From: a virus
IMG/VR virus record: IMGVR_UViG_3300042402_004207
Coordinates: 1-31,118 of that record
Length of the DNA stretch: 31,118 nucleotides
Strand: one strand, 5' to 3'
In this document: piece after piece, positions 1 to 31,118 of the stretch
How the letters are laid out: each line of letters opens with the position of its first letter
How positions within the stretch are numbered: the first letter of the stretch is position 1
Notes under the pieces: generated by a model
Database searches by the model: none
Seen by the model: only the letters and a program-made list of their open reading frames with translations
Told to the model about the DNA's origin: nothing
Made by a program: the position numbers and the translations under genes

Positions 1-1
1 T

Positions 2-3000
2 CCCAGCATGGCGGGCCTCGGCTTCGCGAGCGGCGGCACCCCGGTGCCGGGCGCGAACCCGGAGGTGGACGAGATGCTGCGCGGGCTCGCGCCGCGCCGT
101 GGCTTTGCGGACGGCGGCGAAGCCGCGTTGATGCGCAAGCTGTACCCGTGGGGCGCAGCTGGGGGCCTCGGCGGGGGTACCCCCGGCGCGGGGGGTGCGT
201 GGTCTCCGGGGCTCACGGTCAAGCCGCAGGCACCCCTTGGATCAGGGGCGCAGCTCAAGGCACCCGCTCCGCAACCCACAGGCTTGTCGCAGACCATCAA
301 TGCGGTGGAGCGCGGCCTTGGTGCTGCAGAGAACGCTGAGAAACTCGCAAAGTCGGGCAAGAAGGCCTACGACTGGATGAAGGATCAATTTAAAGACCCG
401 GCGGCAAGTATGGAAGCCCTCGCGACCAGCACGCGAACGGATCAGGCGGCGACTGGCGAAGCGCGCGGCGGCCGTATTGGCTATGACGACGGTGGTGCGA
501 TTGACGAATCGCCCGCGATCCCCGGCGGCGGCGACGACACGGTCCTCGGCCAGCTTACAAAGAAGCAGATAACACCCGCCAAATTGCCCACTCGTGATCT
601 TTCTGGCGGCGCCGGTGGTGGCGGTGGCGGGAGTGCAATGGGCGCTATCGGAGCTGGCCTCGGGGCTGCAAATTCAGCTGTCAATATTGCCAGTTCACTT
701 TCAAAAATGTTTGCCGCGCACGGCGGCCGCATCGGCTACGATGAGGGCGGCGAAGTGGCTGACGCTGTCGCAACGCCGCCCGATTTGCCTGTGCATAAAC
801 TCGACACGAGTGACAGCGCAGGCGGCGGTAAAAAAGATACCACTGCAAAAGATGCTCTTGGTCTTGCGGGAACTTTTGCCAATTTCATCCCCGGAGTTGG
901 GCCCGCAATTGGCGCGGGTTTGAAAGTCGCGTCGATGTTCGCAAAGGACGGCGGCCGCATCGGCTACGCCGAAGGCGGCGGGCAGACGTTTGTCGACCGG
1001 CTCATGCCGGCGGCGTTGAAGGCTTCCGAGAAGACGGGGGTTCACCCCCACTTGATCTTGGCGCAGGCGGCGCTTGAGTCAGGGTGGGGTAAGCACGCCC
1101 CCGGCAACAACTACTTCGGCATCAAGGGACCCGGACAGGTTCTGGATACCAAGGAACAGGGTGCAACGGGCCTCTACAATACCCGCGACAGTTTCCGTAA
1201 GTACGAGTCCCCCGAGCATAGCGTCGATGACTACGCCAACTTCATCATGTCCAATTCACGCTACCGTCCCGTTCGCGAGGCGCGGACGCTTGATGAGCAG
1301 ATCGAAGCCATGGGGCGCAGCGGCTACGCGACGGATCGGGACTACACCGCCAAACTTCGCGGCATCGCAAACAGTCTGAGCGGAAACGCAACGCCGTTCA
1401 CGCCGAGTGAGCGCGGGCGCTCCGAGGCGCCGCGCAGCGCGGGCCTCGCGCCGCTGATCACCGACGTTGAAGACTTGAACGAGGCTCCGCCACCTGTTGA
1501 GCCGAACGACGACTTTGAGATGTTCAACAACTTCGAGATGCCTGTACGGTTTGCAACGGGCGGCCTCGTGCCCCGTCGCGGTTATCAGACCGGAGGCGGT
1601 TATCTACCTCGACGTGATTATCAGACCGCGAGTGAAGAGGGGGTGCCGTCGGGTGCCTCTGAAGAAGACTTGCAGCGCGAGCTTCAGCGCGGCCTTCGCG
1701 AGGAACCGTTCGCGCGTTCCACGGGTCTTGGCGGACTGAACCTGCCGCAGCACCAGCTCCCCGCGCTCGGCACCGAGGGCTCGCCGACCAGCATTTCTAT
1801 TCCTCCGAGAAGCGTTCCTCCCGCAGAGCGCACACGCGATGACCGCGATCTTAGCGGCTACAACCCGCCGGGTTCAGCGCCTGCCGTCGCGCCTCCGCTC
1901 GCCTCTCGCAACGTGGCCACGGTCGGCGGCAACAACCCGCCCGCCGTTACGCCCGTCGTAGCAGGGGGCCCCAGCACGGCACCGCAGGCGCAGACCGCTG
2001 CGGGATTGGCACCGCCTGTGGGTGCGCCGGGGGGCTCCTCAAAGCCGCCGGAAGATCGTGATTTCTTCGACCGTGCGGGTGACTGGGCGGGTCGCAACCA
2101 GAACTGGCTGCTCCCGGCCGTCAGCGGCATCGGCAAGATGCTCGCGTCGCCGTCGCCGTACCTCGGCGTCGCCATCGGTCAGGGCCTCGCCGAAGGCGCG
2201 CAGACGGGCTTGGGTGCCAGCTTCAAGCAGCAGAGCCTCGACACCCAGCAGCAGTCCACCGACGCGTCCACGATGGCGCAGCTTCAACGCGCCTACGAGT
2301 ACATGCAGCGCATGGCCGACGTCGAACGCGCGAACAACAACGGGCAAGTCTCGGCGGCGACTGCGAGCAATCTCGCGGCCATCCAGAAGCAGATCATGGC
2401 GTTCGCAGGCTTGGGCTCGCCGCGTAGTGCGGGGCGCAGGTCACAGGAGGAGCCGCAGGGCGCGCCGCAGGGCGCGCCGCAGGACACAATTCCCGGCGAC
2501 CAGACGCGCGTCGGCACCCCGGTGTCCGGCGGTAACGCGCCCCCGACGGGAACCGGCGCCGCGCCGGCCTTCCCCAACACACCGCGCACGCCAATCGCTG
2601 CCGACTACACGACCACCGAGAGCGGCGTCCCGGTCGACAAGATGAACAACCCGGCGTACCTGCGCTCTATCGCGGCGACTATGTCGACGCCCGAGGAGCG
2701 CAATCGCTACCTCGAAATGGCGAGGGTCATTGAAACTACTGGCGTAGTCACTGACATCAACGGTGCCCGAGGTATCGCCAAGGGATGGCCCGAGATGCAG
2801 CGCCAGCAGCAGGCGGTCGTCAGCAATCAAGAATGGCAGCGAAAAGAGGCTGATGCGTCGAACGAGCGTCAGACGATTATTCGTTCCTACGGATTGCTCG
2901 AAAAGGCGCTGCAACAGGTCGACACCAATCCCGCCGCCGTGGTTACGTCGAACATCAAGGAAGGCGCACGCGCTCTTGGGTTTGTGGTGCCCGACGGCAT

Positions 3001-3499
3001 GTCATCGGCGGCTGCCGTGCAGGAAATCACCAAGCAGGTGGCGGCGCGCGCCGCGCAGGCCGGGTCCGACCGCGCGCGGGGGATGCTGCAAGACGGCAGT
3101 ATCGAGGCGATCAAGAACCCGGAGGCCAACAAGCAGATCTTGGCGCAGCTCTACGCGGACATCGACGCTGCCGAGAGTCGCTACAAGTACATCGACGATA
3201 AGATCAATACCACTCCGACGGGCAACTTTTCGACATGGCAGCAGGAATGGAATAGGGCCAACCCGCCGAACAAGTTCCAAGACGAAGCCTACAACCGTCT
3301 CGGCGTGATCGGTGCGACACCGCTTGACGACGCGGGCGTCCCTGACCCGACGCGCATGAAGGTCGGCGCATTCTATGTCCTGAAGCCTGACGAGTACTGG
3401 CGCACAATGAAGGGCACCGTGCCCCGCGACAGCATTCGCGGCAACGTGCGCGTGAAGGTCGTCGAACAGAACGGCCAGAAGGGCTTTATAGTCCAATGA
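2..3499 (+). CDS. Virion-associated protein with glucosaminidase (peptidoglycan hydrolase) domain; 5' end probably cut
   Basis: The frame is open from the left edge. The first ATG is at 8 with no visible ribosome site, and the protein begins inside a Gly-rich motif, so the gene may start upstream; numbering here is from that ATG (1163 residues). Residues about 327-459 look like a FlgJ/LytG-type glucosaminidase: the ALESGWG segment holds the likely catalytic Glu357, followed by NNYFGIKG. This would cut cell-wall glycan during DNA entry. Before it are three copies of GGRIGY-x2-GG at residues 154-163, 239-248 and 315-324; the last two follow Gly/Ala-rich helix segments that could insert in membrane. 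The remainder is Pro/Gly-rich linker and a helical C-terminal part. The enzyme domain is clear. The role as internal virion or ejection protein is inferred from size and neighbours. It overlaps the next gene by ATGA. Confidence 0.85.
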   Translation, partial: PSMAGLGFASGGTPVPGANPEVDEMLRGLAPRRGFADGGEAALMRKLYPWGAAGGLGGGTPGAGGAWSPGLTVKPQAPLGSGAQLKAPAPQPTGLSQTINAVERGLGAAENAEKLAKSGKKAYDWMKDQFKDPAASMEALATSTRTDQAATGEARGGRIGYDDGGAIDESPAIPGGGDDTVLGQLTKKQITPAKLPTRDLSGGAGGGGGGSAMGAIGAGLGAANSAVNIASSLSKMFAAHGGRIGYDEGGEVADAVATPPDLPVHKLDTSDSAGGGKKDTTAKDALGLAGTFANFIPGVGPAIGAGLKVASMFAKDGGRIGYAEGGGQTFVDRLMPAALKASEKTGVHPHLILAQAALESGWGKHAPGNNYFGIKGPGQVLDTKEQGATGLYNTRDSFRKYESPEHSVDDYANFIMSNSRYRPVREARTLDEQIEAMGRSGYATDRDYTAKLRGIANSLSGNATPFTPSERGRSEAPRSAGLAPLITDVEDLNEAPPPVEPNDDFEMFNNFEMPVRFATGGLVPRRGYQTGGGYLPRRDYQTASEEGVPSGASEEDLQRELQRGLREEPFARSTGLGGLNLPQHQLPALGTEGSPTSISIPPRSVPPAERTRDDRDLSGYNPPGSAPAVAPPLASRNVATVGGNNPPAVTPVVAGGPSTAPQAQTAAGLAPPVGAPGGSSKPPEDRDFFDRAGDWAGRNQNWLLPAVSGIGKMLASPSPYLGVAIGQGLAEGAQTGLGASFKQQSLDTQQQSTDASTMAQLQRAYEYMQRMADVERANNNGQVSAATASNLAAIQKQIMAFAGLGSPRSAGRRSQEEPQGAPQGAPQDTIPGDQTRVGTPVSGGNAPPTGTGAAPAFPNTPRTPIAADYTTTESGVPVDKMNNPAYLRSIAATMSTPEERNRYLEMARVIETTGVVTDINGARGIAKGWPEMQRQQQAVVSNQEWQRKEADASNERQTIIRSYGLLEKALQQVDTNPAAVVTSNIKEGARALGFVVPDGMSSAAAVQEITKQVAARAAQAGSDRARGMLQDGSIEAIKNPEANKQILAQLYADIDAAESRYKYIDDKINTTPTGNFSTWQQEWNRANPPNKFQDEAYNRLGVIGATPLDDAGVPDPTRMKVGAFYVLKPDEYWRTMKGTVPRDSIRGNVRVKVVEQNGQKGFIVQ

Positions 3500-6414
3500 G
3501 CGGCGACAACCTTCCGAAGCCCGGCACCTTCATCCCTCTGGGCGACGGGCGCGCAAGCGGCATGCCCGCCCCCGGCACGTTCATCCCTTTCGACAGGAAG
3601 CCGCCGCCTGAAGCGGCGCCCCCCGAAGACCCCGGCTTCCTGTCGAACAGTCCCGACGACAGCTGGCTGTCGTCGGCCGCGAAGGGCACCGGCACCGTAC
3701 TCGGCAAAGCCGTAGCGGCAGTGCCCGGCCTGCCGGGCGACATCGCGGGGCTCCTCGACTACGCCACGACCGGCGTGCAGAGCTACATTCAGGACAAGCC
3801 GCACGCGGAACTGATGAAGCAGCGCGCCGAGGATATCGCGAAGAAGAAAGCCGAAGGCCAGTGGCAGTTCCCGACGTCGGAGGAGCTGTACCGTAAAGGC
3901 GCCAACGCGGTCGGGGCCGGCGAGTACAAGGCCACTTCGGTACCCGGCAAGTACATGATGATCGGCGGCGAAGGCGCCGCGAGCATGCTGATGCCCTTCG
4001 GCGTGGCGGGTAAGGGCGTCAAGGCGGCCCGCGAAGCGTTAACAGCAGGCAAGGGCGCGGGCGCGGCGACGCGGGCAGGCATCGGCGCGACGCTGCCGGG
4101 GGTGGGTGTGGGCGCCGGGGTGACTGCCGGGGCGCACGCGGTCGGAGAGATGACCGAAAGCCCCGGCGCGGCGCTGGCGTTCGGCCTCGGTGCGCCTCTG
4201 GCAGGCGGCGTCGTCAAGGGCGGCTACAACGCCCTGCGCAACCCGGTGCGGGGCGCGCGCGAGCGGTTCATCGACAGCATCAGCGGCGTCGTCGACCCGG
4301 CCAACCCGAACGCCCCCGGCGACAAGCGCCCGGTGATCGCGAGCATTCTTGCCGGCGGCGAAGACGTTGCGCAGACGGGAGCCCCGCGCACGACGGCGCA
4401 GGCGTACCCCGACAACGGGCTGTCGTCCGAGCAGATCCGGCTACTGCAGACATCGCAGGCGACGGACGCCGCCAAGATGCGGATGATGAACGTACAGGAG
4501 CGCCAGCGGCGGGCCAATCAGGGCCAGCTCGAAACGCTCGCACCGGACACCGCCGAACCGTTGGCGCTGCCGCGCGCGGCGCAGGTCGCCCAGCAACAGC
4601 TCGATGATGACGTGCGGCGCCTGACGGCGGCCCTCGACACCGAACGTGACCCCGTGCGCGCGGGTGAGTTGCAGCAGCAGATTGCAAAGGCCGAGAGCCG
4701 GGCGCTCGACGGGCGTGTGAGCGCGCTTTACAACAGCGTCGACCGTGACGGTGTCGCGCAGGTGCCGATGGACAACACCAAGCAGCTCGCGGAACAGCTG
4801 CTGGACAGCCACAAGCCGCTGTACGGTGAGATGGACAAGGGCCTGAAGGGTTGGCTGGAGCGTATTGCCGGCCGCGGTAAAGACGCCGATGGCAATCCCA
4901 ATCCGGGGCTCGGTGAGCGCCTGTCGTATCAGGACGCTGTCGAACTCGACAAGGCAATCGAGAATATGCGCCGGGAAGCGGCGGTTAGCGGCTCGGGTAC
5001 GGCTAGGCAATACGGCCAGCTCAAGAGCGCGATCATGGACGACCTGCCCAACGTACAGCTCCCGCCGACGGCGGCATCCGCGGGGCAAACGCCTGCCGAG
5101 ACTTTGCGCGCGGCCAAGGATCTCTACATTGAGAGCAAAAGACGTTTTGAAAACGCTTACGTCGAAGGCGGGCTCAAGACGACAAAGCCTTACGGCGATT
5201 TCATCATGCAGCCCGAGAAAGTCGCCAAGCAGGTGTTTCAGCCGGGCGACGGCGGCGGCCGCGCAGTTACCGCGTGGCTGGCGGCCGCAGGGCCGCAGGG
5301 CGTTCAGCAGGCGCAGGACATCGCGCTCGCCCGGCTGCACGAGATGCGCCGCGGCCCCGGCGGCGTCATACAGCCGATCTCGCAGGACATGTTGGACCGC
5401 TGGCGCAATCAGTACCGCAGCGCGCTCGGGGCTATCGACACCGCCGCTCCGGGCTTCTCGACGCAGTTCGACAACGCCGCCGCGGCGCAGAGCCGCCTGA
5501 ACGCCTTCACCGAGAGCCGCGCGGCACAATTCCTCGGCGTGCAGGACCGCGACCAGATGTACGGCATGGTCGGCCGCATCCTCGACCGACCCGACGGCGC
5601 GGCGCAGCTCCGCGAGGTGCTGTCGCAATTCCCGCCGACCGAGCGGCAGGTGATCATGGAGGGCGTCCAGCGCGCGGGCTCCCAATACATCGTTCGGCAG
5701 TTTATTTCGCCGAAGAGCGGCGACATTCAGGGCGCGCAGTTCGCGAAGTACGTCACCCGGCACGAGGGAGCGCTACGCGAGCTGTTCGGGCCCAACTACC
5801 AGCGTCTGGAGAACATCGCCAACGAGCTGGCGCGTCACGAGAACGTGCAGAAGGCGGGCATGACGCACGGCTCGTCAACCGGCTTCAACACCCGCGATGA
5901 GCTGAAACAGAAAGCTTCGCAAGATGTCAGCGTTCCCGAGGCAGTGATGTCGACCGGCATCATGCAGCCGGTGTTGGGTACGGTTCCCGCCGCGGCCGTC
6001 ACTGGCGCGATGGGGCTTCGCAACCTTTGGCACCGGCTTGAGAAAGGCCGCCAGAGCACGATCAACGATATCATCACCGACGCCGTCTTCGACCCCGCGG
6101 CAGCGCGGCGCCTCCTTCAGGGGAGATACAAACTTGCGGGGACCCCCGGGCCTGCCATCGCCCCACGCGCCGCCATTCGAGGCGCGCAAGAGGGTATGAG
6201 CGAGATCGAAGAGCGAGAGAACCTGCGCCGGCGCGAAGGCCGCAAGGCCGGCGGCCGGATCGGCGGGGTCGACCACGGTGCCATCGCGATGTCGCTGATC
6301 CGCGCCGCAGAGAAGGCCAAGAAGGGCCACAACACGACGACGCAACCGCTCCTTGAGCAGCCTGATGAAGCCATCACCAAGGCGCTCGCCATCGCCGACG
6401 AGGCCCTGAAATGA
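3496..6414 (+). CDS. Large internal virion / DNA-ejection-type protein (972 aa)
   Basis: No enzyme motif is recognised. The N-terminus carries two copies of a PGTFIP motif (about residues 9-14 and 26-31). Residues about 150-240 are rich in Gly and Ala with several hydrophobic stretches, consistent with membrane-active helices. Most of the rest, about 300-870, is charged, Gln/Ala-rich and probably helical. A GGRIGG motif near residue 918 echoes the GGRIGY repeats of the upstream protein. Its start codon overlaps the upstream stop (ATGA) and its own stop overlaps the next start (ATGA), so the three genes are coupled. Size, composition and position before the tail fibre suggest a particle protein ejected with DNA. 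That is inference; a minor tail protein is the alternative. Confidence 0.7.
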   Translation: MSGDNLPKPGTFIPLGDGRASGMPAPGTFIPFDRKPPPEAAPPEDPGFLSNSPDDSWLSSAAKGTGTVLGKAVAAVPGLPGDIAGLLDYATTGVQSYIQDKPHAELMKQRAEDIAKKKAEGQWQFPTSEELYRKGANAVGAGEYKATSVPGKYMMIGGEGAASMLMPFGVAGKGVKAAREALTAGKGAGAATRAGIGATLPGVGVGAGVTAGAHAVGEMTESPGAALAFGLGAPLAGGVVKGGYNALRNPVRGARERFIDSISGVVDPANPNAPGDKRPVIASILAGGEDVAQTGAPRTTAQAYPDNGLSSEQIRLLQTSQATDAAKMRMMNVQERQRRANQGQLETLAPDTAEPLALPRAAQVAQQQLDDDVRRLTAALDTERDPVRAGELQQQIAKAESRALDGRVSALYNSVDRDGVAQVPMDNTKQLAEQLLDSHKPLYGEMDKGLKGWLERIAGRGKDADGNPNPGLGERLSYQDAVELDKAIENMRREAAVSGSGTARQYGQLKSAIMDDLPNVQLPPTAASAGQTPAETLRAAKDLYIESKRRFENAYVEGGLKTTKPYGDFIMQPEKVAKQVFQPGDGGGRAVTAWLAAAGPQGVQQAQDIALARLHEMRRGPGGVIQPISQDMLDRWRNQYRSALGAIDTAAPGFSTQFDNAAAAQSRLNAFTESRAAQFLGVQDRDQMYGMVGRILDRPDGAAQLREVLSQFPPTERQVIMEGVQRAGSQYIVRQFISPKSGDIQGAQFAKYVTRHEGALRELFGPNYQRLENIANELARHENVQKAGMTHGSSTGFNTRDELKQKASQDVSVPEAVMSTGIMQPVLGTVPAAAVTGAMGLRNLWHRLEKGRQSTINDIITDAVFDPAAARRLLQGRYKLAGTPGPAIAPRAAIRGAQEGMSEIEERENLRRREGRKAGGRIGGVDHGAIAMSLIRAAEKAKKGHNTTTQPLLEQPDEAITKALAIADEALK

Positions 6415-7901
6415 CGACACCCAACAAGGTACTCGACCAGCCCGCCTACAACTCCAACGTCAACACGTGGGGCACGGGGCCGCTCAACACCAACTTCGGC
6501 TACATCGACCTCGCGCTGGGCGGCAGCACGCTGCTGAACGCTACCGGCTTGGGCGGCACGACCGTCGCCCTGTCGGCGGCGCAGTGCATCCCCCTCACGC
6601 TGTCGATCTCGGGCACACCCGGCGGCATCGTCACGTACACAGTGCCTGCGGCGACCGGCGGCCAGTGGATCGTGCGCAACGGCACAACGGGCGGCTACGC
6701 CGTGCGCGTGCAGTCGGCCTCGGGCGGCACCTACGTCACGATCAACGCAGGCGACAACGTGCAGGTCTCCTGCGACGGTACGGCGACCGGCATGGTGCGC
6801 AACGACACGACGGCCTCGGCAGGTGGCGCCACGACGCAGGTCCAGTACAACAACGCGGGCGTGCTGGCGGGCAGCGCCAACATGACTTTCAACGGTACCG
6901 TGCTCACGGCGCACACGCTCGATGCGTCTACGGGTGGCGTGGTGTTCCCCGACAACACGACGCAGACGACGGCGGCGGTCACTGCGCCAGCGGGATCCGA
7001 CACGCAAGTCCAGTTCAACGACGGTGGCGCGTTCGCCGGCGACGCCGGACTGGTGTTCAACAAGACGACGAACGCCCTCACGACCACTGGCCTGCTGACG
7101 GCCGCCGGCGCCACGCTCAGCAGCACGCTCACCATGACGGCCGCCGCGGTCAACGGTGCCGTGCGGGTCGACGTGGCCTCGGCCACGACCTGTGCCATCG
7201 GCGCGGCGGCCTCGAACTATGTCCGCATCACCGGGACAGCGACGATCACGGGGCTGGGCACGGTCGCCTCGGGTACCTATCGCGACGTCGTCTTCGATGG
7301 TGCCCTGACGCTCACGTACAACGCGACGTCTCTCATCCTGCCCGGGCTTGCGAACATCATCACGGCAGCGGGCGACACGGCGGGCTTCGTCTCGGACGGG
7401 GCCGGCAACTGGAAGTGCCTCTGGTACACCCGCGCCAGTGGCGCGTCCGTGACAGGCGCTGTCCTGCAGAGGGTCAGCAGCGTGACCGGCGCCTACTCGG
7501 CGAACGCCGCTACCATCCCGGTCGACAACACCACGCCGCAGAACACCGAGGGCACGGAATTGCTCAGTCTGGCGATCACCCCGAAGAGCGCCACCAGCAA
7601 GCTCGTAGTGAACGTGACGACGGTGCTGGGCTGCACCACTTCCATCGACACCGGCGCCGTGGCGCTGTTTCAGGATAGCGGCGCGAACGCCATCGCGGCG
7701 AACCCCTGCAGCCTGTCGGGGTTCGCGATGCCCATCACCCTTCAGTACGAAGTCGTGAGCGGCTCGACGACGGCGCGCACTTTCAAGGTTCGTGCCGGTT
7801 GCAACACCAACACCCTCCTGTTCAACGGGGTCAACACCGTCGGCGCGATCATGAACGGCCTGTGCCAGTCGTTCATCAGCATCACCGAGATCGCGGCCTA
7901 A
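6411..7901 (+). CDS. Tail fibre / receptor-binding-type protein (496 aa)
   Basis: The N-terminus (NKVLDQPAYNSNVNTWGTG, then LNTNFGYIDLALGG) is a type found on tail-fibre proteins of several phages and is probably the virion-attachment part. The middle has beta-rich repeats typical of trimeric fibres: TTQVQYNNAGVLAG near residue 142, FPDNTTQTTAAV near 180, and TQVQFNDGGAFAG near 199. The C-terminal ~130 residues (from about 365) form a distinct Ser/Thr-rich domain likely to contact the receptor. Low charge and many Thr, Gly, Ala and Asn residues fit a fibrous shaft. The start is coupled to the upstream gene (ATGA). No terminator is visible after the stop; a decayed gene copy begins three bases later on the other strand. 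The fibre assignment is family-based; the receptor cannot be inferred. Confidence 0.8.
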   Translation: MTTPNKVLDQPAYNSNVNTWGTGPLNTNFGYIDLALGGSTLLNATGLGGTTVALSAAQCIPLTLSISGTPGGIVTYTVPAATGGQWIVRNGTTGGYAVRVQSASGGTYVTINAGDNVQVSCDGTATGMVRNDTTASAGGATTQVQYNNAGVLAGSANMTFNGTVLTAHTLDASTGGVVFPDNTTQTTAAVTAPAGSDTQVQFNDGGAFAGDAGLVFNKTTNALTTTGLLTAAGATLSSTLTMTAAAVNGAVRVDVASATTCAIGAAASNYVRITGTATITGLGTVASGTYRDVVFDGALTLTYNATSLILPGLANIITAAGDTAGFVSDGAGNWKCLWYTRASGASVTGAVLQRVSSVTGAYSANAATIPVDNTTPQNTEGTELLSLAITPKSATSKLVVNVTTVLGCTTSIDTGAVALFQDSGANAIAANPCSLSGFAMPITLQYEVVSGSTTARTFKVRAGCNTNTLLFNGVNTVGAIMNGLCQSFISITEIAA

Positions 7902-7904
7902 GAT

Positions 7905-8022
7905 CTGACGTGCCACTTGGATGGGTTGCGGATGTACTGCCTCGTTCACCCCTTGTACTTGTACTCGTCGATGCGGCTGGTCTCCGACACCGGCATCGAG
8001 ACGACGAGCCCGGTGTACATGC
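7905..8022 (-). pseudogene. Decayed copy of the 3' end of the small gene at 8403-8639
   Basis: The 117 bases at 7905-8021 match 8419-8535 without gaps at roughly 85% identity by eye. Read on the minus strand it encodes GLVVSMPVS, then SRIDEYKYKG and TRQYIRNPSKWHVR, matching the downstream gene. The Trp codon TGG of the intact gene is TGA here (7946-7948), so the frame is broken. The 5' third of the gene is missing. A protein ending at that TGA could in principle be made, but no ribosome site is visible. The fragment sits between the tail-fibre stop codon and a plus-strand small gene. Confidence 0.75.
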
Positions 8023-8098
8023 GCGTCACTGAGTCTAACGGCGCAATTTCCTAGCGCAGGAAAACATCGTCGAGATATGCGTAGAGGGGAATGCACTC

Positions 8099-8422
8099 GT
8101 GCCGAACAACCCAGATACCCTTAGCGGGGATCCCTTGAAGGCAACTGTCGAGATGTTCAATACCCCGGCATTTCAAGCCCTCTTCCGCGTAACCGCGACG
8201 ATCCTGCTGCTGTTCATCAGCGTCGTGACGTACATCGCCGTCCAGACGCTCGGGAACATCAAGGAACTCACCAACTCGATCAACACCCTCAACCTCAAGA
8301 TCACAGAGGTCATCGGGGAGGGGCGCGTGACGTCCACCACCATCCTCAATCACGACAGGCGGATCACGGGACTAGAGCAGTGGCGCGTTACCCTGCCGCC
8401 GGCTAGGCGGGAGGCACCCTGA
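8099..8422 (+). CDS. Small single-TM protein with coiled coil; holin or lysis-accessory candidate (107 aa)
   Basis: The start is GTG at 8099, chosen because GAGGGGA (about 8084-8090) lies upstream. Residues about 27-47 are a strong hydrophobic segment (VTATILLLFISVVTYIAV), followed by a heptad-like polar helix (about residues 50-70) and a charged tail. One TM plus a short coiled coil is the layout of several phage lysis or signalling proteins (holin, XhlA-like or spanin-like). No family signature is certain. It stands alone on the plus strand after the tail-fibre gene, which suits a lysis role. The 3' end overlaps the convergent minus-strand gene by 20 bases. Confidence 0.6.
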   Translation: MPNNPDTLSGDPLKATVEMFNTPAFQALFRVTATILLLFISVVTYIAVQTLGNIKELTNSINTLNLKITEVIGEGRVTSTTILNHDRRITGLEQWRVTLPPARREAP

Positions 8423-8639
8423 CGTGCCACTTGGAGGGGTTGCGGATGTACTGCCTCGTCCAGCCCTTGTATTTATATTCGTCGATGCGGGCACCCTTCG
8501 ACACGGGCATCGAGACGACGAGGCCGCCGGGCATGTGGAAGCGGACGATGTGGTGGTTCTGACCGTCGGCCCACTCGACCCTGAGAGCGCCCTCGCTGAA
8601 GGCCGTTTGTTCAATCGCCCGTCGGCTCTTCGAGTTCAT
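8403..8639 (-). CDS. Small conserved-type phage protein of unknown function (78 aa)
   Basis: I do not recognise the family. The protein is basic, with a likely small beta fold: ALRVEWADGQNHHIVRFHMPGG followed by SMPVSKGARIDEYKYKGW. The start overlaps the end of the upstream gene by 29 bases. It is the last gene of the minus-strand block and ends inside the convergent plus-strand gene. A partial, broken copy of its 3' half lies at 7905-8022, on the other side of that plus-strand gene. Confidence 0.6.
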   Translation of the reverse strand: MNSKSRRAIEQTAFSEGALRVEWADGQNHHIVRFHMPGGLVVSMPVSKGARIDEYKYKGWTRQYIRNPSKWHVRVPPA

Positions 8640-8808
8640 CTGCTGTCACCCTATACCATAAACCACAAGCGAGAAGCCTGACACGCTCGTGCGGGCTCTG
8701 CAAGAGCCTCGTGATCAGGACCGTGGCGTTGGCCGTCCAGAGGCGCCCCTGCTGGACGTGCCGGCACAGCGCCCAGTAGAGGGCGCTGTGCTGTTCCAGT
8801 TCACTCAT
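8611..8808 (-). CDS. Hypothetical small helical protein (65 aa)
   Basis: No family is recognised. The sequence is mostly helical (LYWALCRHVQQGRLWTANATVLITRLLQ) with no signal peptide or clear motif. Its ATG lies within ATGAGTGA at the end of the upstream HTH gene (8801-8808), which is good evidence for translational coupling. It overlaps the next gene by 29 bases. Confidence 0.55.
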   Translation of the reverse strand: MSELEQHSALYWALCRHVQQGRLWTANATVLITRLLQSPHERVRLLACGLWYRVTADELEEPTGD

Positions 8809-8989
8809 CGACCTTCTCCTCCGGTAGATGCGCCCACTTCACGCGCCTGCGAATACGGTTCACCTGTCCTTGCGACAGCCCGTAGTCAAAGGCGATCTGC
8901 TTCTCGCCGCGAGTGTCGCGGCGGATCGCATACACGTCCTCCTCGGTGATCTTCGCCGAGGGGTTCTCCTCACCCTTCCTCGCCGGCAT
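8801..8989 (-). CDS. Stand-alone HTH DNA-binding protein (62 aa)
   Basis: The ATG at 8989 is preferred over an upstream TTG (9010) because GGGGAG precedes it and overlap with the upstream gene is shorter. GEENPSAKITEEDVYAIRR, then IAFDYGLSQGQVNRIRRRVKW, is the HTH type often attached to phage HNH endonucleases, but no nuclease domain is present here. The same repeat type occurs four more times in the two proteins at 24702-25651. Its likely job is DNA binding; the target is unknown. Confidence 0.7.
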   Translation of the reverse strand: MPARKGEENPSAKITEEDVYAIRRDTRGEKQIAFDYGLSQGQVNRIRRRVKWAHLPEEKVDE

Positions 8990-9245
8990 CGGTCGCAAAC
9001 TCCCCGGCAAAGGACAGGTAGTTGATCGCGTCGATGTAGCTGTCGACGTGATCCGGCGACTGCGCGATCCGCGACAGCTTCACGGCGAGCAGGATCATGG
9101 CGATGTCGTGCGCGAGCAGCGACTTGCCCGTGATTTCGTTGGCGATGCGCGCGATGCGTTCGTGGTTCTCCTTCACGGAGCCGTAGACGGCGCCGCGCGG
9201 CGCCAAGAGCGTCATCGCCTCGGTGATGATGTCAGTGTGCTTCAT
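8970..9245 (-). CDS. DUF6378-type phage protein (91 aa)
   Basis: The pattern fits DUF6378: an N-terminal helix, then GAVYGSVKENHERIARI, LLAHDIAMILLAVKLSRI, and SPDHVDSYIDAINYLS. The conserved Gly, Asn and Asp residues occupy the expected places. The biochemical function of the family is not established; an all-alpha, MazG-like relationship has been suggested to me only by the fold-like pattern. The ATG overlaps the upstream stop (ATGA at 9242-9245). Confidence 0.7.
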   Translation of the reverse strand: MKHTDIITEAMTLLAPRGAVYGSVKENHERIARIANEITGKSLLAHDIAMILLAVKLSRIAQSPDHVDSYIDAINYLSFAGEFATDAGEEG

Positions 9246-9490
9246 GACTTCCCCTCATAGTATTCGGCGATCTTGCCGATGTGCTCCCAGTTGACGACCA
9301 AAGGCCCACGGCTGGCCCACGTACGCGTGTTGTCGGCGCGCTCATAAACGAGATGATCGCCAAGCAAATAGCCCTGCCCGATCAGGTACGACACATCGTT
9401 CAGGGTCTTCATGTCGGGCACGTCCAGAATGACCTGATGCGTCCCGTCGTTCTTGCCCGAGGGCATGTTCATGTGGATCAACAATTTCAC
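9242..9490 (-). CDS. Hypothetical phage protein (82 aa)
   Basis: No family is recognised. The GTG start overlaps the stop of the primase-helicase gene (GTGA at 9487-9490), so it is probably translated by coupling. The protein starts with a beta strand (MKLLIHMNMPSG) and has LVVNWEHIGKIAEYYEG at its end, a small alpha/beta pattern. Such small genes commonly follow the primase-helicase in phage operons. Confidence 0.6.
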   Translation of the reverse strand: MKLLIHMNMPSGKNDGTHQVILDVPDMKTLNDVSYLIGQGYLLGDHLVYERADNTRTWASRGPLVVNWEHIGKIAEYYEGKS

Positions 9491-11766
9491 GACGCGTCCT
9501 CCGGGGGAATGTAGGCGGAGAAACCCGCCCTGAGTTCAGTCTGCTTTATCGGCACTTTCCATCCTTTCCGTTCATTGTTGCTGATCCTCTCGCCGAACAT
9601 CTTGCGCAACACGCTGCCGACGGCGCGCGATGTCCCGTAATTGTCAGGCAGCCCGTAGTACCGCCCGATGTCGCTCGCCGTGGCGAAGGTCCAGTCTTTC
9701 GACGCGACGTGCTTCTTGCGCGCGTACAGCTCCTGCAGGCGACCCTCGGCGGGGCTCTCGACGCGGTGTTCCTCGACGATGGCGCTGTGGAGCTGTATCT
9801 CCTCGCGCGTCAGGTTCCAGCCCTCGCCCTGCCGGAAGTAGTGGAGCATCTGGGCCCAGTACTGCTGCATGTCGATGCCGTGAAAGGCGTTGCAGCGCGT
9901 GACCTCGACAGGCCAAAAGCGCCGTGCGCCCGTCGGGTCGTTGAGGAACTGTCCGTCGTTCACGCTGGCCCAGAACGAGGTCACGCGGGGGCGCGTGGTG
10001 ATGAGCCGGTCGTAGGGGAGGCGGATCTTGTCGACGGGGCGCGAGAGGAAGCTCTTCAGGTGCCCCGCCTCGATGCGGCTGATGATGGCCTCCAGCTCGG
10101 CCATCTCGACAAGCGGGGAGCTTGTCAGCCTGCGCTCGTCGTCCTTGCTGCTGGCGTGCCCAAGGTTCGCGCTCTGCTCCAGCAGACGCCACGCCGCGGG
10201 CAGCAGCGAGCCGATCCACGATGACTTGCCGCAGCCCTGCGGGCCGACGAAGACGACTACGTGGGGGACGCTGACGGGCGTCTCCCGCTCCCAGTTGGTC
10301 CACGCCACAATGGCCTGAATGGACGCGCGGAGGATGACGATGTCGCGCCACTGCGGGTTCTTCGCATCGACCGTGTCGGCTAGCGCGCGAAAGCGGTCAA
10401 CGCCGTCCCAAGGTTTTGAAGTGATCCAGTCGAACACGGGGTGGTACCCGTTGTTCGACGACAGTGTGGTCAGCAGTTCGTCAAGCGTGGCGCGCAGCGA
10501 GATGCCTGCGCGGTTGGCGAGGGATATCAGAAATTCACGGGTCATCAGGGCGCGCTCCGAGGGGTTTTCAATCGCATTGAAAGCTTCGTCCGCGTGGGAC
10601 AGTTCGACTTCGCCGGTCATGTGATTTCTTAGAACGGAGAAGCCGCATTCCGCGACGACATGCTGCACGTTTTCGATGGTGGCTTTCTGGATGTCCTTTG
10701 GAACGCCGGCCCTTGCCGTCACTTCGAGCGACGGCAGCTGCTCTTTCTTCACGCGCCCGGCGTACATCAGCACGAGCCCAGTAAGGATATCCCCCGCAGC
10801 GGCCCCCCTCGGCGGGGGATTTAAAGGGCCCGGCAGCGCAAAGGCACCTCGCGGTATCGTCGCCAGCTTTTGGCCGATGGTGGTGATCTGCGCGACGGCC
10901 TCGGCCTCGAAGTCGGGGGCGCCGTTCGCCTCGCACCAGAGCAGGAAGTCGCCCTGCGTCCGGTGCTGGCAGGATCCGTGGAAGCAGTGATAGGAGCCCG
11001 TCGTGCCGTTTCCGACCTGCCACTTGGCGTCGCGCCGGCCGTCGCTGTGCTCGTCGGCCCACGGACACTCAATGAACATCCAGCCGTCGGAGTTGGGCTC
11101 CGAGAGGGCCATGCCCTTCTCGGTGATCCACTTCAGGATCACGTCGCCGCCCGTGTCGCCGCTCCATGCGCGCTTGGTCGAGCGCAGGCTCGTCGGCTCG
11201 CGCGGCGTCAGGCTGAATTCCTCGCACAGCTCCTTGAACGTCCACGCGGGCTGCTCCCAGTCCTCTTCGACGAGACGTGCGACGAAGGGCGGGTCGCTCT
11301 TGTAGTTCAGGGAGCCGGGGAGGCGCACGAGGCGGTGAACGTCGCGTGCGCCGGGGTCGCTGTATCCGGCCTCGATCAGGGCTTCGATCAGTACCTGCGC
11401 CTCTTCCACCGTCCCGTTGAAGAGCAGGCCGTACTGGAAGTTGCCCGCCGACGTCTCCATCACGTAGTGGGGGCCGGCCTTTCCCTTGAACTTCTCGGGG
11501 TCGATCTTGGTCCCGATGTCGTCGAGGACGATGACATGGCAACGTCGCATGTTCGCAATGAGACGGCGTAACGGCTCGCCTGCGGGGGGCTTCTTCAGGG
11601 TCGAGATGCAGTAGTAGCTGGCGGCGTCGGGGCGCAGCTTCGTGCGGCCCTTTTTGTACGCCTGCAGCTGCCAGCCGCGTGTCTCTCTACCGCGCTGAAC
11701 GATGCCGATGATTTCGTCGTCGGGCACGTCACCGAAGACGTGCTCGATAAAATTATCCAATTCCAT
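9487..11766 (-). CDS. Primase-helicase: RepB-type primase region, zinc motif, VapE-type ATPase (759 aa)
   Basis: Residues about 70-165 resemble RepB/archaeo-eukaryotic-type primase domains: CHVIVLDDIGTK (76-87) supplies acidic metal ligands and HRLVRLPGSLNYK (144-156) is a hallmark. Residues about 230-270 hold a zinc-like cluster (ECPW at 233, then YHCFHGSCQH at 259-268). The C-terminal half is a virulence-associated-protein-E ATPase: Walker A GPQGCGKSS (508-516), an acidic Walker B-like VEMAELEA (553-560), and the sensor stretch FLNDPTGARRFWPVEV (607-622). It probably primes and unwinds DNA for the adjacent phage polymerase. AGAGGT lies upstream of the ATG and overlaps the polymerase stop. 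Family assignment is strong; whether both activities are present is inferred. Confidence 0.9.
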   Translation of the reverse strand: MELDNFIEHVFGDVPDDEIIGIVQRGRETRGWQLQAYKKGRTKLRPDAASYYCISTLKKPPAGEPLRRLIANMRRCHVIVLDDIGTKIDPEKFKGKAGPHYVMETSAGNFQYGLLFNGTVEEAQVLIEALIEAGYSDPGARDVHRLVRLPGSLNYKSDPPFVARLVEEDWEQPAWTFKELCEEFSLTPREPTSLRSTKRAWSGDTGGDVILKWITEKGMALSEPNSDGWMFIECPWADEHSDGRRDAKWQVGNGTTGSYHCFHGSCQHRTQGDFLLWCEANGAPDFEAEAVAQITTIGQKLATIPRGAFALPGPLNPPPRGAAAGDILTGLVLMYAGRVKKEQLPSLEVTARAGVPKDIQKATIENVQHVVAECGFSVLRNHMTGEVELSHADEAFNAIENPSERALMTREFLISLANRAGISLRATLDELLTTLSSNNGYHPVFDWITSKPWDGVDRFRALADTVDAKNPQWRDIVILRASIQAIVAWTNWERETPVSVPHVVVFVGPQGCGKSSWIGSLLPAAWRLLEQSANLGHASSKDDERRLTSSPLVEMAELEAIISRIEAGHLKSFLSRPVDKIRLPYDRLITTRPRVTSFWASVNDGQFLNDPTGARRFWPVEVTRCNAFHGIDMQQYWAQMLHYFRQGEGWNLTREEIQLHSAIVEEHRVESPAEGRLQELYARKKHVASKDWTFATASDIGRYYGLPDNYGTSRAVGSVLRKMFGERISNNERKGWKVPIKQTELRAGFSAYIPPEDAS

Positions 11767-11774
11767 ATCGACCT

Positions 11775-13760
11775 CTACTTGTCGTAGCTGTAGCCGTACT
11801 CCGGTTCAGCGGCAAGCGGCAAATCAGGCCACTCGTTCGTCAGCATCGCCTCCTGCAGCGCCGCCTTGGCGTCGTCGATCTCGCCTTCATGCACCTCGAC
11901 GAGCACCTCGTCGTGCGTGTGCATGACGACGGGCCACCCGGCCTCGTCGAGGCGGCGCACGGCGGCGCGCAGCAACGAGGCACAGAATGCCTGCGTGCAG
12001 TTCTCAGCGAGCAAACCACCATAGAGTGTAACGCGGGGCCACGCCGTCTCGCCCTTCTTCGGGTGCATCGAGGCCTTCAGGGACGACACGCGAGCCTGCG
12101 GGCCGTACTTGCCGTCGACCGTTACCACCTCGGTCTCCGGGTACGCAATCAGGCGCCCGCAGGGCAACAGCGCGTAGAGCATGTCGCCGTGCATCAGGTA
12201 ACTGATGCGGCCCGCCGTCTCGATAGTACCCGGGTTGCGCGCGGCGCGGACGGCGGCGCCCTCCAGATCGCGCCAGAAGGTCTTGGCCCACGGGTTCGCC
12301 AGACGCCACGCGACCTTGATCTTTTCCGCGGTGTCGTCGTTGATCTTCAAACCGTAGGCGCGGGCCATCTTGCGGAAAGCGTTCTTGCCGCCCTGATAGC
12401 CCAGCGCCAGCACGGCGATCTTACCCATCTGACGTTGCGCCTTGTCGACCTTGTCGAAGGGCACACCGTAGATGCCCATCGCCGCATGCTTGTAGACGTC
12501 TTCGTTCTTGCGGAAGATGTCGAGCAGCGGCTCCGCGGCCGGCGACGCCGAGAGCCACGGCAGGGCGCGGGCCTCCACGGCAGAGTAGTCGGCCCACACC
12601 AGCACGTTGCCGTTCTCCGCGACAATGGTTGGCCGCAGCATGCGCGCCAGCGTCGTCAGCATGTTCTGATCTGATATTTCAGTCACATGCATGGCGGGCT
12701 CTCCCGCGAGTACGGCCGCAATCACGTCGTCGCTATTCAGCAACTTGTCGCGCACCAAATTGTGCGGCTGGAAGCCCATGGCGCTGAAGCGGCCCGTCTG
12801 GCCCGCGCCGTTGAACAAATACGCTCCGCGCAGGCGGCCGTCGGTGTCGGTGCGGTTCTCGATGGCGGCGTACTTGGCCGTGCTGGCGCGGCCGGCGTCA
12901 TCGATCAGGTGCAGCAATTCGTCGACTTCTGATGGCAGCGACAAGTCGCTCTCAAAAATAGCGGTGCGTGCCGACCTGTCGAACGAGACTTTGCCGTCTT
13001 CGCCCGTCAGCATCTCGACAACCTCGGGGGCCCTCTCGCCGACCCACTTCTTGATGCGGGCGAACTGCTTCGCCCCAGTCACGACACCCTTGGTCACCGC
13101 CTCCAATTCCTTGGCGATTTCAGCCGCCTCGACCTCGGCATAGCTCTGAGCCGCGCGCGCCAGATCGGCGTCGATGGGAATGCCGCGGTCGTTCATGCGC
13201 TCGCAGACGTGGTAATCCTCCCACTCCTCGGCAGTCAGGTCGCGGACGACCATGCCGATAGTCGCCTCGACGACGACATCCTGCATGCAGTATTCGAGGA
13301 CGCGCTCATACTCCTCCTCGGTCCCGGTGCCCTCCGTCGAGAGCTTCTTCATCAGCTTGCCGCCCGCCAGATCCTTCTTCTGCGGGATCGCCAGCGCCTT
13401 CGCGCACAGGTCCAGCTTGCCCGGATATGCCGAGGCGCGGGCGCGGGCGGCGGTGCAGAACCACTGCTCCTGCGGCACCGCGAGGCCCGCGGCGTGCAGC
13501 GTGATCAGGCGCTCGAACTGGGCGTTCCACGCGAACTTCCTGACGCGCTCGTCGGACAGCGCCGCGAGCAGGTCAGCCGGCATCGGCTCGCCCTTCCAAG
13601 CGCGCCACGGCTTCACCATCTCAGGCTCGAACGTGTTCTCTTCGTAGATCGCGTAGCCGGCGCACATGATCTTGGCGCTCGGGGCGTAGCGGTAGGCGCC
13701 GACCACGGTCAGGTCGAGGGGCGCGGAGGTCTCGTAGTCGATAGAGCAGATCAATGCCAT
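11775..13760 (-). CDS. Family A DNA polymerase with 3'-5' exonuclease domain (661 aa)
   Basis: The start at 13760 is chosen over an in-frame ATG at 13790: GGAG sits 6 bases upstream of it, and the upstream ATG lies inside a hairpin. Exonuclease motifs are present: D8/E10 (DYETSAP), N79 (AWNAQFE) and Y157/D161 (YCMQD), so proofreading is likely. Polymerase motif A is WADYSAVEAR (D391), motif B runs from R443 through K447 to Y455, and motif C is HDE (616-618). There is no 5'-nuclease domain, as in many phage enzymes. It replicates the phage genome with the primase-helicase downstream. A strong hairpin separates it from the upstream gene. Confidence 0.95.
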   Translation of the reverse strand: MALICSIDYETSAPLDLTVVGAYRYAPSAKIMCAGYAIYEENTFEPEMVKPWRAWKGEPMPADLLAALSDERVRKFAWNAQFERLITLHAAGLAVPQEQWFCTAARARASAYPGKLDLCAKALAIPQKKDLAGGKLMKKLSTEGTGTEEEYERVLEYCMQDVVVEATIGMVVRDLTAEEWEDYHVCERMNDRGIPIDADLARAAQSYAEVEAAEIAKELEAVTKGVVTGAKQFARIKKWVGERAPEVVEMLTGEDGKVSFDRSARTAIFESDLSLPSEVDELLHLIDDAGRASTAKYAAIENRTDTDGRLRGAYLFNGAGQTGRFSAMGFQPHNLVRDKLLNSDDVIAAVLAGEPAMHVTEISDQNMLTTLARMLRPTIVAENGNVLVWADYSAVEARALPWLSASPAAEPLLDIFRKNEDVYKHAAMGIYGVPFDKVDKAQRQMGKIAVLALGYQGGKNAFRKMARAYGLKINDDTAEKIKVAWRLANPWAKTFWRDLEGAAVRAARNPGTIETAGRISYLMHGDMLYALLPCGRLIAYPETEVVTVDGKYGPQARVSSLKASMHPKKGETAWPRVTLYGGLLAENCTQAFCASLLRAAVRRLDEAGWPVVMHTHDEVLVEVHEGEIDDAKAALQEAMLTNEWPDLPLAAEPEYGYSYDK

Positions 13761-13778
13761 TCTATTCTCCAAAGAAAT

Positions 13779-13801
13779 GGGGGCGGCCATGGGCCGCCCC
13801 C
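13779..13801 (-). terminator. Strong hairpin upstream of the polymerase gene; attenuator-like terminator candidate
   Basis: GGGGGCGGCC (13779-13788) and GGCCGCCCCC (13792-13801) form a perfect 10-bp GC stem with a 3-base loop. On the minus strand it is followed by ATTTCTTT, a weak T-tract. It lies between the stop of the putative SSB gene (13811) and the polymerase ribosome site, so it could reduce polymerase expression or protect an mRNA end. Confidence 0.65.
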
Positions 13802-13810
13802 AGTCAGGCT

Positions 13811-14509
13811 TCAGCGACGACGACGACGAACCGTGCCCTCCTCGGCAGGCTGCGTCGAGGCCTTAGCCTCCACCTTCGACGGCTCCACCTCGACGGGCGC
13901 CCCGCCAAGCTCCTGCGCGTCCGGCATGACCCACTTCTTGATGTCGAAGATCGGCGTGTAGATCTTGCCGTACTTCTTGTGCGGGTAGCTGTCACAGTCG
14001 AGGTTCAGGATGGGAACGCACTTGCCCTCGGCGTCGTCCATCGCGGCCGCGATCAGCTGCATCATGTCGGCGAACGCGCGGCGGCCGCCGACCGAGTTGG
14101 TCTTGTAGAGGACGTGCGTCCCCTTATCCTCGCCGTTGAGGCAGACCATCTCGAACGAGCAGCACGGCGTCCACTCGGCGCCGACATCCTGCAGGTTGCC
14201 CCGCTGCACCGGCACCTCGCCGACGCGGGCCATCTGCTCGCCGAGGACGGTGCCCTCCTGCCCGCCGGTGCCCCACGCGATGAAGCCGAGCGACATCGAG
14301 AACGGGTTCACGGCCCACAGGCTGTTCTCCTCGACCTCGGTGTTATCCGCGCCGTAGACCCACTCGCCGTCCTTGCCCATGCGCAGGAACGGCAGGCCGC
14401 CCAGCGACGACTTCGCCGCCGAGGACATCGCCTTCAGCGACTGCTTGAAGGCGTTGACGTCGGCCGGCGGGAGGCCGCCCTTTGAGAAGAGGCTCAGTTG
14501 ATTGCTCAT
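13811..14509 (-). CDS. Putative ssDNA-binding / replication accessory protein (232 aa)
   Basis: The protein resembles a family I have seen in phage replication operons: a short N-terminal linker, GEWVYGADN (about residues 48-56), a beta-rich middle, and DSYPHKKYGKIYTPIFDIKKW (about residues 175-195). The tail (about 200-232) is low-complexity and ends in five arginines, unlike the acidic tail of bacterial SSB. Its place between the DUF2800 gene and DNA polymerase is where DUF2815, a proposed phage SSB, often sits, so an ssDNA-binding role is likely but rests on context. The start follows AGGAAACAGG, one base after the upstream stop. Confidence 0.65.
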   Translation of the reverse strand: MSNQLSLFSKGGLPPADVNAFKQSLKAMSSAAKSSLGGLPFLRMGKDGEWVYGADNTEVEENSLWAVNPFSMSLGFIAWGTGGQEGTVLGEQMARVGEVPVQRGNLQDVGAEWTPCCSFEMVCLNGEDKGTHVLYKTNSVGGRRAFADMMQLIAAAMDDAEGKCVPILNLDCDSYPHKKYGKIYTPIFDIKKWVMPDAQELGGAPVEVEPSKVEAKASTQPAEEGTVRRRRR

Positions 14510-14510
14510 G

Positions 14511-15632
14511 TTACCTGTTTCCTTTCAACAGTGCTGCTGCCTTTGCGAAGGCCGCCACCGGCAGGACAGCGTCTGCGGCGTCGGTGTCACGAGCGAGCGA
14601 CGGCGCGCTCGTGGTCTTCACGACGAGATCGTCGGGAAGTTCTCCCAGCGCCTTCTTGGCGGCTGCCGGGGTGATGGGTTGAATGGCCTTCTCGCCCTTG
14701 AGGCCGAGGCCCCGCAGGGCGGCAATCGTGTCCTTGAGGCTCTGGGCCCACGCCATGCGCGTCGAGCCCGCCTTGAGGCGCCAGAACGGTACGCTGCGGC
14801 CGTTCGCCAGTTCGTGCTTCACGCGGTCCTGCACGTGCTCGATCAGCTTCTCGACTTCCTTCGCATTGACCAAGAGCGCGCCCAGATCGGCGAGCGACCA
14901 GTCGGGGTGGATCTTCACGTCGATCAGGTCCGCGAACATCTGGCGCTGCGCGGGACAGATCGCCTTGGCGCGGCACCACTTGCACCAGTCGCCCATCCGC
15001 ACGTCGGCGGAGGGCATCTGGCTGGCGGAGTGCGCGAGCCGGATCGTGCGCGCGAAGACTTCGATCTCGCCCCGCGTCACGACCGTCTTCGTCACGGCGG
15101 GGTCGAAGGCGGGCTGGATGATCGCCAGCTCGAACTCCTCGACGTCACCCGCGAGCGAGGCCATCTCCGGGTCCACGAGCGCGGCCGCGGCGAGGAACTT
15201 CAGCTGCGCACTGCCGGCGCCGACTTCGACGTAGCCGAACTTGTGGTCGGCGATCAGCATGCGCGTCCTGTCGCTGCTGATCGCGACGACGTCGCCGGTC
15301 CCGAAGACTTCGTTTTCGACAATGACGAGCCGCTTCTCGATGAACTGCTCGCCCTCGTAATCCTTGAGCAGCTCCTCGGCCGCCGTGAGGGCAATCGCGA
15401 CGTCGGCCGCCATCTCCTCGTCGATCTCGACGCCGGCAAACACGGCACCAACGAACTCTTCCGGGTGCTCGTCGGGCTCCAGCAGGAGATGCTCCATGAG
15501 GGCGTGCTGCGCGCTGCCTTTGGCGGCGTACTCGCTCGGGGGCTGTTCGGGGGACTTGGCGTTGAGGGCGACCGAGCCGGGGCAGTTGATGACGCGCTCG
15601 GCAGTCGACGATCCGAAGGGTGCGTGCTGCAT
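14511..15632 (-). CDS. DUF2800 family Cas4/RecB-like PD-(D/E)XK nuclease (373 aa)
   Basis: The N-terminus (FGSSTAERVINCPGS) and the core GTGDVV (D114) plus ADHKFG (D129, K131) match the PD-(D/E)XK arrangement of DUF2800 proteins, relatives of Cas4 and AddB nuclease domains. Cys17 with Cys217, Cys220 and Cys226 (GDWCKWCRAKAICPA) could bind an iron-sulfur cluster as in Cas4. The probable role is DNA end processing or recombination in replication. The start codon shares one base with the methyltransferase stop (TAATG). The fold call is good; the activity is inferred from visible motifs. Confidence 0.85.
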   Translation of the reverse strand: MQHAPFGSSTAERVINCPGSVALNAKSPEQPPSEYAAKGSAQHALMEHLLLEPDEHPEEFVGAVFAGVEIDEEMAADVAIALTAAEELLKDYEGEQFIEKRLVIVENEVFGTGDVVAISSDRTRMLIADHKFGYVEVGAGSAQLKFLAAAALVDPEMASLAGDVEEFELAIIQPAFDPAVTKTVVTRGEIEVFARTIRLAHSASQMPSADVRMGDWCKWCRAKAICPAQRQMFADLIDVKIHPDWSLADLGALLVNAKEVEKLIEHVQDRVKHELANGRSVPFWRLKAGSTRMAWAQSLKDTIAALRGLGLKGEKAIQPITPAAAKKALGELPDDLVVKTTSAPSLARDTDAADAVLPVAAFAKAAALLKGNR

Positions 15633-16960
15633 TATACTATCCTCTTGGTTAACGTCTCTATAAGCTCAATCCTCTCGCCAATCCAAGCCATACAAGGCAC
15701 TGCCATCGAGTTGCCAAGCGCCTTGTAGCGAGGGCCGTCGCTGGCGGGTTTGTTGCGGTACGGGACCAGCGTGTAGTCGTCCGGAAAGCCTTGCAGCCGC
15801 TCACATTCGACTGGAGTAAGCCGTCGAACGGCGGTGGCGGCGACATAGCTTCGCGACGACCCGCCAGATGCCGCGCGAATGTTCGCCGTGTCGTGCGGCC
15901 CCTCGAATTGCGCGCCGCCTTCCCTGCCGCGGAGGTCAAAGGCGACGGCAGGCGTCTGGCTCTTGATAAGCGCAGGCGAGAAGTCCTCGTGCACATCAAG
16001 GTTCTGCGTCGCTCCGCGCTGCCACTCGAAGGCAATCGCCGGAGGATGCGCGCCTGCGGCCAGCGGATGGCATGGATCGCCCGCCTTCGGCTTGCTGTAG
16101 TTCGCCTTGCTGGTGATCTGCGTCGTGTCGAAGGCTATGCACGGCGCACCACCGCTCGCTCGATCGGCGTTGCTACCAAGCGTCCCGGCTACATCTTGCC
16201 CAACGTCAATATTCGACCCGCGCCCTTGGAAATGAACAGGCACCAGCGGCGTGCCGCGTCCTGTGCCGTCCTCGCTGGCGTCGAAGCCTTCGGCGCGTAA
16301 GGCGTGGGCGATCAGGCCGCCGTCGCAATCAAAGTCGGTTCCGAGGCCGCCACCGCCGTCAGGGCGTTGTGCACTGCCGGCGGCAGTTCCTTCCCCCGCT
16401 TCCCGGCGCGGCGCAGGATTCCCGAGCAGGCTTTCGCGCTCAAAAAGAACCGCCGCGGCACGTCCCCAGTCTCCAAAATATCCGACAACGAACACACGAC
16501 GGCGTCGCTGTGGAACTCCGAAGTATTGAGCGTCAAGAATTCTGTAGGCGAACCCATACCCGATTTCTGCCAACGCCCCGAGGAAGGAACCAAACGCCCG
16601 ACCTCCGTCAATTGACAGGACGCCGGGGACGTTTTCCCAGACGATCCACTGAGGCCGCATTCGATCAACCAGTCGCGCAAACTCGAGTGTGAGGTTTCCG
16701 CGCTCACCAGCAAGGCCCGCTCTAAGCCCCGCGATGCTGAAATCCTGACACGGCGTCCCGCCCACGAGAAGGTCAATGTGGCCATATTCATCTCCATTGA
16801 TGGTCGTGAAGTCGCCGTGCAAAGGCACGTCGGGGTAGTGGTGCTGAAGAACGGCGCGGGGGAAATTATCAATCTCGGAGAAGAAGGCGGGCTCCCAGCC
16901 AAGACCGTGCCACGCCACTGTTGCCGCCTCAATACCGCTGCAGATGCTACCGTATCTCAT
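15632..16960 (-). CDS. DNA (cytosine-5) methyltransferase (442 aa)
   Basis: The ATG at 16960 is chosen because AGGAGACAGG lies immediately upstream; an ORF extension to 17002 lacks a site. Motif I is SICSGIEAA (5-13), the catalytic PCQ contains Cys71 (GGTPCQDFS), ENV is at 109-111, and QRRRR at 151-155. Motifs IX and X are at the C-terminus (RRLTPVECERLQGFP and YKALGNSMAVP). The central ~200 residues between QRRRR and motif IX form the target-recognition region and are Gly-rich. No partner restriction enzyme is seen, so protection of phage DNA from host restriction is the likely purpose. The target sequence cannot be read from the protein. Confidence 0.92.
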   Translation of the reverse strand: MRYGSICSGIEAATVAWHGLGWEPAFFSEIDNFPRAVLQHHYPDVPLHGDFTTINGDEYGHIDLLVGGTPCQDFSIAGLRAGLAGERGNLTLEFARLVDRMRPQWIVWENVPGVLSIDGGRAFGSFLGALAEIGYGFAYRILDAQYFGVPQRRRRVFVVGYFGDWGRAAAVLFERESLLGNPAPRREAGEGTAAGSAQRPDGGGGLGTDFDCDGGLIAHALRAEGFDASEDGTGRGTPLVPVHFQGRGSNIDVGQDVAGTLGSNADRASGGAPCIAFDTTQITSKANYSKPKAGDPCHPLAAGAHPPAIAFEWQRGATQNLDVHEDFSPALIKSQTPAVAFDLRGREGGAQFEGPHDTANIRAASGGSSRSYVAATAVRRLTPVECERLQGFPDDYTLVPYRNKPASDGPRYKALGNSMAVPCMAWIGERIELIETLTKRIV

Positions 16961-16983
16961 CCTGTCTCCTGTTTGATGGCGGG

Positions 16984-17023
16984 AACCTACGCGCAGTGAC
17001 AACCTGTCGTCAAGCCTGATAAG
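16984..17023. promoter_or_regulatory. Divergent promoter region between methyltransferase and VRR-NUC genes, with operator-like repeat
   Basis: The 70-bp gap between divergent genes contains TGACA-ACC-TGTCG (16997-17009), one of four similar inverted repeats in the window. Plus strand: GTGACA (16996-17001), 16 bp, GATAAG (17018-17023), with the start ATG at 17031, so the mRNA may be almost leaderless. Minus strand: TTGACG (17013-17008), 18 bp, TAGGTT (16989-16984), a weak -10. The repeat overlaps both -35 elements. Confidence 0.5.
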
Positions 17024-17030
17024 TTAAAGC

Positions 17031-17291
17031 ATGGAAAAGCACATAGAAGCGAAGTGCCGGAAGATCGCCAAAGCCCGCGGCTATGTGTTCTGGAAGCTCG
17101 TGGTGCAAGGCTATCCGGGTGTCCCAGACCGTCTCATGCTGTCCCCCGGCCGCGCCACGTTCATCGAGTTCAAGGCACCCGGCAAGAAGCCGACGCCGCT
17201 GCAAGCCGCTTGGCATTCGCGGCTGCGTGCATTAGGCTTCGAGGTACACGTGATCGACAACGTATCGGATTTCGAGGCCATATGCCCGTGA
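17031..17291 (+). CDS. VRR-NUC domain nuclease (86 aa)
   Basis: This is a minimal VRR-NUC protein: an N-terminal helix (EKHIEAKCRKIAKARG), GYPGVPDRLML with the conserved Asp, FIEFKAPG supplying the E-x-K pair, then PTPLQAAWHSRLRALGFEV. The family are PD-(D/E)XK nucleases acting on branched or replicating DNA. It overlaps the helicase gene by 10 bases, a pairing widespread in phages. No good ribosome site is seen; TTAAAG precedes the ATG and the promoter lies very close, so initiation could be leaderless. Confidence 0.9.
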   Translation: MEKHIEAKCRKIAKARGYVFWKLVVQGYPGVPDRLMLSPGRATFIEFKAPGKKPTPLQAAWHSRLRALGFEVHVIDNVSDFEAICP

Positions 17292-18604
17292 CACTCAGGC
17301 CTGTCCAAGAGCAGGCGATCACCCACATCTACGAACGCAACGAGAGCCTCGTCTTCGCCCGGCCGGGAGCCGGGAAGACAGTCGTGACGCTGACGGCGTT
17401 GAGCGAGATGCTCGCCGACGGCACCGTGCGACGCGTGCTGGTGACGGCACCGCTGCGCGTCGCGGAGCTGGTGTGGCAGCAGGAGGGTGAGAAGTGGGAA
17501 CACCTGCGGCACCTGCGGATCGCCGTGGCGACGGGGACGCCAGCCGAGCGTGATGCGGCCGTCAAGGGAGCCGACATCGTCGTCGTGAACCACGAGAACC
17601 TCGTCGACTTTCTCAAGAAACACAGCAAGGCCTTCGACTGCTTCGTGATAGACGAGCTGTCGAAGTTCAAGGGGCCGACCTCGGCGAAGTGGCGCCCGAC
17701 GCTGAAGCACACGGATCACATGAAGGTCCGCATCGGCCTCACGGGATCGCCCGTGCCGAACGGGCCCGAAGACCTGTTCGCGCAGACGCGCATCATCGAC
17801 CACGGTCGCAGGCTCGGGCGTGACTGGGTCAAGTGGCGCGCGGCGAACATGTGGGAGCAGACGGAGAACGTGTGGAAGTGCCGCAAGGGGACGCTGGAGA
17901 AGACGCTCGCGGCGATCTCCGACATGACGTTCATCCTGTCGCCTGAGAATTGGGCGCCGCCTCCCGTGCGTCACGTCAAGGTCCCGGTCACGCTGCCCCC
18001 CGACATCCGGCGCGTCTACGAGGAACTCGACAAGACGAGCGTCGCCGACATCGAGGGCGAGGTCATGATGCCCGGCGGCCGCGCGCAGGTCGTCAACAAG
18101 ATGCGGCAGGTCTGCGCCGGCTTCGTCTACGACGAGACGGGCGAAGGCAAGCGTCTCGACATGTTCCGCGTCGACGCCATCTGCGATGTCGTCGACATGC
18201 AGACGTCGCCCGTCCTGCTGGTCTACGACTACCGCGAGCAGCTCGACGAGCTGCGGCTGCGCTATCCCGATGCGCCGGTGCTGGGGAGCGGCACGACGCG
18301 CAAGGTCGCGGCGAAGGCCGTCGAGGACTGGAACGCGGGCAGGCTGCGCGTCCTGATCGCGCACCCGGCCGCGTTCAGCCATGGGCTGAACCTGCAATTC
18401 GGGGGGCACATCGTGTGCTGGTGTTCGCTGCCGTGGTCGCTCGATCACTACGAGCAGACGATCATGCGCCTCGCGCGCGAGGGACAGAGCGCACCGGAGA
18501 CGATCAGCTACGCGACCGTCGCCGTCGACACTGTCGAGGAGGATACCGTCTATCCGCGCCTGACGTTCAAGGCCGAGGTGCAGGACGCGGTGTTCAATCA
18601 GTAA
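17282..18604 (+). CDS. SNF2/DEAD-type superfamily 2 helicase (440 aa)
   Basis: The start ATG at 17282 lies inside the nuclease gene, consistent with coupling. N-terminal RPVQEQAI (Q-like motif) precedes Walker A ARPGAGKT (26-33), then VLVTAPLRV (motif Ia, 52-60), the DELS box (124-127) and LTGSPVPNG (motif III, 153-161). The C-terminal lobe ends with YEQTIMRLAREGQ, the motif VI position. The length is typical of phage SNF2-like helicases that act with a VRR-NUC nuclease in replication or recombination. Its 3' end overlaps the convergent sigma-like gene by 11 bases. Confidence 0.9.
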   Translation: MPVTLRPVQEQAITHIYERNESLVFARPGAGKTVVTLTALSEMLADGTVRRVLVTAPLRVAELVWQQEGEKWEHLRHLRIAVATGTPAERDAAVKGADIVVVNHENLVDFLKKHSKAFDCFVIDELSKFKGPTSAKWRPTLKHTDHMKVRIGLTGSPVPNGPEDLFAQTRIIDHGRRLGRDWVKWRAANMWEQTENVWKCRKGTLEKTLAAISDMTFILSPENWAPPPVRHVKVPVTLPPDIRRVYEELDKTSVADIEGEVMMPGGRAQVVNKMRQVCAGFVYDETGEGKRLDMFRVDAICDVVDMQTSPVLLVYDYREQLDELRLRYPDAPVLGSGTTRKVAAKAVEDWNAGRLRVLIAHPAAFSHGLNLQFGGHIVCWCSLPWSLDHYEQTIMRLAREGQSAPETISYATVAVDTVEEDTVYPRLTFKAEVQDAVFNQ

Positions 18605-19199
18605 CGAGCGCCTCTTCGACGTCGTCTACAGTCGCGGTTGTAATGTCTGCCTTGCGTAGATGGCCCCTCATGTATCGAAGGGCTCGGCATTCGAGTTGCT
18701 TCACACGCTCTCCGGACACGCCGAAGTCTTTGCCAATGGCGTTGTAAGTCTCCGCTTCGCCTGTCTCAAGTCCAAACCGGCGGCGCACGATCTGGCGCTC
18801 GCGAGGATTGAGTTTGTCGACGGCGTTTGCGATCAAGTCCCGGTACTGGCGCGCCTCGATCTGGCGCTCGGGGTTGCTGGCCGCCAGCCGCCGGCCGTAC
18901 TCGGCCATCGACATCACGACCTCGGCAACCTTCACAGATTCCGTCATCGTCTGCTGTTCAAATGACCACAAGTCTTCCGGCGCGACGCCCAACGCCTCCG
19001 CTATGTCGAGAGCTGCCTTGCGCCAGTCGCCGTTCTTCATGCGCGGGCTGGAGCGCATGCAGATGAATTCGTTGAGCATCTGATACGTTACGTTCGCGCG
19101 ACGGCAGAACGCCGCGACAGTTGAGAAGCCCTGCTCTTCAATGCGGGTCAGCAGCAGGTTGTTCTTGGCGCGAATGACCAGCCGAACGTCGTTTTCCAT
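18594..19199 (-). CDS. XRE-type HTH fused to sigma-70 region 4: phage transcription regulator (201 aa)
   Basis: Residues about 10-80 look like a lambda-repressor-type HTH (STVAAFCRRANVTYQMLNEF, then IAEALGVAPEDLW). Residues about 129-183 match sigma-70 region 4: LNPRERQIVRRRFGL, then TYNAIGKDFGVSGERVKQLE and CRALRYMRG, the part that reads -35 elements and contacts RNA polymerase. Regions 1 and 2 are absent, so it is unlikely to act as a complete sigma factor. A role as activator or sigma appropriator is inferred. GGAGAATAG precedes the ATG, a match to the polymerase gene's site. It heads towards, and overlaps by 11 bases, the convergent helicase gene. Confidence 0.8.
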   Translation of the reverse strand: MENDVRLVIRAKNNLLLTRIEEQGFSTVAAFCRRANVTYQMLNEFICMRSSPRMKNGDWRKAALDIAEALGVAPEDLWSFEQQTMTESVKVAEVVMSMAEYGRRLAASNPERQIEARQYRDLIANAVDKLNPRERQIVRRRFGLETGEAETYNAIGKDFGVSGERVKQLECRALRYMRGHLRKADITTATVDDVEEALVTD

Positions 19200-19208
19200 T
19201 CTATTCTC

Positions 19209-19445
19209 CTATTTTATTTTTGAGCATCGCAGTTTAGCGCCCGACGGCTTGACCGTCGAGAGGCTCGCGAGGTCAAGCTCGCAGGCCGTCTTCTCGGCGT
19301 TGGCCGCGGCCGCGCGGCCCTTGGGCGTGACGGCCGGCACCCACGCCGTGCCGTCCCACTCCTGCACCTGCCAGTCGGCCTTCGCGACGCCCCAGCAGAG
19401 CAGCACGAAGCCGAAGACAATCAGGGCGAGGATGTAGCGGTTCAC
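19209..19445 (-). CDS. Small exported protein with signal peptide (78 aa)
   Basis: MNRYILALIVFGFVLLCWGVAKA is a clear signal peptide with a VAKA cleavage site before Asp24; the Cys at position 17 does not sit in a good lipobox. The mature part is about 55 residues, Ala-rich, with two Cys (CELD and LRCSK). Function is unknown; exported early phage proteins can affect the envelope or superinfection. The ATG overlaps the upstream stop by 4 bases. Confidence 0.6.
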   Translation of the reverse strand: MNRYILALIVFGFVLLCWGVAKADWQVQEWDGTAWVPAVTPKGRAAAANAEKTACELDLASLSTVKPSGAKLRCSKIK

Positions 19446-19693
19446 AACCGAAACCCGTACTCGCGCGCGGCGGCGGCGTGCAGTGCCGGGGCCATGTACT
19501 CAAGGTCCAGCGCCATGATGAAGCCGTCGAGCATCGCCGGGTGCATGGTCTTCTTGCCGGCGTAAAGCCTGCTGATGTGTTGCACTGAAACGTCCAGCTC
19601 GGCGGCGATGTCCTTCGGCTTCTTGCCCTGCGCTGCCGCGAGCCTCCGCAGGCGCTCGCCCAGAGGCAGGGCAGGATCCGTGATGGACTTCAT
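19442..19693 (-). CDS. XRE-family HTH transcriptional regulator (83 aa)
   Basis: A classic lambda-repressor/Cro-like HTH spans residues about 10-65: ERLRRLAAAQGKKPKDIAAEL, then VSVQHISRLYAGKKTMHPAML. There is no dimerisation or protease domain beyond it, so it is closer in size to Cro than CI. AAGGAAC lies 6 bases before the ATG, and the start overlaps the upstream gene by 4 bases. It could read the TGACA-N3-TGTCA repeats, but the sequence does not show which HTH protein does. Confidence 0.75.
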   Translation of the reverse strand: MKSITDPALPLGERLRRLAAAQGKKPKDIAAELDVSVQHISRLYAGKKTMHPAMLDGFIMALDLEYMAPALHAAAAREYGFRL

Positions 19694-20064
19694 ATTCTAT
19701 GTTCCTTTTTAGCTTTTTTATATTCGGACAGATAGAGCCGCGCGACGGCGTATAGAAACGCAAGATCGTGCCAAGTCCTGTCGCCGGGGCGGGCAGGGGC
19801 GGGCAGCTTCTCCATGCGCCTCTTCAGCCCCCACGCGCAGTTCTCGCAGGTTTGCGGGCTGCCATCCACTTCACGCGGCACTCTGTTATACATGAAGCGG
19901 TCGTACACGGGGTGCTTGCACCTTCGGCAAAGGCACATACGCACGATCTCGGGGCGGCCCTTCTGCCGCCCCCCGCGCCATCGAACGCGGTCGCTATGAC
20001 CATAGGGCTGAGACGCCCAAGTGCAGTACGGGCGCAGCACCCCCGTCAAAGTGACCGCGGGCAT
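19690..20064 (-). CDS. Hypothetical protein with two CxxC pairs (124 aa)
   Basis: The protein has MCLCRRCKHPVYDRF (Cys near residues 44-49) and QTCENCAWGLKRR (near 72-75), a spacing that fits a zinc ribbon. The N-terminal 40 residues are basic. The C-terminus is helical and ends KKAKKEHRI. GGAGAG lies just before the ATG. Nucleic-acid binding is possible; no family is named. Confidence 0.6.
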   Translation of the reverse strand: MPAVTLTGVLRPYCTWASQPYGHSDRVRWRGGRQKGRPEIVRMCLCRRCKHPVYDRFMYNRVPREVDGSPQTCENCAWGLKRRMEKLPAPARPGDRTWHDLAFLYAVARLYLSEYKKAKKEHRI

Positions 20065-20066
20065 CG

Positions 20067-20330
20067 TTACTCTCCGAGTGCAACGGCAGTGTTGAGCGCG
20101 CGAACAGCCCGATCCGGGCTCAACTTGTTGCGCTCCGCGTACTTGGCCACGTCGAGTTCGAGGCGGACCGTCTCGATGATCGTGGTCGCCAGCTTGGCGA
20201 CCGCATTGGCGCGTGTCGCGTTCACAGTGCCCTTCCGCAGGCCGTCCAGTTCGTCGAACAGGCTGCCGCGCAGCCCCGCGCTCGTGCGCTGCGTCATCTT
20301 CGTCGGGGTTTCGGTTTTCATTTTAGCCAT
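20067..20330 (-). CDS. Phage protein of a widespread unnamed family (87 aa)
   Basis: The core GLRGSLFDELDGLRKG, then ANAVAKLATTIIETVRLELDVAKY is a pattern I recognise from many phage genomes, where it accompanies early or replication genes, but I know of no assigned function. The N-terminus is Lys/Thr-rich and the protein is nearly all helix. AGGTGACGT precedes the ATG. A 76-bp gap separates it from the next gene upstream. Confidence 0.65.
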   Translation of the reverse strand: MAKMKTETPTKMTQRTSAGLRGSLFDELDGLRKGTVNATRANAVAKLATTIIETVRLELDVAKYAERNKLSPDRAVRALNTAVALGE

Positions 20331-20406
20331 ACGTCACCTGTGTTCTATGTCCATGCAATAACCGGCGAGCGGGCGGACAACTTCCGCTACCGATCAGTAG
20401 TGAGAT

Positions 20407-20598
20407 TTAACGATACTTCTCACAGGGGTTGTGCCAGTCCATCGGGTGCGACGGGTAGCAGCGGAAGCACATGACCTGCGACAGCCACGCGCTCTTCCCC
20501 GTGCCGTCCGCATAGTCGTAGGCCTCCTGCTCGTAGGCAGCCGCCAGCCGCTCCAGCGCGGCGGCGATGCGCTTGGCCGTTTTTTCACTCACCATCAT
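20407..20598 (-). CDS. Small Cys/His-containing hypothetical protein (63 aa)
   Basis: The start at 20598 is chosen because ATG overlaps the upstream stop (ATGA). The N-terminal helix (EKTAKRIAAALERLAAAYEQ) precedes CFRCYPSHPMDWHNPCEKYR, whose Cys and His could bind one zinc. Function unknown. Confidence 0.6.
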   Translation of the reverse strand: MMVSEKTAKRIAAALERLAAAYEQEAYDYADGTGKSAWLSQVMCFRCYPSHPMDWHNPCEKYR

Positions 20599-20828
20599 TC
20601 AATTCCTTTCAGCGTGGTTTCGATGTCGTTGCGACGCTTCAGCAGCGCGACCTTGAGAGGCTCCCAGACGTAGTCGGGAACCGGCGTCGTGCCGCGGCGC
20701 CAACGGTACACGGTCTTGCGGTCCACCCCGAGAAGGCGCGCGAGGTATTCGGCGTGCTGCGCGCCGTGCAGCATGTACCCTATGCGGGCGAGCCTGCGGG
20801 GGGCGCCGGGGGCCGGGACAGTGGTCAC
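20595..20828 (-). CDS. HTH DNA-binding protein (77 aa)
   Basis: HAEYLARLLGVDRKTVYRWRRGTTPVPDYV (residues about 25-54) is a helix-turn-helix. TVYRW-x2-G-x-TPVP recurs in the protein at 26053-26244, so the two probably share ancestry. The start is GTG, overlapping the previous stop (GTGA at 20825-20828). It is a likely regulator. Confidence 0.7.
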   Translation of the reverse strand: MTTVPAPGAPRRLARIGYMLHGAQHAEYLARLLGVDRKTVYRWRRGTTPVPDYVWEPLKVALLKRRNDIETTLKGIE

Positions 20829-21082
20829 AGGGCCTCCAGAACGATGCAGGCCTTCAGGGGCACGGCACGGCCCCTGCGCGCGATGATGGTCGCGACGCGG
20901 GCGCGCGCGACGCGCGCCGTCAGGTCCAGCTCACCCGGCGACTGGGCGATGCGCCGGACGCTGTCGGGGCTCATCTCCAGCAGGTCGAGCATGACGCCCA
21001 GCGCGACGCGCTCGGCGTGGGGCGTGGAGGGGCCCCAGCCGCTCCAGCTCACCTGAAAGGTGCAGTCGTGAATGGTCAGCAT
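20825..21082 (-). CDS. Hypothetical protein (85 aa)
   Basis: The ATG at 21082 overlaps the upstream stop (ATGA), with AAGGAGG 6-12 bases upstream; a GTG one codon earlier is less likely. No family is recognised. RIAQSPGELDLTARVARARVATII is helical and resembles the SRIAQSPDHVDSYI segment of the DUF6378-like protein only superficially. Confidence 0.6.
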   Translation of the reverse strand: MLTIHDCTFQVSWSGWGPSTPHAERVALGVMLDLLEMSPDSVRRIAQSPGELDLTARVARARVATIIARRGRAVPLKACIVLEAL

Positions 21083-21318
21083 CACTCGACCTCCTTCAAG
21101 GCGCGAATACTATCCGCGAGATCGTTGAAGGCATTCGCAATGTACGGGGTGAACTGCTCCTTGGCGCATGCGTTGATGTAGGCACCCACCAGTTCGGGGT
21201 GTTTCTTGGCGTAGCCGTCGCCAAATTTCTCGTCAAGATTGTGGATGGCGTTGGCCAAGTAGTCTTCGACGGCCATCATGCTGTGGCGGTGAAGGATTTC
21301 GGGGTCACGGCTGATCAC
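21082..21318 (-). CDS. Hypothetical helical protein (78 aa)
   Basis: The start is GTG. The protein is predicted to be almost all helix (MAVEDYLANAIHNLDEKFGDG, then ANAFNDLADSIRALKEVE). No family is recognised. The spacing to the upstream gene is 3 bases. Confidence 0.55.
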   Translation of the reverse strand: MISRDPEILHRHSMMAVEDYLANAIHNLDEKFGDGYAKKHPELVGAYINACAKEQFTPYIANAFNDLADSIRALKEVE

Positions 21319-21321
21319 GGT

Positions 21322-21678
21322 TCAGTCCATCCTGTTGTGAGCGGTTGCGTCGATGCCGTGCTTGGTCAGGACGGCGGCCATGGCCGAGGCCGCGGCGCTC
21401 TTGCGCTCCCAGCTCTGGCCGAAGTCGTGGATGCTGACCTCCCAGCCGCCGTTGTAGGCCTTGTGGCCGAGCTTCTGCGCCTTGAGCCAGCGTGCCATCT
21501 TGGAGTTGGCGGGGCGGATCTTGACCCACGCGAAGCCGCAGGCGCCGTCGTCGACGACCTCAGCGACGTACAGGGTCTTGCTTTTGTGATACTCGACGAC
21601 CATCGGGGTGGGGCGGCAGGCGAGGCCGGCCATGACGCCGGCCGTCCACGCCTCGGCCCAGATCTCTGCGTAGTCCAT
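21322..21678 (-). CDS. Hypothetical alpha/beta protein (118 aa)
   Basis: The ATG at 21678 overlaps the upstream stop (ATGA) and is preferred to a GTG one codon earlier. Blocks include VVEYHKSKTLYVAEVVDDGACGF then GWEVSIHDFGQSWERKSAAA, suggesting a small mixed fold. Similar proteins of unknown function occur among early phage genes, in my recollection. No catalytic motif is visible. Confidence 0.6.
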   Translation of the reverse strand: MDYAEIWAEAWTAGVMAGLACRPTPMVVEYHKSKTLYVAEVVDDGACGFAWVKIRPANSKMARWLKAQKLGHKAYNGGWEVSIHDFGQSWERKSAAASAMAAVLTKHGIDATAHNRMD

Positions 21679-21854
21679 CACACGGTCCTTTCGCCGGGGA
21701 AGCGGGCGACTACGTCGTCGCCCGCAAGCGCGCGGTAGAGCTGGGTGAACACCTTGCGGGTGTCGGCGGGGTTCTGGGCGTCAAGCCGGCGCGCGGCCGG
21801 GCAGGCGGCCAACCACCTCAGATACTTGGCTTCGAGGTCGATGGGGTCGATCAT
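21678..21854 (-). CDS. Short hypothetical protein (58 aa)
   Basis: This gene is under 60 codons and easily missed. It starts MIDPIDLEAKYLRWLAACPA and ends VVARFPGERTV. Support: AGGAGG lies upstream of the ATG at 21854, its stop overlaps the next ATG (ATGA), and it exactly fills a gap between two coupled genes. The helix with paired Trp/Leu gives no functional clue. Confidence 0.65.
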   Translation of the reverse strand: MIDPIDLEAKYLRWLAACPAARRLDAQNPADTRKVFTQLYRALAGDDVVARFPGERTV

Positions 21855-21858
21855 GATC

Positions 21859-22074
21859 CTATTCCTCCTCTTCTTCTTTGAGGGCGGCCCACTCAGCGGC
21901 GGCCTCCTCTTCGGTCAGGGTCGTGCGGCTGCGGGCGGCCTCCTCGCGCTCCCGCTTGGCCTTCAGCGCCGCCTGATACACGGGGTCGGCGGCGTCGCGT
22001 TCGGCCTGCGCCCGGATCTGCGCTGCCACTTCTTCACCCATCTCGAAGACGCTCATAAACTTGGGCATGGTCAT
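21859..22074 (-). CDS. Small charged hypothetical protein (69-71 aa)
   Basis: Two ATGs are 6 bases apart (22074 and 22068). GGAG is only 3 bases from the first, so the second (MPKFMSVF) is more probable. The protein is an Ala/Glu/Arg-rich helix, likely coiled coil, ending in five glutamates. Function unknown. Confidence 0.55.
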   Translation of the reverse strand: MTMPKFMSVFEMGEEVAAQIRAQAERDAADPVYQAALKAKREREEAARSRTTLTEEEAAAEWAALKEEEEE

Positions 22075-22080
22075 ATCTCC

Positions 22081-22347
22081 CTAGAGGATGCCGTTGGGGC
22101 CGTACTGGCGGCCGAAGTCAGCGATGGCGAGGCGGCTGACACTGCGCCCGCTGCGGGTGCGCTGCGGCGCGCGGCCGAGGCCGGCGCAGGCGGCGGCGTA
22201 CTGCCGGCCGCGCTCGTACTGCCAGCAGTTCTTGTCCCTGTCGTAGTCGGGCGCGCGGCCCGCCTGATAGTCCTCGATGCCCTCGCGGAAGGCGGCGGCG
22301 CCGACGATGGAACTCCAAGTGACGCGGCGGGTCTTGATCTGGGCCAT
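22081..22347 (-). CDS. Hypothetical protein, possible modified-DNA or regulatory role unknown (88 aa)
   Basis: No family is recognised. The sequence includes FREGIEDYQAGRAPDYDRD and WQYERGRQYAAACAGLG, a Tyr/Arg-rich pattern seen in small phage proteins of unknown role. It has its own promoter and shared leader immediately upstream (22354-22402), with AGGAGAT before the ATG, so it probably starts a transcript for the genes below it. Confidence 0.6.
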   Translation of the reverse strand: MAQIKTRRVTWSSIVGAAAFREGIEDYQAGRAPDYDRDKNCWQYERGRQYAAACAGLGRAPQRTRSGRSVSRLAIADFGRQYGPNGIL

Positions 22348-22353
22348 GATGCT

Positions 22354-22402
22354 ATCTCCTATTCGATGTCTCGATTATGGGGCAGTTCGCTGGGGATGTC
22401 TA
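22354..22402 (-). promoter_or_regulatory. Sigma-70 promoter with shared leader, upstream of the 88-aa gene
   Basis: On the minus strand: TAGACA (22402-22397), 17 bp, CATAAT (22379-22374), 6 bp, then the leader ATCGAATAGGAGAT (22367-22354), identical to two other promoters in the window. The leader includes the ribosome site. The -35 contains the TAG stop codon of the upstream gene. Confidence 0.75.
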
Positions 22403-22600
22403 GAGGTCTTCGAGGGGGTCGTCACCATATTCCCAACTGCGGGCGGTCAGGCGGCCGGGGGGCGTGTAGCCGCCGTTCTTCTGGCGCGTCAGGCGCCCCT
22501 TGATCGCGGTGACCCGCTTCTCCTCCTCGCTGCGGGAGGCGTGCCAGCGGCGGAGGCCCTCCATCTGCCGCTGCTGCTGTTCGGGGGTGAGCTTCGCCAT
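22400..22600 (-). CDS. Small basic hypothetical protein (66 aa)
   Basis: The start at 22600 (MAKLTPEQQQRQMEGLRRW) overlaps the upstream stop (ATGA), which argues against the longer frame starting at 22612. The protein is helical and basic, with TRQKNGGYTPPGR in the middle; function unknown. Its stop codon is part of the next promoter's -35. Confidence 0.6.
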   Translation of the reverse strand: MAKLTPEQQQRQMEGLRRWHASRSEEEKRVTAIKGRLTRQKNGGYTPPGRLTARSWEYGDDPLEDL

Positions 22601-23496
22601 CAGAACCCCCACTTTCCGGCGCAGATCGGGCCGATGCCGCGGGCGATGCTCTCGGGGTTCGAGAGGGTCAGGCCGCAGCAGCCGCAGGGGATCGTCATCG
22701 CCGGGTCTTCCAGCAGCAGCTGGGCGCGGCGGGCGGCGTCGGCCTTCACGGCCGCTGCCGGGTCAGCCATCGCCTCGACGAGGGCCGGGAGGCGGCTCTG
22801 GTCGAAGTCGCGGCCGGGGGCGAAGGTGGAGGCGCCGGCGGGGATCTTGCCGACGTACTGGCCGTTGTCCTTGACGTAGATCGCGCCCGGGTTGTTGCCA
22901 TGGGCCGGGGCGAGGGAGAAGGTGAACAGCGCCACCATGACCTTCTTGCGGGTCTGGAGCACGGCGCGGATCGCCGTGACGTCGAGGGCCACCGCCTGCT
23001 CGGAGGCCTTCTGCTGACGTTCCTGAGCCCACTGGGCGCTGCGGGCCATGCCCTTGACGATCACCGCCATCTGGTTGTCCGACAGCGCGCGGCCGCCCAG
23101 CAGGCGCGTCTGGAAGTCGGCCAGCATCGTGGCGTAACCCTCGGGGAGCCGGTCGCGGCGGGCGAGGGTGTCGGAGAGCCACTTCAGCTCGGCCTGATGG
23201 TCGGCGACGACCGAGGCCTTGGCGACGGCCGTGCGCTGGCGGGCGGCGGTGCGGGCCTCGGGGCTGGTCTTGAAGGTCTTGCTGCCCTTGCCCTTGCAGG
23301 TGAAGCACTCGCCCAGCGCGCGGCCGCTGTAGCTGATGAAGCGGCCGGTGCCGCGGCACTTGGGGCAACGCTCGGCGAATTCCGGGGTCGTTTCGCGGAT
23401 GCGGACGCTGGCGGCGTCCTGCGGGAGGGTCTTTGGCTTGCCGAAGGGCACGTTGGCGAGGTCGTCACCGAAGATGTCGTCGAGGCGGTCGTTCAT
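22600..23496 (-). CDS. Zinc-binding protein with DUF6011 C-terminus (298 aa)
   Basis: The N-terminus has a DnaJ-like zinc pattern: CPKCRGTGRF (about residues 44-53) and ECFTCKGKGSK (about 63-73). The middle is helical (residues about 80-175). The end, CGCCGLTLSNPESIARGIGP then ICAGKWGF, is a DUF6011-type Cys cluster. Phage proteins with this ending are common but have no fixed function; nucleic-acid binding or early takeover is possible. The ATG follows AGGAGATAACGA and its own promoter. Confidence 0.75.
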   Translation of the reverse strand: MNDRLDDIFGDDLANVPFGKPKTLPQDAASVRIRETTPEFAERCPKCRGTGRFISYSGRALGECFTCKGKGSKTFKTSPEARTAARQRTAVAKASVVADHQAELKWLSDTLARRDRLPEGYATMLADFQTRLLGGRALSDNQMAVIVKGMARSAQWAQERQQKASEQAVALDVTAIRAVLQTRKKVMVALFTFSLAPAHGNNPGAIYVKDNGQYVGKIPAGASTFAPGRDFDQSRLPALVEAMADPAAAVKADAARRAQLLLEDPAMTIPCGCCGLTLSNPESIARGIGPICAGKWGF

Positions 23497-23501
23497 TCGT
23501 T

Positions 23502-23549
23502 ATCTCCTATTCGATGTCCTGATTATAGGGCAGTCGGGGGGCCTGTCAA
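23502..23549 (-). promoter_or_regulatory. Consensus sigma-70 promoter with shared leader, upstream of the DUF6011 gene
   Basis: On the minus strand: TTGACA (23549-23544), 16 bp, TATAAT (23527-23522), 6 bp, leader ATCGAATAGGAGAT (23515-23502). TTGACA lies in a palindrome GCCTGT-TG-ACAGGC. The -10 overlaps the TAA stop of the upstream gene (23525-23523). Confidence 0.85.
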
Positions 23550-23768
23550 CAGGCTCTTCGCCTCGTCGTAGCCCTCGTTTTCGATCCAGTCCTGCGCCTC
23601 ATCCATCAACATGCGGTCGGCGATGTCGCTAAACACGCCGTGATTGCCGGCGCCGGGGTGGATCGCGGTGACCTTCAGGCCGGCGTCAAACGTGACCGTC
23701 TGCTCGTCGTCCCAGTCCACACCGTCGTGGCTGCCGCCGCGGCTCCAGAGGATCGTGTAGATATCCAT
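23523..23768 (-). CDS. Hypothetical acidic protein (81 aa)
   Basis: The protein is acidic, with MDIYTILWSRGGSHDG then a C-terminal segment MDEAQDWIENEGYDEAKS. That segment matches the C-terminus of the next protein upstream (LNEWAEEWLADEGFDDAVD). The ribosome site AAGGGG lies before the ATG. No family is recognised. Its TAA stop is inside the next gene's promoter. Confidence 0.6.
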   Translation of the reverse strand: MDIYTILWSRGGSHDGVDWDDEQTVTFDAGLKVTAIHPGAGNHGVFSDIADRMLMDEAQDWIENEGYDEAKSLLTGPPTAL

Positions 23769-23771
23769 GAT

Positions 23772-24047
23772 CTAGGCCCCTTCTGCGTTGTCGACGGCGT
23801 CGTCGAAGCCCTCGTCGGCAAGCCACTCCTCGGCCCACTCGTTCAGCATCAGCTGGTGGTGGTCGCTGAGCTTGTCCTTGGGCAGCTTCGCCGAGACGAA
23901 CTCGACCTCGGGCGGGTCCGCGGGCATATGGCCGCTGGCGTAGCTGGGGCCGCGTGCCGGGCGCCCGGGCGTGTAGGTGTAGATGACCCGGACCTCGATC
24001 TCGCCGAGGCCGAAGGGGCAGTAGGCGGTGAGGATGTGCGTGCTCAT
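23772..24047 (-). CDS. Hypothetical acidic protein (91 aa)
   Basis: The first half looks like a beta-rich domain (MSTHILTAYCPFGLGEIEVRV); the second holds LMLNEWAEEWLADEGFDDAV, related to the neighbour at 23523-23768. AGGAGG lies before the ATG and overlaps the upstream stop. The function of this paralogous C-terminal module is unknown; it may bind a partner protein. Confidence 0.6.
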   Translation of the reverse strand: MSTHILTAYCPFGLGEIEVRVIYTYTPGRPARGPSYASGHMPADPPEVEFVSAKLPKDKLSDHHQLMLNEWAEEWLADEGFDDAVDNAEGA

Positions 24048-24050
24048 GGC

Positions 24051-24257
24051 CTAGGCCTCCTGCGCGGCGACGGCCGCCTTGTAGTGGTCGAGGATCCGCT
24101 CCAGCGGGTAGTCGCTGATCGTCCACATGTAGAGCGAGGGGACCTCGAAGGCGCCGCCCGCGAAGTAGTAGTAGCAGCCACCGAGCTGGTTGCGGTGGAA
24201 GGTGTGCCGGGCGCCCATCTTCTTGAGGGCGGCGTTGACTTGGCGGGGTGTAGCCAT
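24051..24257 (-). CDS. Hypothetical protein, first gene of the leftward early operon (68 aa)
   Basis: The ATG at 24257 is chosen because CAGGAGATCGAG precedes it and a longer frame to 24338 would contain the promoter. The protein (MATPRQVNAALKKMGA then HFHRNQ-like basic turn and a YYYF strand) is small and mixed alpha/beta; no family is recognised. A near-consensus promoter lies 25 bases upstream. Confidence 0.6.
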   Translation of the reverse strand: MATPRQVNAALKKMGARHTFHRNQLGGCYYYFAGGAFEVPSLYMWTISDYPLERILDHYKAAVAAQEA

Positions 24258-24281
24258 CTCGATCTCCTGTCTGAGGAGTCC

Positions 24282-24311
24282 CTTATACGCCGGGTTTTGA
24301 CAATCTGTCAA
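24282..24311 (-). promoter_or_regulatory. Leftward promoter with operator-like inverted repeat
   Basis: Minus strand: TTGACA (24311-24306), 18 bp, TATAAG (24287-24282), 24 bases before the ATG at 24257. TTGACA-N3-TGTCAA (24297-24311) is a perfect 15-base inverted repeat covering the -35. It probably drives the whole leftward early block. Confidence 0.8.
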
Positions 24312-24346
24312 ACAGGGAGGGAGGGGGCGTCTAAACATAAATCACG

Positions 24347-24370
24347 TTTTCGACGACAAACTGTCGAAAA
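24347..24370. promoter_or_regulatory. Operator-like palindrome
   Basis: TTTTCGAC (24347-24354) and GTCGAAAA (24363-24370) form a perfect 8-bp inverted repeat; its centre is CGACA-AAC-TGTCG (24354-24366), the same N3-spaced layout as the promoter-proximal site 45 bp away. Confidence 0.6.
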
Positions 24371-24391
24371 TAGGCCCCCGCCGAGGGGCGC

Positions 24392-24668
24392 AAACTCTGA
24401 CCTCTGCGTCATGTAGGGTCGTGAAAAGCCAATAAAACCGGCGTTTTCCGGGTGCGGTGGCGTTCTCCCAGACCTAACTCTGTAAATAACGTGAGAAGAA
24501 GTTAAATAATATATTACGCGTATAGGCCTTGAATACTGTGGGTATTCGTTCATTATCAGTTAAGGGCCCGGCTCTTGAAAAGTTTGGTCTGGTTTTTACC
24601 GCCGGCCCCCGGAAAACGCCTATCTAACAGGTGTTTTCTGCCCCTGTGTGACGCAGAGGTCGGAGTTT
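24392..24668. repeat. Long imperfect inverted repeat framing the intergenic region
   Basis: AAACTCTGACCTCTGCGTCA (24392-24411) pairs with its inverse at 24649-24668 (19 of 20). GGCGTTTTCCGGG (24440-24452) is perfectly inverted at 24608-24620. Each arm also holds a local stem: 24423-24430 with 24440-24448, and GAAAACGCCT (24612-24621) with AGGTGTTTTC (24629-24638). The arms point in and sit upstream of divergent operons, so they may be paired terminators or binding sites. Confidence 0.65.
24478..24560. other. AT-rich core of the noncoding divergent region (24258-24701); origin or control candidate
   Basis: No gene is seen in the 444-bp gap 24258-24701. Bases 24481-24560 have about 33% GC against about 65% around them. 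The segment contains the palindrome TAATATATTA (24507-24516) and the inverted repeat GAATAC-TGTGG-GTATTC (24531-24547). An unwinding element or a divergent promoter core would look like this; neither is proven. Confidence 0.5.
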
Positions 24669-24701
24669 TAACCCTTCTAACCGCTTGGAGACTAAACTGA
24701 T

Positions 24702-25187
24702 ATGCACCCTTGGATCATTGCCCGCACCCCCGGCGCGCGGGAGGTTATGGAGGCCGGCGATATCGCGGCCTTGCGCCGGCAGAAGATGCCGCCCGAAGTC
24801 GTGCAGGCGCTGCTGGCCGACGCCCGGGCTTACGATGTGATCGCCAAGGCGTACGGGGTGACGTATCAGATGGTCGCCCAGATCAAGACCCGGCGCCTGT
24901 ACGCGCACGTCCCGTACAAGGGGGCAATTCCCCGTGGCGCCCGCGCCGACGCTGCAACAGTGAGGGAGATCTTCCTCGACCCCTCACCGGCACGTGAGAT
25001 CGCTGCTCGGCACGGCGTCAGCTTGAGCGTGGTCCGCCAGATCAAGCAGCGGGTCTCGCATGAGAGTGTCACCCGCAATCTGATAGCGCCGCCGTCGGGA
25101 CATGCAACCTTGCGCGCTGAAGTGCGCGCGATGAAGGAGCGGCACAAGGCCGAGCTGACGGCACTGCTGCAGAGGGGGATGGTATGA
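24702..25187 (+). CDS. Protein with two HTH repeats (161 aa)
   Basis: Two copies of one HTH module: VVQALLADARAYDVIAKAYG with VTYQMVAQIKTRR (about residues 33-65) and VREIFLDPSPAREIAARHG with VSLSVVRQIKQR (about 85-118). The C-terminal helix (RAEVRAMKERHKAEL) may dimerise. TTGGAG lies 11 bases before the ATG, a long spacing. No enzyme domain is present. It is the first gene right of the AT-rich control region, so origin binding or regulation of the divergent operons is a reasonable guess. Confidence 0.75.
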   Translation: MHPWIIARTPGAREVMEAGDIAALRRQKMPPEVVQALLADARAYDVIAKAYGVTYQMVAQIKTRRLYAHVPYKGAIPRGARADAATVREIFLDPSPAREIAARHGVSLSVVRQIKQRVSHESVTRNLIAPPSGHATLRAEVRAMKERHKAELTALLQRGMV

Positions 25188-25651
25188 AGCGCAGGGTTTT
25201 CAGTGACGATGAGGTGCGCGCGATCTTGGCCGACGCGCGGTCGCAAGGCGTGATCGCAGCCGCGTACGGTACGTGGACGCATGTCATCTCGGACATCAAA
25301 CGCCGCCACACGTACAGACACGTACGGTTTAGCGGGAAAGTAGCGCGCTACCGCCCCCCGAAGAGGGTGAAGACCCCTCGACCCCCGGAGATCGCGCGCT
25401 ACCAGAGGCTGCCCGTCGATCCCGGGCCCCAGTACAGCCTTCTGCCAGTGGAAGGCCGCAGGGTCTTCAGTGACGACGAGGTGCGCGCGATCTTGGCGGA
25501 TCCTCGGATGTACGGCGAGATCGCAGCCGAGTACGGCGCGTGGAAGCACGTCATCGGGGACATGAAGTGGCGCCGCTCGTATCGGAACGTGCCGTTCGAC
25601 GGGGTGATCGTCCGGTACCCGTCGAGGAAGAGAAGCCGACTGACAGTTTGA
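25184..25651 (+). CDS. Protein with two HTH repeats from a recent internal duplication (155 aa)
   Basis: The start overlaps the upstream stop by 4 bases. Two copies of RRVFSDDEVRAILAD, then IAAxYG-x4-VI-x-DIK-like helix and YRxVxFxGxxxRY, occupy residues about 3-55 and 92-145, joined by a Pro-rich linker. At DNA level 25191-25230 and 25458-25497 match at 38 of 40 bases. The family is the same as in the upstream gene. The protein is strongly basic. The stop codon lies inside the -35 of the next promoter. Confidence 0.75.
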   Translation: MKRRVFSDDEVRAILADARSQGVIAAAYGTWTHVISDIKRRHTYRHVRFSGKVARYRPPKRVKTPRPPEIARYQRLPVDPGPQYSLLPVEGRRVFSDDEVRAILADPRMYGEIAAEYGAWKHVIGDMKWRRSYRNVPFDGVIVRYPSRKRSRLTV

Positions 25652-25695
25652 CATGTGGATAAGTTGGCCGTATAAGGGTTCATCGAATAGGAGAT
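25648..25695 (+). promoter_or_regulatory. Consensus sigma-70 promoter with shared leader
   Basis: TTGACA (25648-25653), 17 bp, TATAAG (25671-25676), 5 bp, leader ATCGAATAGGAGAT (25682-25695). TGACA occurs twice (25641 and 25649), N3 apart but as a direct rather than inverted repeat. The -35 contains the TGA stop of the upstream gene. Confidence 0.85.
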
Positions 25696-25699
25696 GGAA

Positions 25700-25984
25700 A
25701 TGACGACCAGCAAGTTTGTAGACCAGTACGCCGTCGCGGCCGCTCAGCTCAAGGCTCTGCAGAAGACCGTGGACGACCTCAAGGCGAAGCTCCTCGCCCT
25801 CGGCGCGACCGAGATCGCGGGCGACAAGTTCGCGCTCAAGGTCACGACCTACGAGACGAGCCGCCTCGACACCGCGACGGTGAAGACGTTCCTGACCGAG
25901 GCCCAGATCGCCGAGGCGACCAAGACCTCGACCTCGACCCGCATCACGGTCGCCGCCCGTGCCAACCAGCGCCTTGCAGCCTAG
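25700..25984 (+). CDS. Small highly expressed-type phage protein (94 aa)
   Basis: The ATG at 25700 is chosen because AGGAG is 6 bases upstream; the ATG at 25694 overlaps that site. The protein begins with a coiled-coil helix (DQYAVAAAQLKALQKTVDDL) followed by KFALKVTTYETSRLDTATVK, a small beta/alpha unit, and a Thr-rich end. It has a near-consensus promoter, strong ribosome site and strong terminator of its own, so it is a single-gene unit probably made in large amounts. Function unknown. Confidence 0.75.
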   Translation: MTTSKFVDQYAVAAAQLKALQKTVDDLKAKLLALGATEIAGDKFALKVTTYETSRLDTATVKTFLTEAQIAEATKTSTSTRITVAARANQRLAA

Positions 25985-25998
25985 GAGCCTGCCGCTGA

Positions 25999-26036
25999 AG
26001 AGGGCCAGCCGAAGGGCTGGCCCTCTTTGTCGTTTT
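25999..26036 (+). terminator. Rho-independent terminator
   Basis: AGAGGGCCAGCC (25999-26010) and GGCTGGCCCTCT (26015-26026) form a perfect 12-bp stem with a GAAG loop, followed by TTGTCGTTTT. It begins 14 bases after the stop codon of the 94-aa gene. Confidence 0.92.
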
Positions 26037-26052
26037 GGCGTAGAGTGTCAGC

Positions 26053-26244
26053 ATGACTGAGATCGCAACCGACCTCTCCCCGCGGTACCTGAACCGATTG
26101 CTGGACGAGATGGACATCCTCAACAGCGAACTGGCAATCCTCGCGGGCGTCAGCGGCCGCACGGTGTACCGATGGCTGGCGGGGGAGACGCCCGTCCCGC
26201 GCTCGGTCGTCGCCATGCTTGAGCTGCTCAAGGCGAAGGCGTGA
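26053..26244 (+). CDS. HTH DNA-binding protein (63 aa)
   Basis: LNSELAILAGVSGRTVYRWLAGETPVPRSVV (residues about 24-53) is a helix-turn-helix with the same TVYRW and TPVP signature as the protein at 20595-20828. It opens the rightward packaging operon after the terminator. A TAGAGT -10-like element lies 6 bases upstream without a matching -35. It could regulate the packaging genes. Confidence 0.7.
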   Translation: MTEIATDLSPRYLNRLLDEMDILNSELAILAGVSGRTVYRWLAGETPVPRSVVAMLELLKAKA

Positions 26245-26453
26245 TCTGGCGATGGCTCGCCGTAATGCTCGCTCTGCCGACGCTGGGGCTGATCCTGTTC
26301 CTGCCGCTGATGTGGCCGGTGTGGCTCGGCCTCTGGGGTTTCCTCGTGATCAAGGGCTTCGGAAGCGCGGCCGCAATGGGCGCCCGGAAGACACGTACTC
26401 GGCTGAAGTTGCGGCCGACATCTGCAGGCGCCTCGCGGAAGGGGAAACGCTGA
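26241..26453 (+). CDS. Small membrane protein overlapping terminase small subunit; holin candidate (70 aa)
   Basis: The GTG start overlaps the upstream stop (GTGA). The N-terminal 40 residues are highly hydrophobic (WLAVMLALPTLGLILFLPL then WPVWLGLWGFLVIKGFG), forming two close TM segments or one hairpin, followed by a basic tail. Third codon positions in this frame are strongly G/C up to about 26375, where the terminase frame has mostly T or other bases, so this is the likely coding frame there. The size fits a small holin, but no family is recognised. Confidence 0.6.
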   Translation: MIWRWLAVMLALPTLGLILFLPLMWPVWLGLWGFLVIKGFGSAAAMGARKTRTRLKLRPTSAGASRKGKR

Positions 26454-26881
26454 AGAACGTGTGCAAGGACATTGGGATCGCGAGGCAGACGGTCTACACT
26501 TGGGTGCTTGACAATCATCAAGGTTTCGCTGACGCCTACGCACGTGCTCGGCACCTGATGGCGCTCGGCTGGGCCGACGACCTCGACGAGATCGCGCGCG
26601 ACAGGCGCGGCGACTTCGTGGTGAACGAGGAGGGCAAGCTGGTGCCCGACATGGAGCACATCATGCGGTCGCGCTTGCGCATCGACACGCGCAAGTGGCT
26701 CCTCGGCAAGGTGCTGCCACGGGTCTACGGCGACAAGGTCATCACCGAGATCACCGGCAAGGACGGCGGCGCCATCGAGATGCAGGCGACGCGGATCGAC
26801 GTGCTGGCGCTCGACCCCGAACAGAGGGATCAGTTGAAAACCATCCTGCTGCAGGCGACGAAGGGAAAGACGGAGGAATAG
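26252..26881 (+). CDS. terS: Terminase small subunit (up to 209 aa; start uncertain)
   Basis: From about residue 40 the protein matches a common phage TerS family: GRPEDTYSAEVAADICRRLA, a putative DNA-binding HTH (TLKNVCKDIGIARQTVYTWV), DAYARARHLMALGWADDLDE and a C-terminal DTRKWLLGKVLPRVYGDKV. It binds phage DNA and starts packaging. The ATG at 26252 is the first in frame, but codon use upstream of about 26375 favours the overlapping membrane-protein frame. GTG at 26312 or 26321 is also possible. Confidence 0.82.
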   Translation: MARRNARSADAGADPVPAADVAGVARPLGFPRDQGLRKRGRNGRPEDTYSAEVAADICRRLAEGETLKNVCKDIGIARQTVYTWVLDNHQGFADAYARARHLMALGWADDLDEIARDRRGDFVVNEEGKLVPDMEHIMRSRLRIDTRKWLLGKVLPRVYGDKVITEITGKDGGAIEMQATRIDVLALDPEQRDQLKTILLQATKGKTEE

Positions 26882-26883
26882 CG

Positions 26884-27165
26884 GTGAAACTGTATTATCT
26901 ATCTTTCGCGGACCCGACTAAACCCAGAGGGGAGCAGTGGCTGGGCGGCGCTTACGTCGAGGCAGAGTCAGCTATTCACGCGATGCTTCACGAATCGCGC
27001 AGGCACGGGTGTAACCCCGGCGGGGAGGTAGTGAGCATCGAACTTCCTTTCGACGCTCCTATCAGGGACGACTACCGCAACCGGCTTCTGGATGATGCTA
27101 TGTTGCGAGCGGCAGGCCCTGACGGCGACGGTGTGCTGGTCGACCTTGATGGCAACGAAAGGTAG
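26884..27165 (+). CDS. Hypothetical phage protein (93 aa)
   Basis: The GTG start follows GGAGGAATAGC two bases after the terS stop. The protein begins KLYYLSFADPTKPRGEQWLG and continues AYVEAESAIHAMLHESRRHG. Small proteins with this beginning are common beside terminase genes in my experience, with no known function. The remaining sequence is acidic. Confidence 0.65.
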   Translation: MKLYYLSFADPTKPRGEQWLGGAYVEAESAIHAMLHESRRHGCNPGGEVVSIELPFDAPIRDDYRNRLLDDAMLRAAGPDGDGVLVDLDGNER

Positions 27166-27173
27166 AACCGAAG

Positions 27174-27371
27174 ATGAGAGCCGTTAGCGACCTGCACTTT
27201 CACATCGGCGGCAAGGCCTACACGTTCGAGCCTGAAACGGTCACTACGCGCAGCGATTTGGCGCTGCTGTTGCCGCTGTTCATGGCCCTGACGCAGCCGC
27301 GCGGCACCTTCGACGTCGAGGCTTACGTCGACGAGTACGCCCTCTGGCATTGTTTTCGCACGGTCGAGTGA
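27174..27371 (+). CDS. Hypothetical protein (65 aa)
   Basis: No family is recognised. The sequence opens with DLHFHIGGKAYTFEPETVTT, a beta-rich segment, and has a short helix rich in Leu (LALLLPLFMALTQ) that is not long enough to be a confident TM. The stop overlaps the next ATG (TGATG). Confidence 0.55.
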   Translation: MRAVSDLHFHIGGKAYTFEPETVTTRSDLALLLPLFMALTQPRGTFDVEAYVDEYALWHCFRTVE

Positions 27372-27604
27372 TGTACGCTTGCACCATGAAGCCGCCTGTC
27401 CTGCCTGCCCCCGAGCTGCTGCGCGCCGCCTTGCGCGCGGGCATCACGGTCGGCTGGGCCGGCACGGGCGAGGCCTACGCAGAGGTCACTGACTCGGGCG
27501 ACCCCGGGCAGCGCGCGATTTTCGCGGCGCTGATGGCCAACGCCTACGCCCCCGACATCATGTACGGCTGCTACTACGCCGGCGACTACACGAGGCTGCA
27601 ATGA
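27371..27604 (+). CDS. Hypothetical protein (77 aa)
   Basis: The start at 27371 shares one base with the upstream stop; an alternative ATG is at 27386. Much of the protein is small residues with aromatic Tyr near the end (APDIMYGCYYAGDYTRLQ). No motif is recognised. Confidence 0.55.
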   Translation: MYACTMKPPVLPAPELLRAALRAGITVGWAGTGEAYAEVTDSGDPGQRAIFAALMANAYAPDIMYGCYYAGDYTRLQ

Positions 27605-27780
27605 CCCCCCTCTGCACCGACTGCGCCCACAGCTGGCGCAACAGCGACGGCATCCTGATGTGCGGGCGCCCGACTACAACGCCGGGGCCGCGTTACTGCT
27701 ACGCCGAACGCTTCGGCCCACCGCAGGCCGACAGGGAAATCTGCGGCCCCCGCGCCCAGTATTTCGAGGCCAAGACGTGA
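27601..27780 (+). CDS. Short zinc-finger-like protein (59 aa)
   Basis: It starts with ATGA overlap at 27601 and ends with GTGA overlap at 27777. Cys at positions 5, 8, 21, 33 and 48 (CTDCAH, MCGRP, YCYAER, CGPRAQYFEAK) suggest one or two bound zinc ions. I recognise this Cys pattern as common among small phage proteins. It is below 60 codons, so it is often skipped. Confidence 0.7.
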   Translation: MTPLCTDCAHSWRNSDGILMCGRPTTTPGPRYCYAERFGPPQADREICGPRAQYFEAKT

Positions 27781-27890
27781 CCAACGCCGAGATCCGGCAG
27801 TCGCACTACGACCACTGGCACCTGCGCGAGGAGATCACCAAGCGCGTGCAGGCCAACACGCCCTCGCGCACTCGCCGTAAGCGGGTATGA
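27777..27890 (+). CDS. Very small protein coupled to terminase (37 aa)
   Basis: The GTG start overlaps the upstream stop and the TGA stop overlaps the terL ATG. The protein is basic and helical (TNAEIRQSHYDHWHLREEI). Both ends tightly coupled, without gaps, argue that it is real. Function unknown; it may help the terminase complex or only carry translation through. Confidence 0.5.
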   Translation: MTNAEIRQSHYDHWHLREEITKRVQANTPSRTRRKRV

Positions 27891-29497
27891 ACCTAGCCGA
27901 CCTCAACCCGTTCGAGACGCTGCGCGAGATCGAGCGCGTCGAGTGCGAGACGTCGCTCTATGAGTTCGTGCAGAAGGCTTGGAAGTACGTCGACCCGTCG
28001 CCGTTCACGCCGGGATGGCCGCTTGAGGCCATGTGTGAGCACCTCGAAGCGGTCGTCGACGGCGACATCCGCAAGCTGATCATCAACATCCCGCCGCGGT
28101 GCGGCAAGTCGAGCATCGTCAGCGTCTGCTTCCCGGCATGGGTCTGGACGCAGCGCGAGATCTCGCCGACCAGCGGGCCGCAGGTGCCGCTGCTGCACGC
28201 CTCCTACGCGATGTCGCTGGCGATGCGCGACAGCGTCAAGACGCGCCGGCTGGTCGAGAGCCCGTGGTACCAGCGCCTGTGGGGCCACCGCTTCCACCTC
28301 GTCGGCGACCAGAACACCAAGGGCCGCTTCCAGAACGACAAGCGCGGCGAGCGCCTGATCACGGCCGTCGACGCGCGCGTCACGGGTGAGGGCGGCAACA
28401 TCATCGTCGTCGACGACCCGAACGCCGCCAACGAGGCGATGTCGGAGGCGTTGATCGAGACGACGAACGAGTGGTGGGACGGCACGATGTCGACGCGTCT
28501 CAACGATGCGCGCACCGGTGCCTACGTCGTCATCCAGCAGCGGCTGGGCGAGGAGGATCTCACGGGCCACATCCTCGACACCGACGAGGGCTGGACGCAT
28601 CTCATGCTGCCCATGGAGTTCGAGCCCGAGCGCGCCTTCACGACGAGCATCGGCTGGGACGACCCGCGCACCGAGGAGGGCGAGCTGCTGTGGCCCGAAC
28701 GCTTCGCCGAGGAGCAGGTCGAGGTCCTGAAGAAGCGGCTGGGCCCGTGGAAGGCCGCGGGGCAGCTGCAGCAGCGTCCCGAGCCGAAGGGCGGCGGCAT
28801 CATCAAGCGCGACTGGTGGCAGCTGCACGATGCGCCACACTTCCCGCAGTTCGACTACGTCGTGGCGAGCCTCGACACCGCCTTCACCACGAAACAGGAG
28901 AACGACTTCAGCGCGCTGACCGTGTGGGGCATCTTCACGAGCGACACCGTCGCGCAGCCCTCGAAGCAGGTCATCAGAGGCGAGCGCCTGACCAACGTCG
29001 ACCCTCGCGAGTACGGCAATCAGGCACCCAAGGTCATGCTGATGAACGCGTGGCAGGAGCGGCTTGAGCTGCACGACCTCGTCATGCGCGTTCAGAAGTC
29101 GTGCAAGGAGATGAAGGTCGACCGGCTTCTGATCGAGGACAAGGCCGCAGGCCACAGCGTCGCGCAGGAGCTGCGCCGCCTCTTCGGCTACGACGGCTTC
29201 GCCGTCCAGCTCGTCAATCCCGGCGCCCTCGACAAGGTCGCGCGCGTCTACGCCGTGCAGCACCTGTTCGCCGAGGGCATGATCTTCGCGCCCAACCGCC
29301 AGTGGGCCGAGATGACCATAGGACAGACCACGACGTTCCCCCGCGGCAAGCACGACGACCTCGTCGACACGATGAGCCAAGCCCTGACGCACCTGCGCCA
29401 AGCCGGGATGCTGACGCGCAGCAGCGAGCACATTTCCGAAGTGGGCGAAAGCCTTCGACACAGGGGCGCGCCACCGGCTTCGTTGTACGGGATCTGA
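27887..29497 (+). CDS. terL: Terminase large subunit (536 aa)
   Basis: N-terminal packaging ATPase: Walker A PPRCGKSS (69-76) and Walker B IIVVDDP (172-178). C-terminal RNase H-like nuclease: ASLDTAF (D330), IEDKAAG (E417/D418), and KHDDLVDTM (D490/D491), giving the metal-binding acidic set. The enzyme drives DNA into the procapsid and cuts concatemers; its length is usual. It lies seven genes after the HTH gene that opens the operon, and is coupled to the small gene upstream (ATGA). Confidence 0.93.
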   Translation: MNLADLNPFETLREIERVECETSLYEFVQKAWKYVDPSPFTPGWPLEAMCEHLEAVVDGDIRKLIINIPPRCGKSSIVSVCFPAWVWTQREISPTSGPQVPLLHASYAMSLAMRDSVKTRRLVESPWYQRLWGHRFHLVGDQNTKGRFQNDKRGERLITAVDARVTGEGGNIIVVDDPNAANEAMSEALIETTNEWWDGTMSTRLNDARTGAYVVIQQRLGEEDLTGHILDTDEGWTHLMLPMEFEPERAFTTSIGWDDPRTEEGELLWPERFAEEQVEVLKKRLGPWKAAGQLQQRPEPKGGGIIKRDWWQLHDAPHFPQFDYVVASLDTAFTTKQENDFSALTVWGIFTSDTVAQPSKQVIRGERLTNVDPREYGNQAPKVMLMNAWQERLELHDLVMRVQKSCKEMKVDRLLIEDKAAGHSVAQELRRLFGYDGFAVQLVNPGALDKVARVYAVQHLFAEGMIFAPNRQWAEMTIGQTTTFPRGKHDDLVDTMSQALTHLRQAGMLTRSSEHISEVGESLRHRGAPPASLYGI

Positions 29498-29503
29498 AAA
29501 ATC

Positions 29504-29540
29504 ACAGTCGAACTGGGCTCGACTGTTGACAGACTGTCAC
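29504..29540. promoter_or_regulatory. Tandem inverted repeats between terL and portal, including operator-like site
   Basis: ACAGTCGA (29504-29511) pairs with TCGACTGT (29519-29526), 7-base loop, without a T-tract. Directly after it TGACA-GAC-TGTCA (29527-29539) is a perfect copy of the N3-spaced palindrome. TTGACA at 29526 has no good -10 at 16-18 bp. Confidence 0.55.
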
Positions 29541-29592
29541 TATTCTGAATGACGCCCGGTGTGTTATCCTTGCATTCCCACGAGGTTTCTGA

Positions 29593-31118
29593 ATGGCGTT
29601 AGTGCCGGGGTTGAACCCCAACATCCGCTTGGTCCAACCTGACCCCGACGAGCTTCCGCCGGGCGAGGATATCGTCGTCGAGAACGCGCCCGAGGGCGCC
29701 GACGTCGAGCACCTCGACGACAAGGGCAACGTCATCCAGATCGAGCACGACGACGGCTCCATCACGATCAGCCTCGACGGCAAGCCGGTCGAGGAGAACG
29801 CCAACGAAGACAACGCCGAATGGTTCGGCAACATCGTCGACAAGATCGACGAGGGCGAGCTGTCGCGCATCGCCGACGAGCTGATCCGCGGCATCGGCGA
29901 CGACAGCGACAGCCGCAAGGACTGGATCGAGGACCGCGCGCAGGGCATCAAGCTGCTGGGCCTGAAGATTGAGGTGCCGGGCATCGGCGGTTCCGCCGAG
30001 GGCGCGCCTGTCGAGGGTATGAACCGCGTCCGCCACCCGCTGCTGCTCGAAGCCGTGCTGCGCTTTCAGGCGAACGCGCGCTCCGAGATGCTGCCGACCG
30101 ACGGCCCGGTCAAGATCAGGATCGACGACAACAACGGCACGCATCAGACCAACCAGATGGCTGATGCGCTGGAGAAGGATCTCAACCACTACCTGACGGC
30201 TATCGCGACCGAGTACTACCCCGACACCGACCGCATGCTGCTGATGCTCGGCTTCGGCGGCCTCTCGTTCAAGAAGGTGTATTTCTGCCCGCTGCGCAAC
30301 CGGCCTGTCAGCGAGACGGTCGACGCCGAAGACCTGATCGTCAACGCGGCCGCGACCGACATCCGCAGCGCCAAGCGCGCGACACATCGCGTGATGATGC
30401 GGCCCTCGACGGTGAAGCGCCTGCAGATCCTCGGCGTCTATCGCGACGTGCAGCTCTCGACGCCACTGCCGCAGGATCTCGACAGCGCGCAGCGCGAGAA
30501 GAAGGCGCAGCAGGGCGTCGAACCCGAGGCGCTGAACCCGGAGGATCGCGACCGCGAGATCTTCGAGTGCTACTGCGAGCTGAACATCAAGGGCTTCGAG
30601 CACAAGTGGAAGGGCAAGGAGAGCGGCCTCGAAATCCCGTGGCGCGTGACCATCGACGTCAGCTCGAAGCAGATCCTGTCGGTCGTCCGCAACTACGACG
30701 AGGACACCGCAGAGCTGCCCGAGGCGCGCCCCGTGTTCGTCCCGTACATGTTCGTGCCGGGCTTCGGCTTCTACCCCATCGGCCTCCTTCACATCCTCGG
30801 CAACACGACCAACGCGATCACCGCGGCGTGGCGCGAGCTGCTCGACGCGGGCATGTTCGCGAACTTCCCGGGCTTCCTGTTCAGCGACGCCGGCGGCCGC
30901 CAGAACACCAACATCTTCCGCGTCCCGCCGGGCGGCGGCGCGCTCGTGAAGACGGGCGGCATGCCGCTCAATCAGGCGATCATGCCGCTCCCTTACAAGG
31001 AGCCGAGCGGCGCACTGATGACGCTTGTCGACAACATCGCCACGACCGGCTCCCGGCTGGGCGGCACGAGCGAGCAGCAGGTCGGCGAGGGCCGCGCCGA
31101 CGCGCCCGTGGGCACGAC
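29593..31118 (+). CDS. Portal protein, P22-like; 3' end outside window (508 codons seen)
   Basis: The ATG at 29593 follows GAGG. The first 110 residues are acidic and low in conserved motifs. DWIEDRAQGIKLLG (about residue 111), then RHPLLLEAVLRFQANARSE and YYPDTDRMLLMLGFGGLSFKK match P22-type portal proteins, which form the dodecameric ring through which DNA passes. EGRADAPVGT lies at the right edge; the remaining C-terminal part is cut off. It sits right after terL, the usual order. Confidence 0.85.
   Translation, partial: MALVPGLNPNIRLVQPDPDELPPGEDIVVENAPEGADVEHLDDKGNVIQIEHDDGSITISLDGKPVEENANEDNAEWFGNIVDKIDEGELSRIADELIRGIGDDSDSRKDWIEDRAQGIKLLGLKIEVPGIGGSAEGAPVEGMNRVRHPLLLEAVLRFQANARSEMLPTDGPVKIRIDDNNGTHQTNQMADALEKDLNHYLTAIATEYYPDTDRMLLMLGFGGLSFKKVYFCPLRNRPVSETVDAEDLIVNAAATDIRSAKRATHRVMMRPSTVKRLQILGVYRDVQLSTPLPQDLDSAQREKKAQQGVEPEALNPEDRDREIFECYCELNIKGFEHKWKGKESGLEIPWRVTIDVSSKQILSVVRNYDEDTAELPEARPVFVPYMFVPGFGFYPIGLLHILGNTTNAITAAWRELLDAGMFANFPGFLFSDAGGRQNTNIFRVPPGGGALVKTGGMPLNQAIMPLPYKEPSGALMTLVDNIATTGSRLGGTSEQQVGEGRADAPVGT

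Follow-up and report, generated by a model that had tools for sequence, protein, structure and literature searches.

Phages that redirect the host RNA polymerase at the −35 element are known to work with a separate upstream activator, an anti-sigma factor or flap mimic, and the region 4 of the host sigma factor. Lambda CI, bound at OR2 close to −42, activates PRM by contacting sigma region 4. In phage T4, gp33 is a mimic of sigma domain 4 that sits on the beta flap and recognises no DNA sequence (PMC2988020), and the sigma appropriation by AsiA and MotA employs two proteins and remodels the host region 4 (PMC6755090). The RinA/ArpU/Ltr late regulators of Gram-positive phages are about 130 aa in length (PMC13123087).

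Here we analysed a 31,118-nt stretch of DNA (the window), an IMG/VR virus fragment of 65% GC that encodes a family A DNA polymerase, a primase-helicase, an exonuclease, a cytosine methyltransferase, a VRR-NUC-like nuclease, a helicase, terminase and portal. An initial annotation had placed at 18594–19199 a fusion of a lambda-repressor-like HTH with a sigma-70 region 4, and this location was borne out exactly, with a 201-aa product encoded on the minus strand. The fusion gene lies on the opposite strand to the terminase genes and 7–8 kb away from them (Table 1). Three small HTH proteins, encoded at 19442–19693 (83 aa, XRE), 20595–20828 (77 aa) and 26053–26244 (63 aa), may be further repressors of the phage or Cro-like proteins.

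Table 1. Features of the fusion gene, its putative operators and the late block (positions in the window unless a relative is named; strand "." for palindromes)
Feature	Position	Strand	Remark
XRE/sigma region 4 fusion CDS, 201 aa	18594–19199	−	ATG start
Ribosome-binding site of the fusion gene, AGGAG	19206–19210	−	
XRE (lambda-repressor-like) DNA-binding domain, residues 10–84	18948–19172	−	held-out profile, AF2 model, fold alignment
Linker, residues 85–107	18879–18947	−	low model confidence
Sigma-70 region 4 (4.1, 4.2 and preceding helix), residues 108–184	18648–18878	−	Pfam, fold comparison
O2, TGACAACCTGTCG, over a GTGACA −35-like hexamer before the nuclease/helicase genes	16997–17009	.	
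Leftward early promoter, TTGACA-18-TATAAG	24282–24311	−	
O1, TTTGACA-N3-TGTCAAA, overlapping the −35 of the leftward early promoter	24296–24312	.	
Operator-like GACA-N3-TGTC just upstream of the leftward promoter	24355–24365	.	window only
Rightward promoter-like TTGACA-17-TATAAG	25648–25676	+	
Intrinsic terminator ahead of the terminase genes	25996–26029	+	also in L004 and L002
Terminase small (26219–26881) and large (27887–29497) subunits, start of the late block	26219–29497	+	
O3, TTGACAGACTGTCAC, between terminase large subunit and portal	29526–29540	.	centre about −44
Extended −10-like TGTTATCCT before the portal gene, no −35 hexamer	29562–29570	+	read by eye
Portal gene downstream of O3, cut by the record end	29593–31118	+	phrog_1216, E 7e-15
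Mosaic fusion gene and its comparison partner	L003:2141–2743 vs L004:8001–8603		

An XRE domain and a full-length sigma-70 region 4 in one protein

The C-terminal half was assigned directly. Pfam Sigma70_r4 matched residues 126–178 (E 2.5e-14; 53 bits, cut-off 24.1), the RpoD, RpoS and SigA profiles matched over about residues 105–189, and the region 4 of SigA in the PDB matched with E 7e-12; by fold comparison, model residues 107–193 superposed on the region 4 of sigmaA/sigma70 (Z about 11, rmsd 1.9). The N-terminal HTH stayed below threshold when the sequence was searched alone (HTH_26 E 0.19, HTH_35 E 0.12). The relative L039 carries HTH_3 (1.9e-9) and Sigma70_r4 (3.2e-20) in one protein, and an HMM built from the N-termini of the non-window lineages, with the window group held out, found the window protein with an E-value of 3e-24, compared with 0.05 for the best-scoring of 2000 shuffles. 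Structure prediction, named by the initial annotation as a check, supported both folds: the isolated N-terminal domain was modelled by AF2 as an XRE-type five-helix HTH (pLDDT 86.5) and aligned with SinR, P22 c2, CylR2 and 434 repressor/Cro at Z 7–8 (VIA-align), while the full-length model is of moderate confidence only (pLDDT 67.7). The XRE assignment, weak from a single sequence, can be regarded as firm via the relatives. A degenerate region 3 in place of the XRE domain was weighed because some tblastn alignments to RpoD extend back to residue 16; the held-out profile ruled it out, as did the fold.

Profile scans of the fusion protein matched region 4 only and detected no region 2, for which no space is left since residues 1–84 belong to the XRE domain and about 85–107 to the linker. 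The protein is thus confirmed as an XRE domain plus a full-length sigma-70 region 4, and with region 2, the part for core binding and −10 melting, missing it is not a sigma factor. The initial annotation had called it the only sigma-like gene of the window, and scanning all 31 kb with Sigma70_r4 yielded no other gene above the cut-off. One r4-like stretch was seen below threshold (24963–25052, plus strand, 20 bits); it lies inside the first of two neighbouring proteins built of repeated HTH-like units (24702–25187 and 25184–25651, plus strand).

The fusion recurs in divergent phage lineages and appears modular

The initial annotation had called for a profile search for XRE plus region 4 in phages. 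Close relatives of the window are L001–L005 (80–100%), and protein scans reached no relatives beyond these, so degenerate DNA patterns, in which an N-terminal or mid-domain XRE motif was joined to a region 4 signature at a fixed distance, were then used on IMG/VR. A first degenerate viral scan gave only chance matches outside the known cluster, as judged by frame and stops; two pattern scans led to L039–L041 and L042, and a third to L053/L054/L057–L059, L055 and L056. All these relatives are in frame with no stop, and have 25–35% identity to the window protein, across both halves except in L056, whose fusion gene is cut at the 5′ end. Altogether the same two-domain fusion was found in six divergent lineages of phages whose genomes are differently organised, all relatives being virus fragments with no complete genome among them. 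Judging from this recurrence, the XRE/region 4 fusion is an established protein kind and no local accident.

Among cultured-phage and plasmid records, region 4 matched alone and no relative with an XRE half plus region 4 was found; the tblastn matches there were mostly full sigma factors or region-4-only proteins, and were rejected as relatives by their architecture. A first protein-based scan of bacterial genome contigs found no relative, and literature searches on XRE plus region 4, or on region 4 without region 2, found no matching paper. A structure search returned the 200-aa BFVD entry A0A0F7L6V6 of an uncultured marine virus (24% identity over 188 columns), which is automatically annotated as 'Sigma-70 region 3 domain protein' and is probably an unrecognised member of the group.

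The position of the fusion gene differs among the relatives: it is directly upstream of the terminase genes in L056, between the terminase subunits in L039/L041, and in L060, as in the window, in a leftward block opposing the rightward terminase and portal genes. Over the first 237 nt, i.e. the XRE half, the fusion genes of L003 and L004 do not differ; thereafter they share about 80% identity, whereas in its region 4 half the L003 gene matches that of the window at 99% identity. The junction falls at codons 79–80, at the XRE/linker boundary just upstream of the linker. By this comparison the L003 gene is a natural mosaic, joining the XRE half of one relative to the region 4 half of another, which argues that the two halves are exchangeable modules. 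L042 encodes an XRE-only sister gene (L042:5500–5949, plus strand) directly upstream of its fusion gene, with start and stop overlapping, and the sister protein stops where region 4 would start.

Conserved palindromes at −35 elements and upstream of the portal gene

In the window, palindromes fall on the −35s of two early promoters: O1 is a perfect palindrome (TTTGACA-GAT-TGTCAAA) enclosing the −35 of the leftward promoter, and the −35-like hexamer under O2 belongs to GTGACA-16-GATAAG. The core GACA-N3-TGTC has four copies (16998, 24299, 24355 and 29528) versus 0.47 expected, and all four fall in the 5.2% of the window outside called genes. None of 100 shuffles reached at least four cores, a figure that holds for that pattern only, which was chosen because it was first seen at a promoter; unbiased palindrome counts were swamped by GC-rich coding periodicity.

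Three of the four palindromes are conserved in relatives. The O2 site is kept in L001, L002, L003 and L004; G001, the 56.9-kb record of L004, has three cores, at the equivalents of 16998, 24299 and 29528, while L002 has cores at the equivalents of 16998 and 24299, plus an exact core at the equivalent of the rightward promoter at 25648. Where a site is shared, its arms do not change, while the 3-bp spacer varies (GAT, AAT, GAA; GAC, ATC; ACC, AGC). At O3 the window and G001 are dissimilar on the upstream side; similarity sets in precisely with TTGACA and continues without interruption as far as the portal ATG, and the TGTTATCCT block is identical. This extended −10, with no −35, is the only promoter-like element read at the portal site, and the O3 centre lies 32 bp before it, i.e. 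at about −44 from the likely portal transcript start.

Sigma-70-like promoters scoring at least 10/12 are all leftward except that at 25648. A 12/12 sigma-70 promoter, TTGACA-16-TATAAT (23522–23549, minus strand), faces the leftward early genes in this 65% GC phage. A strong intrinsic terminator (25996–26029) stands in front of the late block; readthrough, or else a promoter beyond it, may be required for late transcription.

A putative switch from early to late genes

We tentatively read the fusion protein as a repressor/activator in the manner of lambda cI, but one that supplies RNA polymerase with a region 4 of its own. The host sigma-70 holoenzyme probably drives the early phase, as suggested by the strong sigma-70 elements at the early promoters, the 12/12 match included. 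On this view the fusion protein would be a modular regulator of phage transcription, and probably an early product. Through the XRE half it would bind palindromic operators, most likely the TTGACA-N3-TGTCAA sites, and through region 4 it would dock on the flap of the host RNA polymerase or replace the region 4 of sigma-70; lacking region 2, it could not open DNA alone and would have to work with the host holoenzyme. Since the operator covers the −35 at the early promoters, binding would shut these promoters off. At the portal promoter, where the operator stands beside an extended −10 without a −35, the protein at about −44 would provide the missing upstream anchor and so activate the structural genes. 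A chain that joins an operator-reading XRE domain to a region 4 facing the polymerase would suit either role. The operator layout, as read from the DNA, favours such an early-repress/late-activate switch, and the fusion protein probably switches the phage from early to late genes.

Several points speak against this reading. In the window the gene lies at a distance from the terminase genes and on the other strand; the window itself is fragmentary and also encodes the 83-aa XRE protein and other small HTH proteins; the ortholog in L004 has lost −35-reading residues; and the extended −10 and the missing −35 were read by eye. A fuller form appears rather doubtful, namely a sigma appropriation by one protein, in which the regulator sits on the operator by its XRE domain and equips the host holoenzyme with the region 4 that it carries, the same operator represses early promoters and activates the −35-less late promoter, and the halves are swapped to retarget DNA and polymerase independently.

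Competing readings of the operators and of region 4

It is quite possible that the operators are owned by another repressor, such as the 83-aa XRE protein, and that the fusion protein uses unrecognised sites. Next to the fusion gene, genes for several small HTH proteins are conserved, and the GACA-N3-TGTC core was not found in the examined loci of the five other fusion-protein lineages. XRE specificity, however, usually drifts between lineages, which makes the absence of the core a weak argument: it is expected if specificity drifts, and equally if the operators are another protein's. Moreover, in L056 the gap between the fusion and terminase genes (L056:492–609) holds the palindromes TTAGAA-TGG-TTCTAA and TGTTAT-GTT-ATAACA, each of 6-bp arms and a 3-bp spacer, the same geometry as TTGACA-N3-TGTCAA. 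A palindrome of like geometry adjoining the fusion gene is suggestive of a pairing between fusion protein and operator. With the recurrence in six lineages, the conserved operators at −35s and upstream of the portal gene, and the adjacency to terminase genes, the operator-bound regulator proposed by the initial annotation gains ground, while its placement of region 4 on a −35 stays conjectural.

That placement depends on the contact residues, numbered here on E. coli sigma-70. The window protein retains five of the seven, i.e. the equivalents of R554, R562, E585, R586 and Q589, with R584 changed to G and R588 to K. Most DNA contacts are preserved in the window, unlike in L004, whose 80%-identical ortholog has all of R554L, R584G, E585A, R588Q and Q589E altered; L055 and L056 keep nearly all contact residues. 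At the −35 base-reading positions R584/E585/Q589, the window has G, E and Q, L004 has G, A and E, and both L055 and L056 have R, E and Q, while the equivalents of R562, F563, T572 and R586 are common to all lineages. On this alignment the structural core of region 4 looks more conserved than its base-reading face. The role of region 4 as a reader of a −35 appears weakened, because L004 altered the reading residues and left the palindrome arms unchanged.

The same pattern, in which every lineage has the RFG core and equivalents of T572 and R586 while base-reading residues vary, would suit a takeover factor whose region 4 competes with the region 4 of sigma-70 for the flap and lowers host −35-dependent transcription, the XRE domain serving only for anchoring or autoregulation. 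Precedents are T4 gp33, which imitates region 4 on the flap (PMC2988020), and AsiA, which remodels sigma region 4 and assumes its job (PMC6755090). General displacement, however, has no need of a dedicated conserved DNA-binding half, and here the XRE and region 4 halves recombine as modules, so we consider such a factor unlikely. Still less probable is that region 4 is a second DNA reader for TTGACA, with the palindrome, two head-to-head TTGACA hexamers, as its target. The operator half-sites do equal the −35 consensus and most contact residues persist in the window protein, but L004 combines changed equivalents of R554, R584, E585, R588 and Q589 with the same operator arms, and in L055 and L056, where the contact residues are canonical, the palindrome was not found in the examined loci. 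Half of a split sigma factor, with its region 2 partner beyond this fragment as in T4 gp55 and gp33, would explain a region 4 without region 2 in a fragmentary record, but is very improbable given that a Sigma70_r4 profile search of the 56.9-kb G001 yielded no second sigma-like gene above the cut-off.

Comparison with known phage regulators

Read as a repressor/activator with its own region 4, the fusion protein is like the lambda-type CI/Cro proteins (XRE/HTH_3) in its N-terminal fold, its palindromic operators over −35 and an operator near −42; it differs from them in carrying its own region 4 and in missing the CI-type C-terminal dimerisation/cleavage domain. As with RinA/ArpU/Ltr, the fusion gene lies beside terminase in L056 and L039/L041, although the position fits only in L056, the window gene being remote. 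The fusion protein, at 201 aa, has an XRE half and a region 4 far nearer to housekeeping sigma, and phrog_248 ('transcriptional activator') matches it weakly (E 0.0026) and in the region 4 part only. Judged by length and by where its gene lies in the window, the protein does not belong to these late regulators; the similarity in sequence is weak.

The fusion protein shares with T4 gp33 a region 4-like module without region 2 and is likewise expected to use the flap; unlike gp33, it has a sequence-reading half and its region 4 likeness is evident by sequence. The likeness to AsiA/MotA is that of an upstream-bound phage activator taking over the −35 contact, here with a single protein and its own region 4. 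In the fusion protein, one chain unites a DNA reader with a region 4 close to that of housekeeping sigma; it recurs in several unrelated phage groups and is apparently module-swapped, and a putative mechanism is offered for a protein group annotated, if ever, only as a sigma fragment. Bacterial two-hybrid assays tether region 4 artificially; if the mechanism is true, the fusion protein would be their natural counterpart, and would make testable whether a tethered region 4 alone replaces the −35 contact of sigma-70. Among the systems described, the protein would come closest in action to a lambda CI that had a region 4 attached, or to a DNA-guided gp33.
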